Below are positions 1-50,161 of a stretch of DNA of 50,161 nucleotides, piece after piece. Both the position numbers and the translations under genes were made by a program. Positions within the stretch are counted from its first letter, which is position 1. Each line of letters starts with the position of its first letter. Origin of the DNA: a virus; IMG/VR virus record IMGVR_UViG_3300036790_000037, positions 1 through 50,161 of that record; one strand, written 5' to 3'. Below the pieces are notes generated by a model. The model had not been told where the DNA came from. It saw only the letters and a list, made by a program, of their open reading frames with translations, and did not search any database.

Positions 1-270
1 GCTGTAGTCGCCGGAGGAGGCTGCCGTGCTGTAGGAGCCGGAGGACGCTGCCTTGCTGGAGTCGCCGGAGGAGGCTGCCGTGCTGTAGGAGCCGGAGGAC
101 GCCGCCTTGCTAGAGTTGCCGGAGGACGCCGCCGTGCTGTAGTCGCCGGAGGAGGCTGCCGTGCTGTAGGAGCCGGAGGACGCTGCCTTGCTGGAGTCGC
201 CGGAGGAGGCTGCCGTGCTGTAGGAGCCGGAGGACGCCGCCTTGCTGGAGTTGCCGGAGGACGCCCTATC
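1..270. repeat. 27-bp coding tandem repeat, left block (10 units)
   Basis: Ten 27-bp units start at 1, 28, 55, 82, 109, 136, 163, 190, 217 and 244. Each encodes nine residues of the leftward repeat protein. There is a higher order: units 1-4 (1-108) are identical to units 6-9 (136-243), so a 135-bp block is duplicated. The last unit degenerates at 266-270 where the unique N-terminal region begins. Confidence 0.95.
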
Positions 271-639
271 ATCCACAACTGCATCCACAGTGATTTTGGC
301 GATCATCTCTCTGAAGCGTTCCTGATGGTTGAGCACCATCGTGATTGCCCCAGCCATGCCGCCGCTGTAGACGACCGTGCCGCGCGGAAACTTAACCTTC
401 TGCTCATCGATCTTGACAAGGAAATCGTTGTGCACTTCGACCACCTGCCAGAGCGCGTCACGAGCGCTACTGAGAAGCTCCCAGTCGCCGTCTCCCCAGG
501 CTAGGCCGTGCAGGCCGCCTCCGCATATTGGGTTTGGGTCCCAATCAGGGCACTCGACCGGACCAGATGAAGGCCACTGGAATCCATTGCGCGATGTTCC
601 GTCGGCTTTGGAGTTGCGGATGATGAGCGAGGTTTGCAT
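1..639 (-). CDS. DUF7666-like repeat protein, N-terminal part (continues at 50161-49504)
   Basis: Starts at ATG 639 after an AAGGAGA site and stays open to base 1. The first ~120 residues have the pattern I associate with phage DUF7666-type proteins: a GFQWPSSGPVECPDW stretch, then a CGGGLHG motif, then FPRGTVVYSGG. From residue ~124 the protein becomes 9-residue repeats of the form AASSG-x-SS/YS-T/K, as expected for a beta-solenoid. Collapsing the 109-base terminal overlap joins this frame to the 182 codons ending at 49504, giving about 395 aa. The function of the family is unknown. The site is downstream of the macro-like gene in a leftward operon. Identity with the family is from memory of its pattern; the frame and repeats are seen directly. 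Confidence 0.85.
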   Translation of the reverse strand, partial: MQTSLIIRNSKADGTSRNGFQWPSSGPVECPDWDPNPICGGGLHGLAWGDGDWELLSSARDALWQVVEVHNDFLVKIDEQKVKFPRGTVVYSGGMAGAITMVLNHQERFREMIAKITVDAVVDDRASSGNSSKAASSGSYSTAASSGDSSKAASSGSYSTAASSGDYSTAASSGNSSKAASSGSYSTAASSGDSSKAASSGSYSTAASSGDYS

Positions 640-668
640 GAGTTCTCCTTACGTGGTTAGGCTTGCAG

Positions 669-1190
669 TTAGAAGGTTCCCCAGAATCGGAAAGAAGACG
701 GAAGGAATGGCTTCCACGCTTCGTCGAATAGGCAGTTGGAGGGAGCGTCGGCAAACATAGGCGCTATCTCAGAATCCTTGAAGCCCGCGATGCCGCATCC
801 GATCCGCGTTACCTGGAATTCTCGGTCACCCAAGAAGCGAGCAATTCCTAGGAACAGCGTGACGCGATCGCGCACATCCTCCAAGCTCATCGCGCAGAAG
901 TCTTCGCCAACAGTGGTAAGGGCGTAGCTGTTGCCGGTCAAACCCTCGCCGACACCCATCTCCGCGGCATGGTCAAAGTACGCGTAACGAGCTGCGCCAC
1001 CCACGTGTCTGCCCGCCAAGTTGGAACCGAAGACGAAGATGCGCTTTTCCGGTTCCGGTTTCGTGATTCCGTCAAGCATGGCGCTTATGACATCTTTCGG
1101 GTGTAGGGAAAATTTATCGGCTACAGTGTTTGCCATCCGAACGATTTCGAGGAGTTGTTCGGCAGAAGTCTTATGGACAAGGTTATTCAT
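669..1190 (-). CDS. A1S_2505-type phage non-structural (macro-like) protein
   Basis: 173 aa. The core has IFVFGSNLAGRHVGGAA near residue 51, a GVGEGLTGNSYAL segment, then TRIGCGIAGF and an ending in APSNCLF..WKPF. This is the signature of the phage-associated A1S_2505 family, which resembles macro domains binding ADP-ribose derivatives; substrate and role are not established. The start follows AGGAGG with 9 bases of spacing. It lies between the methyltransferase-side small genes and the repeat protein on the same strand. A palindrome at 1217-1229 sits just upstream. The extra ~45 N-terminal residues before the core are helical-looking. Confidence 0.85.
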   Translation of the reverse strand: MNNLVHKTSAEQLLEIVRMANTVADKFSLHPKDVISAMLDGITKPEPEKRIFVFGSNLAGRHVGGAARYAYFDHAAEMGVGEGLTGNSYALTTVGEDFCAMSLEDVRDRVTLFLGIARFLGDREFQVTRIGCGIAGFKDSEIAPMFADAPSNCLFDEAWKPFLPSSFRFWGTF

Positions 1191-1216
1191 TGCTTATCGC
1201 CTCCTAAAGCGATGTG

Positions 1217-1229
1217 TCTCATATTGAGA
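1217..1229. promoter_or_regulatory. Operator-like palindrome TCTCA-TAT-TGAGA
   Basis: Perfect 5-bp arms around three bases, 27 bp upstream of the ATG at 1190. A near-identical copy (TCTCA-GAT-TGAGA) lies at 7403-7415, and both are followed by TA. Two copies in separate upstream regions suggest one regulator. This is inference from the sequence only. Confidence 0.45.
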
Positions 1230-1240
1230 TATTGCGGTTT

Positions 1241-1303
1241 CTACTTGGGATGATTCCCGACGGAAAGAATCTCGGAGTCGGGGATCTGGGATAGGTCGAT
1301 CAT
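1241..1303 (-). CDS. Putative 20-aa microprotein
   Basis: ATG at 1303 overlaps the TGA of the upstream 79-aa gene (ATGA), and the frame reads MIDLSQIPDSEILSVGNHPK before TAG at 1241. Start-stop coupling is the only support. The residues resemble the beginning of small phage proteins with a xxSxIPDSELL helix, so it could be a truncated relic. Confidence 0.3.
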   Translation of the reverse strand: MIDLSQIPDSEILSVGNHPK

Positions 1304-1539
1304 GCGGGTGTTTCCCCAGCCTTAGCTGCGTTCCAAGCGCATTGGGCGATAGTTTCGACCGCAACTCCCGCATCCATCATTCGCTTACCAAATCCATTCC
1401 AAAACTCGGGAAACGTCTCTTTGGCCGGCTTCCGATTGCCTTCAAAGTTCCAAACGTGATGTATGCAAGCGCATGCTTCGTTTGTGCAGTCGTAATGGCA
1501 CTGCTCAAGGCAGATGCAATTTTGGATTGTGGCGCTCAT
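1300..1539 (-). CDS. Small Cys-rich hypothetical protein
   Basis: 79 aa, starting after GAGGAG with about 10 bases of spacing. The first 30 residues contain six cysteines and two histidines (C8, C10, C14, C18, C23, C25 region), enough for a small metal site. The rest is Trp- and Ala-rich and helical. Not recognised as a known family. It sits between two other short genes of the leftward operon and overlaps the microprotein by ATGA. Confidence 0.6.
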   Translation of the reverse strand: MSATIQNCICLEQCHYDCTNEACACIHHVWNFEGNRKPAKETFPEFWNGFGKRMMDAGVAVETIAQCAWNAAKAGETPA

Positions 1540-1576
1540 CTGTCATTCACTCCTCTGCCGGTGCAACCGGCTGCGG

Positions 1577-1789
1577 TTATGCTTCCAGCTCTGCGAGCAG
1601 TTCGTCGTCTGACAGATTGCATTCGCCAGGATCGGTAAGCACCATCACCTCGCGCATGATAGCCTTCGCGTGCTTATCGTGCTTGCGAGCCAATCGCTTG
1701 TTGCCTACAAGCTCCATTGCCACGGCATAAGCCTTGTGCGCGTCTGCACTCGAAACCGCATCAGAGATGTTGCTGAGTGTGATGTTCAT
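1577..1789 (-). CDS. Small hypothetical protein (70 aa)
   Basis: The start at ATG 1789 (MNITLSNISD) is chosen over the longer frame at 1843 because AGGAGG lies 9 bases upstream of it. The protein is helical, with a basic centre (KRLARKHDKHAKAIMREV) and an acidic C-terminus (SDDELLAELEA). No family is recognised. It is the second gene of the leftward operon, downstream of the methyltransferase-like gene. Confidence 0.65.
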   Translation of the reverse strand: MNITLSNISDAVSSADAHKAYAVAMELVGNKRLARKHDKHAKAIMREVMVLTDPGECNLSDDELLAELEA

Positions 1790-1878
1790 AGTGTTTTGCC
1801 TCCTGATAGAGACTCTATACCATGTGCCAATAAGCGTCAACAACTATTTTCATTATTATTTCGGATGATTATGGCGTC

Positions 1879-2520
1879 TCATCCCCACTGCGCTGCGAAC
1901 GCTCTCGCCGGACCCGGATAGGTAACGGCCCGTGCAGCTCGCCGATCCTCTGGGTCTTTGGTTGGTCCGAGTCTGTTCTGTCCCGAATCCGTATGATTGC
2001 CCCAACGCTGCACCAGCTTGCCTTTCCATTCCACGATGCGCGGAGGAAACTGTTCGTTCGGATCAATGGCCAACGGCTCCAGGTTGAATAGCCATAGGCA
2101 GGTTGCCTTGCTCGCATCATCGCCGAACCAATTCGGCTGAATGATCTGATCCGGTTTCCGGTATCGCGTGCTCATGATGCTGATGGGATTCTCAATCATC
2201 GCCTTCGGATACTTCTTCGCCTCCTCCACACACCGCATGAAGAATGCAACAGCCTCTTCCACTTCCGCGTGCGTCCTCTGCCCCGGCTTGCCGTTCCAGT
2301 GCTGCCCAGACACAGAGAGCAGACGGCACACAGGATGAAAGATAACCAGATCCCAGCCCCCTCGCGGCTCCCGCTTGATCATCTCAAACACATCTCCCCG
2401 CAAATGCCTCGAAGGATTCAGCCTCGCAGGCTTCAGATCGCAAGACCATGACTCATGTCCACGTGCTTCAAACGCTTGCTGTATCACCTGACTCTCTTCC
2501 ATACCTATAAATACGTTCAT
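1879..2520 (-). CDS. C5-cytosine DNA methyltransferase-like phage protein
   Basis: 213 aa. The start at 2520 (MNVFIGMEES) has GGAGAG just upstream; a longer frame to 2568 has no such site. The N-terminal strand NVFIGMEES plus GHESWSCDLKPA resembles the SAM-binding region. WDLVIFHPVCRLLSVSG occupies the place of the PC motif, AMIENPISIMSTR matches the ENP motif, and the C-terminus has HTDSGQNRLGPTKD and an ending in FAAQWG. These are shared by a phage family annotated as DNA cytosine methyltransferase. The protein is short for a C5 enzyme, and Val replaces the usual Pro before the catalytic-position Cys, so activity is uncertain. It would modify phage DNA against host restriction. First gene after the leftward promoter. 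Confidence 0.8.
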   Translation of the reverse strand: MNVFIGMEESQVIQQAFEARGHESWSCDLKPARLNPSRHLRGDVFEMIKREPRGGWDLVIFHPVCRLLSVSGQHWNGKPGQRTHAEVEEAVAFFMRCVEEAKKYPKAMIENPISIMSTRYRKPDQIIQPNWFGDDASKATCLWLFNLEPLAIDPNEQFPPRIVEWKGKLVQRWGNHTDSGQNRLGPTKDPEDRRAARAVTYPGPARAFAAQWG

Positions 2521-2539
2521 AGACTCTCCAATACCATTC

Positions 2540-2568
2540 AATCTATCCAACGCCCCACACTGCGTCAA
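2540..2568 (-). promoter_or_regulatory. Leftward sigma70-like promoter
   Basis: Read on the minus strand: TTGACG (2568-2563), a 17-base spacer, then TAGATT (2545-2540), 20 bases before the ATG at 2520. It would drive the methyltransferase-to-repeat-protein operon. Confidence 0.6.
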
Positions 2569-2912
2569 TATGCAATCCGCTGCATTCGTCTCTATTTCTA
2601 ATGATTATCAAAGCAATTCGGTTGGTGTGGATGAAGGGGCTACTTGTCCCCCTCTCTCCCACTCTTCCTACGTGTCTACATGTCTACACCATTCAAGCAT
2701 TTCGCATTATCTGCCCCGTGGTGGAGTCGATGCGGATTTGTGGGCATTACCTATGCCGGAGGGCTCATCGATCTCAGGGCGGGGCTCCTATGCTCATCCA
2801 TTGGCTGCTGTCAGCTGGCCGGATCAACCGGAAGCGGGTTAGTTGTCCCGATGGGCGGAGGGCGTGATGGCTTGGACTTGTTCGACCCCAATTCACACCC
2901 GTCAAAATAGGG
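2569..2912. other. Intergenic region between divergent operons
   Basis: About 340 bases with three overlapping plus-strand open frames (for example 2644-2910). None has a ribosome binding site and the translations look compositional. A short repeat TGTCTACATGTCTACA lies near 2674. No clear iteron or RNA structure was seen. The stretch lies between divergent promoters and could hold regulatory sites or an origin. Confidence 0.4.
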
Positions 2913-2941
2913 TTGCATTTTATGATGAATAATAGTAAGAT
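2913..2941 (+). promoter_or_regulatory. Rightward sigma70-like promoter
   Basis: TTGCAT (2913-2918), a 17-base spacer, then TAAGAT (2936-2941), upstream of the early accessory operon starting at 2974. The region is AT-rich compared with its surroundings. Confidence 0.55.
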
Positions 2942-2973
2942 TACCAATATGAATACGAGAATAGGAGACCGAG

Positions 2974-4011
2974 ATGAGTAAGGAAGTGGAGTTGCCACCG
3001 TTGAGTGAGCGCGCTAAAGAGAAATGCGCATACTATAATTACGCGCTGGCATATCAAGAGAGATCAGCATCCCTACGCGAATCCCTCGCCAAAATTGCCG
3101 AACTGACTAACGACAGGGAAATCCTAATCTATATCATCACTGGAATTCGCCGCCAGATTGGGTTGCCGGATCAGTCGCATCCCGCTGACGTGATGAGATG
3201 CACGGCTGCGGGCGCGGAGGTGCAGCACCTGTTCGCCACGCTGACCGCGCAGGTGGAGGAGTCCGACAAGAAGTTGGCCGACGTCGTATTCATCTATGAA
3301 TGCGAAAACTGCCGATGGATTGGGAACCCGCACAATCTCGAACAGAAGTGCCGTAATTGTGGCGGGGTTTATATTCGGGTGGCGACTTCTCGTGAGGGGG
3401 AGCGCGCAATCGTTCAGTTCTCGAATTGGATGGAATGCGAACGCCATAGGGAGGAGAAGGCCGAGGCTGAACTCGCGGCTCTCCAGCAGTCTGCACGCAT
3501 CAACCACGACGAGAGAAAGCAGGAGATTGAGCACTTTCAATCTGAACTAGCAGCGCTGCGCTCCTGGATGCGACAATTGACGGTCTCCATGTCCAATAGG
3601 GAGTGGGCTGATTCACTCACCACTGATTCGGATTCTGCTTCGTTCGAAGAGCAGAATGCTGCGGTACACTCCGAACTCGCCGCGCTGAGGGAGGGGGGTT
3701 CTGGATTGATTGGAGCGGAGCGACAGCGCCAAATTAGCGGCGAGGGCTGGGCTCCTGAGCACGATGACGAGCACTTTATGGGGGAGATGGTCGGGGCTGC
3801 TCTATGCTATGCCGGACGCGCCCTAGAGATCATCAGCAATGATGAGATAGGCGGCGCGGATGCTGGTTTAGATTGGCCGTGGGATATCGAATGGTGGAAG
3901 CCATCAGACGACCCGATCCGCAACCTCGTCAAAGCGGGAGCATTGATCGCGGCGGAAATTGATCGCATTACCCGCGAGCGCATCCTAGACGCCACGGTAT
4001 ATCCGAAATGA
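2974..4011 (+). CDS. Mosaic early phage protein with zinc ribbon and coiled coil
   Basis: 345 aa, starting after AGGAG at ~2963. The parts in order are: an N-terminal MSKEVELPPL tag; a helical region ending in LFATLTAQVE; a zinc ribbon around residues 110-125 (CENCRW...CRNCGG); a Glu/Ala coiled coil (~155-190, EKAEAELAALQQSARINHDE); and a C-terminal module (~245-330) with ERQRQISGEGWAPEHDDEH and WPWDIEWWKPSDDPIRNLVKAGALIAAEI. That last module recurs in many phage accessory proteins of unknown function. The tag, the TAQVE piece, the coiled coil and the RERILDA ending are shared with the gene at 5153, so this is a shuffled module family. First gene of the rightward operon. Confidence 0.8.
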   Translation: MSKEVELPPLSERAKEKCAYYNYALAYQERSASLRESLAKIAELTNDREILIYIITGIRRQIGLPDQSHPADVMRCTAAGAEVQHLFATLTAQVEESDKKLADVVFIYECENCRWIGNPHNLEQKCRNCGGVYIRVATSREGERAIVQFSNWMECERHREEKAEAELAALQQSARINHDERKQEIEHFQSELAALRSWMRQLTVSMSNREWADSLTTDSDSASFEEQNAAVHSELAALREGGSGLIGAERQRQISGEGWAPEHDDEHFMGEMVGAALCYAGRALEIISNDEIGGADAGLDWPWDIEWWKPSDDPIRNLVKAGALIAAEIDRITRERILDATVYPK

Positions 4012-4214
4012 CTGCCTATGGATCGTGGTCGGAATATTCAAATGCTGAAGGCTGGAAGGAATATGAATTGTGGCGACTAATTGAGCTTCCGATACCGAAC
4101 GGACCAGAGCGCAATTCGTTCCTGCGTCGCCTGTCTGAATGTAAGAACAAGGAAGAGGCGAAGGCGCTGGTTGATGAAATATCGAAGCTGTATGCGGATA
4201 CCACTGGAGGGTAG
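4008..4214 (+). CDS. Small hypothetical protein (68 aa)
   Basis: ATG overlaps the preceding stop (ATGA), implying translational coupling. The second half, NSFLRRLSECKNKEEAKALVDEISKLY, is a helical pair seen in small phage proteins. No family name can be given. Confidence 0.65.
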   Translation: MTAYGSWSEYSNAEGWKEYELWRLIELPIPNGPERNSFLRRLSECKNKEEAKALVDEISKLYADTTGG

Positions 4215-4216
4215 GG

Positions 4217-4351
4217 ATGATGTGGGACGCACACCTAAAACTGAAGCTCGTCGGGAAGTGGTGGAAGATCAGCCTGATATGCAATATCACCAAGCTGATT
4301 CGTCTCGAAACGCAACTCTACAGCGGTGGAACTGGAAGAGGTGAACTATGA
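4217..4351 (+). CDS. Small hypothetical protein (44 aa)
   Basis: ATG 4217 follows a GGAGGGTAGGG stretch two bases after the previous stop and ends in a TGA overlapping the next ATG (4348). It is Lys/Leu/Trp-rich (WDAHLKLKLVGKWWKISL) and could be amphipathic. The tight spacing on both sides supports it; the function is unknown. Confidence 0.5.
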   Translation: MMWDAHLKLKLVGKWWKISLICNITKLIRLETQLYSGGTGRGEL

Positions 4352-4548
4352 TCCTAGAAGGAGAACCCGAAGATTGGGAGCGCGAATTGTTTGATGCTGG
4401 GTGGAATAAGCATTCATTAGGTGCTTATTTGAGCCCAGGAGGGATTATGTATCGCGGACCCGCACACGCGCTGAAGATGAAGCGCTCGGTCCCGGAGCTG
4501 GAATATCTCACGATGGAAGATATAGAAGAAACAATGCCGAAGCGATGA
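4348..4548 (+). CDS. Small acidic hypothetical protein (66 aa)
   Basis: ATGA-coupled to the 44-aa gene. It begins with an acidic EGEPEDWERELFDAGWNKH segment, has a Gly-rich middle and ends in YLTMEDIEETMPKR. No recognised domain. A promoter-like gap of 64 bases follows. Confidence 0.6.
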   Translation: MILEGEPEDWERELFDAGWNKHSLGAYLSPGGIMYRGPAHALKMKRSVPELEYLTMEDIEETMPKR

Positions 4549-4568
4549 CCAAAAACGAGTTTGAATAG

Positions 4569-4596
4569 TTGAATCGTATGACTAGACCTTTATGAT
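4569..4596 (+). promoter_or_regulatory. Internal rightward promoter candidate
   Basis: TTGAAT (4569-4574), a 16-base spacer, then TATGAT (4591-4596), in the only real gap of the early operon. The stretch TTTATGATGAATA here also occurs at the first promoter of the operon (around 2919), suggesting a shared promoter sequence. Confidence 0.5.
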
Positions 4597-4612
4597 GAAT
4601 AGGAATACAATT

Positions 4613-4870
4613 ATGATCATGGCGCACTGTAATCAATGCAGCTTCGATTGGAATCCGAGGGTAAAGTCTCCGTCGTGCTGCCCACGGTGCAAGAGATATG
4701 ACTGGTCAGAGCACAAAAAGTCTCAAGGGGTAGTTCGTGAAGACAGGACGCTCAAGTTGCCTGCTCCTGAGAAGTCGAAGAGTTCGGAATGCCCTTGGTG
4801 TCACGAATCGAAGCAGGTAGTTGAATGGGGTGCTGGGCATCGCTGCCCGCCGTGCAATAGGAACTTCTAG
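4613..4870 (+). CDS. Zinc-ribbon protein
   Basis: The start at ATG 4613 (or 4619) is preferred over 4592, which lies inside the -10 box; AGGAA lies about 7 bases upstream. The N-terminus has C-x2-C then C-x2-C (CNQCSFDW...CCPRCKRYDW), a compact zinc ribbon. A second pair near the C-terminus (CPWCHE...CPPCNRNF) makes a possible second ribbon. The N-terminal ribbon resembles the ORF at 8583. It probably binds nucleic acid or protein; the role is unknown. Confidence 0.7.
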   Translation: MIMAHCNQCSFDWNPRVKSPSCCPRCKRYDWSEHKKSQGVVREDRTLKLPAPEKSKSSECPWCHESKQVVEWGAGHRCPPCNRNF

Positions 4871-4876
4871 GAGGAA

Positions 4877-5065
4877 ATGATGGCGAAGCTTGAAGCCGGG
4901 CAGGTGTGGAAAGGGCGTGTGAAGCGTTCAATCTATGCCGCGAGCGATAGAGAAATTCGATACACGCAGGAAGAGGGTAGCTGCGTAGCATGGACGACGC
5001 CAAGTGCATTCAATGCATGGATCGCCCGCACTGAAGCGAAGCTGGAGGGTAGAGATGGGGGCTAA
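4877..5065 (+). CDS. Small hypothetical protein (62 aa)
   Basis: Two adjacent ATGs (4877, 4880) follow AGGAGG. The protein begins MMAKLEAGQVWKGRVKRSIY and reads like the small beta-barrel 'GQVW' proteins common in phage early regions. Not assigned to a named family. It overlaps the following 33-aa gene by 11 bases. Confidence 0.65.
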   Translation: MMAKLEAGQVWKGRVKRSIYAASDREIRYTQEEGSCVAWTTPSAFNAWIARTEAKLEGRDGG

Positions 5066-5156
5066 CGAAAGAGCGTTCTGGATTGGTGCCGTATTTGGAG
5101 GCATCTGTATCGGGTGGTTGTGGTTCACGGATTATCTAATGAGGAGATCGCGATGA
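5055..5156 (+). CDS. 33-aa single-span membrane microprotein
   Basis: ATG 5055 follows GGAGGGTAGAG, and the TGA overlaps the ATG of the next gene (ATGA at 5153). Residues 8-25 (FWIGAVFGGICIGWLWF) form one hydrophobic span, followed by a basic tail MRRSR, so the C-terminus is likely cytoplasmic. Short membrane proteins in early operons often act on host membrane functions, but nothing specific can be said. Confidence 0.55.
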   Translation: MGANERAFWIGAVFGGICIGWLWFTDYLMRRSR

Positions 5157-5710
5157 GTAAGGAAGTGGAGTTGCCGCCTCTGGATGCGACTATATCCGAC
5201 GTAGAAGTTATGCAGGCAGACTTGCGCAAGTATCGGGGAATCAGCCGAGATGGAATGGTCCTATCGTTGTGCGTGCGCGAACGTCAACTCCGCGAAGCCA
5301 TCGCCCTGTTCGCCACCCTTACCGCGCAGGTGGAGACGGAGGTTACGCGAGCACACAACGCCGAGGGGAACGCTGTCTACCAACAACGGATGCGCGAGAA
5401 AGCCGAGGCCGAACTGGCTGTGCTCCAGCAGTCTGCGCGCATCAACCATGACGAGAGCAAGCAGGAGATTGAGCACTTGCGGGCCGAACTGGAAGTGCTG
5501 CGGGAGGAGGCGAGGGTGACGTATCGGGTGGAGTTTCTGCTGAGGGCATCTGGAGTCTGGGAGCGCGTTCCGGCACTGTATCAAGGCGTCTACTCCTCCT
5601 ATAAAGAGGCTGCGGAGTTGGTAGATTTTCTAAAGGATGCAAACATGCTGCGCATCGTAGAAGTCATCGCCCGCGAGCGCATCCTCGATGCTATAGGAGA
5701 GACGAAATGA
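5153..5710 (+). CDS. Mosaic early phage protein, paralogue of 2974-4011
   Basis: 185 aa. The start at 5153 (GAGGAG 6 bases upstream) is chosen over 5114 because it restores the MSKEVELPPL tag. It shares with the 345-aa protein the tag, the LFATLTAQVE segment, the coiled coil (EKAEAELAVLQQSARINHDE) and the final ARERILDA. The zinc ribbon and WPWDIEWW module are absent, replaced by a region with YRVEFLLRASGVWERVPALYQG. The shared stretches are also close at DNA level, so gene conversion or recombination between the copies is likely. Confidence 0.75.
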   Translation: MSKEVELPPLDATISDVEVMQADLRKYRGISRDGMVLSLCVRERQLREAIALFATLTAQVETEVTRAHNAEGNAVYQQRMREKAEAELAVLQQSARINHDESKQEIEHLRAELEVLREEARVTYRVEFLLRASGVWERVPALYQGVYSSYKEAAELVDFLKDANMLRIVEVIARERILDAIGETK

Positions 5711-5931
5711 GCGACTTAGGTAAGCTTGTACACAAGTCCGGATATGTAGATATGCGCTCGCAAGCTCATGAGCAGAACGTGATGGCGGACGCGTTCAATA
5801 AGGTATGCGCCGAAAACCAGCGGATGCGGGAGTTGCTAGGGAAAGCGTCAGCCTTTCTTTACGCATATCTTCCCGTTGGGGATAGGCACATTCAGATCGA
5901 AATCGAATCCTTCCTATCGGAGCATCCATGA
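5707..5931 (+). CDS. Small helical hypothetical protein (74 aa)
   Basis: ATGA overlap with the previous gene. Contains VMADAFNKVCAENQRMRELLGKASAFLY, a probable short coiled coil. Function unknown. Confidence 0.65.
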   Translation: MSDLGKLVHKSGYVDMRSQAHEQNVMADAFNKVCAENQRMRELLGKASAFLYAYLPVGDRHIQIEIESFLSEHP

Positions 5932-6053
5932 ATAGGCGCGACCGAGCCCGCAAAAAGATCGCCAAGGCGCGCAAGGAGCGCACTGCTTCCAGCCAAGAGT
6001 TTATAAAAGCTTACCAAGCACTCAACAAGGAGAAGAAATGTCCGAGCAAGTGA
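5928..6053 (+). CDS. Basic 41-aa protein
   Basis: ATG 5928 overlaps the previous TGA, and the gene ends 16 bases inside the next one. It is very basic at its N-terminus (MNRRDRARKKIAKARKERTA) and helical, so it could bind nucleic acid. Support is the coupling at both ends; there is no strong SD. Confidence 0.45.
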   Translation: MNRRDRARKKIAKARKERTASSQEFIKAYQALNKEKKCPSK

Positions 6054-6355
6054 AGAAGTCTACCCGTACCCGCCCTGCCAAACCTGGCATGGTTCGCGTC
6101 GTCGTTTCCCTCACCCAAGAGCACCACGACTACCTGGAGGCGCAGGCGAAGCAGGAGAGCCCTGTATTCCCTCGCGCTGTCAACGAATACCTGAGCATCA
6201 ATCTGGCGAAGGGATTCGAGTTCATGAAGCAGCAGGATGTGAAACAGGGACAATCTCAGCTCGCCGTTCTGGCTGGTCAGGTGGCGGGTCTGAAGGTTTC
6301 TGGATCGGTAGGTCCGATCAGGGAAACTATTACCTTCCAAAATACAAAGGAGTAG
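6038..6355 (+). CDS. Possible ribbon-helix-helix-like DNA-binding protein
   Basis: 105 aa, with AAGGAGAAGAA just upstream. After a basic leader, residues 18-52 read as strand plus two helices (MVRVVVSLTQEHHDYLEAQA, then AVNEYLSINLAKG), the plan of RHH/CopG-type repressors. The C-terminal half is Gln/Val-rich and unassigned. The RHH reading is a pattern judgement. Confidence 0.55.
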   Translation: MSEQVKKSTRTRPAKPGMVRVVVSLTQEHHDYLEAQAKQESPVFPRAVNEYLSINLAKGFEFMKQQDVKQGQSQLAVLAGQVAGLKVSGSVGPIRETITFQNTKE

Positions 6356-6370
6356 CGTCTAGGAGGCGTC

Positions 6371-6508
6371 ATGGCATTGTTCGCAGGTATCGTATTCGTC
6401 ATCATGCTCGTCAACTACCACGTTTCACTACTAAACTTCATACTGCTGATGGTCATCATCTTTCTAGCGTGTCTTCTATGGGAGATGGCTGGAGAGGATG
6501 GAAAGTAG
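6371..6508 (+). CDS. 45-aa membrane microprotein
   Basis: ATG follows AGGAGGCGTC at 6361. Residues 2-16 (ALFAGIVFVIMLVNY) and 20-37 (LLNFILLMVIIFLACLLW) are two hydrophobic spans, with a short acidic tail. Last gene of the early operon, just before a hairpin. It could be an exclusion or host-membrane protein; this is unassigned. Confidence 0.6.
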   Translation: MALFAGIVFVIMLVNYHVSLLNFILLMVIIFLACLLWEMAGEDGK

Positions 6509-6516
6509 AAACAAGA

Positions 6517-6546
6517 GAGCCGACCGTGTTCAAATCCGGTCGGCTC
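6517..6546. terminator. Hairpin between convergent genes
   Basis: GAGCCGACCG (6517-6526) pairs perfectly with CGGTCGGCTC (6537-6546) across a 10-base loop. The minus-strand exit is T-rich (TCTCTTGTTTCTACTTT), and the plus-strand exit is weaker (ATCTTC). Likely bidirectional for the early operon and the opposing regulator gene. Confidence 0.7.
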
Positions 6547-6605
6547 ATCTTCGCTAGGAGGCGGCTGCCAGAGCTGGCGGCAAATCCATCATCCCATACA
6601 TTGCC

Positions 6606-7271
6606 TCAAGCTGCAATCTTCTTATGTCGTCCACGGATCACAGCAAACCCTTCTGGGGCTGGAACTGGCTCGATGGTCTTCATCTCTGCGACACCAAGAT
6701 CCGCCACAAGCATGCTCACGAGAGACCTAAGCCATGCTGCCCGCTTCATCGTCGATGATGGAAGTCTCATGATCCGAGAGCGAACATAGTTGTAGCAGTC
6801 CCTCTTCATCTCCTCTGGGATTTCTGATCGCTCCTCCTTTGGCTCGCGGCGCTGAATCGTATCCACCCACTCATTGATCTTGACCACGGATGTCGTCTTG
6901 GGTGGAGGAGTCTTGTCCAGGCGCTTTATGTTGATCGAATCTACCCCACGCTGCATCACCACCTCAAGTACAGGTGCCGGCAGTCGGTCCACCATGACCA
7001 GATAGAGGTCGATGTAGCGGTAGGCAGTTGCCTTGGATAGTGTCGTCTGGGAGTTCAGGAAGCGCGTGAAGAGGCGTTTGGGCTCAAGAACCTCTCGTAT
7101 ATTGTGCAGGTGCTCTCCGACAGCAAGGCGAGCCACCGTAAGCGAGCGGAGGGACTCGTAGAGCGATACAAACTCAGTCTCGATGAGTTCCTGTTCAGAT
7201 TCAGGGATCGTTTCCCATCCATCCATAGATGAGAGCAGAGAGGCGGCAAGGGGCTTCTGTTTGGCTGACAT
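6606..7271 (-). CDS. DUF3102-like regulatory protein
   Basis: 221 aa, with GAGG 7 bases before the ATG. Residues ~30-95 contain LTVARLAVGEHLHNIREVLEP and then FLNSQTTLSKATAYRYIDLY, the HTH-containing pattern of DUF3102/ParB-like phage proteins. Residues 105-125 and the C-terminus are basic. It is transcribed alone, against its neighbours, from a promoter carrying an inverted repeat. It is probably a transcriptional regulator, perhaps self-regulated. The family match is approximate. Confidence 0.65.
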   Translation of the reverse strand: MSAKQKPLAASLLSSMDGWETIPESEQELIETEFVSLYESLRSLTVARLAVGEHLHNIREVLEPKRLFTRFLNSQTTLSKATAYRYIDLYLVMVDRLPAPVLEVVMQRGVDSINIKRLDKTPPPKTTSVVKINEWVDTIQRREPKEERSEIPEEMKRDCYNYVRSRIMRLPSSTMKRAAWLRSLVSMLVADLGVAEMKTIEPVPAPEGFAVIRGRHKKIAA

Positions 7272-7315
7272 TTCAATACCTCGGTGGCGATCTATCGTTC
7301 TCGTTCATGTGAGGT

Positions 7316-7344
7316 ATGATGCACGATATTCATCGTCTGTTCAA
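7316..7344 (-). promoter_or_regulatory. Leftward promoter with internal operator
   Basis: On the minus strand TTGAAC (7344-7339), 17 bases, then CATCAT (7321-7316). The spacer holds an inverted repeat ACGAT-ATTC-ATCGT (7323-7336). The -10 is weak. Together they suggest a repressible promoter for the regulator gene. Confidence 0.4.
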
Positions 7345-7402
7345 GCGAAAATCACAGTATGTAGGCTACTTCCGACAATATGCTGCCGACATGCCACATA
7401 TC

Positions 7403-7415
7403 TCTCAGATTGAGA
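7403..7415. promoter_or_regulatory. Operator-like palindrome TCTCA-GAT-TGAGA
   Basis: Differs from the site at 1217-1229 at one central position, with TA following in both. It is also nested in wider 6-bp arms TATCTC (7399-7404) and GAGATA (7412-7417). Confidence 0.5.
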
Positions 7416-7422
7416 TAAACGC

Positions 7423-7450
7423 AAAAAATCGGACCCTCGGGTGAGGGTCC
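7423..7450 (-). terminator. Rho-independent terminator, minus strand
   Basis: GGACCCTC (7431-7438) pairs with GAGGGTCC (7443-7450) around a 4-base loop. On the minus strand the stem is followed by GA and six T (7428-7423). No convincing minus-strand gene lies to its right before 8186, so it would stop antisense transcripts or shield the regulator promoter. Confidence 0.8.
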
Positions 7451-7508
7451 ATGCCTTGATGCTCTCTGCTTTGGGTGAAGTTTTGGCGGGATGACGCTCC
7501 GTTTACAG

Positions 7509-7524
7509 ATTGTCTAGATCAAGT
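7509..7524. promoter_or_regulatory. Upstream copy of paired motif ATTGTCTAGATCAAGT
   Basis: Sixteen-base motif matching 7596-7611 at 15 of 16 positions, 87 bp upstream of it. TTGT and CAA half-sites flank a TAGA core, as in a repressor or activator site. Confidence 0.5.
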
Positions 7525-7562
7525 ATGCGGAGGAGGGGATTGCTTGGCATCAACCCCGCCTA

Positions 7563-7591
7563 TTGACAGAATAAATCAACTTTGTTCAAAT
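7563..7591 (+). promoter_or_regulatory. Rightward promoter for the putative large RNA
   Basis: Consensus TTGACA (7563-7568), a 17-base spacer, and TCAAAT (7586-7591; four of six matches to TATAAT). A start near 7598 is expected, inside the second copy of the paired motif. Confidence 0.55.
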
Positions 7592-7595
7592 GTAA

Positions 7596-7611
7596 ATTGT
7601 CTAGAACAAGT
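7596..7611. promoter_or_regulatory. Downstream copy of paired motif ATTGTCTAGAACAAGT
   Basis: Overlaps the expected transcription start of the promoter at 7563-7591, so a bound protein could block initiation or the early transcript. The spacing to the first copy (87 bp) is about eight helical turns, compatible with looping. Confidence 0.5.
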
Positions 7612-8160
7612 CTATGCCACAATTTCCCACACAATTCGTGAAGAAATCGTCATCGCATTCGCGTTTCTCGACACTCCCTGTCGAAAGGCAGGCGGCCAGT
7701 GTAGACGTAGCTTACGTCCCGGTATGGTCGAGAGGCGCAAACCACCGCGTTCCAACGTGGACCTAAATCAGGCGTGCAGGAATGCACTTCTGGTAAGTGT
7801 GGGTCTCGGTTGCTAGCACTTTCCGTGAAGAACGGACGGTGTGGTCGGATGGAACGAACGCTGTTCTGATACCCCGGCCAGGCGGAATATACAGACTTGA
7901 GGGAGCCATCCCAAGAGCCGACGCCTGGTGGAGTCAGACGGCAGAACAATCATCCCTCCCGTACAGCTAGCCTCTATCCACATCAAGGTCCAGAGAGGGG
8001 GTTCTGGGGAGTGAGCGAAATGGCTTTCCGAGCGCGGAAAACGACACCGAGAGGCTATGTCGCCCGACGCGGATATCGTCGAATATAGACGAACAATCGA
8101 ATGAAACGTGTAGGAGTTTGTACTACCACCACCAGTAGTGCGTCTAAAACATTTAGATTC
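7598..8160 (+). ncRNA. Putative large structured noncoding RNA
   Basis: About 560 bases with no credible gene but many perfect stems: 7668-7673/7679-7684, 7704-7709/7713-7718, 7774-7778/7783-7787 (GGAA tetraloop), 7795-7799/7817-7821, 7822-7826/7832-7836, 8025-8030/8035-8040 and 8143-8148/8152-8157. Long-range pairs are 7878-7884/7922-7928 (enclosing hairpin 7901-7904/7909-7912) and 7968-7975/8050-8057 (enclosing 7990-7994/8003-8007 and 8025-8040). Several stems extend or hold together through G-U pairs only on the plus strand, which favours that orientation. It has its own promoter and lies 560 bases before tRNA genes, as known giant phage RNAs (GOLLD, ROOL) often do. No class-specific motif was identified, so it could be one of those, a new class, or a long leader of the 8186 gene. 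Confidence 0.5.
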
Positions 8161-8185
8161 AAAATCAAATACGACGGGAGAGGTT

Positions 8186-8515
8186 ATGGTTAGCAACGAA
8201 CTGCTTCAAGAAGCTGCCGATCCAGGAATGAATCATAGGTTGAACAACGATGATGTCTGCGACATGGCTAGAGAACTAAAGGCACGGAGAGAAGTAGATC
8301 GATGGGTTCCAGTAGGGGAGAACATTCCTAATCACGGACAAAAAGTCATATGCAATGGCTACTGGGGAGTTACTTACGCGGAGTGCTATATCGACTTCGA
8401 CAACAAGCTGAAGTTTGGCAATCCTCGCGGTGGCTGTGGAAATATTCTTGGCGTCACCCACTGGCGAAATCTCCCTGCACCTCCTGATGGCTACAAGGTC
8501 TTGGCTGTCGAATAG
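8186..8515 (+). CDS. DUF551-domain protein
   Basis: 109 aa. ATG 8186 follows GGGAGAGG; the longer frame from 8138 overlaps RNA stems and lacks a site. Residues 42-105 carry the DUF551 layout: RWVPVGENIPNHGQKVIC, central Tyr/Trp strands, then GVTHWRNLPAPP. DUF551 is a small phage domain of unknown function, common in accessory regions. It is the first protein gene after the structured stretch and probably shares its transcript. Confidence 0.85.
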   Translation: MVSNELLQEAADPGMNHRLNNDDVCDMARELKARREVDRWVPVGENIPNHGQKVICNGYWGVTYAECYIDFDNKLKFGNPRGGCGNILGVTHWRNLPAPPDGYKVLAVE

Positions 8516-8545
8516 TCTCGTACCGGACAACTCCAGCGATAAACA

Positions 8546-8575
8546 TTGTCCTTCACGTCGCTTTTGTAGTACATT
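8546..8575 (+). promoter_or_regulatory. Weak rightward promoter candidate
   Basis: TTGTCC (8546-8551), 18 bases, TACATT (8570-8575). The ATG at 8583 would be near the start point, giving a leaderless or very short leader. It would also drive the tRNA genes. Confidence 0.3.
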
Positions 8576-8582
8576 GAACCCA

Positions 8583-8933
8583 ATGGATTGCCACTGCCTC
8601 AGATGCGATAACGATTGGATCTCGCGAAAGGAAGCGCCTAAAAAGTGCCCTTCTTGTCAGAATCCCAACTGGAACCGCGAAGTTCGCAGGAAAAAGCGCG
8701 ATAAACTGGTGGTGGAAACAAGCCGAGATAGCTCAGTGGTAGAGCAACTGCCTCGTAAGCAGTCGGTCCTCGGTTCAAATCCGAGTCTTGGCTCCAATTT
8801 CGAGGAAGTGGCCGTGGGGACGAATCCGGCTCTTGTAGTAGGTGATTCTGGTTCGACTCCAGACGCTTCCGCCAATGAACGACTTGGGCTTGCAAAGAGG
8901 AGAGCGATGGATCTGCTCGGAGGATTGATTTGA
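8583..8933 (+). CDS. Zinc-ribbon ORF running into the tRNA genes
   Basis: ATG 8583 opens MDCHCLRCDNDWISRKEAPK then KCPSCQNPNW, a C-x2-C/C-x2-C ribbon like that of the gene at 4613, and a basic RREVRRKKRDK-type segment. No SD is visible. Nothing stops the frame before the tRNA, so it translates through 8722-8874 to TGA at 8933 (116 aa), although only the first ~45 residues look protein-like. Either the ribbon gene lost its own stop when the tRNAs arrived, or the mRNA is cut by tRNA processing. Real product length is uncertain. Confidence 0.4.
   Translation: MDCHCLRCDNDWISRKEAPKKCPSCQNPNWNREVRRKKRDKLVVETSRDSSVVEQLPRKQSVLGSNPSLGSNFEEVAVGTNPALVVGDSGSTPDASANERLGLAKRRAMDLLGGLI
8722..8796 (+). tRNA. 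tRNA-Thr (anticodon CGT), CCA encoded
   Basis: Full cloverleaf: acceptor GCCGAGA/TCTTGGC (one G-U), D stem GCTC/GAGC, anticodon stem ACTGC/GCAGT with loop CTCGTAA, T stem CTCGG/CCGAG with loop TTCAAAT, discriminator T and CCA. The anticodon CGT reads ACG, a codon frequent in the late genes here. Confidence 0.95.
8804..8874 (+). tRNA. Degenerate tRNA-like element, possibly tRNA-Gln (TTG)
   Basis: Strong acceptor stem GGAAGTG (8804-8810)/CGCTTCC (8864-8870), perfect T arm TCTGG-TTCGACT-CCAGA and encoded GCCA end. The 5' half is abnormal: the D arm can only be a 3-bp stem, the anticodon stem CCGGC/GTAGG has one mismatch, and C replaces U at position 33 if the anticodon is TTG. It could be an active odd tRNA, a decaying one, or a processing signal. 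Confidence 0.55.
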
Positions 8934-9310
8934 CAATAGATAAAAAGGCAAGGATGGTAATAAAAAAACTCCTCCCGGAGGGACAACATTCTTGGTCATT
9001 GAGGGATCCAGATCACATCATAAGGATGGGAGCAGTCCTAAATCCGGTAACCATATTTGTGTTCAAGTCAAAATATAAGCCGTGGAGAGGTAGATCAATC
9101 ACATTCACCACAATGATGCCAATGACGCCTGAACAGTGCATCGACATGGTTCTAGGAGAAGGGGTAAACGATTCATGGTGCGAATCTCTGAATATCGATC
9201 CCTTCTACATAAAAACCAGAAAGCTGAACTTGCTTCCGATGCCATTCGACTATCTAGGAGAAGGAGGTAAAAAGCGATGGTTATCGATGATGCAGCGAGA
9301 ATCCGAGTAA
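8930..9310 (+). CDS. Hypothetical protein (126 aa)
   Basis: Start TTG 8930 is preferred because GGAGG lies 6 bases upstream; ATG 8954 is an alternative. It mixes basic N-terminus (DKKARMVIKKLLPEG) and beta-rich centre with several aromatic residues. No family is recognised. It overlaps the HTH gene by 34 bases and opens the long rightward late operon. Confidence 0.65.
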   Translation: MTIDKKARMVIKKLLPEGQHSWSLRDPDHIIRMGAVLNPVTIFVFKSKYKPWRGRSITFTTMMPMTPEQCIDMVLGEGVNDSWCESLNIDPFYIKTRKLNLLPMPFDYLGEGGKKRWLSMMQRESE

Positions 9311-9522
9311 TCCGAGCAATTCTCGGAATGGACTCGAAGACCTTCTCTTCCCGCGTGGGAATCTCGCCTGGGACATGCACAGCATGGGAGAAGGGCAGAG
9401 CAAGCCCCCAGCGCGACAATCGTAAAGTGCTCGCTGAGCTTTGCCAGTCGTCAGGAATCGCCTTCTTGCCTTCGGGTATGCCAGTTCCAATGTCAGACCT
9501 ACTCTCAATACAGGAGAACTAA
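9277..9522 (+). CDS. XRE-like helix-turn-helix protein
   Basis: 81 aa, with AAGGAGG 9 bases before the ATG. Residues 7-45 fit an HTH of the Xre type: ARIRVIRAILGMDSKTFSSR, then VGISPGTCTAWEKGRASPQ, then a helix with LAELCQ. The C-terminal tail is Pro/Ser-rich. Placed directly before the terminase genes, it is a candidate late-gene or packaging-site regulator. It is distinct from the repressor at 47789. Confidence 0.75.
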   Translation: MVIDDAARIRVIRAILGMDSKTFSSRVGISPGTCTAWEKGRASPQRDNRKVLAELCQSSGIAFLPSGMPVPMSDLLSIQEN

Positions 9523-9906
9523 ATGCCCGAAATAGCTTTAGCCACGCCATTCGATAGCGGTGAGATCATCGAGATCGCCGTTGAGCAATTCCGAAAGCGC
9601 CTTGGCGGACTCTCGCCGCTTTGCGGGGGAAAGGAGTATGGAGCCTTCGAGATTGAGTTCTCGCACACAATCCGTCTTCGCCGTGTTGCTGAGTCTGCGG
9701 CCATCGACAAGACTACTCTGGCGTGGGGATCAGTCAAGGATGGCGACATGAAGGTTGCTGGAGAGGTCATCGAGGAACAGGCGAAAGAGACATTCAAGAG
9801 TGGGAATCCGAACGATGAGCGCATTGCCCACGACATTCCGCTCACGGTTGAGAGCAGCGACGGAAAAGGCGGCAAGATTCGCAAGAAAGTGAAGTACAAG
9901 GGGTAA
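9523..9906 (+). CDS. Hypothetical protein (127 aa)
   Basis: AGGAGAACTAA precedes the ATG, and the TAA overlaps the next ATG by one base. Alternating strands and charged helices; the basic end (GGKIRKKVKYKG) suggests nucleic-acid or partner binding. Not assigned. Confidence 0.7.
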   Translation: MPEIALATPFDSGEIIEIAVEQFRKRLGGLSPLCGGKEYGAFEIEFSHTIRLRRVAESAAIDKTTLAWGSVKDGDMKVAGEVIEEQAKETFKSGNPNDERIAHDIPLTVESSDGKGGKIRKKVKYKG

Positions 9907-10127
9907 TGAGTGACAACGAACTCCTCGAACGCATCGCCGTCGCCGTCGAAAGAATGGCAGAAGAACTCTGCAAGCCGCTCCCGTACCAAAAGCGGCCGGC
10001 AGTCCTCGGAACCGCAACGTACAACGAAGAAGACCGCACAAGGGAAAGCCTCAGAGCGCAGCTCGAAGCCAAAAAGTCCACGAAACCGAAGGGAGGAGAT
10101 ACTTCGACGCTTAGACGTGGATTCTGA
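9906..10127 (+). CDS. Small helical protein upstream of terminase (73 aa)
   Basis: AAGGGGTA precedes ATG 9906. The frame has strong third-position C/G preference and begins MSDNELLERIAVAVERMAEE, a helix typical of small phage proteins. The other open frame from GTG 9910 over the same bases gives a Ser/Lys-rich shadow. The 3' end overlaps the small-terminase frame. Confidence 0.65.
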   Translation: MSDNELLERIAVAVERMAEELCKPLPYQKRPAVLGTATYNEEDRTRESLRAQLEAKKSTKPKGGDTSTLRRGF

Positions 10128-10695
10128 AGTTCTGGCGCAGCAGCCCACGCTTGCTCCGCGACTGAAGCAGAATGGAGTCAAGATTGAGCAGATGGTTGAA
10201 GTTCTCCGTTGGGACGATCAACCTGAATCTCAATCTTTCGTAGCAATCTGGGATGAGAACACCCCAGCTACGAGGTCATTGGCAGGTATCGAGGCACTTG
10301 GATTGGGAGCAGGACTAACTTCGCGTCGACTTTGGGAGGTATTTCAGGGTGCCCTTCTGGTTCAGTCTCGGGAGTCTATTTCAGCGCAGATCGCGCTGGC
10401 TCAACCTAAGATTGTTGCGGTCACAATCCGGGGAGCACTGAAGGCAAAGGGTCATGCTGACCGCGAGCATCTGTTCAAAGCGAGTGGATTCCTGCCGGTA
10501 CCCAAGGGTTCGACTATCACGATCAATCCAGGGATGCAGCAGGCGCTCCCGCAGGGTCACAGCGAGGAAGATGGAAGCGGTGGAGACCTTGAGCCCTGCG
10601 ACGACTTCCTTATGCGTGCAAGCCGCGCCATGAATGCCAAACGACTCGAAGCCCCTAAAGATCCAGAAGTTATCGATGCTGAAGAGGTCGAATAG
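10117..10695 (+). CDS. Putative small terminase subunit
   Basis: The open frame extends back to GTG 9910, but protein-like sequence starts around LDVDSEVLAQQPTLAPRLK. GTG 10117 is the best start after a GGGAGGAG at ~10091, though spacing is long. The body has helical, HTH-compatible segments (RLKQNGVKIEQMVEVLRW), a central region where other TerS oligomerise, and an acidic tail (DPEVIDAEEVE). The position directly before TerL is the main argument. It would recognise the packaging site. A frameshift fusion with the 73-aa protein is possible. Confidence 0.6.
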   Translation: MDSEVLAQQPTLAPRLKQNGVKIEQMVEVLRWDDQPESQSFVAIWDENTPATRSLAGIEALGLGAGLTSRRLWEVFQGALLVQSRESISAQIALAQPKIVAVTIRGALKAKGHADREHLFKASGFLPVPKGSTITINPGMQQALPQGHSEEDGSGGDLEPCDDFLMRASRAMNAKRLEAPKDPEVIDAEEVE

Positions 10696-12845
10696 TGTTT
10701 GCGGATTCTAAGGTCGAAGAGAAGATTGATCTCCTAGAAAAAGAATTTGGCTGGAGGCCTCGCCCACATTCTTTGGATGAAGTCAATATGTGGCTCAAAG
10801 AGCTTTCGACCGCATTTGAGGAGGATGGCAAGGGAAACATCTTCATGGCCCGCAAGCTGACGAAGGCAGAGCATCGCTTCATCGCGAACGAGCGTGCCAT
10901 GGTTGCCTGCTCATGCGGCTATTTCCTGACTCGCTACTACTACATCAAGGCCAAGAGCCGGATCCTTCGCTTCACGTTCCGGCAGGGGCAGTGGATTCTC
11001 TGGCGGATGCTACAGGAATTGGACGCGATGGGCGTGTCCAAGATGGTCCAGATCCTCAAGGCTCGCCAGCTTGGGATTTCTACCATGATCGAGGGAATCA
11101 TGACATGGGGATCGCTGTTCATTCCTGGTGTGAGTTCCCAGATCGGATCTTCGGATGGCCAGAAGACCCAGATCATGCTCGGGATGATGACTCTGGCGAT
11201 CGATCAGCTTCCTCCGTGGTTGCCTCCAACCCAGACACGCGCAAAGAAGGCTTCCGACCGTGCATTGCTGGAGTTCGACCGCATCGGATCGCTCATCATG
11301 GTGCAGCCCGGATCGATGATGGGCGGCATGGGACAGGGTTCGACTCCGACGATGGTTCACCTGTCGGAGGTGAGCCAGTTCACGAAACCAGTGCAGCAGC
11401 TCGACGAGGGACTATTCAAGGCACTCCACGAGGGTCCAGAGCTTGTCGTCTTGTTGGAGTCTACGGGTGATGCTGGACACCGCTCCGCATGGTGGTGGAA
11501 AGAACAATGGATCGCCAACCGGGACAATTACTGGAATGGAGGGGCGAAGTTCCTTCCCGTGTTCCTTCCGTGGCATACAACGCCAGAGCTTTATCCTGGC
11601 GAAGCATGGCTGAAGAAGTACCCGATGCCAGAAGGGTTCACTCCTAACGATGACACCGTTTCGCATATACGACGTGCAGAGGCTTACGTCCACAATACGG
11701 AAATGCTTAGTCGTGTCATTGGAAAAGACTGGAAAATGCCAATCGAACAGCAGTGGTATTGGCAGTTCAACCATGAAGACCACAAGCGCCGCAGAGTCGA
11801 AAAGTCATGGTACAGGCAGATGCCCTGCGACGACTACGAGAGCCTTTTGGGAGAGCGCGATAAGGTGTACTCAGAGGACGCTCTGGATGCCGTGGATAAG
11901 TCCGTTGCCCTCATGGAGGAGACCGGAGTGTACATGCTTGCCGGGGATGGCGTGGAGGATAAGCGAGAGCCCAAGGATGGTGTTATCTGGTATGGGGAAG
12001 ACGCTCCACCTCGGCTGCGCTGTCATTGGATCACGCCGAAGAAGGACAAAGTGGAATGGATGTGGGTTCCGCTGAAGCCTGTACCCGAGCGTGAGTTCGA
12101 TCCGCTTGGGAAACTTCTTATCTATGAGGAGGCGCGTGAAGGGTTTGACTACTCAATGGGCGTGGATACTGGTACTGGTGTTGGGGGCGATAGGTCCACC
12201 ATTTGCGTCACCCGTCATGGGACGAATGAGTTCCCGGATGAGCAGGTTGCAGAGTTCGCGTCCGATGACATCCCAACCGCGGAACTCTATGCCTGGATCG
12301 CGGCAATAGCCTGTCTGTATAGCGTAAAGATGGTGGAAAAACCGCATCCAAAGATTGCCATTGAAATGCGGCGCAAGTTCGGAGACCTACCATATCACCA
12401 GACGCGACTACTTGGATTCAAGCGTTGGCACGAGTGGGGACATGGATTCGACCGCAAGACATTCCATGAAAAGGTAGGCAAACACGGGCGTATTGGATGG
12501 TATACGAACGAGTGGAGCCGCCCAATGCTGCTCTCGCGCTTCCAGCACGCAGTTGAGAATGGATGGTATATCGTCCGCTCGAAGTGGCTTGCGGAAGAAA
12601 TGAAGGAATTGGAGCAGAAAGTTACCTCAAGTGGCAAAACGAGGGTCGATCATGCATCTGGAAGGCACGATGACCGCGTTTGGGGGGCTGGAATGTCGTA
12701 CTTTACGCTTCATCAGCACGACGAAATGATGTCCAGAGCACAAAAACGGTACGACCGTCCCAAAGAGAGTGGCATAATCATTGACAGAGGCCCAGCAGCG
12801 ATGACTATCGTTGTTGGTGGTGGTGGAAATTGGAAGAAGCGTTGA
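10695..12845 (+). CDS. terL: Terminase large subunit
   Basis: 716 aa. GTG start overlaps the preceding TAG by one base. The ATPase has a deviant Walker A, KARQLGIST (residues 122-130), and TMVHLSEVSQF (219-229) at the Walker B position with Glu. The C-terminal RNase H-like nuclease shows YSMGVDTGTGVGGDRS with metal-binding Asp near residue 480, and DHASGRHDDRVWG with the terminal Asp pair. The long linker between ATPase and nuclease makes it larger than typical ~500-600 aa TerL proteins. It drives ATP-dependent DNA packaging through the portal and cuts the concatemer. Confidence 0.93.
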   Translation: MFADSKVEEKIDLLEKEFGWRPRPHSLDEVNMWLKELSTAFEEDGKGNIFMARKLTKAEHRFIANERAMVACSCGYFLTRYYYIKAKSRILRFTFRQGQWILWRMLQELDAMGVSKMVQILKARQLGISTMIEGIMTWGSLFIPGVSSQIGSSDGQKTQIMLGMMTLAIDQLPPWLPPTQTRAKKASDRALLEFDRIGSLIMVQPGSMMGGMGQGSTPTMVHLSEVSQFTKPVQQLDEGLFKALHEGPELVVLLESTGDAGHRSAWWWKEQWIANRDNYWNGGAKFLPVFLPWHTTPELYPGEAWLKKYPMPEGFTPNDDTVSHIRRAEAYVHNTEMLSRVIGKDWKMPIEQQWYWQFNHEDHKRRRVEKSWYRQMPCDDYESLLGERDKVYSEDALDAVDKSVALMEETGVYMLAGDGVEDKREPKDGVIWYGEDAPPRLRCHWITPKKDKVEWMWVPLKPVPEREFDPLGKLLIYEEAREGFDYSMGVDTGTGVGGDRSTICVTRHGTNEFPDEQVAEFASDDIPTAELYAWIAAIACLYSVKMVEKPHPKIAIEMRRKFGDLPYHQTRLLGFKRWHEWGHGFDRKTFHEKVGKHGRIGWYTNEWSRPMLLSRFQHAVENGWYIVRSKWLAEEMKELEQKVTSSGKTRVDHASGRHDDRVWGAGMSYFTLHQHDEMMSRAQKRYDRPKESGIIIDRGPAAMTIVVGGGGNWKKR

Positions 12846-13345
12846 TCATCAAGTCGAAGCCGGTGAATGAGATTCGCCACAAGGATAATGTGGTGGCGTA
12901 CTTCACGAATTTGAAGGGTGATATCATCCTTGCACCCGACACGCGAATGCACCCCCATCAATGCGGACTACATCCGCTTGAGTGGAGGCGATGCGAGGCA
13001 GTTGGAGTTCGGGAGATTGAGGCAATTTCACGCAAACTCAGCGCTCAGAACTGGGAGAAGAAGAAGCAGATGAGCATTGGCCAGCACTTGCGCGAGAAAG
13101 CATTCATCGATCAGATGAAGGTTCGCTGCAAGATCCGCCTCGCTCAGGCGCACTCGGCGAACGATGCCTCGATCAATCAGCAGATTCTAGACAAGATGGA
13201 GAAGCGGGAAGACGACTTCATGAAGATGGTCGTCTCAACATTCGACCACACAACCCGAAATACAGCCCTCGATGTAGAGCTCTCCGACGAGTCAACATCG
13301 GTGCTCCGCAACTTTGGCAAGAAGAGGCAGGGAATCAGTGCCTAG
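12842..13345 (+). CDS. Hypothetical protein between terminase and portal
   Basis: TTG 12842 overlaps the TerL stop and has GGAAGAAG upstream; TTG 12830 is an alternative. A beta-rich N-terminus (NVVAYFTNLKGDIILAPDTR) is followed by long helices with many Lys/Gln/Glu (IGQHLREKAFIDQMKVRCK). The position suggests a head-assembly accessory, but no family is recognised. Confidence 0.65.
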   Translation: MIIKSKPVNEIRHKDNVVAYFTNLKGDIILAPDTRMHPHQCGLHPLEWRRCEAVGVREIEAISRKLSAQNWEKKKQMSIGQHLREKAFIDQMKVRCKIRLAQAHSANDASINQQILDKMEKREDDFMKMVVSTFDHTTRNTALDVELSDESTSVLRNFGKKRQGISA

Positions 13346-15386
13346 AAAAGACTTTGATACTCGGTGGCAGCCACCAGACCGTCTCGCCCCAGGCAAGAAG
13401 CGTGCCGCATGGGTTGAAGACATTGTGCAGGATGGCGAGCGTTTCCTTCAGACGCAGCCGTTCTGGGCCGATATGGCCAAGGCCGAAAACCTGATTCGCG
13501 GGAAGGAGATGCTGAAGGCAGATGAGAACCGCTCTGACCTCACGTCAAATCGCCTCAAGCGCATCTTCCGTGAGCAGGTAGCAGCACTGTCTGACGTTCG
13601 GTACCCCGAAGCATGGATGAGCGACAACAAAGCGTATGCTGGTGCGCTGGCGATGTTTACGAAGGTGGCCAAGGGCGTTTGGTACGAGTCGCGTGCTCCG
13701 CTCAGTTTCCGGCGCATGACGCAGTGGACGATACTTGGGGGGAACGGGTTCCTATGGCCGGTATATCGCCGCAAGAAGATCATCGATCCGTACTCCACAG
13801 CACTATGCTTCGACGACTACGGGCCGCGCGATGTCGTTCCCTTCATGATGCCGCAGGACAACAACATTCAGGGATGCTATGCCTGCACGATTGTCCGCAT
13901 GATGAGCGTACCTGATGCTCATGCACGCTTCCCCGAGTTCCAGGACAAGCTCCGTCCGGTATCACGCAAGCGGCTACAGGCGAATGCAGTTTCGGCTCGC
14001 ATGGCGTTCATCGATGCTCTGCGGGGAGAGAATAATGCTCTTCCTTGGTCGGAGCAACTGTGTGAGATCCGCTATACGCTCGTGCGCGACCTGTCGATCA
14101 ATCAGACGGACAGGTCGATCCCAATGGGCGATCCCGGAGCAAGTTGGAGCTACGTTGTTCCGGCTCGCGGCATGGACATTACGTCCAACGATGTGCGTGG
14201 CGGCAAGCGGTACATGCGGCCGGCAACCTTCGACGATGCGCGGATGTATCCAAATATGCGTCTCATCATCACGGGGTCAGGTGCTGAGGTGCCGCTCTAC
14301 GATGGTCCGGCATGGGATTGGCATGGAATGTTCCCGCCGCGCTTCCAGGCAGACGATTGGGTCACCGAGTCATATGGATTCCCACTTATCCGCGATGTTC
14401 TGGATACGGAGAGAACACGGCAGTTCACCGAGCGTGCTGTAGATATGAAGATCAAGGCGCAGATGGATCCAGCCCTGATCTACGACCAGACCGCAATCAA
14501 CCCGGCTACGGCAGAGGAGTTTGACCCGTGGGAGATGCGGAAGCGCCTTGGTGTCGATGGCGACGTTGACAAGGCACTGCGGACGGCGGTACCCGAGAGC
14601 CTATTGAAGGTGGGATCAGAGCCCTTCGAGTGGCTGAAGTACCTTGCGGCTAGCGAGGATGACCAGCTTGGTGTGAACCAAATGGCGCAGCTTCAGAAGA
14701 TGAAGATGTCTTCGGGTGATTCAGCAGACGATTTACTGAAACTGGAGGGTCCGATCGTTCGGGATATTTCATCGTCGATGGAGTCTCCGATGGCCGACGT
14801 GATGGAGATGGTGAAGTACGACATCCTCCAGTATTTCGACACTGCTCGGGTGATGTCCTACGTTGGGCCGGACGGTGTGACTCCAGAGACATTCGACCTT
14901 GATCCTACGTCGCTTGTTCCTTCTCATATGGAAGGTGAGGACCAACAGGGGGCATCGCAGTTCAGCCGCATGGAGAGGGCAAAGAACTTCGCTCGTAGCA
15001 TCCGTACCCAGATCGTTCCTGGCGGCATACATGGAATCACGCAGACCCAGCAGAAGCTCATGTACCAGCAAGCATTCCGCAGCGGGTTCGCAATCAGCCC
15101 CATGCGAGTAGCGAAGTCGATGGGGATTGAGAACTGGGGAACACTAAACGGTTCGACGGATCTTGAGCAGTGGCAGGATTTCAAAAGAATGGAGCTGGAG
15201 TTCGCCGCGAAGCTCAAGGAGGAAGGCGCATCGCTTATGCCGCAGGGCGCACAGCAGCCTTCTGGGGCTGGACCTGGCGGCGGCGCAAAGGGATCTGGGG
15301 GCCGTCCGCCTTCTGGGCGAAAACCGCCAGCAGCGAAGACAAAAGGAAGCGCAGAAGGACCACGGCTGACAACTACAACCTCGTAG
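13338..15386 (+). CDS. Portal protein
   Basis: About 682 aa from GTG 13338 (AGGGA just upstream); the frame opens earlier at TTG 13314. The size and architecture fit podovirus-type portals: N-terminal helical wing (WVEDIVQDGERFLQTQPFW), a long core, a helix-rich clip/stem part (ERTRQFTERAVDMKIKAQMD) and a low-complexity C-terminus rich in Gly, Pro and Ala (from ~residue 640). It forms the dodecameric DNA channel and docks TerL. It directly follows the terminase and precedes the scaffold. Confidence 0.85.
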   Translation: MPRKDFDTRWQPPDRLAPGKKRAAWVEDIVQDGERFLQTQPFWADMAKAENLIRGKEMLKADENRSDLTSNRLKRIFREQVAALSDVRYPEAWMSDNKAYAGALAMFTKVAKGVWYESRAPLSFRRMTQWTILGGNGFLWPVYRRKKIIDPYSTALCFDDYGPRDVVPFMMPQDNNIQGCYACTIVRMMSVPDAHARFPEFQDKLRPVSRKRLQANAVSARMAFIDALRGENNALPWSEQLCEIRYTLVRDLSINQTDRSIPMGDPGASWSYVVPARGMDITSNDVRGGKRYMRPATFDDARMYPNMRLIITGSGAEVPLYDGPAWDWHGMFPPRFQADDWVTESYGFPLIRDVLDTERTRQFTERAVDMKIKAQMDPALIYDQTAINPATAEEFDPWEMRKRLGVDGDVDKALRTAVPESLLKVGSEPFEWLKYLAASEDDQLGVNQMAQLQKMKMSSGDSADDLLKLEGPIVRDISSSMESPMADVMEMVKYDILQYFDTARVMSYVGPDGVTPETFDLDPTSLVPSHMEGEDQQGASQFSRMERAKNFARSIRTQIVPGGIHGITQTQQKLMYQQAFRSGFAISPMRVAKSMGIENWGTLNGSTDLEQWQDFKRMELEFAAKLKEEGASLMPQGAQQPSGAGPGGGAKGSGGRPPSGRKPPAAKTKGSAEGPRLTTTTS

Positions 15387-15398
15387 CAAGGAGAGAGA

Positions 15399-15605
15399 AT
15401 GCCCGATTTCACTCGCAAGGTAACACTTCAGGTTCACGATCGATTCCAGTCCAAAGATGACATAGCGGATGTTGTGCAGTTCGTAAAGCAGCAGCGCGTC
15501 CCCGGACAGATCGTCATCAGCCTCCCAGGAAACGGCGGTATAACGTCAGTCGAGTTCGTTGGGAAGCCGACGATTCACGAGGGGGAGATCAAAGAAGTTG
15601 AGTAA
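15399..15605 (+). CDS. Small hypothetical protein (68 aa)
   Basis: AAGGAGAGAGA precedes the ATG. Beta-rich: FTRKVTLQVHD, GQIVISLPGNGGITSVEFVG. Sits between portal and scaffold. Function unknown. Confidence 0.7.
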   Translation: MPDFTRKVTLQVHDRFQSKDDIADVVQFVKQQRVPGQIVISLPGNGGITSVEFVGKPTIHEGEIKEVE

Positions 15606-15721
15606 TAGTTGACAAAACTATTCGCTAGTGTTTTCCTTGAAATCAAGCGGAAAGATTCTGTTAGGGTCGCGCAAGCGAACTCCACATGGCTTCCAATCCT
15701 GTAGTACACGGAGAAGAAGCT

Positions 15722-15844
15722 ATGAAGCGTCACAAGGTCGGAAAGCGCAAGCACAGCGGCAAGGCTCACATCGTCCCCGAGCACGCAATGGGCAAGTCCC
15801 TCCACAAGAAGTCCAGCCGCAAGCGCATCGGAAAGCGCCGCTAA
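15722..15844 (+). CDS. Highly basic 40-aa protein
   Basis: GGAGAAGAAGCT precedes ATG 15722. About half the residues are Lys, Arg or His (KRHKVGKRKHSGKAH, then SSRKRIGKRR at the end). The composition suggests nucleic-acid binding, for example a packaged DNA- or RNA-condensing peptide. The 117-base gap before it holds a TTGACA at 15609 without a good -10, and a 31-codon frame from TTG 15609. Confidence 0.6.
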   Translation: MKRHKVGKRKHSGKAHIVPEHAMGKSLHKKSSRKRIGKRR

Positions 15845-15847
15845 CCG

Positions 15848-16114
15848 GTGGCTACTCCTGTAATCACGCCTCAGCCCCCGATGGGACCGCCTTCCGGCGC
15901 AACCACGGGGGCGTCGCCGTCCCCGGATCAAGGTTCGGCAGGCGGTGGCGGCATGGCAACGTTCGCTCGCATTTCGATGCTTGCGCAACAGTTGGCCCAG
16001 GACTTTCCAGAAGCGGCTCCTATGGTTCGGGAGATTCAGAATCAGGTGCGGATGGCGACGATGAAGGTGATTCAGCAGCGCAGTGCGCCCCAACAGCAAA
16101 CACCGCAAATCTGA
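15848..16114 (+). CDS. Small Pro/Gly-rich head-region protein (88 aa)
   Basis: GTG start three bases after the previous stop; the SD is weak. A low-complexity N-terminus (Pro, Gly, Ser) is followed by a helix QLAQDFPEAAPMVREIQNQ. Similar short proteins occur between portal and scaffold in many phages; the role is unknown. Confidence 0.65.
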   Translation: MATPVITPQPPMGPPSGATTGASPSPDQGSAGGGGMATFARISMLAQQLAQDFPEAAPMVREIQNQVRMATMKVIQQRSAPQQQTPQI

Positions 16115-16130
16115 TAACTGAGGCGAAACA

Positions 16131-16952
16131 GTGGATATTCGAGCATTCTTGGCGGAACAAGGACTGGGCGAAGAAGAGATCACGGCGATTGTCGGCAATG
16201 CTCAGTCGGCGAAGGCGATGACGGCAGCACTGTCGCGCTACGAAGAGGGCAGTAATGCTTTGAGCGCAGCCCAGCGTGAACGTCAAGAGGCAACTGATTT
16301 CTGGGAGCAGAAGGTAACCCCGGCATTGGCGAATGTTGATCGCCGGGTAGCTACGGCAGAATCGGATTCTGCCCGCTACAAGACCTATCTTCAGAGCCTG
16401 AAGTCTCAGGGTTATGACGTTCCTGACGCTCTTCTGTCTGGGGCTCAGACAACTCCTGTCGAAAACCCCGGAAATCCGGCATACGTCACCAAAGATTACG
16501 TCGAGCAACAGTTCGCCACGGTGGGCAAGAATACTGCCCCGTCACTGATTGCCCTCACGAAACTCTCGAACGAGTACACCGACCTCCACGGAGCCCCCTA
16601 TCTGAGCATCGAAGAGGACTTCGCCGAGGCGCAGAAGCGTGGCAAGTCTTTGACCGACTTTGCTCGGGAAAAGTATTCGTTCGCCGCGAAGCGCGCGGAG
16701 CGCGAGACGAAGAAGCAGCAAGACCTCATCAATCAACAGGTCGAAGAGAAGTTCAAGGTGCGCGAGGCGGAACTTGCGGCCAAGTACGGATCGAATGCCG
16801 ATCTTCGTTCGCCGATGCCATCGAAGTTCGATGCGATTGCGAAGCTCGCTGACCGCAAGGATTCCTGGAAGCAGAACATCGGCGGCGGTCCGAACCGGGG
16901 TACCGCTCACAGTGATCGTCTCAACAAGTTTCAGAACATCAGATTGCAGTAA
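16131..16952 (+). CDS. Putative capsid scaffolding protein
   Basis: 273 aa, GTG start with GAGG 7 bases upstream. Predominantly helical and charged, with coiled-coil segments at ~30-95 and ~165-215 (EKYSFAAKRAERETKKQQD, EEKFKVREAELAAKYG). Size, composition and position immediately before the capsid gene fit a scaffold that guides procapsid assembly. No protease motif was seen. Confidence 0.72.
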   Translation: MDIRAFLAEQGLGEEEITAIVGNAQSAKAMTAALSRYEEGSNALSAAQRERQEATDFWEQKVTPALANVDRRVATAESDSARYKTYLQSLKSQGYDVPDALLSGAQTTPVENPGNPAYVTKDYVEQQFATVGKNTAPSLIALTKLSNEYTDLHGAPYLSIEEDFAEAQKRGKSLTDFAREKYSFAAKRAERETKKQQDLINQQVEEKFKVREAELAAKYGSNADLRSPMPSKFDAIAKLADRKDSWKQNIGGGPNRGTAHSDRLNKFQNIRLQ

Positions 16953-16967
16953 TCAAGGAGCAACATC

Positions 16968-18158
16968 GTGGCCGATCCGACTTATGGCAGTGACCTACAG
17001 GCATCTACGCTTGACGATTTGATGATGGAAGTTGCTTACGACAACTTCTTCGTCGATACGCCGAAGCAAGCATGGCTCCGTGCCATCGGCGCGGTCAATC
17101 CGTTCGACGGTGGCGTTCTGATGCGCGAGCCGACGATCTACAACCGTCCGATGGGTGGAGCGAACGTACCCGGTACGACGGTCAACATCGTTCACCGGCA
17201 GCAGATCGCCAACCTCGCGTTTGATGAGCGGCTGTACAGCACGTACGACAACCTTGAGACGTTCTCGCTTCTGGTGCAGAATCGTGGCGCGGCGAAGCGG
17301 GTTGATCTCGTGGACATGTACGCCCAGCTCCACATCAAGGCGATCAATACCGATGTCGAGGTGGACTCGTTCCATCACGGTCAGTCTCCCGTGGCCGGCT
17401 ATATCACCGACGATGGTACCGAGCGCGTCAATGGCGACGATGAGGCCATGAATAACGGCTACGATCCTGGCTGGTACGGAAACGTGTACCAGATGTACGG
17501 CAATCAGGCCCGCAACGGATCGCAGACCAACACCCTGAATTCCACGCCATACTGGTATGGAAACCCGGACGGTTCGGTTGGTGCATTCACTGTCGAAGGT
17601 CTGACGGCTCACATGATGCGTCTCATCCAGTTTGGAGGCGACACTAAGATCGGCATTACCTCTCAGCAAGGCATTGGCTATATCTACTCAATGTTCCAGC
17701 GCCAGCAGCGCCTTGTGGAGTGGAAGGTCGAAGACACCTGCCCTGGCTTCACCGGAATTGGCTTTATGGGTGCGATGCTTTACGGCGACACCTTGGCTCC
17801 CGGCCGCAACTGGGCAATGACTCTGCCACCTGAGATTTCGCAGACATCGAACGCAACCGACACTGCCGGAACCCGTACCGACGGCAATGGACCGTACAGC
17901 TTCGTATCGCCCACGACGACCACCGCGTTATCGGGAATCCCGGCAAGCACGCAGGTCAGCGTTGGCGAGCCTCTGTTCCTGTACTCGGGTCGCTCGATCA
18001 AGTACCGTCCGACGACCGAGCCCGAGTTCTTCTTCGGCGTGCGCCGCAATCAGGTGTACAACTCGAACACTCTGGACTCGTACATCGTCAACCTCGGAAT
18101 CAATATGTATTTTACTATGCCGAGGGAAAATACCTTGGGCTACGGCGCGGCGAGCTAG
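16968..18158 (+). CDS. Major capsid protein
   Basis: 396 aa, GTG start after AAGGAG. Mixed alpha/beta with an N-terminal LDDLMMEVAYDNFF helix, a VHRQQIANLAFDERLYSTYDN region and C-terminal strands (FFFGVRRNQVYNS...YIVNLGINMYF), consistent with an HK97-type coat protein. Codon use is strongly optimised, as for a highly expressed gene. It follows the scaffold and precedes two decoration-like proteins. Confidence 0.85.
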   Translation: MADPTYGSDLQASTLDDLMMEVAYDNFFVDTPKQAWLRAIGAVNPFDGGVLMREPTIYNRPMGGANVPGTTVNIVHRQQIANLAFDERLYSTYDNLETFSLLVQNRGAAKRVDLVDMYAQLHIKAINTDVEVDSFHHGQSPVAGYITDDGTERVNGDDEAMNNGYDPGWYGNVYQMYGNQARNGSQTNTLNSTPYWYGNPDGSVGAFTVEGLTAHMMRLIQFGGDTKIGITSQQGIGYIYSMFQRQQRLVEWKVEDTCPGFTGIGFMGAMLYGDTLAPGRNWAMTLPPEISQTSNATDTAGTRTDGNGPYSFVSPTTTTALSGIPASTQVSVGEPLFLYSGRSIKYRPTTEPEFFFGVRRNQVYNSNTLDSYIVNLGINMYFTMPRENTLGYGAAS

Positions 18159-18173
18159 GAACAGGAGACTTCG

Positions 18174-19013
18174 ATGGCAATCAAGAGCATGAATACGAGG
18201 GTTGATTTCGTTGGATATCTCCCTCAGAACCTTACCGGAGTCAATTTCCCCACGCAGACGCTTGCGAATGAGGCCGTAACCGGGCTTCAGATCTCGACCG
18301 GAGCGGCACAGGGAAAGCGATTCTACGTCAGCGAGTATTACGCGAACCAGCTTTCGACGGCGACGCAGCAGTGCCATGAGGGCTGGTATCGCATTGTGCA
18401 GGTGGCCGCAACCGCAGTCGCAGCAAACATCTACTTCGGTGCTGTCGGCGCACAGCAGTCAGTGGCGAATGGCCCCGATGTTGTGACCGATGCCTCCACG
18501 GTGCTGACTCTGGCCGCTGATCCGGTCGTCTTCCTCGGTCCGGTCACTCCGGGCAACTTCACCATCGTCCAGGACGCGGGAACCGCTTCGCTCATGGTCG
18601 GGAATACTCAGACGGTGGCTGTTGGAACCGTACTGTCTTCGACGGCTGCGGGCACAGTTGCGGTAACTGCTGCTCCCACGACGACTGCAATCCTTGAAGG
18701 AATTGTAGCCGTCGCGCTAGCGGCGATCACCACGCCTGCCGCACTGACCCTTTCAGCGGCGGCAGCTCAGAGCGCGGGCTCGCAGGTACTTACCGGCACG
18801 ATCACCGGTGGCGGGTCGAATGCCTTTGCGGGGCAGTACGCAGTGGTGACCGGATTTGACCTGACGGCGAACAATGGCACGTTCCTCATCACGGCTTCTA
18901 CGACCACGACGCTGACCGTCAACAATCCTGCTGGAGTGGCTGACACCCACGCTGCAACCGCAACGCTGCAGGGCTTGGTCATCGCTCGGTTCCAGCCGAT
19001 CTTTGGGGAATAA
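18174..19013 (+). CDS. Capsid decoration or head fibre-like protein
   Basis: 279 aa. After an N-terminal region with GLQISTGAAQGKRFYVSEYY it is rich in Thr, Ala, Val and Gly strands. Residues ~200-265 (GTITGGGSNAFAGQYAVVTG and following) look like an Ig-like or related beta-sandwich. Likely exposed on the capsid surface. GGAGACTTCG precedes the ATG. Confidence 0.65.
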   Translation: MAIKSMNTRVDFVGYLPQNLTGVNFPTQTLANEAVTGLQISTGAAQGKRFYVSEYYANQLSTATQQCHEGWYRIVQVAATAVAANIYFGAVGAQQSVANGPDVVTDASTVLTLAADPVVFLGPVTPGNFTIVQDAGTASLMVGNTQTVAVGTVLSSTAAGTVAVTAAPTTTAILEGIVAVALAAITTPAALTLSAAAAQSAGSQVLTGTITGGGSNAFAGQYAVVTGFDLTANNGTFLITASTTTTLTVNNPAGVADTHAATATLQGLVIARFQPIFGE

Positions 19014-19022
19014 GGAGAGGTC

Positions 19023-19598
19023 ATGGCGAATCAAGCGGTACGTGGTTACGTTGACGTATTCGGGAAGCACGGAGCATGGATTGGGGACCACACCGGCCCC
19101 AATTCCTATACCCCGTGGTCTGCCCCGAGTACGGGCGGCGATGTCGTCAAGGCGATCAACTTTGGGCTTCGGAACATAGACTTCATCGTCCCCCTCGGAA
19201 AGACTGTGAGTGGGAACTATGAAGTGAAGGCCAAGATTTCCTCGGGCGGCGGATCGCACGTCAGTCAGGCGACGCTCATCTGGTCTTCGGCAGCAGCGAG
19301 CACTACTGTTGTTGCCATCACTCCTGGGACTTCTCCCTACGCCTACACGGCCCCGGCTGCTGGAGCCGTATCGGTGACGGGTGGAACCGTTACCGTCATC
19401 ACGATCACTCGTGGGGGCACGACGATTACCACTGGAGACACTTTCGGCGTCTTCCCGGTACTGGCTGGCGACGTTGTGACGGTGACGTACTCGGCTGCTC
19501 CTACGATGGATTTCTTTCCCTCGGGGACGGCTACTCAAGTTGCCAGTGGAACGAACCTCAGTGGCGAGACGATTCGTCTGATGGCTATCGGCGGGTAG
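19023..19598 (+). CDS. Capsid decoration-like protein
   Basis: 191 aa, after AAGGAGAGGTC. Beta-rich, Thr/Ser/Gly-rich throughout, including a proline-glycine hinge near residue 105 (SPYAYTAPAAGAVSVTGG). It resembles the preceding protein in composition and may be a second head surface protein. Confidence 0.6.
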   Translation: MANQAVRGYVDVFGKHGAWIGDHTGPNSYTPWSAPSTGGDVVKAINFGLRNIDFIVPLGKTVSGNYEVKAKISSGGGSHVSQATLIWSSAAASTTVVAITPGTSPYAYTAPAAGAVSVTGGTVTVITITRGGTTITTGDTFGVFPVLAGDVVTVTYSAAPTMDFFPSGTATQVASGTNLSGETIRLMAIGG

Positions 19599-19620
19599 TA
19601 GCGGCATAACGGCAATACAG

Positions 19621-19652
19621 GTGCCGCTCTTGTGGGCGGCACTTTCTGTTTG
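19621..19652 (+). terminator. Terminator after the head genes
   Basis: GTGCCGC (19621-19627) pairs with GCGGCAC (19636-19642) over an 8-base loop, followed by TTTCTGTTTG. Probably a partial terminator separating head genes from connector and tail genes. Confidence 0.65.
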
Positions 19653-19662
19653 TGGAGACTTC

Positions 19663-20919
19663 ATGGCTCTCGAAAACATGGTGTATGAGCTGCAGGGAAG
19701 CGTTCCCAATATGGATGCTGCCTACGCTCGCACGTTGATCAATGAGGCATGGCAGGACGTTCGTCGTCTCGGGGGATGGAGCTTCCAGTTTGCTGAGTCT
19801 GGGTTCACCGTTCCTGGCATGTTGAGCACAGGAACGGTCACTATCCAATTCGGATCTCCATACATCACGGGCGACGTGAACGCAACGACGGCATGGAACA
19901 CCCCTGGCATTGGATCGATCTATGGTTCTGTCCTAACGCAGCGCCAGTTTCGCTCAGGAGGCACTTCTGGGGCCGGAAGCATCTACGACATCATCGCGTA
20001 TGGCGGGAACGGCTCTGTGGCCTACGGAACGACGGCAACACCCGGTTCTGGGCAGACACCTGGGACGTATACGGTGAACATCCTCGATACGGGTAATGGA
20101 ACTGGAGCGACAGCCTCGATTGTCGTGCAGTCAGACGGTACCGTGAATGCACCGCCGACAATCCTGACGATAGGAGCAAACTACATGCAGCCGTACATCA
20201 CCTTCGCAGAAGGTGGAACGCCGGCGCAGTTTATCCTGAACCAGTTTGGAGTGCTGACGCTCAATCGGCCATTCTCTGATCCGCTCACCTCGTTCACGTC
20301 GCTGGTGACAGGTCAGGAGTATGGGATCTATCAGCCGTACATCGTAGCTCCGGTGAAGGACTTCTCGCGTTTCCTGACAGTCTTCGATATCGCCAACTCG
20401 GGATGGCTGTTCGTTCGGGCGGATCGGCGGGCAGTTGGGCGAGATGACCCGCAGCGCCAGATCTTCGCTAACCCGGATCGGGTGATGTCGCTCGGGCAGG
20501 ATGAGCGGGTCGGTTCATCGACTCCAGGATGGGAGCGTTTCGAGATTTGGCCTGGCCCGCAGAACCAGTATCTCTATCAGGTTTGGTTCCTGCGCTTCGG
20601 TGCAGACCTCGTGAACCTATCGGACACGCTCCCTGTAGCCATTCCTGAGTCAATGGTGAAGGCGAAGGCCCGTGCGAGGTGCTACGAGCAGGCTGAGGCT
20701 AACAAAGACCCGCAATCGGTTCGTGGTGCTGGGGCAGACTACCGCTTCCTCATCGGCGCAGCTTTGGCGCAGTACGAGCGTGAATTGAAGTATGCCCGCC
20801 TGCGTGATCGTGATCGCGTCGACATTTTCAATACGAGGCTGAGCCGGGCTGCTGCTGGCCCTGCCCCGGTAACATTCAACCCCGCAACGGGAGCGATCCT
20901 CGCTCAGGTAGGAACATAA
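19663..20919 (+). CDS. Head-tail connector-like protein
   Basis: 418 aa. Start at ATG 19663 (GGAGACTTC upstream). The N-terminal helices (DAAYARTLINEAWQDVRRLG) are in the style of phage adaptor/connector proteins. A Gly/Thr-rich beta insert occupies ~60-170. The C-terminal half has the GWERFEIWPGPQNQYLYQVWF strand region and helices (KAKARARCYEQAEANK). The position after the capsid genes supports a head-tail joining role. The gene at 27845 has a similar N-terminal plan. Confidence 0.65.
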   Translation: MALENMVYELQGSVPNMDAAYARTLINEAWQDVRRLGGWSFQFAESGFTVPGMLSTGTVTIQFGSPYITGDVNATTAWNTPGIGSIYGSVLTQRQFRSGGTSGAGSIYDIIAYGGNGSVAYGTTATPGSGQTPGTYTVNILDTGNGTGATASIVVQSDGTVNAPPTILTIGANYMQPYITFAEGGTPAQFILNQFGVLTLNRPFSDPLTSFTSLVTGQEYGIYQPYIVAPVKDFSRFLTVFDIANSGWLFVRADRRAVGRDDPQRQIFANPDRVMSLGQDERVGSSTPGWERFEIWPGPQNQYLYQVWFLRFGADLVNLSDTLPVAIPESMVKAKARARCYEQAEANKDPQSVRGAGADYRFLIGAALAQYERELKYARLRDRDRVDIFNTRLSRAAAGPAPVTFNPATGAILAQVGT

Positions 20920-22964
20920 TGACAAAGTTCAGATGGCTATTGTTTTGGTTGATTATCGGATTGGTTCCCGCCTGCGAAGCACAGTATGGTGCGATCAATG
21001 GATATTGCAACGAAGGGGGAAATAAGGCATTTGTATCTGGTCTTCAATCAACGAACTACCTGCAAGGCATCGTTCCGAGCTGTACGGTTACCGTCTACCT
21101 CACCGGGACGGAGACATTGGCTACCATATATTCAAACAGCACGGGAACCTCCCTTCCCAACCCGTTCACGGCGAACAGTGCATTCAGTTCAAATGCCGGT
21201 GGGTGGAAGTTCTTCGCATTGGCTGGAAAAGGATACGACATTGTTCTAAGTGGTGGTATTTTCCCGAACAATTACATCTCTCCGGTTACGATAAGCGACG
21301 TGAATCCATCGAGTGTGTTCTACCACGTCAATCCCAGCATGGGCGATCCGATCACGTCGATTCAGGCGGCATGGACAGCGTGCGGAAATGCCTGCATCGT
21401 CGTGATGGATCCTGGCACTTACACCTCGACGAGCAGCACGCCGCTGCTTATGAGTTATCCCACACAGAGCCTTGAGGGAGATGGGAAGAACATGGTCACC
21501 ATCAACTACTCTGGGGCCAACTTCCTTAATGTGCAGGAGGGTACTTTTACGCTATCCTCTGGACCTAAAATAAGTGGGTTCACATTGAACTGCACCGCCG
21601 CCAACTCCACCTGTATGAACATCGGCAGCGCCATAGAATTGGATATTTCTGATGTTACTGTGGCTGGACCTGGAGGCCTACAATCGACCGGAGCTAATTC
21701 TGGTACGTGCATACAGTTTCAGAATAACAATGGCTGGTTTGAGCGATGGTCGCTGGATGCTCAGATAGGGGGATGCTCATCTAGCGTTACCTTCGCCACC
21801 CCTACAGGCAGTGGAACCACATCCTATGGCTACGGGAAAATGTCTCTCATTGGAAGCCCGGTCGGGACCGCAATTTTGGTGCAACCAACCGCACTACTTT
21901 ACCACATGCGCGGACTCACTGTGCAGTACAACTCCAATGGGCTGCAAGCATCTACTACCGCATCCGCCTCTAGTGGGGCGTCGAGTATTACTGTAACAAG
22001 CGCATCGGGAATCCTCCCGGGTCAGGCTATCATTGCCGCTGGAATCCCTAGCGGTGATGTAGTCGCCCAGTCCTATACGATTGGCAGCACAACGGTCCCG
22101 CTAACCGCAGCCACGACCGCAGCCCTTTCCGCCACGGCAATAAGCTTCTATACCGTCATGCTTGAATCGGCAGGCACAATCAGCGGTGGAAACTTCAATA
22201 TTGTCGGTGAGTCTAGTTATAATTACGCCCTTGGTGAGGTACTCAGTGGCGGCATCGTCAATCTTTGCGGAAGCGCCATTACTTATGCTGCTGGATTCGT
22301 CGGCGTAGCTGCCCCAATAACCTCGGGGAATAACGGAAATGTCCCGTGGTCGCTGCGATACTGCCAGAGCAACCTATCGAATGCGGTGGCGACAGGCGTA
22401 GGCAATATCAATAATTTCTCCGGGGACCCTGCGGTGATTGCTCCTATGGACGTGCCTCAGACGGCGAACGCACGTACCAGCAGCGGATATCTTGTGGACT
22501 TATCGAATGCGCACGTTGACCCCTATGTATCGATTGACACCACCGATGGCGGAGCATGGTGCGTCGAAGGCGTTCCGTCGTTCAGCTATACCGGAAACAT
22601 GGCGCCACTAAATTGCATCGATAGCGGCGGAAACATGAACGTTGGGGCAGGCGCTGGCATCAAGACATCCTCAGGCGGTGGATTTACAGGCGATGCTGTA
22701 GGGGGATGGAATGCCTGGATGGAAAGCGGAGCCACTTACGGCTATCGGTTTTGGAATGGCTTACCTGAAGTTGGTCCGCTTATTGCCCAGTTGACTAGCG
22801 CTGGAAATCTATCCGTGCTTGGAAACGTAGCACCAGGCAACGGTACGAATGTTGTCTATCGATGCACGGTTGCGGGCACAATTATCCCGGTTGGAACGCT
22901 GACGATAGTTGCCAGCGACTGCGGGACCTCTGGAGCGACCGATACGGGGCTTCGAGTCAAATAG
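20919..22964 (+). CDS. Secreted-type fibre or adhesin with signal peptide
   Basis: 681 aa, ATG overlaps the previous TAA by one base. Residues 1-21 (MTKFRWLLFWLIIGLVPACEA) form a clear signal peptide with an AxA-like cleavage site; a lipobox is possible but imperfect (VPAC). The mature part starts QYGAINGYCNEGG and continues as a carbohydrate-binding-like beta domain, then a right-handed beta-helix-like region (~130-340) with paired cysteines, then Ser/Thr-rich strands. The style matches fibre-like proteins I associate with Acidobacteriota. A signal peptide on a virion-operon protein is unusual. Confidence 0.7.
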   Translation: MTKFRWLLFWLIIGLVPACEAQYGAINGYCNEGGNKAFVSGLQSTNYLQGIVPSCTVTVYLTGTETLATIYSNSTGTSLPNPFTANSAFSSNAGGWKFFALAGKGYDIVLSGGIFPNNYISPVTISDVNPSSVFYHVNPSMGDPITSIQAAWTACGNACIVVMDPGTYTSTSSTPLLMSYPTQSLEGDGKNMVTINYSGANFLNVQEGTFTLSSGPKISGFTLNCTAANSTCMNIGSAIELDISDVTVAGPGGLQSTGANSGTCIQFQNNNGWFERWSLDAQIGGCSSSVTFATPTGSGTTSYGYGKMSLIGSPVGTAILVQPTALLYHMRGLTVQYNSNGLQASTTASASSGASSITVTSASGILPGQAIIAAGIPSGDVVAQSYTIGSTTVPLTAATTAALSATAISFYTVMLESAGTISGGNFNIVGESSYNYALGEVLSGGIVNLCGSAITYAAGFVGVAAPITSGNNGNVPWSLRYCQSNLSNAVATGVGNINNFSGDPAVIAPMDVPQTANARTSSGYLVDLSNAHVDPYVSIDTTDGGAWCVEGVPSFSYTGNMAPLNCIDSGGNMNVGAGAGIKTSSGGGFTGDAVGGWNAWMESGATYGYRFWNGLPEVGPLIAQLTSAGNLSVLGNVAPGNGTNVVYRCTVAGTIIPVGTLTIVASDCGTSGATDTGLRVK

Positions 22965-22993
22965 GCATTGCACTACTGCAAGAAAGGGATGAC

Positions 22994-24421
22994 ATGAGAG
23001 AAGGCAATAGAAGGGTGTGGATTAGTCTTTGGATTGGCTTCTTTCTGATGGTAGGAGGTCGCTGTTTCCCTCAAGTTCCATATGCGCCAACCCCCATCGC
23101 AGCATACATCAACTCTGGAGAGGGATGGAATCCGTGGACTGCTGCTGCTGGGTTTGGAGCGATACCCTATACGCCAGTTGCCTACGCTCTTTACTGTCAG
23201 TCGGCGTCCGGGGCTCAGTGGGCACCATGTGTGCCGGGCAGCGGTGGCGGAGGCGCAACTCTCCCGTTTCCAGGACTGGTCTATGCTACATCCGCTACCG
23301 GAGGCACTGTCGCCACCTCAGACGAGGTAATTTCTGCATTCGACAACCCTTCCACTACCATATTCATCAACAACGCATCGACCTACGGTGGCACTCCAGA
23401 CGGATCTCTCTATCGCCCGTTCCTGACCGTGGCAGACGCGTTCAACTCGATGACCCAGAATACCCAGTACACGGTCATCTTCTTAGGTGGTGGAACCTAT
23501 TCCGAGGCTGCCTTCACATGGCCGACTTCCCCTACAGCAATCACCATTTTCGGCAACCAATCAGTCTATAGCATCACCTCGGGAGCAGAAACGGCCACGG
23601 TACCGCTTGTTGCCTTCGAGCTATACCTTACCGGAGGCGAGTTCGACTTTGCCACTGGAGCACTCCCTTCACGGTTCTGGGGAGGGGGAATATTCGGAAA
23701 CACTACGATTACCGGCAACGTCGTCTTCCACGGGACTGAATTCTCGGCTGTCTTCGGCGCGGCTACGGTAACAGTTGGCGACAATTCCACTGCGGTCTTC
23801 GACGGATCTTTGATATCCGCGAACATCGTCAGCGCTGGAGCAGGCTCCGTGGTCACAATCAAGGGCCACTCCGAACTCTCGGACACGGTAGATAGTCAAG
23901 CTAACGTCGATATGTCAGCCGGTGGCAAGCTAAACCTTTTTGAATCGCAACTCACAAATACTGGATCAGTAGCCAATGTACTCTGTGACGACGGCGCTAC
24001 CCAGGGCTCGCCGAACCTCATCACGGCAGGAACCTCGGGGAACAATGGCATCAGTTGCGGAAGCTCATGGACCAATCTATCTTTGGCGACCGAGTTCCCT
24101 AGCCTTTATGGATCGACAAATATCCATCCTACGTCCAACTTTGCTCTCGGAACTGCCGGAACCCTTGCAATCACTGGATGCTCGCTTACGTCCCCTGTAG
24201 GCGGATCTGCGGCGGGACAGTTCCACTCCGGCACTACAGGAACATGCACGGTCACGATGACCTCTGGATATATCGCCCCTAATGGATGGTTTGTGACTGC
24301 GAACGATCTGACCACACCTGCCGATACTCTGAAGCAGACCGGCTCGACGACCACTACGGCGACTTTCTCCGGGACGACGGTGACGGGAGACCTGATAAAC
24401 TTTTCTGTGACTCCATACTGA
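22994..24421 (+). CDS. Second secreted-type beta-helix protein with signal peptide
   Basis: 475 aa. Start at ATG 22994, preceded by AAAGGGATGAC. Residues 1-26 (MREGNRRVWISLWIGFFLMV...) make a basic-then-hydrophobic signal peptide. The central part (~115-330) is a pectin-lyase-like beta-helix (DGSLYRPFLTVADAFNSM, then repeated T/V/G/N strands). The C-terminal ~100 residues form a beta-sandwich domain ending in a GDLINFSVTPY strand. Could be a tailspike or surface-modifying enzyme; no catalytic motif was identified. Confidence 0.68.
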   Translation: MREGNRRVWISLWIGFFLMVGGRCFPQVPYAPTPIAAYINSGEGWNPWTAAAGFGAIPYTPVAYALYCQSASGAQWAPCVPGSGGGGATLPFPGLVYATSATGGTVATSDEVISAFDNPSTTIFINNASTYGGTPDGSLYRPFLTVADAFNSMTQNTQYTVIFLGGGTYSEAAFTWPTSPTAITIFGNQSVYSITSGAETATVPLVAFELYLTGGEFDFATGALPSRFWGGGIFGNTTITGNVVFHGTEFSAVFGAATVTVGDNSTAVFDGSLISANIVSAGAGSVVTIKGHSELSDTVDSQANVDMSAGGKLNLFESQLTNTGSVANVLCDDGATQGSPNLITAGTSGNNGISCGSSWTNLSLATEFPSLYGSTNIHPTSNFALGTAGTLAITGCSLTSPVGGSAAGQFHSGTTGTCTVTMTSGYIAPNGWFVTANDLTTPADTLKQTGSTTTTATFSGTTVTGDLINFSVTPY

Positions 24422-24429
24422 GGATAACG

Positions 24430-24630
24430 ATGCCACGCTTGATAGAACTTGGGGAACAGGCGTTCGATGCAGAGAAGATCGTATCGATCAAGCGCGGGGA
24501 CAAGAAGGGAACTATCAAAGTTTGGACCGTTGGACAATCGGCCATCCATGATAATTTTCTTCTTGAAGAGGACTACGACGAAGCGATCCGCCTTTGGTGG
24601 GGAGACGAAGAGGATGAGGACGACGAATGA
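24430..24630 (+). CDS. Small acidic protein (66 aa)
   Basis: GAGGATAACG precedes ATG 24430. A beta N-terminus (FDAEKIVSIKRGDKKGTIKVW) and very acidic C-terminus (GDEEDEDDE). Coupled by ATGA to the next gene. Function unknown. Confidence 0.65.
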   Translation: MPRLIELGEQAFDAEKIVSIKRGDKKGTIKVWTVGQSAIHDNFLLEEDYDEAIRLWWGDEEDEDDE

Positions 24631-24872
24631 CGGGGATAAACATTGAAGTTCTGGACGCTGAGTTTTCTGTCGCAAAGGCCGACATCAAGGATCTTCAGAG
24701 GCGTATTTTCGCGGATAACGGACACAGCATAGAGCCCCGTTTAGCGACGGTGGAGGACAAGTTGGCATCGAGAGAGAAGAACCCGGCAAATATGGCAATG
24801 TGGCTCATGGTGATGTTCAGTGGCCTAAGCATGTTGGCTACGGTGATGACATACCTGCACGCCACCAAGTAG
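24627..24872 (+). CDS. Holin-like membrane protein
   Basis: 81 aa. A helical, possibly coiled N-terminus (VAKADIKDLQRRIF...RLATVEDKLASREKNP) is followed by one membrane span (~56-77, MAMWLMVMFSGLSMLATVM). This plan resembles XhlA/haemolysin-type small proteins found with endolysins, and a cell-wall-degrading candidate lies 560 bases downstream. Assignment is tentative. A hairpin follows directly. Confidence 0.55.
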   Translation: MTGINIEVLDAEFSVAKADIKDLQRRIFADNGHSIEPRLATVEDKLASREKNPANMAMWLMVMFSGLSMLATVMTYLHATK

Positions 24873-24873
24873 A

Positions 24874-24902
24874 AACGGCCCCCGAAGGGACCGTTCTGTT
24901 TA
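24874..24902. terminator. Bidirectional hairpin between lysis gene and inverted module
   Basis: AACGG (24874-24878) pairs with CCGTT (24891-24895), with an inner CCC/GGG pair around GAA. T-rich exits occur on both strands (CTGTTT on plus, CCGTTTCTACTT on minus), fitting convergent transcripts. Confidence 0.55.
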
Positions 24903-24998
24903 CGGAGGCGTAGGCCCGGTGGGGCCATCCAGTGGGGTTGGGCCGGTGGGGCCATCGCTCTCGGGGACCGGCTGAGGCTCGGGATCAAGATATTCCAT
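24900..24998 (-). CDS. 32-aa Pro/Gly collagen-like peptide
   Basis: AGGAG lies 5 bases before ATG 24998, inside the end of the upstream gene (14-base overlap). It reads MEYLDPEPQPVPESDGPTGP followed by another GPTGPT triplet run and a terminal PP. Triplets of the Gly-Pro-Thr type are collagen-like but too few to trimerise alone. Coupled to the membrane protein. Confidence 0.5.
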   Translation of the reverse strand: MEYLDPEPQPVPESDGPTGPTPLDGPTGPTPP

Positions 24999-25425
24999 TG
25001 GTTCTCCTTTCGTAGGCGGCATATCGGAAGATGATGCCCTCCCAGATGACTACAAGAACCAGATTAGCAATAGATTCGAAATCCTGCATACGGCATCGAT
25101 AAAGATTCTGTCCGGTCACGAGGAAGTACCACACCATCCAGTCCACGACCAGCAGCACCCACATAGACGCTGATATCAGCCTCAAGCGGGTTCCCCAAAT
25201 CTGCATCGCAGACAGAAGCGTCAGAGCCATCGTAAGCAGGTCCACGGCATAGAACAGCCTGAAGTAATCCGTCTGAGTCAGATGGTGGAAGGACCAGAAG
25301 AGCACTGGAGTCTCGGCTGCACTCAAGAATGCGAGCATCGAAAGCCAAGATAAGCGAGCCCATAGATTGCCCTTGATGATTGCAATCAAAAGCAGGATAT
25401 CTGCTAAAATGGCGATGTGTTCCAT
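24985..25425 (-). CDS. Multi-span membrane protein on the opposite strand
   Basis: 146 aa with about five hydrophobic spans (~3-18, 25-45, 58-76, 85-105, 115-135), rich in Trp and Leu. No SD is visible; on the minus strand CATAAT at ~25437-25432 lies a few bases upstream of the ATG, so a near-leaderless transcript is possible. It is the only leftward gene, with its 32-aa partner, inside the 31-kb rightward operon, and lies in the lysis region. Candidates are superinfection exclusion or an antiholin-like role. No family is recognised. Confidence 0.6.
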   Translation of the reverse strand: MEHIAILADILLLIAIIKGNLWARLSWLSMLAFLSAAETPVLFWSFHHLTQTDYFRLFYAVDLLTMALTLLSAMQIWGTRLRLISASMWVLLVVDWMVWYFLVTGQNLYRCRMQDFESIANLVLVVIWEGIIFRYAAYERRTNGIS

Positions 25426-25433
25426 GAGGCATT

Positions 25434-25808
25434 ATGACATTTTTGCAGGCGATTGCACGGGAAGAGGGATTCGAAGTTGAAGGAAGCCGTCCACAAAGGA
25501 ACAATAATCCTGGCGATCTTGTTTTCTGTGCTGAGTCCGAGCGATTTGGAGCCACGCACGGTGATCCCCGCTTTGCTGTCTTCCCGGATGCCGAGACGGG
25601 GTGGGAAGCCTTGCGCCACTGGTTGAGCTTACCCGCAGAGTTTGAGGATGGGAAACTGGTAGCTGGTTATCTCGGGGCGACGGTGGAGCAGATCGTGAAT
25701 CGCTTTGCTCCACCGGTAGAGAACAATTCTTCGGCCTATGTCGCGAATGTGTGTGGGTGGGCAAATGTGACCCCGGCAACCATCATCACGTCGGAAAACC
25801 TCGGCTAG
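25434..25808 (+). CDS. NNNPG-type cell-wall hydrolase-like protein
   Basis: 124 aa, GAGG 4 bases before the ATG. Begins FLQAIAREEGFEVEGSRPQR then NNNPGDL, and continues FAVFPDAETGWEALRHWLSL and FAPPVENNSSAYVANVC. That combination (RNNNPGN, FAIFP..E.GW.AL, APP.ENN...Y) marks a widespread phage family thought to be lysozyme-like or structurally related. A catalytic Glu early in the protein (E10 or E11) is plausible. Likely acts on peptidoglycan in lysis or entry. Confidence 0.8.
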   Translation: MTFLQAIAREEGFEVEGSRPQRNNNPGDLVFCAESERFGATHGDPRFAVFPDAETGWEALRHWLSLPAEFEDGKLVAGYLGATVEQIVNRFAPPVENNSSAYVANVCGWANVTPATIITSENLG

Positions 25809-25818
25809 GGGAAGAGGC

Positions 25819-26040
25819 ATGATCGAGCTATGGAAGAAACTCAAGTCAAACCCAACCTTCGTAGTCGTCTCGGGTCTTTTCTACGGGGCGATTGGGGACA
25901 CGGTGTTCGAGCAGATTCAGACAGGGAGGCTGGATCTCAGCCGAGCGGGTATGCACCGTCTTCTGGTATCGTCGGCCGGGACAGCATTCGTAGCATGGTG
26001 GCACTCGCGCCAGCCATCACCGAGCCAAGTTCAAAAGTAG
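25819..26040 (+). CDS. Small membrane protein, holin-like
   Basis: 73 aa, GGGGAAGAGGC precedes the ATG. One likely span at 12-32 (TFVVVSGLFYGAIGDTVFEQ start) and a second weaker one at ~47-62 (LLVSSAGTAFVAWW), short basic N-terminus. Placed between the hydrolase and an Ala-rich protein, it may be a holin or spanin-like factor. Confidence 0.55.
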   Translation: MIELWKKLKSNPTFVVVSGLFYGAIGDTVFEQIQTGRLDLSRAGMHRLLVSSAGTAFVAWWHSRQPSPSQVQK

Positions 26041-26081
26041 AAGTTCAACCGCAACCAACCGCACCAGAGGAGACGAATCAA

Positions 26082-26477
26082 ATGGCAGATGCAGTTATCA
26101 CTTGGCTGGACAAGATCGGAACCGACATCAAGGCCGATTTCGCAAAGGTAGAGCCGGTCGTGGAAAATGTCGTCGAAGTGGCGGGTACCGTCGCAGAGCC
26201 GTTTATCGCAGCCTACGCCCCGGCGTTGCTTCCTGCCGTGCAAGCTACCCTCAGCGCCATTGCGACCGCGCAGGCCGCTGGAGTGGCTGCTGCAAGCGCA
26301 TCCGCAACCGCTGGAGCTGCGGCACAGACTGCCGCTGTCGTCGCGGCCGTTGCGCCGACACTGATCCCGCTTCTCGCCACTGACGGCATAACCGCCAATA
26401 CCACCAGCGTCACGACGTTCGTGAACGCTCTGACGGCAGCACTGAAGTCGTTCACCCCTACCACGCCAACCACGTAA
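26082..26477 (+). CDS. Ala-rich hydrophobic protein (131 aa)
   Basis: ATG 26082 follows AGGAGACGAATCAA; the longer frame from 25830 overlaps the previous gene. Long Ala/Val-rich helices occupy ~45-105 (SASATAGAAAQTAAVVAAVA), followed by a Thr/Pro tail. It could be membrane-inserting or a virion component. Unassigned. Confidence 0.6.
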   Translation: MADAVITWLDKIGTDIKADFAKVEPVVENVVEVAGTVAEPFIAAYAPALLPAVQATLSAIATAQAAGVAAASASATAGAAAQTAAVVAAVAPTLIPLLATDGITANTTSVTTFVNALTAALKSFTPTTPTT

Positions 26478-26487
26478 GGAGGAAATA

Positions 26488-26775
26488 ATGATCAAACCGT
26501 CAATCGGAAGAGTCGTTTTGTACCATCCGCCATTTGAGCCTGATAGTGGCTCCAACGAACGTACGTTCGCAGCCATCATCTGTCACGTATGGTCAGATAC
26601 CTGCGTGAATCTGGCGGTGTTTGACGCGAACGGAGCAGCTGGAAACCAGACTTCGGTATTCCTATTTCAAGGGGACGGGGAACGCCCTTCATCCTGTTAT
26701 GCCGAATGGATGCCCTATCAGCTCGGGCAGGCTGCGAAGACTGCGGAACTGGAATCCAAGCTGGCAACCGCGTAA
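26488..26775 (+). CDS. Small hypothetical phage protein (95 aa)
   Basis: AAGGAGGAAATA precedes the ATG. The sequence (PSIGRVVLYHPP, AAIICHVW, CVNLAVFDANGAAG) follows a pattern of small beta-barrel proteins common near phage lysis or tail genes ('GRIVHY...AAIV...VNL.VFD..G'). Function unknown. Confidence 0.7.
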   Translation: MIKPSIGRVVLYHPPFEPDSGSNERTFAAIICHVWSDTCVNLAVFDANGAAGNQTSVFLFQGDGERPSSCYAEWMPYQLGQAAKTAELESKLATA

Positions 26776-26784
26776 GGAGTAACC

Positions 26785-27375
26785 GTGGCACTTCACATGG
26801 ACTTCGCAACGACGTTGGTACCCAAGGTGAGCAGGGCGCAGTTTATCGCGTCCCTGCAGCCTGGGGACGCCGTGTACTGCTGGGGAACTGAAGAGATCAG
26901 CAAGATCATCGAGGACATCGCAAAGGGGCCAAGTCATGTCCTTACAGTATGGAAGCTACCGTGGACCCCTTGGCTTACCGCGGAGTCCACCTTCCCGAGC
27001 ATGAAGGCAGAGAGCGCATCTGGGGTTCACGTTGGATTGCTGATGGATTACATCTACGGATACCCCGGCAATCTGGTGTTGACGCGCCGCGATGTGACCC
27101 CGGATCAGGTTTACACGGAACTCGGTACTGCCCTCAACCTGCTCGACTACAACTACAACTGGAAGACAGAAATCAGCATTGCAGTCCGCGAGTTCCTTCC
27201 GTTCCTTCCGGCCATCGAAGAAAAGAACCAACTGTATTGCTCTGGACTTCGGCAGCGGATGTGCTTGGAAACGGTTCCGTACAGCGTTCCCGGCCCAGAT
27301 CCGGCCACGCCAGAGCAGTGCTACACTGACCCCACGACAAATGCAGTTTGCGTCCTCATGCAGGGCGAGAAGTAA
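26785..27375 (+). CDS. NlpC/P60-like (permuted papain-fold) protein
   Basis: 196 aa, GTG after AAGGAG. GDAVYCWG near residue 27, SHVLTVWK with H51, E67, and a late LYCSGLRQRM with C152 fit the permuted NlpC/P60 (YiiX-like) order of His, Glu, then Cys. Such enzymes cut peptidoglycan stem peptides or amide bonds. The position between lysis and tail genes suggests a virion-associated or lysis hydrolase. Catalytic assignment is by motif order only. Confidence 0.68.
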   Translation: MALHMDFATTLVPKVSRAQFIASLQPGDAVYCWGTEEISKIIEDIAKGPSHVLTVWKLPWTPWLTAESTFPSMKAESASGVHVGLLMDYIYGYPGNLVLTRRDVTPDQVYTELGTALNLLDYNYNWKTEISIAVREFLPFLPAIEEKNQLYCSGLRQRMCLETVPYSVPGPDPATPEQCYTDPTTNAVCVLMQGEK

Positions 27376-27390
27376 TCCATCGGAGGGCGT

Positions 27391-27636
27391 ATGTCGAAAC
27401 TGAAGGCAGCAGCAAGGAATAAGCTCCCAGCATCAGACTTCGCCCTCCCTGGGCGGCGCTATCCTGTGAACGATAAAGCGCACGCCCGTGCCGCTATGTC
27501 TCGCGCATCGCATAATGCCTCCCCGGCAGAGAAGGCGCAGATCGTCCGCAAGGTGCATAGGAAGTTCCCCGGCATCAAGATCAAATCAGCAGCGAAGAAG
27601 ACGGCTCGCAAGCGGGTGTCGCGGAAGAATGCGTGA
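27391..27636 (+). CDS. DUF6582-like basic phage protein
   Basis: 81 aa, CGGAGGGCGT precedes the ATG. NKLPASDFALPGRRYPVNDK, then HARAAMSRASHN, then AQIVRKVHRKFPGI match a recurrent phage protein pattern (KLP.S.FA.P..R.YP..D..HA..A..R). The C-terminus is Lys/Arg-rich. Role unknown. Confidence 0.75.
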   Translation: MSKLKAAARNKLPASDFALPGRRYPVNDKAHARAAMSRASHNASPAEKAQIVRKVHRKFPGIKIKSAAKKTARKRVSRKNA

Positions 27637-27845
27637 TTATGGGCGTCCGCAAGGGATACCCCGGAGAGGCTGGAGACGTTCAATTCGTCATTCGCGATCC
27701 CGAGTTTGCCTATTCCCTTGACAGGGTGGTAGCCATACTTGCTAAGGCCGAAGAGATGGGTCTGCCGCTCGAAAAGGGTAGCTATCTAGAGAGCATGACA
27801 ATAAGGCAGTTAGATATGTTGATTCATGGAAGGACGGACTGCTGA
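27633..27845 (+). CDS. Small hypothetical protein (~70 aa)
   Basis: GTG 27633 overlaps the previous stop; ATG 27639 is an alternative. Its TGA overlaps the next ATG (TGATG). Contains DPEFAYSLDRVVAILAKAEEM, mainly helical. Unassigned. Confidence 0.6.
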   Translation: MIMGVRKGYPGEAGDVQFVIRDPEFAYSLDRVVAILAKAEEMGLPLEKGSYLESMTIRQLDMLIHGRTDC

Positions 27846-29170
27846 TGGCGGCATTCAGTTGGCTTTCGTGGGGGCAAGCCCAGACAGAGCTTTCCACGCG
27901 CCTAAGCGATCCCGAGCAGGCGCTATGGAGTGCCGCTGAAATCCAGCAGTATCTCGCCTACGCGATGCGGATATTTTCCGCGTACACGCAATACTGGTTG
28001 GCCGATTACGCTTTCGACGTGACTCCTCCATTCGCAACGAACTGGTTCCAGGCCAACGGTGCGGGATCGCCGCGTCAGCAGACCCAGACTGACGTGAGCC
28101 TTTACACGCTGATGGAATACATGCTGATGGAGCCAGCAACAGGCGGAACATGGACAGGGACGAATCAGTTCAGCATTGCGGCATTGGCGCAGGCAGTTCA
28201 GGGACGAAGGGATGAATCTCTCCAGATCGGGGCAACGAATCTGACGGAGATTACGCTGCCGGTCACTCCCGGAACGAACTCGGTGCAGCTCCCGGATACC
28301 ACTTTGGATGTTCTGCGGGTCCGGTATGTTCCTGCATCTGGGTTGGGATCGCCGCAGGTTCTACAGCGTGGCGATAAAGAGTCTTTCCGAGTCTTCACGC
28401 CGTCCTACCTTCAGACGGTAGGCTCTCCTCTTCGGTGGGACATCATCACCGGCCCTCCGCTCGTCCTGTCGCTCGACACGATGACGCCGGTGCCAGCTAC
28501 ATCACAGATCCTCACACTGCAAGCGGAAGCGGTACCAAATACTCCCCTAGCAACCCCTCTTGGTCTTCCTGACGACTGGAGCTGGGTTCCCCTGTTCGGA
28601 GCACTCGCGGACGTGCTGTCGGCCCAAGAGGAAGCCAAGGATGCCCAGCGGGCAGACTACTGCCGAAAGCGTTACCTAGAAGGCTTGTCGATGCTGAAGA
28701 ATGCACCGTGGCTTCTGAAGGCTCGCATCACCGGAGTTGCAGTCGATACACCATCCTTTGCCTCGGCGGACAGATTCAGCGTTGGGTGGCAGACGGACTC
28801 AGCGGCCTTCCCGCAGATCGTCGTGGCCGGGGTAGACCTATATGCGGTGAGCCCTGTGCCGACCGTCGCAACTTCGGTACTGCTGGTGGTGGCAGCAAAT
28901 GCACCAATCCCGACTTCGGATGCAGAGTTTATCCAGGTTCCACGCGATATCATGGACGCCCTTCTGGACGAAGCCCAGCATATCGCTGCATTCAAGCTTG
29001 GAGGAACTGAGTTCGCTGCTACGATGGAGTTGCATCAGTCCTTCCTCGGGACGGTGGAGCGGTACAACTCGCGCATCAGAGCTTCGGGAATCTTCCCGAC
29101 AACATTGCGCCCACCATCACCGAAGATAGAGTCGCAGCAACCTCGTTTTGAAGTACCTGGAAATGGATAA
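27845..29170 (+). CDS. Tail/neck connector-like protein
   Basis: 441 aa, coupled by TGATG. The N-terminal helices (SWGQAQTELSTRLSDPEQAL...IQQYLAYAMRIF) are in the style of phage adaptor proteins that join portal and tail. The middle has beta segments (RVRYVPASGLGSP), and the C-terminal helix-rich part includes IMDALLDEAQHIAAFKLGG. It precedes the large tail protein, so it is probably a neck or tail-hub component. Confidence 0.65.
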   Translation: MAAFSWLSWGQAQTELSTRLSDPEQALWSAAEIQQYLAYAMRIFSAYTQYWLADYAFDVTPPFATNWFQANGAGSPRQQTQTDVSLYTLMEYMLMEPATGGTWTGTNQFSIAALAQAVQGRRDESLQIGATNLTEITLPVTPGTNSVQLPDTTLDVLRVRYVPASGLGSPQVLQRGDKESFRVFTPSYLQTVGSPLRWDIITGPPLVLSLDTMTPVPATSQILTLQAEAVPNTPLATPLGLPDDWSWVPLFGALADVLSAQEEAKDAQRADYCRKRYLEGLSMLKNAPWLLKARITGVAVDTPSFASADRFSVGWQTDSAAFPQIVVAGVDLYAVSPVPTVATSVLLVVAANAPIPTSDAEFIQVPRDIMDALLDEAQHIAAFKLGGTEFAATMELHQSFLGTVERYNSRIRASGIFPTTLRPPSPKIESQQPRFEVPGNG

Positions 29171-29173
29171 CGA

Positions 29174-29638
29174 ATGAAAAAACCACGCTTGAAGCAATCG
29201 TATATCCTTCGCTGCAAAAACTATATGCAGTGGTTGCCAAGTCAGGATAGTGGAATCCATAATATGTTCCGTTTGGATCGTTCGCTTCCTGACTCTGCTC
29301 CAGGGGATCTTGATGCTGTAGAGGCAATGTTCATGCAGGAAACGCATGGAGGAGAATACGAATGCAACCAACCCTATTTGTACGACTGCTTGAAAAAGGG
29401 AAAGACTTCGCGAGAGTTTCACGTCAAGGGATGGCTATCTATGACTCGTTCTGGAGAAGCTATTCCCGAAGAGTTTTTCGGCTCCTTGGGCCTTCGGTCT
29501 GCCGAAGAATTCCGCAGCATATTTGGTCGTTCGCTCACCCTCCCGCTCCTTCGCATAATCCATCGGGATCGGGGACGAATATTGGGACTATCGGGTCGGG
29601 AGTGCTCCAGCAGCATGAATTTTGCGAGCGCTATCTAG
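29174..29638 (+). CDS. Hypothetical protein overlapping the next gene (154 aa)
   Basis: ATG 29174 follows the connector stop by three bases; the SD is weak. The first 115 residues look protein-like (PGDLDAVEAMFMQETHGGEY, SGEAIPEEFFGSLGLRSAEE). From 29362 it shares 277 bases with another open frame that has a better SD. Either both are real or one is a shadow. Unassigned. Confidence 0.5.
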   Translation: MKKPRLKQSYILRCKNYMQWLPSQDSGIHNMFRLDRSLPDSAPGDLDAVEAMFMQETHGGEYECNQPYLYDCLKKGKTSREFHVKGWLSMTRSGEAIPEEFFGSLGLRSAEEFRSIFGRSLTLPLLRIIHRDRGRILGLSGRECSSSMNFASAI

Positions 29639-29658
29639 CGGAAAAGGGGTTCATCTGA
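29362..29658 (+). CDS. Hypothetical tail-region protein in an alternative frame (98 aa)
   Basis: GGAGGAGAATACG precedes ATG 29362, and its TGA overlaps the next ATG (TGATG at 29656-29660). Both are strong signs of translation. Contains RLLEKGKDFARVSRQGMAIY and a Pro/Ser/Gly-rich end. It shares 277 bases with the 29174 gene in another frame. Confidence 0.6.
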   Translation: MQPTLFVRLLEKGKDFARVSRQGMAIYDSFWRSYSRRVFRLLGPSVCRRIPQHIWSFAHPPAPSHNPSGSGTNIGTIGSGVLQQHEFCERYLAEKGFI

Positions 29659-30023
29659 TGTCAACCTATTATCGCCAAATCATGCCATTGGGAAAATTGA
29701 CAGTGGCCACGGCTGGAACGCCAGTACGGTTATCCGCGAACTGCGGACCCCTAGCTGGCGATGGGACCACGCAGGTTGCTGGCCGCGCGCTGCGAGGAAT
29801 CCAGTTGACTGCACCCACGAGCAACACGGATATCCTCTACCTTCTGCCGAGCGGTAAGACTTACGCTTCGAACCCCGAAGTGATCATGGCGGCGCTCCTG
29901 CCGGGGACGACTCTCAACTTCCCGTTTGGCGTGTTGCTGGCATCCGGCATTCTTCCCGAGAGCTTCGTTCTGGACACTCCTACGAGCGGCCAGACTTGCT
30001 TCGGTTGCGGATTTTTCGGATAG
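29658..30023 (+). CDS. Small virion-like protein (121 aa)
   Basis: ATG 29658 is coupled to the preceding stop, AAGGGG about 8 bases upstream. Beta-rich (GKLTVATAGTPVRLSANCGP, TDILYLLPSGKTY, LLPGTTLNFPFGVLL) with a Cys/Gly/Phe C-terminus. Similar small beta proteins lie beside phage tail or head surface genes. Role unknown. Confidence 0.7.
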   Translation: MSTYYRQIMPLGKLTVATAGTPVRLSANCGPLAGDGTTQVAGRALRGIQLTAPTSNTDILYLLPSGKTYASNPEVIMAALLPGTTLNFPFGVLLASGILPESFVLDTPTSGQTCFGCGFFG

Positions 30024-30026
30024 AAA

Positions 30027-33000
30027 ATGGCAAAGCGTCCCGGAGATTTTGGGGGAATGGACGTGCATCACCCCGTAAACCGCATCCCTCCTGGGAGAGC
30101 GAGTATCGCTGCGAACGTGCGGGCATACATCGGCGGCGGGTTCAAGCTCCGCAATCTGCTCACGAGCGCAATCGTCACCGTTTCGGCGGCTATCCAGACC
30201 ATTGATCGGCTGAACGACACGACGACGGCAGGACCAGCGTCGGGGTTCTCCTACATCGCCAATGGCGGGTCGACACTCTATAGCATCCAAGGCTCCGTAG
30301 CGACGACTGTAGCGACAGGATTGAGTGGAAATCCGATATCTCTTATCCCATTCCGTCCGAACGCCAGCGTGCAGCCGTGGATGTATACGGGCGATACGGC
30401 TCAGGATGATGTCGTCACGATCTACACGAAGTTTGCAATCAACAATGCAGCAACGACGTTCCAAACAAACGGGATGCTCAAGGTGCGCTCTGATGGGCTG
30501 ACGTATAAGGCTGGCATCATGGAGCCGCAGGTTGCCCCAACAGTATCGACGCAGACAACGACCGCAACAACGACCGGCGAGCTGCTGGCGACGGCGATCC
30601 CCTGGACAAACTACAACGGGGTGAACTCGAACTACAACTACGGTGAGACGAATGGATACCCTTCGCCGACCCCGGACGGAACTGCTCCATTTCTCGTGGA
30701 TGTAGCCAACGCAACGTATGTGCTCATCACAGCCTTGACCGGCACGGCGACCATCAACGGTGGATCGAAGACCCCAAGTTCACTCGGCCCTTCTCCGTCG
30801 TCGGCAACCAACCCTGGACACTTCGTCATGGCTCAGGGGACTGGAACGACTCCACCCGCAACCGCTTCGGTGGTCATTGGCGCATTCACGGATGGGTCTG
30901 GGAACGTCGTCACGGCTGGTTCTGCTCCGCTCTACATCCCAGCGGTCGTAGATGTTGGATTTGCCACTCCAACGACCAAGCTGCAAGTCCCCTCGGGAGC
31001 ACAGGCTTTCCAGATCGGTATCAACTCGACCGGAAATACATTCAGCTCGAACTCTGGAGATTTCTCGATCACGGTTGAGGTTGTGACAGAAGCGCTCCCG
31101 ACCGTAACGTCAATCTTGGGAACGTTGAGTCTTTCCTACTTCGGAGACTCCCCAACATCAGGGCCGGTAGGAAGCTACATCTGGAAGAATCCCGACGATC
31201 CGAGTGGCGGCGGACCGTCACGCTCCGTGTCGAATGCGAATGGCACGACAACTGGGAACTCCTTCATCTTCGACGCTACATTCACAGCTGGCTTGCCATC
31301 TCTCCCCGGCGTAGGGACCAGCGCCAGTCCGATGGAGTGGACGACGCTCAACTCAGATAGTGTGGCTGTAGGGGAAACCCCTGTATTCGCAGCTCCGCTT
31401 ATCACCACATACCCAACGCAGACGACATACGCTAACTTCAATTTCTGCCTGACCGGAAATCTGTACTTCCCTGCCGCTGGCGATTACACCCTCGTCCTCA
31501 CGAACCACGACGACGCGATCTTCGGCATCGGTGGCGGTGTGACGTTAGTGTCGGCAACGAGTACATTCAATGGTTCTGCGACTACCCCAGCTATTTCGGG
31601 GGCAGGCCAGACGATCACGGTGGTCAACGGATATCCGTTGCTTCCTCGGTCGCCATATACGAGTGGATCGGCAGGAACCTATGCAGTTTCTACGGTGGTG
31701 ATCAATGTCCCTGCCGCTGGGATTTATCCGATCGAGATCGACTACGACTACTGGTACAACTCGGGTCGCATCCTGCTGCTCGACATCTCGCCGACGCCTG
31801 GAGCGAGCCCGTACCTCGTTCCACCACTTCCGGCCAATGTCCGCACGAATGTCTCGTATGCTGGCGTTTATCGGTCATCGTTGACGGGAGCGTATTCGAA
31901 TCCCGGCCCTACCTCGACGCCACAGACTATACCTGTCACGGCGAACACGATCAGTCTCCCCTATTCACCCGATCCGCAAGTGGACAAGGTGGACTACTAC
32001 CGGCAGGATGAGGGGTTGGCGAACTACACCTACACCTGCACGGGACCGAACACGAATCCGCCAACTCCCGTAACGGATTCGCAGACAGACTTGGCGCTGG
32101 CGTCGAACCAGATCCTCCAGTACGACAACTATGAGCCTGTTCCGTCCATCGACCTTCCACAATCTGGCACTGTGAACGTGTCGGGCGGTGTGATCACGTG
32201 GGTGAGCGGGGACCAGTTCAATATCCGCTGGCTGGCGGGTACGCTGATCAGCATCGGCTATCCCACGCAGATTTCATACTCGTTCATATCGAGACCGACC
32301 TCGACTACGACGATCACGCTTCCGAACGTGCCGGACGGGTCGAATCTGACGTACAACATCGCAGAGCCGATCTTGGCGAATCAGCCCCTCGCGTACCTCT
32401 TCGGGCCGACCGATAACATCAACTTCACCTTTGGAGTCGGCGACCCGCTGCGCCCCGGAACGCTCTATTGGTGCCTTGGGAGCAATCTCGACTCATGGGC
32501 TCAGACGAACCAGATGGACGTTACCGACCCATCGGAGGCGCTGGTAAACGGCGTGATGAGCAGCGGCCGTGGCGTCGTGTTCTCGATCAGGCGAGCATGG
32601 ATCATCATGCCGAACTTCTTCAATGCTCTGGCAACCGTGACGGGCGTGAGCGGAAGCACATGGACACTGCAAGACACGAGCATCAGTCGTGGCCTGTTCA
32701 TCCCGCGCTGCTTGGCGATCGAGGGTGGTGGCATCATTGCTTTCCGTGTAGACGACGGAATCCACATCTCGCAGGGAGGACTCGCCTCCCAATCGATCAC
32801 GGACGACGATCTCTATCCGCTGTTCGTGCATGAAGGAAGCATTCCTCAGCCTGTGACGCGCAACGGCATCACGATCTATCCCCCGAACGATGCCCTTCCG
32901 AACGACCAGAAGTTCTCGATAATCCACGGCTATCTCTACTACGACTACGTTGGGACCGACGGAAATCAGCACACTCTCGTATTCGACTTCGCGGCGATGG

Positions 33001-33497
33001 GCTGGATTTGGGATGTGAACCTGCCGGCTGTGACCGCACGCACCGCGAACGAGGGTCTAAGCACGCAAGGGACGCTTGTAGGCTGCACGGATGGCTCTGT
33101 GAGGATGTTGTCCTCCTCGGGGGTAGAAACCCCCATAGGGACTGTCGTAACGCCAGCAATCGGCGGTCAGGGATGGCAGACGATGTATCAGGTGACGGTG
33201 GAGTACAGCGCCGCCACGACAATCGGCCTGTCCTTCATCCCGGCAGATGTGAATAATGGGAGCTACGGACCTCCAGCGGTCACGCTCCCGTCCACAGGCG
33301 GCGCTCCTACGAAGTACACATTCAAGGTTGGACCGAGCAAGTGGAAATGGATGCAGTTCCAGTTCCAGTCTTCTGATCCCCTCTTCGAAGTGTTCTTGCA
33401 GGGATTCGCCATCGAGATCAAGAATTGGGGAAGCACGGCTGCATACCGCCCAGTAAATCCGTTCTCTGCTGCCGGCGGATTCGGACCGGAGGTGTAA
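30027..33497 (+). CDS. Large tail protein (stabilisation/tail-hub type) with PA14-like insert
   Basis: 1156 aa. The N-terminus (DVHHPVNRIPPGRASIAANV, AYIGGGFKLRNL) is typical of large short-tail proteins compared with P22 gp10 or tail tubular B. Residues ~470-590 resemble a PA14/GLEYA carbohydrate-binding domain: LYFPAAGDYTLVLTNHDDAI, then AGIYPIEIDYDYWYNSGRIL. The C-terminal half (~700-1150) looks like a beta-propeller or sandwich (FSIRRAWIIM, LVFDFAAMGWIWDVN, LVGCTDGSVRML). SD is weak (GGAT). Probably part of the tail tip, with glycan contact through the insert. Confidence 0.72.
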   Translation: MAKRPGDFGGMDVHHPVNRIPPGRASIAANVRAYIGGGFKLRNLLTSAIVTVSAAIQTIDRLNDTTTAGPASGFSYIANGGSTLYSIQGSVATTVATGLSGNPISLIPFRPNASVQPWMYTGDTAQDDVVTIYTKFAINNAATTFQTNGMLKVRSDGLTYKAGIMEPQVAPTVSTQTTTATTTGELLATAIPWTNYNGVNSNYNYGETNGYPSPTPDGTAPFLVDVANATYVLITALTGTATINGGSKTPSSLGPSPSSATNPGHFVMAQGTGTTPPATASVVIGAFTDGSGNVVTAGSAPLYIPAVVDVGFATPTTKLQVPSGAQAFQIGINSTGNTFSSNSGDFSITVEVVTEALPTVTSILGTLSLSYFGDSPTSGPVGSYIWKNPDDPSGGGPSRSVSNANGTTTGNSFIFDATFTAGLPSLPGVGTSASPMEWTTLNSDSVAVGETPVFAAPLITTYPTQTTYANFNFCLTGNLYFPAAGDYTLVLTNHDDAIFGIGGGVTLVSATSTFNGSATTPAISGAGQTITVVNGYPLLPRSPYTSGSAGTYAVSTVVINVPAAGIYPIEIDYDYWYNSGRILLLDISPTPGASPYLVPPLPANVRTNVSYAGVYRSSLTGAYSNPGPTSTPQTIPVTANTISLPYSPDPQVDKVDYYRQDEGLANYTYTCTGPNTNPPTPVTDSQTDLALASNQILQYDNYEPVPSIDLPQSGTVNVSGGVITWVSGDQFNIRWLAGTLISIGYPTQISYSFISRPTSTTTITLPNVPDGSNLTYNIAEPILANQPLAYLFGPTDNINFTFGVGDPLRPGTLYWCLGSNLDSWAQTNQMDVTDPSEALVNGVMSSGRGVVFSIRRAWIIMPNFFNALATVTGVSGSTWTLQDTSISRGLFIPRCLAIEGGGIIAFRVDDGIHISQGGLASQSITDDDLYPLFVHEGSIPQPVTRNGITIYPPNDALPNDQKFSIIHGYLYYDYVGTDGNQHTLVFDFAAMGWIWDVNLPAVTARTANEGLSTQGTLVGCTDGSVRMLSSSGVETPIGTVVTPAIGGQGWQTMYQVTVEYSAATTIGLSFIPADVNNGSYGPPAVTLPSTGGAPTKYTFKVGPSKWKWMQFQFQSSDPLFEVFLQGFAIEIKNWGSTAAYRPVNPFSAAGGFGPEV

Positions 33498-34739
33498 ATG
33501 GCCGTCAATCCTCCCACATTTCGATATCCTTTCGAGGCCGAGATTGCCGGTCTTCCAGCAGGCGTACAGAACGCCCACCGGGCAGCCTTCCAGGGACTCC
33601 AAGACTTGAATCAAGCGGTCTCTGCGCTCAACACGAAGGTCGGCACCACCGCGGCGAGCAGTGCAGCAGCAACGACGACAGGGAATGTAGCTTCGTTCTC
33701 GGAAGTGGTCATTGCGGCATCGACGGTTATTGGAAAAGTAAACAATCAAACTGGAGTAACCTCCTACACCACTCTTCAATCCGATTATGGAGCGTTTATT
33801 CTCTTCAATGATGCCTCTCCCATTGCGGTGAGCCTTTCTGGATTATCTACCTCTCCTGCGGTAGCGCTCCCTTGGTTCACGAGCATGATCAACTCCGGAA
33901 CAGGGACGATGACGATTACCCCGGTAGATGGATTGATCAATGGAGCAGCATCATTTCAACTACATGCCAGCAATGCGATCACCATCGCATACGACGGCAC
34001 AAACTACTACGTTGAAGCTCCGGGGGCACTTCCGCAGAATACTCCCGCAGTGGCGCATGAATGGCTGAACTCCTTCAGTGCTACGACGGGAGTATTCGGG
34101 CAATCTCAGCCAGCATTTACGGACATCTCGGGAACGCTTACCGCATCCCAAATCCCATTCCCCACCGCAACCACAATCGGAGGGGTAGAATCCGCTGGAC
34201 CGGTAACAAATCAATGGATCTACGCGATATCGACTGCGGGAGTCCCGCTGCTTTCTCAGCCTTCTGCCTCCAATTTGTCTAATGGTGTAACGGGAACGGG
34301 GCAGGTAGTATTGGCTGCATCTCCGACACTTTCGGGAACCGTTGAGACGACAGGCAATTTTTACGCGAATAATCCAGGCACGGCGCAGAATTTGAACATA
34401 GGGGAATTCCTGCAACCCTCTCTGTCTGTTGGCCAGGGAACTGGTATTACTATCGGAACCGTTTCTCTTTCGACATATAACAGCCTGATTTTGGCATTCG
34501 TTAATGCGGGCGGATCTGGATCAGTATCGAATTACGCCGTATTAGGGGTTTACGGCTCTACTGGGCTGACTCTGTACGGGTCAGGATTAGTCTCCGTGGC
34601 AAATCTGGAGCTAACCGCAGCGATGACGGCATCAACGGCAGCGGCGGGGTCAGGTTCAGCACTTCCCGCTACACCGCAAGGATACCTAGAAATCTCAATC
34701 AACGGAACCTTGGTGAAGATACCCTATTATTTGCCGTAA
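33498..34739 (+). CDS. Tail fibre protein
   Basis: 413 aa, AGGTG before the ATG. An N-terminal helical anchor (GLPAGVQNAHRAAFQGLQD) leads to Thr/Ser/Gly-rich strands. A linker, QPAFTDISGTLTASQIPFPT, leads into repeats of a type found in fibre proteins (GQVVLAASPTLSGT), and the C-terminal beta region (~270-413) is likely the receptor-binding part. No enzymatic motif. Immediately follows the large tail protein. Confidence 0.72.
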   Translation: MAVNPPTFRYPFEAEIAGLPAGVQNAHRAAFQGLQDLNQAVSALNTKVGTTAASSAAATTTGNVASFSEVVIAASTVIGKVNNQTGVTSYTTLQSDYGAFILFNDASPIAVSLSGLSTSPAVALPWFTSMINSGTGTMTITPVDGLINGAASFQLHASNAITIAYDGTNYYVEAPGALPQNTPAVAHEWLNSFSATTGVFGQSQPAFTDISGTLTASQIPFPTATTIGGVESAGPVTNQWIYAISTAGVPLLSQPSASNLSNGVTGTGQVVLAASPTLSGTVETTGNFYANNPGTAQNLNIGEFLQPSLSVGQGTGITIGTVSLSTYNSLILAFVNAGGSGSVSNYAVLGVYGSTGLTLYGSGLVSVANLELTAAMTASTAAAGSGSALPATPQGYLEISINGTLVKIPYYLP

Positions 34740-34763
34740 AGTATAATGAACGCGGGGTGACTT

Positions 34764-35285
34764 ATGGGCGGCTTTTTCGGCTCCTTGTTCGGCGGTTCCA
34801 ATCCGACATTGAACAACAATATTCAGAATCTTGGCGCGGATGCTGGTTTCGCCACAGGTCAGGGCCAGACGGACACCACGGCTGCGTCGAAATACTACCA
34901 GGACATCCTCTCGGGAAATCCGACGCAGATGGCGGAGTCCCTTGCTCCCCAGATTTCGACCCTACAGCAGCAGACGCAGAATCAGCGTAACCAGACGGCA
35001 AACTTCGGGAACCGAAGCGGCGGAACGGCGGCCGCAAACGCATCTGCGGATGCGGCGAATCGAGGGGATATCATCTCGGCCGAAGGCGGATTGCAGAGTG
35101 GTGCGGCGGGAAGCCTTGGAAGTCTCGGAACTACGGAGCAGGGTATTGGGCTGAATGCCACAGAAGCGCAGGACCAGGCCAGCCAGCAGCGTATGCAGAA
35201 TTGGCAGAATAGCATCCTCGGCAAGAGCACTTCCGATGCCATACAGACTGCTGAGAATGCTGGAGAGGGAGCAATTGGACTATGA
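34764..35285 (+). CDS. Putative ejection/internal virion protein (small)
   Basis: 173 aa. A hydrophobic Gly/Phe start (MGGFFGSLFGGSNP) is followed by Gln/Asn/Ala-rich helical sequence. This is a common form for the first of several podovirus ejection proteins. A TATAAT at 34742 lies just upstream without a matching -35. ATGA-coupled to the next large gene. Confidence 0.65.
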   Translation: MGGFFGSLFGGSNPTLNNNIQNLGADAGFATGQGQTDTTAASKYYQDILSGNPTQMAESLAPQISTLQQQTQNQRNQTANFGNRSGGTAAANASADAANRGDIISAEGGLQSGAAGSLGSLGTTEQGIGLNATEAQDQASQQRMQNWQNSILGKSTSDAIQTAENAGEGAIGL

Positions 35286-36760
35286 GCACTGAGGGAGCAG
35301 CAGAGTGGCGTGCTAGCCATGATGCACGCAAAAACCAGCTTGCGGACGAGCAGCGTCAGGCGCAGGAAGCATTGCTCTCGAATCAAGTTGCCTCGGGAGC
35401 GATCAACCCAGCCCAGTACGGTCAGGGGGTACACGACCTCTACGCGCACGAACCCGCAGAATCCCGCCTTGGCCGCATCGGTCGAGGATTGGAGCGTGCT
35501 GTCGGACTCAAGAAGCAAGCCAATGCGCAGCAGCAGGTAGCAGACGCAAACCTTGCCGCACAGCCCAGCCCTCGACGCAACTTGGCAAATATCGAGGCGC
35601 AGGCCAAGACCCCGCAGCAGTTGCAGCAAGAGCAAGCGACTGCGAGGCTTCAGCAGTTCACGCAGCAGGGAGATATCCAGAATCAGCAGACCGAGCGAGC
35701 CACGCAAGCCTCACGCCAAGCCGCTATCGATCTCATCAAGCAGTACGTCCCGAAGGATCAACAGCAGACTGCGCTCGAAGACTACGCGCGTAAGCAGGCT
35801 GGCATTCTCACTGCTTCACGCAATATCACTGGGGCGGCGGGGCAGCCATTCCTAGATCAGGCAACGGGCCGCTATGTTCGCCCAGTGCAGAATCCCGATG
35901 GGACCGTAGCAACTCAAGCTATGCCGGAAGGCTGGACTCCGGCCGCACCGACGAATCCCGATCAAAGATACGTGACGATCCAGCAGAAGAAGGCATCTGG
36001 CCAGCCGCTTACTCCGCAGGAGACATCGTATCTCACGGCCTACGATAAGCTCCAGTCGATCAAGGTTCAACAGGCCGGAGCTCGCGGCGCGGCATTCAAC
36101 GCCAGCCGTCCTCTTCAGGTCATCACCAACCCCGATACTGGGGAGGTTGGATACGAAACTGCTGCTCAGGCTGAAAGGTCCGGCGCGGCATCTCCGCAGT
36201 CCATTGGATTCAAGACCCGTGCGGCAGTTCAGGCAGCGTTCACTCACGGTGCTCCGGCCCAGAACATCACCTCGATCAACACGCTTCGCGGGCATCTCAG
36301 CATGTTGACTCAGGCGGCAAACGCGCTTCAGAATGGCAACACCCGCATATTCAACGATATGTCTCAGCGTTGGGCTGCGGCAACAGGAGAAGCGGCTCCT
36401 CTCAACTTCGACGCGATGAAGAATGCGGTTGCCAGCGAACTTGCCCGTACGCTCACCGGACGGGGCGCGACGGTATCTGAGGTGAACACCATCGAGGAGA
36501 TGATCAATCGCGCGAATTCGCCCCAGCAGTTCGCGGGAGTCCTTCAGGAGATTGACGGCCAGATGCAATCGCGCCTGGATGCCCTACAGCAGCAGTATAG
36601 ACAGGGAATGAGCGGACAGCCCGCATTCAATGGATCGGGAGCGCCACCGGCACCGAAGGGTGGCCAGAAGCCTATCGTGCAGCACTCTGCCAGCACAAAC
36701 CAATACCGCTACTCGACGGATGGAGGTCGGACATGGCTCCCAGGACAGCCGCCCAAGTAA
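35282..36760 (+). CDS. Putative ejection/internal virion protein
   Basis: 492 aa. Gln/Ala-rich, helical with coiled-coil segments (~95-150, QQLQQEQATARLQQFTQQGD) and a C-terminal tail with STDGGRTWLPGQPPK. It resembles no enzyme and is bracketed by two similar proteins. It overlaps the next gene by 28 bases. Probably one of the proteins injected with DNA to span the host envelope. Confidence 0.65.
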   Translation: MSTEGAAEWRASHDARKNQLADEQRQAQEALLSNQVASGAINPAQYGQGVHDLYAHEPAESRLGRIGRGLERAVGLKKQANAQQQVADANLAAQPSPRRNLANIEAQAKTPQQLQQEQATARLQQFTQQGDIQNQQTERATQASRQAAIDLIKQYVPKDQQQTALEDYARKQAGILTASRNITGAAGQPFLDQATGRYVRPVQNPDGTVATQAMPEGWTPAAPTNPDQRYVTIQQKKASGQPLTPQETSYLTAYDKLQSIKVQQAGARGAAFNASRPLQVITNPDTGEVGYETAAQAERSGAASPQSIGFKTRAAVQAAFTHGAPAQNITSINTLRGHLSMLTQAANALQNGNTRIFNDMSQRWAAATGEAAPLNFDAMKNAVASELARTLTGRGATVSEVNTIEEMINRANSPQQFAGVLQEIDGQMQSRLDALQQQYRQGMSGQPAFNGSGAPPAPKGGQKPIVQHSASTNQYRYSTDGGRTWLPGQPPK

Positions 36761-38793
36761 GCGATTGGCAGACGGTACAGCCCGAGGATTGGACGACGGT
36801 AGATGCGGGGCAGACTCAGCAAGCGGAACCTTCGCGCGGCCCTGCGCCTCTCGCTCGCACTCCCGGAAACTACGCAAGCGAGGCAGCCTCGGGAATCGGG
36901 CGCGGCCTGAGCGGGCTCGCGCAGGGAACGTACCAGACGCTACGCCATCCTATTCAGACGGCTACCGGCCTAGCCGATCAGCTTGCAGCAGCACAGCGGG
37001 CCACCCAAGCAGAGGACAAGGAACTCCAAAATGCCTATCCAGCGGGGTCTGGAATTCGTAATGCGCTGATGCGGAATGCGGCGACAGCAGACGTATTCCT
37101 CCAGAATGCTCCCATCATCGGCGGTGCTGTCCAGCACGCAGAGCAGGGCGGAACTCGCCCTTTATCCCCGGAGTCGGTTGGCGCTGCGGCAGAACTCGGA
37201 ACTCAGGTAGCAGCACCCGAACTTGCGGGCCGCGCACTAGGCGCAGTTCCTCGGTTGACGCGGGCTACCTCGGAAACGCTGTCTGGCACTCGTGGCGTAA
37301 CGAAGGGAATGGTTGAGGAGACGACTGCGGCAAATGCGGAAGCGGCATCGAAGGCTGCGGATGCGAACCATAAGGCTGCGATGAAGCACCTCGAAGACAC
37401 TCAGAATGCGCTTCATGAGACTCGGGGGCGGGAACTCACCCATGCGCAGCTCGTACAGCAGGCAAAAGATGTTGCTGCGGCCCAACGTAGGGCCAGCGAA
37501 AGTAAGCTCGTTGCCGACCGTGCCGAGGCCAATGCGAAGCGTATTGCGGCACAGGAGAAGCATCAGAAAGCTACCGCTGCCCAGAAGCGCATCGAGCCCA
37601 CGCAGAAGAAACTCAGCAACGCATGGAGCGGATTGCGTGCTTCCGTGGAAACGGCGCGGGAGAATGCCAATCGCATTGGTAATGAGAAGTACAGCACTGT
37701 AAATAGCTCCTTGAACAATCTTCCGGCCAATATGGAAGGCATCACGAATGCTTACGGAGAGGCACTACATTCTTTTGGAGAGGCTGGAAACGTACCGCCT
37801 ATCCTGAAGCGCATGGAAGGCACGCTGAATGAGCCGCTGACCTATAAGGATCTGCAACTCATCTATTCCGACCTTGGCAAGGAGTTGTCGAAGGGGACGC
37901 TTCCGGGGTCTACCTATCACGCCTACGACGTGCTTCAGGAGGCCGTAGGAGATGACATGCAGCGCATTGCAGACAGCGAAGGACTGGGGGGGCAACTCTC
38001 AGATGCTCGCAACTACTGGCGGCGTATGAAGCAGACGTTTGGCAAGCCTTTGGCTCGCACGGATGCTGCTACCGGAGTGCTGCGCGGATCTGCCTCGGGC
38101 ATTGCAGCGGAAGATGTGCTGCAAAACCAGATTCGCCTCCTTGGGTCGTTCGATCCGTCCATCCCAGGCCAATTCGCGCATGTCCAAAACATCGAGCGTG
38201 GTGTTGAAGCAATGCCCAATCCGGTATCAGAACGTGAGTTGACTCGGCAGCGCATGGAAGCGAGCCCGAACGTTCCCGCAAATCGTCCTGCTGGGCCAGC
38301 GCCGAAGGCGGTATCCCCTGTGGAGCGAATCGCTCCCCCCAATCGCCCGGTTGAGCATGTAGCCACGCCGAGAACGATCAGCGCGGAAGACGTTCGGATA
38401 GCAAAGCAGAATGCCCTAGCCAAGCGCATAGGTGGCGGCAACGCAGCGAATACCGTGGTCGCTATTGATGCGATCAGAAACGTAATGCGGGGGAATCCAG
38501 CAGGACTCGCTATCGACGTTGGATCGAGGGCGGCTTTCGGTGCTGGTCGCGCCATGATGCAATCTCTAATCGAGAAGCCTACGGTGCTGAACTTTCTCAC
38601 GCAAGCTACGGAACGGGACATCGCGCAGATACCGCCGGACCTTCGTGGGAGCTTTCCGAATATAATTCGACAGGCGCAATCTCAGGGTATCAAGGTGAGT
38701 CCAGCACTGCTCGGTATTGCTGGCAATGCTGGACTTCCTGCGCCCCGCATGAATCCTTCGGATGCCTGGAGCCAAGGGCTGAATCCACAGTGA
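36733..38793 (+). CDS. Putative large ejection/internal virion protein
   Basis: 686 aa. Ala/Arg/Glu-rich with an extended coiled coil (~190-300, MVEETTAANAEAASKAADAN, LTHAQLVQQAKDVAAAQRR), then a globular helical domain (~320-430) and a Pro-rich linker (~510-540) before a small C-terminal helical region. No transglycosylase motif was seen. Third and largest of the tandem set; fits an internal virion protein. Confidence 0.65.
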   Translation: MAPRTAAQVSDWQTVQPEDWTTVDAGQTQQAEPSRGPAPLARTPGNYASEAASGIGRGLSGLAQGTYQTLRHPIQTATGLADQLAAAQRATQAEDKELQNAYPAGSGIRNALMRNAATADVFLQNAPIIGGAVQHAEQGGTRPLSPESVGAAAELGTQVAAPELAGRALGAVPRLTRATSETLSGTRGVTKGMVEETTAANAEAASKAADANHKAAMKHLEDTQNALHETRGRELTHAQLVQQAKDVAAAQRRASESKLVADRAEANAKRIAAQEKHQKATAAQKRIEPTQKKLSNAWSGLRASVETARENANRIGNEKYSTVNSSLNNLPANMEGITNAYGEALHSFGEAGNVPPILKRMEGTLNEPLTYKDLQLIYSDLGKELSKGTLPGSTYHAYDVLQEAVGDDMQRIADSEGLGGQLSDARNYWRRMKQTFGKPLARTDAATGVLRGSASGIAAEDVLQNQIRLLGSFDPSIPGQFAHVQNIERGVEAMPNPVSERELTRQRMEASPNVPANRPAGPAPKAVSPVERIAPPNRPVEHVATPRTISAEDVRIAKQNALAKRIGGGNAANTVVAIDAIRNVMRGNPAGLAIDVGSRAAFGAGRAMMQSLIEKPTVLNFLTQATERDIAQIPPDLRGSFPNIIRQAQSQGIKVSPALLGIAGNAGLPAPRMNPSDAWSQGLNPQ

Positions 38794-39734
38794 TACTTTC
38801 AGCAGAAAAGCTGTCTATTTGGGAATTGTGTCCGCGCCGGGCGATGTGGACGACTCGCTATGGGATGCCCCGCATCTCCCTCATGGGAGGACTCTACCGC
38901 GCAGTAGATGCGGGACTGCGCACTGATCGGGAACCCGAGACGGCAGCAGAGAACGAGTTCATGACTCTGGCGTCGAATCCCGGACTCGACATCTCCGGTA
39001 GGGACGTTTACGCCTGCGCTATGCATTACTCGAAGCTTGCGGGAATCGTGTCGCTCGCTCTGCGCTCCATATCGAAAGATCCCTGGAAGATCGTCGATGA
39101 CGTGGAAGTCGGGAACCAGGCACAGGGTCGGCATACGTGGCGCTCTGCCTGCTACGAGGTTGACGGGGCAATTCGACGCATCGTTCTCGTTGACCGCTGG
39201 AGTGATGACCGGAAGGCGCAGGAGAGGGTGTCCTGGCGAACCATCGGCGAAGCGTGCGCCCTGAAGACGCCAATCCTGATGACAGCAGTGACCATCGGTT
39301 CATCTCACGACAAGCGCCGCATATCGCCGTGGACGCGCTGTTATCAGCACCCCAAGAGTCGGCAGTATCGATTCAAGCGCACGACATCGCATGAGGACTT
39401 CGGTGCAACATGGAAGCCCATCTGGCGGGAAGATGCTGGATTCGCTACGGCCGAATGGCTGACTCGCATGGGGAAGGATGGGTGCATGGCCGATCTGGTG
39501 AGTACCGAGCAGGTGGGAGTGCCGAAGAGACGTGACGCCTACGTGCGGGAGATGCAGCGCCACGCTCTCGATATGGAGCGGTGGGGGGAAAGGCTAGGCG
39601 AACACCCTCCGATGCGCCTAGCGGGCTGCTACGGCTTTACGCCCTGCATCTTTGGAGGCGTATGCCACGGGGATGGAGTTCCACTTCCGGAAGCGCACGG
39701 ATTCAAGCAGATATCCCGAGAATCAACCGTCTAG
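38790..39734 (+). CDS. Cys-cluster protein, possible PD-(D/E)XK/Cas4-like fold
   Basis: 314 aa, ATGA-coupled to the ejection gene. LSIWELCPRRAMW gives an early Cys (C14); three more are spaced C-x5-C-x5-C at residues 280-292 (CYGFTPCIFGGVC). One N-terminal and three C-terminal cysteines is the layout of the iron-sulfur RecB/Cas4 nuclease fold. In the predicted core (~105-175) I see VDGAIRRIVLVDRWSDDRKA but no D-x(n)-E-x-K triad, so the nuclease site may be lost. Last gene of the late operon. The similarity is a layout argument only. Confidence 0.5.
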   Translation: MILSAEKLSIWELCPRRAMWTTRYGMPRISLMGGLYRAVDAGLRTDREPETAAENEFMTLASNPGLDISGRDVYACAMHYSKLAGIVSLALRSISKDPWKIVDDVEVGNQAQGRHTWRSACYEVDGAIRRIVLVDRWSDDRKAQERVSWRTIGEACALKTPILMTAVTIGSSHDKRRISPWTRCYQHPKSRQYRFKRTTSHEDFGATWKPIWREDAGFATAEWLTRMGKDGCMADLVSTEQVGVPKRRDAYVREMQRHALDMERWGERLGEHPPMRLAGCYGFTPCIFGGVCHGDGVPLPEAHGFKQISRESTV

Positions 39735-39866
39735 CTGAATCGTCCTTGCATAAGCACAACTGCCACATCACAGCGGACGTGAGTTCATTCGCGGGTTTTG
39801 CGTATGACAGATCGAACCGCATCATCCACGCCTCACGAATGAGACACAACTTCCCTTGCTCTCGCT

Positions 39867-40130
39867 TCATACCTTGCACCGAATGGATTTCGGTCGGTGA
39901 TCATCGTTGTGACACCACTTGCATCCACATTCAGTGTTTTCCGGGGTGTCGCTGCCTCCACGGCCCCGGCTCTGGATGTGCATCAGATCTCCGCTTTCCC
40001 ACGTCACCTTCATTCCGCAGATGACGCACTTGTAGCCGTCACGCTCGAAGACTTGCCGGCGAAGTGCGGTGAGTTCTTCTCCCGTCAATCGAATGCGTCC
40101 CATCTTTCCTTCTACACCAGATCGGATCAT
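39867..40130 (-). CDS. HNH endonuclease
   Basis: 87 aa. ATG 40130 overlaps the upstream stop (ATGA), with GAGG 7 bases before. RRQVFERDGYKCVICGMKVT, then DLMHIQSRGRGGSDTPENTE and CGCKWCHNDDHRP form a compact HNH with two Cys pairs (C35/C38 and C68/C71-like) holding zinc. Such proteins nick DNA and act in packaging or as mobile elements. Last gene of the leftward replication operon. Confidence 0.85.
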   Translation of the reverse strand: MIRSGVEGKMGRIRLTGEELTALRRQVFERDGYKCVICGMKVTWESGDLMHIQSRGRGGSDTPENTECGCKWCHNDDHRPKSIRCKV

Positions 40131-40483
40131 GCTAGTGCCTCACGGATGGAGTCTATGGCCTCTCCAGTCACTACCATATCCTTCGTAAACCGGAACAGCC
40201 TCCACCCCAATAGAGAGCAGGCATTATATTTTCTCGCATCATTTTCGTAACCTTTGGGGCGTGTGTGACGACCTCCATTCCAGGTTCCTCCTTCTATTTC
40301 AATTCCAATCTTCTTTTCTGGGATTGCAAAGTCGAGACGCCACTTCCTAGTAGCGTGAAACATAAATTCACGCTCTACCGGAATAGCATATATAGCGCAA
40401 TGCATGGCAAACATTTCTTCGCCCTCACTGAGGGGCTGCGGAATCTTATCCACGATGATCCTCCGCCCGTAGCGAGTCTTCAA
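40127..40483 (-). CDS. VSR/DUF559-like PD-(D/E)XK endonuclease
   Basis: 118 aa. The core reads EREFMFHATRKWRLDFAIPE, KKIGIEIEGGTWNGGRHTRP, then KGYENDARKYNACSLLGWRL: the RWR-DF...EIEGG...GRH..G...D..K.N pattern of phage PD-(D/E)XK nucleases. Likely metal-dependent, acting in recombination, repair or host DNA degradation. Its start lies 38 bases inside the upstream gene. Confidence 0.85.
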   Translation of the reverse strand: MKTRYGRRIIVDKIPQPLSEGEEMFAMHCAIYAIPVEREFMFHATRKWRLDFAIPEKKIGIEIEGGTWNGGRHTRPKGYENDARKYNACSLLGWRLFRFTKDMVVTGEAIDSIREALA

Positions 40484-41075
40484 CTTCTGCCTCCAATCGC
40501 CACTGCTCCATGCAGGTCACCGCCATAAGCTCAAGAGCATCGTTCCTGTTCGCAGCTCCATGCCCCTCAGCCATCTTCAGAGCCCGCTCGATCACTTCAG
40601 CAGCCGACTGGGGAGGGTTGAAGCGGAACGTCTTTTTCTCTTCAAGCGCCTGCCCTGGGTGAGTCTTGCGGATGTGCTCAACGAAGTCTTCGCTGCGTTG
40701 AGTCTTCGCAGCTTGCAGGACGGCAGGCTCTGCTCGTACAGCAGTTGAAAGCTGCTTCATCGTGAAGATATTGGATTGTGGGATCTGGGCGAGTTCCGAA
40801 GCTGGAATGTCTGCAAGCTCCTCCACGTCGCGGAGTGCGCTGTATGCCGTGCTGTAGGAGAAGGGAGCGGCGATCCGAAGCCATCTCGAAAAGCTCCTAC
40901 ATGGGAATCCGGTGTCGGGGTCGATTCGCGTTCTCCAGAGCAATCGATTCTGGACGGAAACACACATGAGGCCAATCTCAGCGTACCCAAGTCGTGCCGT
41001 CTCATCGAGCGATCGCATACGAGTGTAGATGGTAGATTCTGCTACTTCATCTGCCAATGAAATGTAGTCATTCAT
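40446..41075 (-). CDS. Helical regulatory-type protein (209 aa)
   Basis: Start MNDYISLADEV at ATG 41075 has AGGATAATAGGGAT upstream; the frame extends to 41126. Contains LGYAEIGLMCVSVQNRLLWR, then a likely HTH (FSRWLRIAAPFSYSTAYSAL) and basic and acidic helices. The plan recalls the DUF3102-like protein at 6606, but similarity is weak. It overlaps the CHC2 gene by four bases. A replication or regulatory accessory is plausible. Confidence 0.6.
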   Translation of the reverse strand: MNDYISLADEVAESTIYTRMRSLDETARLGYAEIGLMCVSVQNRLLWRTRIDPDTGFPCRSFSRWLRIAAPFSYSTAYSALRDVEELADIPASELAQIPQSNIFTMKQLSTAVRAEPAVLQAAKTQRSEDFVEHIRKTHPGQALEEKKTFRFNPPQSAAEVIERALKMAEGHGAANRNDALELMAVTCMEQWRLEAEVEDSLRAEDHRG

Positions 41076-41629
41076 ATCCCTATTATCCTCGCAATCTCTT
41101 CCCCTACAAACCGTGCCGTGACACACTTCGGGACTTTCTTCATCCGGTAAACCGATACTTCAGGGCATTGTGGCCACCACTCCCGAAGGCGTGTATTGCG
41201 GGAGCGTGCGATGTCTAAAGACCGATGCCAGTGCTCTGCCGCTTCATCGCTGCCCTGCATCATGTGGGAGAACAAGAGGCCAGCGACAGACTCCCACATC
41301 CGGACTTCTTCCCGCCAATACTGAACTCGACGAAATACTTCCTTTGCTGCCTGGTCCTCCTTGCGTCGCTTACGCTCCATCTCCGCTTGCGCCTTCGGAT
41401 CGAGTTTCCGAGTGTCAGCATAGAACAGGTTGGCCATCGTCAGTCCGGCAGATTCCACGATTTCCCGAATGCTGCACCCATTACTCCAGCACCGCAGCAA
41501 AACCCCTGTCTTTCCCTCTTGAATTGTCATAGAAGCATGGCGGTCTGGATGTGCGGTGCAGCGAGCTATCCACTTTCCCCTTCCCGTCTTTTTAGCACTG
41601 AAGTGCTGCGCCACTTGCAACGCCGTCAT
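41072..41629 (-). CDS. CHC2 zinc-finger (primase-type) protein without TOPRIM
   Basis: 185 aa, GGAGAGGCGC precedes the ATG. C24, H27, C47 and C52 (WIARCTAHPDRHASM..., LLRCWSNGCSIREIVE) match the CHC2 zinc-binding domain of DnaG-type primases. The rest is a helical, charged region; no TOPRIM or helicase motif follows. It may recognise template for a host primase or be a relic of a split primase. Overlaps the upstream HNH gene by 38 bases. Confidence 0.8.
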   Translation of the reverse strand: MTALQVAQHFSAKKTGRGKWIARCTAHPDRHASMTIQEGKTGVLLRCWSNGCSIREIVESAGLTMANLFYADTRKLDPKAQAEMERKRRKEDQAAKEVFRRVQYWREEVRMWESVAGLLFSHMMQGSDEAAEHWHRSLDIARSRNTRLREWWPQCPEVSVYRMKKVPKCVTARFVGEEIARIIGI

Positions 41630-41969
41630 GCGCCTCTCCGAAGTATGATTCCCATGCCTGTTTTTCTTGCGGCCAGACGAACTTACGAAGGTACCAATAC
41701 TGCTTGGAACTCACTGCGTTGTGCTGCGCTTCGCCCATCAGATCAAGATTCCACTTGCCGTCCGCGTGCTCGCGATTATTTTGCTTATTCCCATCCCGAT
41801 GATGTACTACCTCGTCCTTCCGAAGCTGCCGTCCCACATGCTCCGCCATCAACACCCGATGGACGCGCTTTCCTCTGTTGGGGCCAGCCGAGTATCGCCA
41901 GTATCCCTTGTCGTCAAGATATTGACCTGCCTCCACTGCGAAGCGTCCAGCAGCGTCTCGCTTCATCAT
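41592..41969 (-). CDS. HNH homing-type endonuclease
   Basis: 125 aa. GGAGAGC precedes the ATG (41969 or 41966). KRVHRVLMAEHVGRQLRKDE, VVHHRDGNKQNNREHADGKW and NLDLMGEAQHNAVSSKQ match HNH_3 homing endonucleases. It is wedged between and overlaps both the helicase (4 bases) and the CHC2 gene (38 bases), consistent with insertion of a selfish gene without breaking the neighbours. Confidence 0.85.
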   Translation of the reverse strand: MMKRDAAGRFAVEAGQYLDDKGYWRYSAGPNRGKRVHRVLMAEHVGRQLRKDEVVHHRDGNKQNNREHADGKWNLDLMGEAQHNAVSSKQYWYLRKFVWPQEKQAWESYFGEAHDGVASGAALQC

Positions 41970-43597
41970 GCTCTCCTCTGCGCGAAGTGGGAATCCAATG
42001 CCGCGCTCACCATGCCCCTCGTGGCCCCAGCCGGGATGGGAAGATTCAGCTTCTTACACAGCGCCAACTGTTTGTCGCTGGGGCCGTCGTTGCGCCAACG
42101 GGATTCTCTCGCCAGCAATCCTTTGACGCCTCCGTTCTCCAATATAGCCCGATCAGCAGCGTTGAAGCATCCAGCAAGGTTCTGCGTCTGGATATCTATG
42201 GGGTTCCCATTCAGGGATCCATGTACCCGCCATTCTCCAAGAAGATCCGCAGATAGCGTGAGACGTTCCCGGTTCACGTTGATCGCGTAGGCGTCTCCCT
42301 GCTTCGTCCAGGCCAGTTCGGTGAGACGTGCGACCTCGGGCGGATAGGATACCTTGAACAACTCAATCTTCTCCGCGAGAGTAGCCAGTTCGTCAAGATT
42401 TTTCAGGTCTTGGATGTTGGCTGTCGGGAACTCAGCGGCCACGCGCTCCAGTTGCTCGCGGGCCTTCGTGAATTTCTCCCCCTTTAGATCCAAGTCCTTC
42501 GGAAGTCCGAGCAGCGAAGATACCGTGCATAGGTCGTGTTTGCTGGCGCTGTCACACACGTCCATCACGAGTAGGTCTGGCTTGTTTTCTGCTATCCGTG
42601 TTCCGCGTCCAACCTCCTGCGCATACCGCACGAACGACTTGCGAGGGGCCGCCAGCACGATGCACGACACTTGGGGGTCATCGTATCCAATCCCGAGCAA
42701 CTGGGCGCAGCAGATGACGGGATACTGCCCCCCTTTGTGGCTATCAATCTTGTGCTGTCGCTCAGGATCATCTCCCCATACTGCCTTCGCCTCGATACCG
42801 TGGACCTTGAATGCTTCGGCGAGGTCGAGAGCGTGCTGTACGTTGGCGGTGAAGCAGATCGTCCTGCGTTCCCACGCCTGCTTTGCCCACTCCTTGACGA
42901 CGATGGCATTGCGCTGCGGGGAGTTTACGGCAGAAGCAAGCTCGCCCTCCGCGAACTCTCCACCGCGCACGGATACGCCGCTGAGGTCGGCCTGTCCTGA
43001 GATGCGGACCGCTCGGATGTCGCACAGGTAGCCGGACGCGATGCCATCACGGATGCCCATGTCGAACACGATCATGTCGAAAAGAGCCTTGAGTCCCTGG
43101 CCGTCATTCCGGTTGGGAGTCGCTGTGATCCCAAGGAAGAGTGGCCCTTGCGGGTTGGGCTCCATCAGGCCGAAGTGATCGTATACGCGCTTGAACGAGT
43201 CAGCCATGCCGATGTGCGCTTCATCTTGGATGATGGCTTGGAACTCGTCGCGGGCGAAGCGCTTGATGCGTTCGCTTCCCTTTCTCCCGAGCGTAGGAAC
43301 GGATGCGACAACGAAGTCGTCCATCGGTCCCGCATACTGGCCGGCCATTTCCACTCCGACGAATGCTCCAGGATTCCACGCTGCCATCGCCTTTGCAGAC
43401 TGCTGTGCCAGTTGGTCCATGTGGGTGAGCATCATCACGCGCCCAGAAAGTCCATGATGCTTCTTCAGCGACGACGCGATAGCAGTCTTACCTAGTCCGG
43501 TTGCGAGCACTGCCAGCTGCCGGTTGATGCCTCTGTCGTACGCCTCTTTGGATCGTTCTAGGGCGTCAATCTGGTACGGCCTCAAAGCCAATGTCAT
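41966..43597 (-). CDS. SF2 DEAD/DEAH-box DNA helicase
   Basis: 543 aa. LRPYQIDAL (Q-like), ATGLGKTA (motif I), QDEAHIG (motif II, DEAH), ITATPNR (motif III), a late LGIGYDDPQ and QEVGRGTRI (motif VI) are all present. The architecture resembles UvsW/RecG-like phage helicases. The C-terminal ~90 residues, with GPSDKQLALCKKLNLPIPAG and a trailing helix, may form a small DNA-binding domain. It unwinds DNA during replication or recombination. Coupled by ATGA to the HNH gene downstream. Confidence 0.9.
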   Translation of the reverse strand: MTLALRPYQIDALERSKEAYDRGINRQLAVLATGLGKTAIASSLKKHHGLSGRVMMLTHMDQLAQQSAKAMAAWNPGAFVGVEMAGQYAGPMDDFVVASVPTLGRKGSERIKRFARDEFQAIIQDEAHIGMADSFKRVYDHFGLMEPNPQGPLFLGITATPNRNDGQGLKALFDMIVFDMGIRDGIASGYLCDIRAVRISGQADLSGVSVRGGEFAEGELASAVNSPQRNAIVVKEWAKQAWERRTICFTANVQHALDLAEAFKVHGIEAKAVWGDDPERQHKIDSHKGGQYPVICCAQLLGIGYDDPQVSCIVLAAPRKSFVRYAQEVGRGTRIAENKPDLLVMDVCDSASKHDLCTVSSLLGLPKDLDLKGEKFTKAREQLERVAAEFPTANIQDLKNLDELATLAEKIELFKVSYPPEVARLTELAWTKQGDAYAINVNRERLTLSADLLGEWRVHGSLNGNPIDIQTQNLAGCFNAADRAILENGGVKGLLARESRWRNDGPSDKQLALCKKLNLPIPAGATRGMVSAALDSHFAQRRA

Positions 43598-43839
43598 CGC
43601 TTATCTCCTACTTTGTGGCAGCGGTACTTATTCTGTATGCCGAGCTTGAACTGCCGGTCTGGATAGGGGACGCGTAGGATCTTGTCCTTCTCGTCTTCCG
43701 GTATGGATGGACCGTAGATGTATCTCTCCGCCCTTCCCTTGAACCTCACCATCATGTAGCCATCTGTCCACGAGATGAAATCAAGGTTCTTCGCTTTGGG
43801 TACAGGAATGGGAGTGAAGTTCACCGCATTCTCTCCCAT
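43594..43839 (-). CDS. KTSC-like domain protein
   Basis: 81 aa. Start MGENAVNFTP at 43839. LDFISWTDGYMMVRFKGRAE, then RYIYGPSIPEDEKDKILR and FKLGIQNKYRCHKV fit the KTSC fold, a small beta domain of unknown function common in phages (it often binds RNA- or nuclease-linked partners). Ends four bases into the helicase start region and overlaps the gene upstream by 19 bases. Confidence 0.75.
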   Translation of the reverse strand: MGENAVNFTPIPVPKAKNLDFISWTDGYMMVRFKGRAERYIYGPSIPEDEKDKILRVPYPDRQFKLGIQNKYRCHKVGDKR

Positions 43840-44156
43840 CTGCGAACCTGAATCTCTGCCTCTGCCGTCTCGACTGGGTTGGGCGGATTCACGAACCACA
43901 GACGCTTCAGTTCAGCACGCAGTCCATCCAGTTCGTGAGTGTGGCAATATCCATTCTCTGATTCGGGATGCTGGAATTTATCGCATCCTTCCGTATCGCA
44001 CAGAGTCCCGGTATCGCAGAAGGGACAGCATCCATCGTCTTCCGCGTCATACGTCTCACGGCACTTTGAGCACTCGACCGGGGAAGTCGACTCGTACTCT
44101 GGTGGATCTCCTGGTTCTCCGTAAAAGCAGTTCGGGTTTACGCATTTCCAAGACAT
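43821..44156 (-). CDS. Multi-Cys zinc-binding protein
   Basis: 111 aa, AGGAGG 6 bases before the ATG. Contains CVNPNC, CSKC, CCPFC, and CDTEGC...YCHTH, at least ten Cys plus His, so two or three zinc ribbons. A helical C-terminus (GLRAELKRLWFVNP) follows. It may tether replication or repair partners. Unassigned family. Confidence 0.7.
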   Translation of the reverse strand: MSWKCVNPNCFYGEPGDPPEYESTSPVECSKCRETYDAEDDGCCPFCDTGTLCDTEGCDKFQHPESENGYCHTHELDGLRAELKRLWFVNPPNPVETAEAEIQVRRWERMR

Positions 44157-44171
44157 TGCGAACCTCCTAGC

Positions 44172-44348
44172 TCATTCATAGATGCCGCGTTCTTTATTGC
44201 CCTTGTATCCACGCCGCTTCGCCTCTTCTGCGGCGATGTGGCGCAACTCGGGAGTTTCGCTCTTCATGAGCGGGACGATGAACCGATTGAACGATTCAAG
44301 CGTGCCGCACTGGGTGATCAGCTCACGGAAGACAGTTGCCTCGTGCAT
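44172..44348 (-). CDS. Small hypothetical protein (58 aa)
   Basis: ATG 44348 lies inside the exonuclease 3' end (31-base overlap). Contains MHEATVFRELITQCGTLESF and a basic end (AEEAKRRGYKGNKERGIYE). No family is recognised. The frame shows codon use like its neighbours. Confidence 0.6.
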   Translation of the reverse strand: MHEATVFRELITQCGTLESFNRFIVPLMKSETPELRHIAAEEAKRRGYKGNKERGIYE

Positions 44349-44965
44349 AGCTCTTTCAGGCTCTCAATCTGGAAGTTGATCTCAGCTTCAAACCGTATAA
44401 CCTCGGCCTCCATCTCGGAGATCTTCGCGTCATCCCGTTCCAGGCGAACGATGAAGAGTTGGAGGTCTTCGGGCATCCGGGGGTCGAAGCTCACGAAGTC
44501 CAGCCATTGACGATCCGAGCAACGCATCTCCCACAGCATCTGGGGAACGTAATCCTCGGGCACGACACCGGCGAGCATGTAGCCGATGTGCGTCGTCGTT
44601 TTGGGGCATTTGATCTGGATGCCGCCACCCTCCCAGAGCCCGTCAGGAGAGCATCCAGCGAAGTCGAACTTGGGATGGAGGACGAACCCTACCTCGTCCA
44701 AGAAACGCCCTGTCTCGACCGTGTAAGCGGCGCGAGCATACTTCTCCTGATCGGTACCCCACCGCATCTCCGGAGTCACGAACTTCTCTTCCCACTTCCC
44801 GGTAAGGCGCTCGGCCATCAGCTCGACGCGGTAATCCCGTCGCGCTGCGCTCTCGCCCCCCTTCTTTAGGTACGACAGCACGTCGGCGATGCGTGACGCG
44901 GTTATACGGCCGCATCTCGCCTGTTTCCACTCATCTGTTCCCTGAATGCATTCGACGATTCTCAT
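44318..44965 (-). CDS. YqaJ-type (lambda exonuclease-like) recombinase nuclease
   Basis: 215 aa, GGAGAAACT precedes the ATG. GTDEWKQARCGRITASR, then MRWGTDQEKYARAAY, GCSPDGLWEGGG and IQIKCPKTTTHIG give the family's fold: Arg-Gly-xxx-Ala-Ser, the Asp of SPDG, and xIxIKCP. In lambda exonuclease the residue two before the Lys is Glu; here it is Gln (CAG codon). The enzyme normally resects one strand from dsDNA ends to load the annealing protein encoded in the same operon. Confidence 0.88.
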   Translation of the reverse strand: MRIVECIQGTDEWKQARCGRITASRIADVLSYLKKGGESAARRDYRVELMAERLTGKWEEKFVTPEMRWGTDQEKYARAAYTVETGRFLDEVGFVLHPKFDFAGCSPDGLWEGGGIQIKCPKTTTHIGYMLAGVVPEDYVPQMLWEMRCSDRQWLDFVSFDPRMPEDLQLFIVRLERDDAKISEMEAEVIRFEAEINFQIESLKELCTRQLSSVS

Positions 44966-45141
44966 AGTTTCTCCGCAAACGATATGCCAGACGCGTCAAT
45001 TGATGCTTCGGTATCGAGTTCGATACGCTTACAGGAAGATTCCGCGGACTCCCAAGCCTGCGCGACATCCCCTGATGTCGTCGCTCCATGCACTGTGAAT
45101 CCTTCTCCTCCGTAATCCTTGATGAGCACATGAATTCTCAT
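44962..45141 (-). CDS. Small hypothetical protein (59 aa)
   Basis: AGGAGCGAA precedes ATG 45141; the TGA overlaps the exonuclease ATG. Reads MRIHVLIKDYGGEGFTVHGA then AQAWESAESSCKRIELDTEA: a small beta-alpha protein. Not assigned. Coupled at both ends. Confidence 0.65.
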   Translation of the reverse strand: MRIHVLIKDYGGEGFTVHGATTSGDVAQAWESAESSCKRIELDTEASIDASGISFAEKL

Positions 45142-45302
45142 TTCGCTCCTTTCGCAATCAGCACAAGTGCCTTGTTCATGGTTTGGTTGATACCAAAATC
45201 CCGAGTGTGGATTCCGCGCGTACCCTTGGCTGCTTTCCGGCAAAGGTCGTAGCGGTTTGGAACCGCACGAAGTGCTGCGTACACATATCCCGACCTGTCC
45301 AT
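45138..45302 (-). CDS. Small basic protein (54 aa)
   Basis: ATG 45302 overlaps the TGA of the coiled-coil gene (TGATG), and its own stop overlaps the next gene (ATGA). Composition is basic and helical (ALRAVPNRYDLCRKAAKGTR). The role is unknown, but the coupling makes it very likely real. Confidence 0.6.
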   Translation of the reverse strand: MDRSGYVYAALRAVPNRYDLCRKAAKGTRGIHTRDFGINQTMNKALVLIAKGAK

Positions 45303-46315
45303 CAGTACACCACCTTGACGTTCGGGATCTTTCCCTGGGCGATGGCGGTAACCACCTTCTTTGCGTGATCCGCAGACAGGCCAAGTGCAGAGAGAGCAGT
45401 AAGAGCCTCATTGTTGATCTTCGTTTTGTGCTCCTTGTCCTTTTCCCGCCTTCTCTGCTCCGCCGCCTCGGCAGCTTCGGCATCCGCGACCCGTTTACGT
45501 TCAGCCTCTACCGCTGCGACCTTCTCCTGCTCGGCCCGCTCCGCTGCATCCTTGACGTCCTGCTCGGCCTTCACAGCGCGTGCCTCGGCTGCTTCCGCAT
45601 CTGCCTTTGCCTTCGCTTCACGGTAGCGAGAATCACGCTCCGCCTTCTCGGTTGCCTCGCGGGCGATACGCTCTTCACGCTCGCGCTGTTCCCGTGCTGC
45701 GTTCTCCGCTCGAAGGGTAGCGAGTTCAGCTTGCTCCTTCTCGTGCTGCTCGCGCTTTGCCAGAGCCTCTCCCATCTGCTTCAGGGCTAGAGCCTTCACG
45801 CCTGCTGCTTTCGTGGAAAACTCCTGCCAATCCAGGCCATCGTCCGCGATTTCATTCATGCGGTCGCGAATGGCCTCAGCGGAGTAGTTGGGCCACGTCT
45901 GCATCGCAGAGTTTCCACAGTCGGAAATCTCCTTTAGGTTGGCTTCGTGCTTAGCGACGCGATCCTTCTCCGCGTTCTCCCAGTCCGTGAGGGGCTTCCT
46001 GATTTCTTTCTGGAGAGACTCCAAGAAGTCCCAGCTAGTTTTGCCTACCGCGTCGATGGCGGCAAGACGTTTCTTTTCGCCAGAAACCAAGTCCTTGCGG
46101 CGACCGTCAATGTAGGTCTTGGAGCGAGCCACCGCGTGGGCGACAGAGGCTAGATCCGACCGATTTCCGGGGGTCGAGATATCCAGTCCGGCAGCCTGCT
46201 CGTTGGCCAAGTCACGGATGTATTCAAGAATTGGTGTGATGACCTCGTTCGTGAAGAGGTCGGCGGGGGCGAGTGCTTCAATGCGTGACAGCGCGAGAGT
46301 GTTCTCGATAGCCAT
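45302..46315 (-). CDS. Coiled-coil recombination-operon protein
   Basis: 337 aa. The N-terminal helical domain (~1-150, ENTLALSRIEALAPADLF; GRRKDLVSGEKKRLAAID) is followed by a long Ala/Glu/Arg coiled coil (~180-305) and a C-terminal ALSALGLSADHAKKVVTAIA, IPNVKVVY unit. Proteins like this occur between annealing protein and exonuclease in many phage recombination operons. Likely an accessory for assembling the recombination complex; specific function not known. Confidence 0.7.
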   Translation of the reverse strand: MAIENTLALSRIEALAPADLFTNEVITPILEYIRDLANEQAAGLDISTPGNRSDLASVAHAVARSKTYIDGRRKDLVSGEKKRLAAIDAVGKTSWDFLESLQKEIRKPLTDWENAEKDRVAKHEANLKEISDCGNSAMQTWPNYSAEAIRDRMNEIADDGLDWQEFSTKAAGVKALALKQMGEALAKREQHEKEQAELATLRAENAAREQREREERIAREATEKAERDSRYREAKAKADAEAAEARAVKAEQDVKDAAERAEQEKVAAVEAERKRVADAEAAEAAEQRRREKDKEHKTKINNEALTALSALGLSADHAKKVVTAIAQGKIPNVKVVY

Positions 46316-47043
46316 TACTTTTCCTTTTCTGCCGACAGTTCGGCCTTGCGCTTGTTGTAGGCGTCGATATAAGCCTTCTGCTTGGGTTGGTCGTCCTTCG
46401 TCTTCTTCGTCGTCTTCATCGCGCCAGAGTAGACGGTCTGGAGGTCGGCAAGGTCGCCCGCAGCGAGAATGTCTGCCACGAGCATCTGGACGGCATCAGG
46501 AAGCTCAGAACCCTTCCCATCGTCGTCTTTGATCCCCGTTGCCGTTCCGGTGGCTCCTAGAAGCGTGTACCGCTCCAGATAGGAGACGGCAGAAGCGATG
46601 GCTTGGATGGCGTTCTTCCCACCCGAAGTATCGGGGCCGGACGAAAGCGGAGTCTCTTCGCTGTATGTTCCCAAGCTGAGGATGCACGTTACAGTGATTA
46701 GGCCGCCCTCCTGTTTGGGAACCCAACGGTGCGTGATGCCGAAGCTAGCTAGCCGAGCCACAATCGCATCGCACACAACGTGCAATTCGGAATGGCTGTA
46801 TTCGGTCGTCCCGAACTTAACCTGCTTGTTCTTTTCGATCTTCGGTGGATCGAGCTTGAACTTCGCCATTGCTTCGCGGAATAAACGCTTGTCATCGCGA
46901 TATATCCTCCTGTCCTCCATATCTTCCCACTTCTCTGCTAGGCCGACCAGTGCAGCTATCTGCTCGATGCTTGCCCCCTTGTCCACTGCCGACTGGAGAA
47001 TGGACAAGGGGTTTACTTCCATCACTGCAAGTTCGTTAGACAT
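46315..47043 (-). CDS. ERF-family single-strand annealing protein
   Basis: 242 aa. ATG 47043 has GGAGG 6 bases upstream; the stop overlaps the next ATG (TAATG). The core is ERF-like: EAMAKFKLDPPKIEKNKQVK, then TTEYSHSELHVVCDAIVARL, a beta region with GGLITVTCILSLGTYSEE, SGGKNAIQAIASAVSYLERY. ERF proteins bind ssDNA and pair complementary strands in phage recombination with the YqaJ exonuclease. The C-terminus is basic and disordered (KTTKKTKDDQPKQK). Confidence 0.88.
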   Translation of the reverse strand: MSNELAVMEVNPLSILQSAVDKGASIEQIAALVGLAEKWEDMEDRRIYRDDKRLFREAMAKFKLDPPKIEKNKQVKFGTTEYSHSELHVVCDAIVARLASFGITHRWVPKQEGGLITVTCILSLGTYSEETPLSSGPDTSGGKNAIQAIASAVSYLERYTLLGATGTATGIKDDDGKGSELPDAVQMLVADILAAGDLADLQTVYSGAMKTTKKTKDDQPKQKAYIDAYNKRKAELSAEKEK

Positions 47044-47341
47044 TGGCGGCCTCCGCGTTGGCGAGTACCGCATCGGCGCGGATGTCCATTGCAGAAAGCA
47101 GGCCGCGTACGGAACTGTAGTCCTGAATGTCCAGTGCGCCTTGAGCCATTGCGATGGCTCCGGTAATACCCCTGATAACCTGCTCCACCTCATCGAACGC
47201 ATTCAGCTTGCGGGCGATCTCGTTGGCTCGCTTCCCTGCGTCGCCATCTATTCCCGGAGTTATTCCGGCGATAGGAATCCCATCGCACATCAAGGAGGCA
47301 CCATCCATGAGATCCCATATCTCAACCGTCCACTTAGCCAT
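47036..47341 (-). CDS. Small hypothetical protein (101 aa)
   Basis: Start at ATG 47341 (GGAGGCTTCCA upstream). MAKWTVEIWDLMDGASLMCD, then RANEIARKLNAFDEVEQVIR, mostly helical after a beta start. It precedes the annealing protein in the operon, overlapping it by eight bases. Family not recognised. Confidence 0.65.
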   Translation of the reverse strand: MAKWTVEIWDLMDGASLMCDGIPIAGITPGIDGDAGKRANEIARKLNAFDEVEQVIRGITGAIAMAQGALDIQDYSSVRGLLSAMDIRADAVLANAEAANV

Positions 47342-47696
47342 TGGAAGCCTCCAGTTCGGACTCCTCAAGCTGCGAGAGAATGGGGTCGCACCTGTAGACG
47401 GCGGGCTTGGCAGGCTCGACCAGTTCGCAGGTAGCCGACTGAGGTATTTGCGTGTAGATCGTGATCGCCGAGGTCTGATACGTGAGATCGATACGCGGCA
47501 TACTGCCACCTTCGCCAGTGATGCTCTTCTTGATGGGACGAGGCATCAATTTCGCTAGGGCGGTAAACATATCCTTCTCGTTCGCTACATAGTGGTGCCA
47601 TGAAACAAATGGTCTATTCAGCTCCACTTCCGGCTGTGCGTCGAGCGCATCGGCAAGCTTGCGGAGTTCGGTTGCGATTTCGTGTGCTTTCGGCAT
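47334..47696 (-). CDS. Small hypothetical protein (120 aa)
   Basis: Start at ATG 47696 follows AGGAGG with about 10 bases of spacing. PKAHEIATELRKLADALD helix, then a beta/Trp region (NRPFVSWHHYVANEKDMFTA) with KSITGEGGSMPRIDLTYQ. First gene of the leftward replication/recombination operon, immediately after its promoter. Unassigned. Confidence 0.65.
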   Translation of the reverse strand: MPKAHEIATELRKLADALDAQPEVELNRPFVSWHHYVANEKDMFTALAKLMPRPIKKSITGEGGSMPRIDLTYQTSAITIYTQIPQSATCELVEPAKPAVYRCDPILSQLEESELEASNG

Positions 47697-47736
47697 GTGA
47701 TTAGCGCCTCCTAGCGCTTTTGGTGAGTCTTGGGTG

Positions 47737-47765
47737 ATCGTATCATGTGGTGATTCCGCGTTCAA
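47737..47765 (-). promoter_or_regulatory. Leftward promoter of the recombination operon
   Basis: On the minus strand TTGAAC (47765-47760), 17 bases, TACGAT (47742-47737), about 41 bases before the ATG at 47696. It lies opposite and close to the repressor start. Confidence 0.7.
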
Positions 47766-47779
47766 GTAAATAATGCTAA

Positions 47780-47797
47780 GATATTTGCATGAATATC
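47780..47797. promoter_or_regulatory. Operator-like inverted repeat over the repressor start codon
   Basis: GATATT (47780-47785) and AATATC (47792-47797) flank TGCATG, which contains the ATG at 47789. It is adjacent to the recombination-operon promoter, so one bound dimer could act on both transcripts. Confidence 0.5.
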
Positions 47798-48007
47798 GCG
47801 GAACTTCTCAGGGGATGGCGGCATTACGAAGAATTGTCTACCGTTGCCGCCGCTGCAAAACTTGGCCTGACTGTCAACACCTACCGCGCCCTAGAGCGAG
47901 GCGATCAGGTGAATGGAAAGTATCTGGCGATTTTGATTGCTTGGCTTGTAAAAACACCAGATACTCCGAAGATAATCAAAGGGTTTGTCTGGGACGCTAC
48001 GAAATAA
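47789..48007 (+). CDS. XRE-type repressor-like protein, probably leaderless
   Basis: 72 aa. Residues 1-40 (NIAELLRGWRHYEELSTVAA, AKLGLTVNTYRALERGDQVN) form an HTH of the Xre/Cro type. There is no SD; TAAGAT at 47777-47782 ends six bases before the ATG, so the message may start at the AUG, as with lambda cI from PRM. It faces the recombination-operon promoter divergently and overlaps the tail of the opposing gene by 11 bases. Likely a Cro- or CI-like switch protein; it lacks a large oligomerisation domain. Confidence 0.75.
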   Translation: MNIAELLRGWRHYEELSTVAAAAKLGLTVNTYRALERGDQVNGKYLAILIAWLVKTPDTPKIIKGFVWDATK

Positions 48008-48239
48008 CCCCAGAAAGAATGGTTTCCACCTCGATTCTCGGAACCAGAACTCGACCCGGACTGATCTGCCGGGGATGGATCTTCCCGGCAGTCACCAGAC
48101 GGTAATACGTGCGGCGGCTCACCCGTAGAAGTCTCCAAGCCTCATCCACGGTTAGCAGTTCGCAGTCCTGGCAGAATCCTTTGGTGCGCTTCAGGACTGA
48201 AGGAGCTACTGGCGTATCGCAGTTTCGGCAAGCGTTCAT
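47997..48239 (-). CDS. Excisionase-like HTH protein with zinc ribbon
   Basis: 80 aa. Start MNACRNCDTP at 48239 after GGGGATGCT; the longer frame begins at 48281. C4/C7 (CRNC) and C22/C25 (CQDC) make a zinc knuckle. LTVDEAWRLLRVSRRTYYRL then VTAGKIHPRQISPGRVLVPR is an HTH_17 (MerR/Xis-type) unit. Such proteins act as excisionases or regulators. It is convergent with the repressor gene. Confidence 0.8.
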   Translation of the reverse strand: MNACRNCDTPVAPSVLKRTKGFCQDCELLTVDEAWRLLRVSRRTYYRLVTAGKIHPRQISPGRVLVPRIEVETILSGVIS

Positions 48240-48391
48240 AGCATCCCCAAGTAGGTTGTTTGCCGGTCGTCGCTCCACCAAATCACTTGAGGTTTGATGG
48301 TTGTATTTGGGATGACTGAATCATCGAAGCAAATGACTAACGAATCATCCGGGGCATTTTCCAAATATCGCTTCAAGTCTTTCACTGTCAT
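48236..48391 (-). CDS. Small hypothetical protein (51 aa)
   Basis: ATG 48391 overlaps the ParB-gene stop (TGATG), and its TGA overlaps the next ATG (ATGA). VKDLKRYLENAPDDSLVICF is the pattern of small phage proteins with a beta-alpha start ('L...L...PDD..V...D'). Function unknown. Confidence 0.65.
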   Translation of the reverse strand: MTVKDLKRYLENAPDDSLVICFDDSVIPNTTIKPQVIWWSDDRQTTYLGML

Positions 48392-49152
48392 CACGCACCC
48401 ACCGCTTCACGCACGGCGCGGATGGTGTCCTTGTGGATCTCGTATACCATCACATCGGGCTGGTGATCGCACTCGGCCAGAAGAACCAAAAGCGCAGACT
48501 TGAGACTGGGCTTCGCCGCAACTACCGCAGGTGGAGCCTCGCGCCTAACGTCCGCTTTCGTGATCTTTCCCGGCTTGGCCAGCACCTTCTTTTGCGACTC
48601 CTTCGACAGCTTCGCAATCTCCTTCGCCGCTGAAAGGGGAGCGCGACCCGAACGTACAGCCGTTTCAGCCTCGGGGCTCAATTGGAGCAAGGCAAGGCGA
48701 CCATGAATCCAGGATGGCGAGGTGCGGTAAGCTTCTGCCGCTTCCGCCTCGGTCATCTGGTACACGTTGATGAGCCTTTGGATGTTGTAAGCGTCATCCA
48801 TCGGGGTAGTCGCGTTGCGCACGCGATTTTCCTCGATGTTGGCAAGAAACGCTTGCTTCTCCGTCAGTTGAGTGTAGGAGCAGCGGAGCGCGAGCGACTT
48901 CGGGGCCATCTGGTTCTTGTTGATGTGAGTGACTGCCCGCCAGCGACTGAAGCCCGCGACCAGTATGGGCCTCCCAGCCGCTTTGCGGATGGTAATGGGC
49001 TGGAGTTGTCCGTGTACCAAGATGCTCTCTACGAGGTCGTAGATGGGTGGGAGTTCGTGCCTGCCGTTCAGCTCGGATGGAACTTCGATGTGCTCCGGCA
49101 AGAATAGATATTCGCTCGTTCGGGTGCCTTCTACGTCAAATGATACGGCCAT
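48391..49152 (-). CDS. ParB/Srx-domain protein
   Basis: 253 aa, AGGAGAACCGCAAA before the ATG. EHIEVPSELNGRHELPPIYD, HGQLQPITIRKAAGRPILVA and GFSRWRAVTH correspond to the ParB N-terminal domain (GQ.QPI...., G.RR-like). ENRVRNATTPMDDAYNIQRL matches the EN.xR box, followed by an HTH-like KorB region (YRTSPSWIHGRLALLQL). The C-terminus is basic then helical (KSALLVLLAECDHQ). It may bind centromere-like sites or regulate transcription. No ParA gene is present. Confidence 0.85.
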   Translation of the reverse strand: MAVSFDVEGTRTSEYLFLPEHIEVPSELNGRHELPPIYDLVESILVHGQLQPITIRKAAGRPILVAGFSRWRAVTHINKNQMAPKSLALRCSYTQLTEKQAFLANIEENRVRNATTPMDDAYNIQRLINVYQMTEAEAAEAYRTSPSWIHGRLALLQLSPEAETAVRSGRAPLSAAKEIAKLSKESQKKVLAKPGKITKADVRREAPPAVVAAKPSLKSALLVLLAECDHQPDVMVYEIHKDTIRAVREAVGA

Positions 49153-49179
49153 TTTGCGGTTCTCCTAATCTCAGTTGAT

Positions 49180-49449
49180 TTAGTATTCCGCTTCCCACTT
49201 CGCGCGTTCGCGCTCGGACGCCTTATCGAGATAGGCCAATGCGGTGTTGTGGTCGTAGCGATTGGAGCGGAACTCCTCTCGCGCCCAGTCGTAAAGGGAC
49301 CATGAAATCTTGCAGACAAGCGGCAGAGAAGCAACTATGCCGACGAGTTCCAGGGATGAGACGTTGCGGTCGTAGACAAGGGCAATAGCGACAACGACCC
49401 ACACGGCGAAATTGAGGGCGGTACGACGGGTTACACATACAAGCTTCAT
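49180..49449 (-). CDS. Small membrane protein (89 aa)
   Basis: AAGGAAAATC precedes the ATG. Two spans (~10-27 FAVWVVVAIALVYD and 33-50 LVGIVASLPLVCK), then a charged cytoplasmic-type helix (DWAREEFRSNRYDHNTALAY, DKASERERAKWEAEY). Downstream of the repeat protein in the leftward operon. Function unknown. Confidence 0.7.
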   Translation of the reverse strand: MKLVCVTRRTALNFAVWVVVAIALVYDRNVSSLELVGIVASLPLVCKISWSLYDWAREEFRSNRYDHNTALAYLDKASERERAKWEAEY

Positions 49450-49459
49450 GATTTTCCTT

Positions 49460-49504
49460 TCAGTAGATGGGGACGTTTTGGATGTTGATCTTGCGGAGGA
49501 ACAT
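49460..49504 (-). CDS. 14-aa mini-ORF downstream of the repeat gene
   Basis: ATG 49504 overlaps the repeat-gene stop (TAATG) and reads MFLRKINIQNVPIY before TGA. Only the coupling supports it; it may carry ribosomes toward the membrane-protein gene. Confidence 0.2.
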   Translation of the reverse strand: MFLRKINIQNVPIY

Positions 49505-50161
49505 TACTTTACCTCTTGCCATTCTGCCGTTCCGTCTGCCGCGATCTGAATTGCGTAGTATGTGTCAGCATTGATCCCGTCCTCCCCGACGTGGGCAACG
49601 AGGATACGGTTACGCTTCGCTTTCTCGTCGTAGTAGGACGCGGCAAAGCATCCGTTCTCGCCAGCCAGGACTACACAGTTGCGACCGGCCGCCATAGCAA
49701 TGGTGTCCTTGCCTTTTGCTTCCGCCGTGCTGGAGTTGCCGGAGGACGCCGCCTTGCTGGAGGTGCCGGAGGACGCCGCCTTGCTGGAGTGGCCGGAGGA
49801 CGCCGCCGTGCTGGAGTGGCCGGAGGACGCCGCCGTGCTGGAGTCGCCGGAGGACGCCGCCTTGCTGTAGTTGCCGGAGGACGCCGCCTTGCTGGAGTGG
49901 CCGGAGGACGCCGCCGTGCTGGAGTGGCCGGAGGACGCCGCCTTGCTGGAGTCGCCGGAGGACGCCGCCTTGCTGGAGTCGCCGGAGGACGCCGCCGTGC
50001 TGGAGGTGCCGGAGGACGCCGCCTTGCTGGAGTCGCCGGAGGACGCCGCCGTGCTGTAGTCGCCGGAGGAGGCTGCCGTGCTGTAGGAGCCGGAGGACGC
50101 TGCCTTGCTGGAGTCGCCGGAGGAGGCTGCCGTGCTGTAGGAGCCGGAGGACGCCGCCTTG
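49504..50161 (-). CDS. DUF7666-like repeat protein, C-terminal part (starts at 639)
   Basis: Open from the right edge to TAA at 49504. The visible protein is 16 repeats of nine residues, (T/K)AASSG(D/N/T/H/S)SS or YS, then a 62-residue cap: AAGRNCVVLAGENGCFAASY, YYDEKAKRNRILVAHVGEDG, INADTYYAIQIAADGTAEWQ. The cap has the features of the end of DUF7666-type proteins (G.N..V...G.N, D(T)xY.....DG...). It joins in frame to 639-1 through the 109-base overlap. The unrelated open frame on the plus strand exists because the unit length is a multiple of three. Confidence 0.85.
   Translation of the reverse strand, partial: KAASSGSYSTAASSGDSSKAASSGSYSTAASSGDYSTAASSGDSSKAASSGTSSTAASSGDSSKAASSGDSSKAASSGHSSTAASSGHSSKAASSGNYSKAASSGDSSTAASSGHSSTAASSGHSSKAASSGTSSKAASSGNSSTAEAKGKDTIAMAAGRNCVVLAGENGCFAASYYDEKAKRNRILVAHVGEDGINADTYYAIQIAADGTAEWQEVK
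49729..50161. repeat. 27-bp coding tandem repeat, right block (16 units)
   Basis: Sixteen units start every 27 bp from 49729, ending one base into a seventeenth. The last 109 bases equal bases 1-109. Variation is mainly at the 7th-9th bases (D, N, T, S or H codon on the minus strand) and the last bases (T or K). After collapsing the overlap the gene has about 22 units in total. Confidence 0.95.

Follow-up and report, generated by a model that had tools for sequence, protein, structure and literature searches.

Our analysis of the window, which is the whole of a 50,161-base virus record from IMG/VR, points to a pair of facing RNAs where the packaging and structural operon of the phage begins. 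One of them, on the plus strand, would start near 7598, fold extensively and continue as the 5' leader of the operon, which comprises DUF551, zinc-ribbon, HTH and terminase genes. From overlapping back-to-back promoters, the minus strand would yield a small RNA of ~140 nt, consisting of a hairpin and then an intrinsic terminator, and the loop of this RNA would be the reverse complement of the first 16-20 nt of the leader. We consider it reasonably probable that this is a packaging-operon leader RNA controlled by a divergent antisense RNA, like the RNAs of P4, P1 and N15. The same two-RNA layout is found, with differing matched sequences, in seven related contigs, which suggests an undescribed RNA switch.

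The gap that holds these elements (7445-8185, 741 nt) retained zero ORFs in codon-usage gene finding, and it forms the switch point between leftward genes and a rightward operon of DUF551, zinc-ribbon, HTH, and small and large terminase genes. Four of these genes are assigned as follows.

8186-8515, plus strand: DUF551-like gene, first after the leader (Pfam PF04448, 27.7 bits, cut-off 22)
9277-9522, plus strand: XRE-type HTH gene (Pfam HTH_3; tblastn, listing and alignment of homologues)
9910-10695, plus strand: probable small terminase subunit (syntenic conserved gene immediately 5' of the large subunit)
10695-12845, plus strand: large terminase subunit (30% identity over 97% coverage to the terminase annotated in Tunturiibacter phage Tunturi_1)

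The function of the 9910-10695 product is a probable one, taken from its position. The host of the phage is probably an acidobacterium, given the identity between its large terminase and that of Tunturi_1. As the earlier note had stated for 7598-8160, the gap contains no credible protein frame: besides the empty gene-finding result, ORFs within 7445-8185 matched no Pfam family above cut-off, and the longest ORF of the gap had no tblastn match in phages. A protein-coding reading of 7598-8160 was accordingly rejected.

The predicted promoters, repeats and small RNA at the 5' edge of the gap are arranged as follows.

7563-7591, plus strand: putative promoter of the long RNA (TTGACA, 17 nt, TCAAAT, with TG before the -10), read from the sequence
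7568-7596, minus strand: promoter-like site of the small RNA (TTTACA, 17 nt, TATTCT), overlapping the plus promoter, from a promoter scan
7596-7617, plus strand: repeat copy 2, ATTGTCTAGAACAAGTCTATGC, lying at the long RNA's 5' end, from local alignment to copy 1
7509-7528, minus strand: repeat copy 1, whose minus strand is the antisense segment in the small RNA loop, from alignment and minus-strand fold
7424-7561, minus strand: predicted divergent small antisense RNA of ~140 nt, from the promoter-like site, the terminator and the hairpin-plus-terminator layout
7485-7560, minus strand: hairpin around copy 1, closed by GGCGGG (7485-7490) and CCCGCC (7555-7560), from the fold
7430-7451, minus strand: predicted intrinsic terminator of the small RNA, TGGACCCTCACCCGAGGGTCCG ATTTTTT, from a terminator search

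The consensus -35/-10 pair that had been placed at this edge was borne out in its position and spacing (TTGACA at 7563, 17 nt, TCAAAT at 7586), and -35/-10-like sequences of the relatives align with it at the corresponding position. The plus-strand -10 boxes are weak, which counts against the leader-plus-antisense reading, and the weak -10 of the window is why the consensus scanner did not list this promoter. On the minus strand, the promoter-like site, hairpin and terminator together lead to the prediction of a ~140-nt small RNA with a loop antisense to the start of the long RNA. It is because the repeats are direct that the minus-strand RNA would carry the antisense of the first bases of the long RNA. 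This facing unit (~7561-7424) lies outside the stretch covered by the earlier note and was missed there. The two copies in the window, ATTGTCTAGATCAAG and ATTGTCTAGAACAAG (starting at 7509 and 7596), align with a local score of 14.5, as good in 0 of 1000 shuffles, and no further copies beyond chance were found in the genome.

Relatives were traced via synteny and the neighbouring HTH gene, and the analysis covers eight loci, namely the window and the viral contigs L004, L005, L006, L093, L105, L106 and L117. The terminases of L004, L005 and L006 are 66-79% identical to that of the window; L093 was found through a small-terminase homologue, L105 and L106 by search with the conserved HTH gene, and L117, together with the partial L121, through a conserved 18-mer. 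An ORF-free gap lies at or near the syntenic place in L004, L005, L006 and L093. Other searches yielded no additional carriers: neither the region nor the RNA of the relatives showed DNA similarity to phages and plasmids, protein and pattern searches starting from the left neighbour and the RNA of the window gave no match, HTH searches in phages and plasmids reached generic XRE proteins alone, and no prophage with this terminase type was confirmed in cellular genomes. Tunturi_1, the nearest cultured phage, was considered as a carrier and rejected, as its syntenic gap is unstructured (z -0.37) and the top-ranked repeats in it include no comparable pair. Non-coding RNA goes unmentioned in the publication on the Tunturi viruses.

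All eight loci share one layout, in which a minus-strand intrinsic terminator, a hairpin holding repeat copy 1 and back-to-back promoters are followed by a long plus-strand RNA that lacks ORFs and carries copy 2 at its 5' end, and then by HTH and packaging genes. A homologue of the HTH gene lies downstream of the RNA unit in every case. The unit is found upstream of three unrelated large terminases: the type present in the window, a Terminase_6N type shared by L105 and L117, and in L106 a protein of 848 aa that we take for a terminase by position only.

The direct repeat is contig-specific, 11-20 nt in length and different in sequence at most of the eight loci, e.g., GTGCTTAGGCGAAAGAA / GTGCTTAGGCAAAAGAA in L006, TGCCAAGAGTCTACAAA / TGCCAAGAGTGTACAAA in L106 and GTCGAGTCACGCA / GTCGAGTCATGCA in L004. 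Its placement is constant, with copy 1 upstream of the plus promoter and copy 2 at 24-43 nt after the start of the -35 at all eight. When each repeat pair was compared with 1000 shuffles, five loci had at most one shuffle as good, while L004 had 21, L117 had 117 and L093 had 315; the repeats of L093 and L117 are not individually significant. The combined Fisher p of 7e-11 is somewhat generous, as the first pairs were already known when the regions were selected. The two copies diverge in concert, and L117 has a three-base insertion relative to L093 in both of them (TGCCATTAGGA / TGCCACTAGGA versus TGCCAGGA / TGCCAGCGA). The closing stem of the copy 1 hairpin abuts the promoter (combined p 0.004) and its letters differ by contig, being GCGGGGTG/CACCCCGC in L006, GTGGGGTG/CACCCCAC in L005 and GGCGGG/CCCGCC in the window. 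Minus-strand folding gives the copy 1 hairpin and then a terminator-like hairpin at 8/8 loci, with a strict terminator rule passed by six, and no intrinsic terminator was found on the plus strand between the promoter and the HTH gene at any of the eight. The small RNAs of the eight loci are too diverged in alignment for pair counting.

The repeats might instead be DNA operators of the nearby XRE-type HTH repressor, with copies that flank and overlap the plus promoter and diverge along with the repressor; the long RNA would then be a structured leader and there would be no antisense action. We judge this to be unlikely, though it deserves serious weight. It stays alive because the XRE-type HTH gene, whose product could bind the repeats, is always downstream, and because the window (z -0.66) and several relatives show no unusual RNAduplex energy between small RNA and leader. 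An operator role would also suit the overlap of copy 2 with the predicted start of the long RNA and the presence of other direct repeats, of a GCGCAA type, in the same gap of distant relatives. The repeats are not clear palindromes, however. Gaps of 1-4 nt can separate the two copies in alignment, and the copies lie 63-94 nt apart with no helical phasing, which suits RNA pairing better than protein operators. In addition, copy 1 always sits in a hairpin that is followed by a minus-strand terminator, an arrangement needed by an RNA and not by operators.

Turning to the leader half of the proposed antisense-controlled unit, the long RNA of the window is predicted to contain the following elements.

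7598-8185, plus strand: long structured RNA (leader), predicted start ~7598, from the lack of ORFs, the fold z, the genome rank and the lack of a plus-strand terminator
7630-7674, plus strand: 5' segment common to relatives, CACACAATTCGTGAAG ... CATTCGCGTTTCTCGAC, from a 5' profile of six relatives
7661-7738, plus strand: helix A, 12 bp, GCGTTTCTCGAC / GTCGAGAGGCGC (arms 7661-7672 and 7727-7738), enclosing two hairpins, pairing probability 0.97
8120-8141, plus strand: 3' hairpin GTACTAC-CACCACCA-GTAGTGC (8120-8126 and 8135-8141), pairing probability 0.94

The plus strand of 7598-8160 has an MFE of -201.8 (z -3.02, as good in 1 of 100 shuffles), and the longer stretch 7424-8190 reaches a z of -4.70. 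The minus strand of 7598-8160 folds weakly (z -0.98), and a minus-strand gene or RNA spanning these positions was rejected on this ground. Among 168 genome windows of the same length (563 nt), both strands included, 7598-8160 on the plus strand ranks first with a z of -3.45, against a plus-strand background with a mean of -0.11 and a standard deviation of 1.36. This rank, and the lack of any ORF support, confirm the earlier note's basic observation of a gene-free, structured stretch at 7598-8160. The two long-range stems it had listed are both present, the 7-bp stem 7758-7764/7986-7992 with a pairing probability of 0.62 and the 8-bp stem 7797-7804/7976-7983 with 0.64. Better supported than these are helix A, for which 0 of 200 shuffles offered an equally good partner, an 8-bp helix at 7877-7884/7922-7929 (pairing probability 0.96) and the 3' hairpin, which has a counterpart, CACCAC-CACCAATT-GTGGTG, at the RNA end of L005. 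The term "giant" was generous for an RNA of ~560-590 nt, while the claim of a structured RNA itself stands. Since it has no terminator of its own, this RNA is best read as a leader.

Four of the relatives provide covariation evidence for a long RNA. Over ~400 nt, the RNA regions of L105 and L106 show homology to the L093 region (E 4e-33 and 6e-50), and homology among L093, L105, L106 and L117 spans E 4e-33 to 4e-53. RNAalifold on these four sequences gave 71 pairs, of which 25 have both partners changed. In a core of 39 pairs, 94% of cells are paired and 15 pairs have changes on both sides; 0 of 500 shuffles reach any of the covariation measures, and sliding the partners reduces pairing to 35-53%. 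The covariation of this long RNA is strong for a set of four sequences only, which is not exhaustive. The family folds as a multi-branched structure and has no Rfam match, and would make a new entry for RNA family databases. Its core model, R1, scores its own members at 161-178 bits; against the window it finds short fragments at best (≤8.7 bits, on the other strand), and it does not recognise L004, L005 or L006. Covariation among homologous regions, proposed earlier as a check, was thus found in relatives whose core model does not recognise the window. Weak R1 matches in L023, L013, L119, L124 and L125 are short fragments and were taken as chance.

Because R1 misses the window, the window RNA is either a strongly diverged member of this family or a separate long RNA governed by the same control unit. 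The sole link of the window, L004, L005 and L006 to the R1 family is the 5' unit. In favour of kinship are synteny, the alignment of the window with L006 across the promoter block (nhmmer, E 0.0018 in 2.5 Mb) and the 5' profile, by which the window would join the four-member family. The profile built from six relatives ranked window positions 7581-7674, which lie at the syntenic place, above all other sequences outside the training set (E 0.46), and adding the window to the profile made without L006 improved the score of L006 from 0.0037 to 6.9e-5.

We take the earlier note's view to be that the RNA is free-standing and not a leader, a large ornate phage RNA like GOLLD or ROOL, which are large structured phage RNAs often located near tRNAs (PMC12286853). 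We regard this as quite improbable. The extensive fold, the lack of ORFs, the downstream tRNA gene and the multi-branched, strongly covarying relatives would all be expected of such an RNA. The window RNA is shorter than GOLLD or ROOL, however, and goes with an HTH and terminase operon, not with tRNAs. The whole window gave no Rfam match at gathering and 7250-9000 gave none with E as high as 5, so the RNA does not belong to GOLLD, ROOL or OLE. The proximity to tRNA genes holds to the extent that one tRNA, Thr, was called (8722-8796, after the DUF551 gene and inside the zinc-ribbon ORF); it is the only one called, and no tRNA lies near the unit in L004-L006, L093, L105, L106 or L117. The unit also has no 3' terminator and is always upstream of the same HTH gene. 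An operon leader under antisense RNA thus fits the anatomy better than a free-standing giant RNA. The earlier interpretation is partly supported, and what survives of it is a structured plus-strand RNA that starts near 7598 and falls in no described family.

A type I toxin-antitoxin system, in which the long RNA would encode a small hydrophobic toxin and the divergent small RNA would serve as antitoxin, is very improbable. The geometry is that of zorO-orzO, tisB-istR and shoB-ohsC, where a divergent small RNA is likewise complementary over a short stretch to the 5' region of a structured RNA (18 nt for zorO-orzO and 19 nt for shoB-ohsC [PMC3919570], compared with 11-20 nt here). Unlike in those systems, no conserved toxin ORF was found in the long RNAs here: small ORFs with a ribosome-binding site gave none that is conserved, and the single hydrophobic candidate, in L106, has no counterpart elsewhere. 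Equally remote is a non-functional intergenic spacer with a chance fold. In its favour, a z near -3 is a modest value for a single sequence and fold scores are weak in L005, L006 and Tunturi_1; against it, the fold ranks 1/168, the layout is kept in eight loci and four relatives covary.

Phage antisense RNAs complementary to leader sequences are described for P1 and P7 (c4), N15, and P4 and PhiR73 (CI RNA) (PMC7567579). The window would likewise encode a small phage RNA complementary to a phage operon leader, a complementarity implied here by the direct repeats. In P4, P1 and P7, small RNA and target derive from the same transcript, whereas here the small RNA is predicted on the opposite strand, divergent and with its own terminator, and the leader is far longer, folded and followed by a packaging operon. 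In ColE1, too, the 5' end of a long structured RNA (RNA II) has a small antisense RNA (RNA I), which is transcribed from the opposite strand of the same bases; in our case the complement is a separate repeat copy ~90 nt upstream. RNA leaders head other phage operons as well, as in the lambda late operon (6S RNA at pR', Q) and the HK022 put RNA; in contrast to these, neither an intrinsic terminator nor a gene for an antiterminator was seen here, and an antisense unit is added.

We infer that both RNAs are transcribed, that they pair and that pairing affects the late genes. Binding of the small RNA to the extreme 5' end of the leader would keep the leader, and hence the packaging operon, from completion, the leader being blocked or destroyed ahead of late-gene synthesis by processing, misfolding or premature termination. 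The outcome would be phage-specific control as in P4, P1 and N15. Most large phage RNAs have no assigned function, since they come without partners; here the RNA has a predicted partner and a fixed place before packaging genes, which makes its function testable by compensatory mutation. Concerted divergence of the two copies would represent an RNA-only counterpart of repressor-operator specificity. More tentatively, these loci may define a new phage regulatory class, a large multi-branched leader of virion-assembly operons, exchanged among phages with unrelated terminases and set by a divergent antisense RNA whose fast-diverging loop gives each phage its own RNA-based immunity or late-gene specificity. 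A small literature search did not find the combination of a long covarying leader and a divergent antisense RNA before packaging genes.

Several further observations were made in these contigs. In the window, the tRNA-Thr lies in frame within an intact zinc-ribbon ORF (8583-8933, 116 aa) that continues through it, and zinc-ribbon relatives in other contigs are without a tRNA. The stretch 8803-8873, 3' of it, is also tRNA-like: its acceptor stem has 7 bp, its T arm is perfect and CCA is encoded. It is not among the ARAGORN calls, its D arm seems very short and a cloverleaf is not favoured in its free fold. An endonuclease VII-type HNH gene directly 3' of the long RNA in L093 (7555-7881) is possibly a mobile insertion at the site. 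The distant relatives L016 (3424), L023 (6134) and L030 (258) carry tandem GCGCAA-type repeats in the syntenic gap that have the look of protein operators. L124, a Clostridia MAG contig, contains two facing GGAGCCGTGCGT(A/G)AGCAA motifs, at 4672-4720 (plus) and 7720-7675 (minus), which resemble the RNA family core; the pattern is at chance level in the collection, yet two in 8 kb is odd. Both ends of the window contain 27-nt tandem arrays (1-264 and 49722-50158), and since its 109-base terminal direct repeat sits within these arrays, circularity of the contig is doubtful. ParB-like, YqaJ-type exonuclease and ERF recombinase genes in 48391-49152 and 44318-47202 indicate that the lifestyle of the phage may be plasmid-like or recombination-based.
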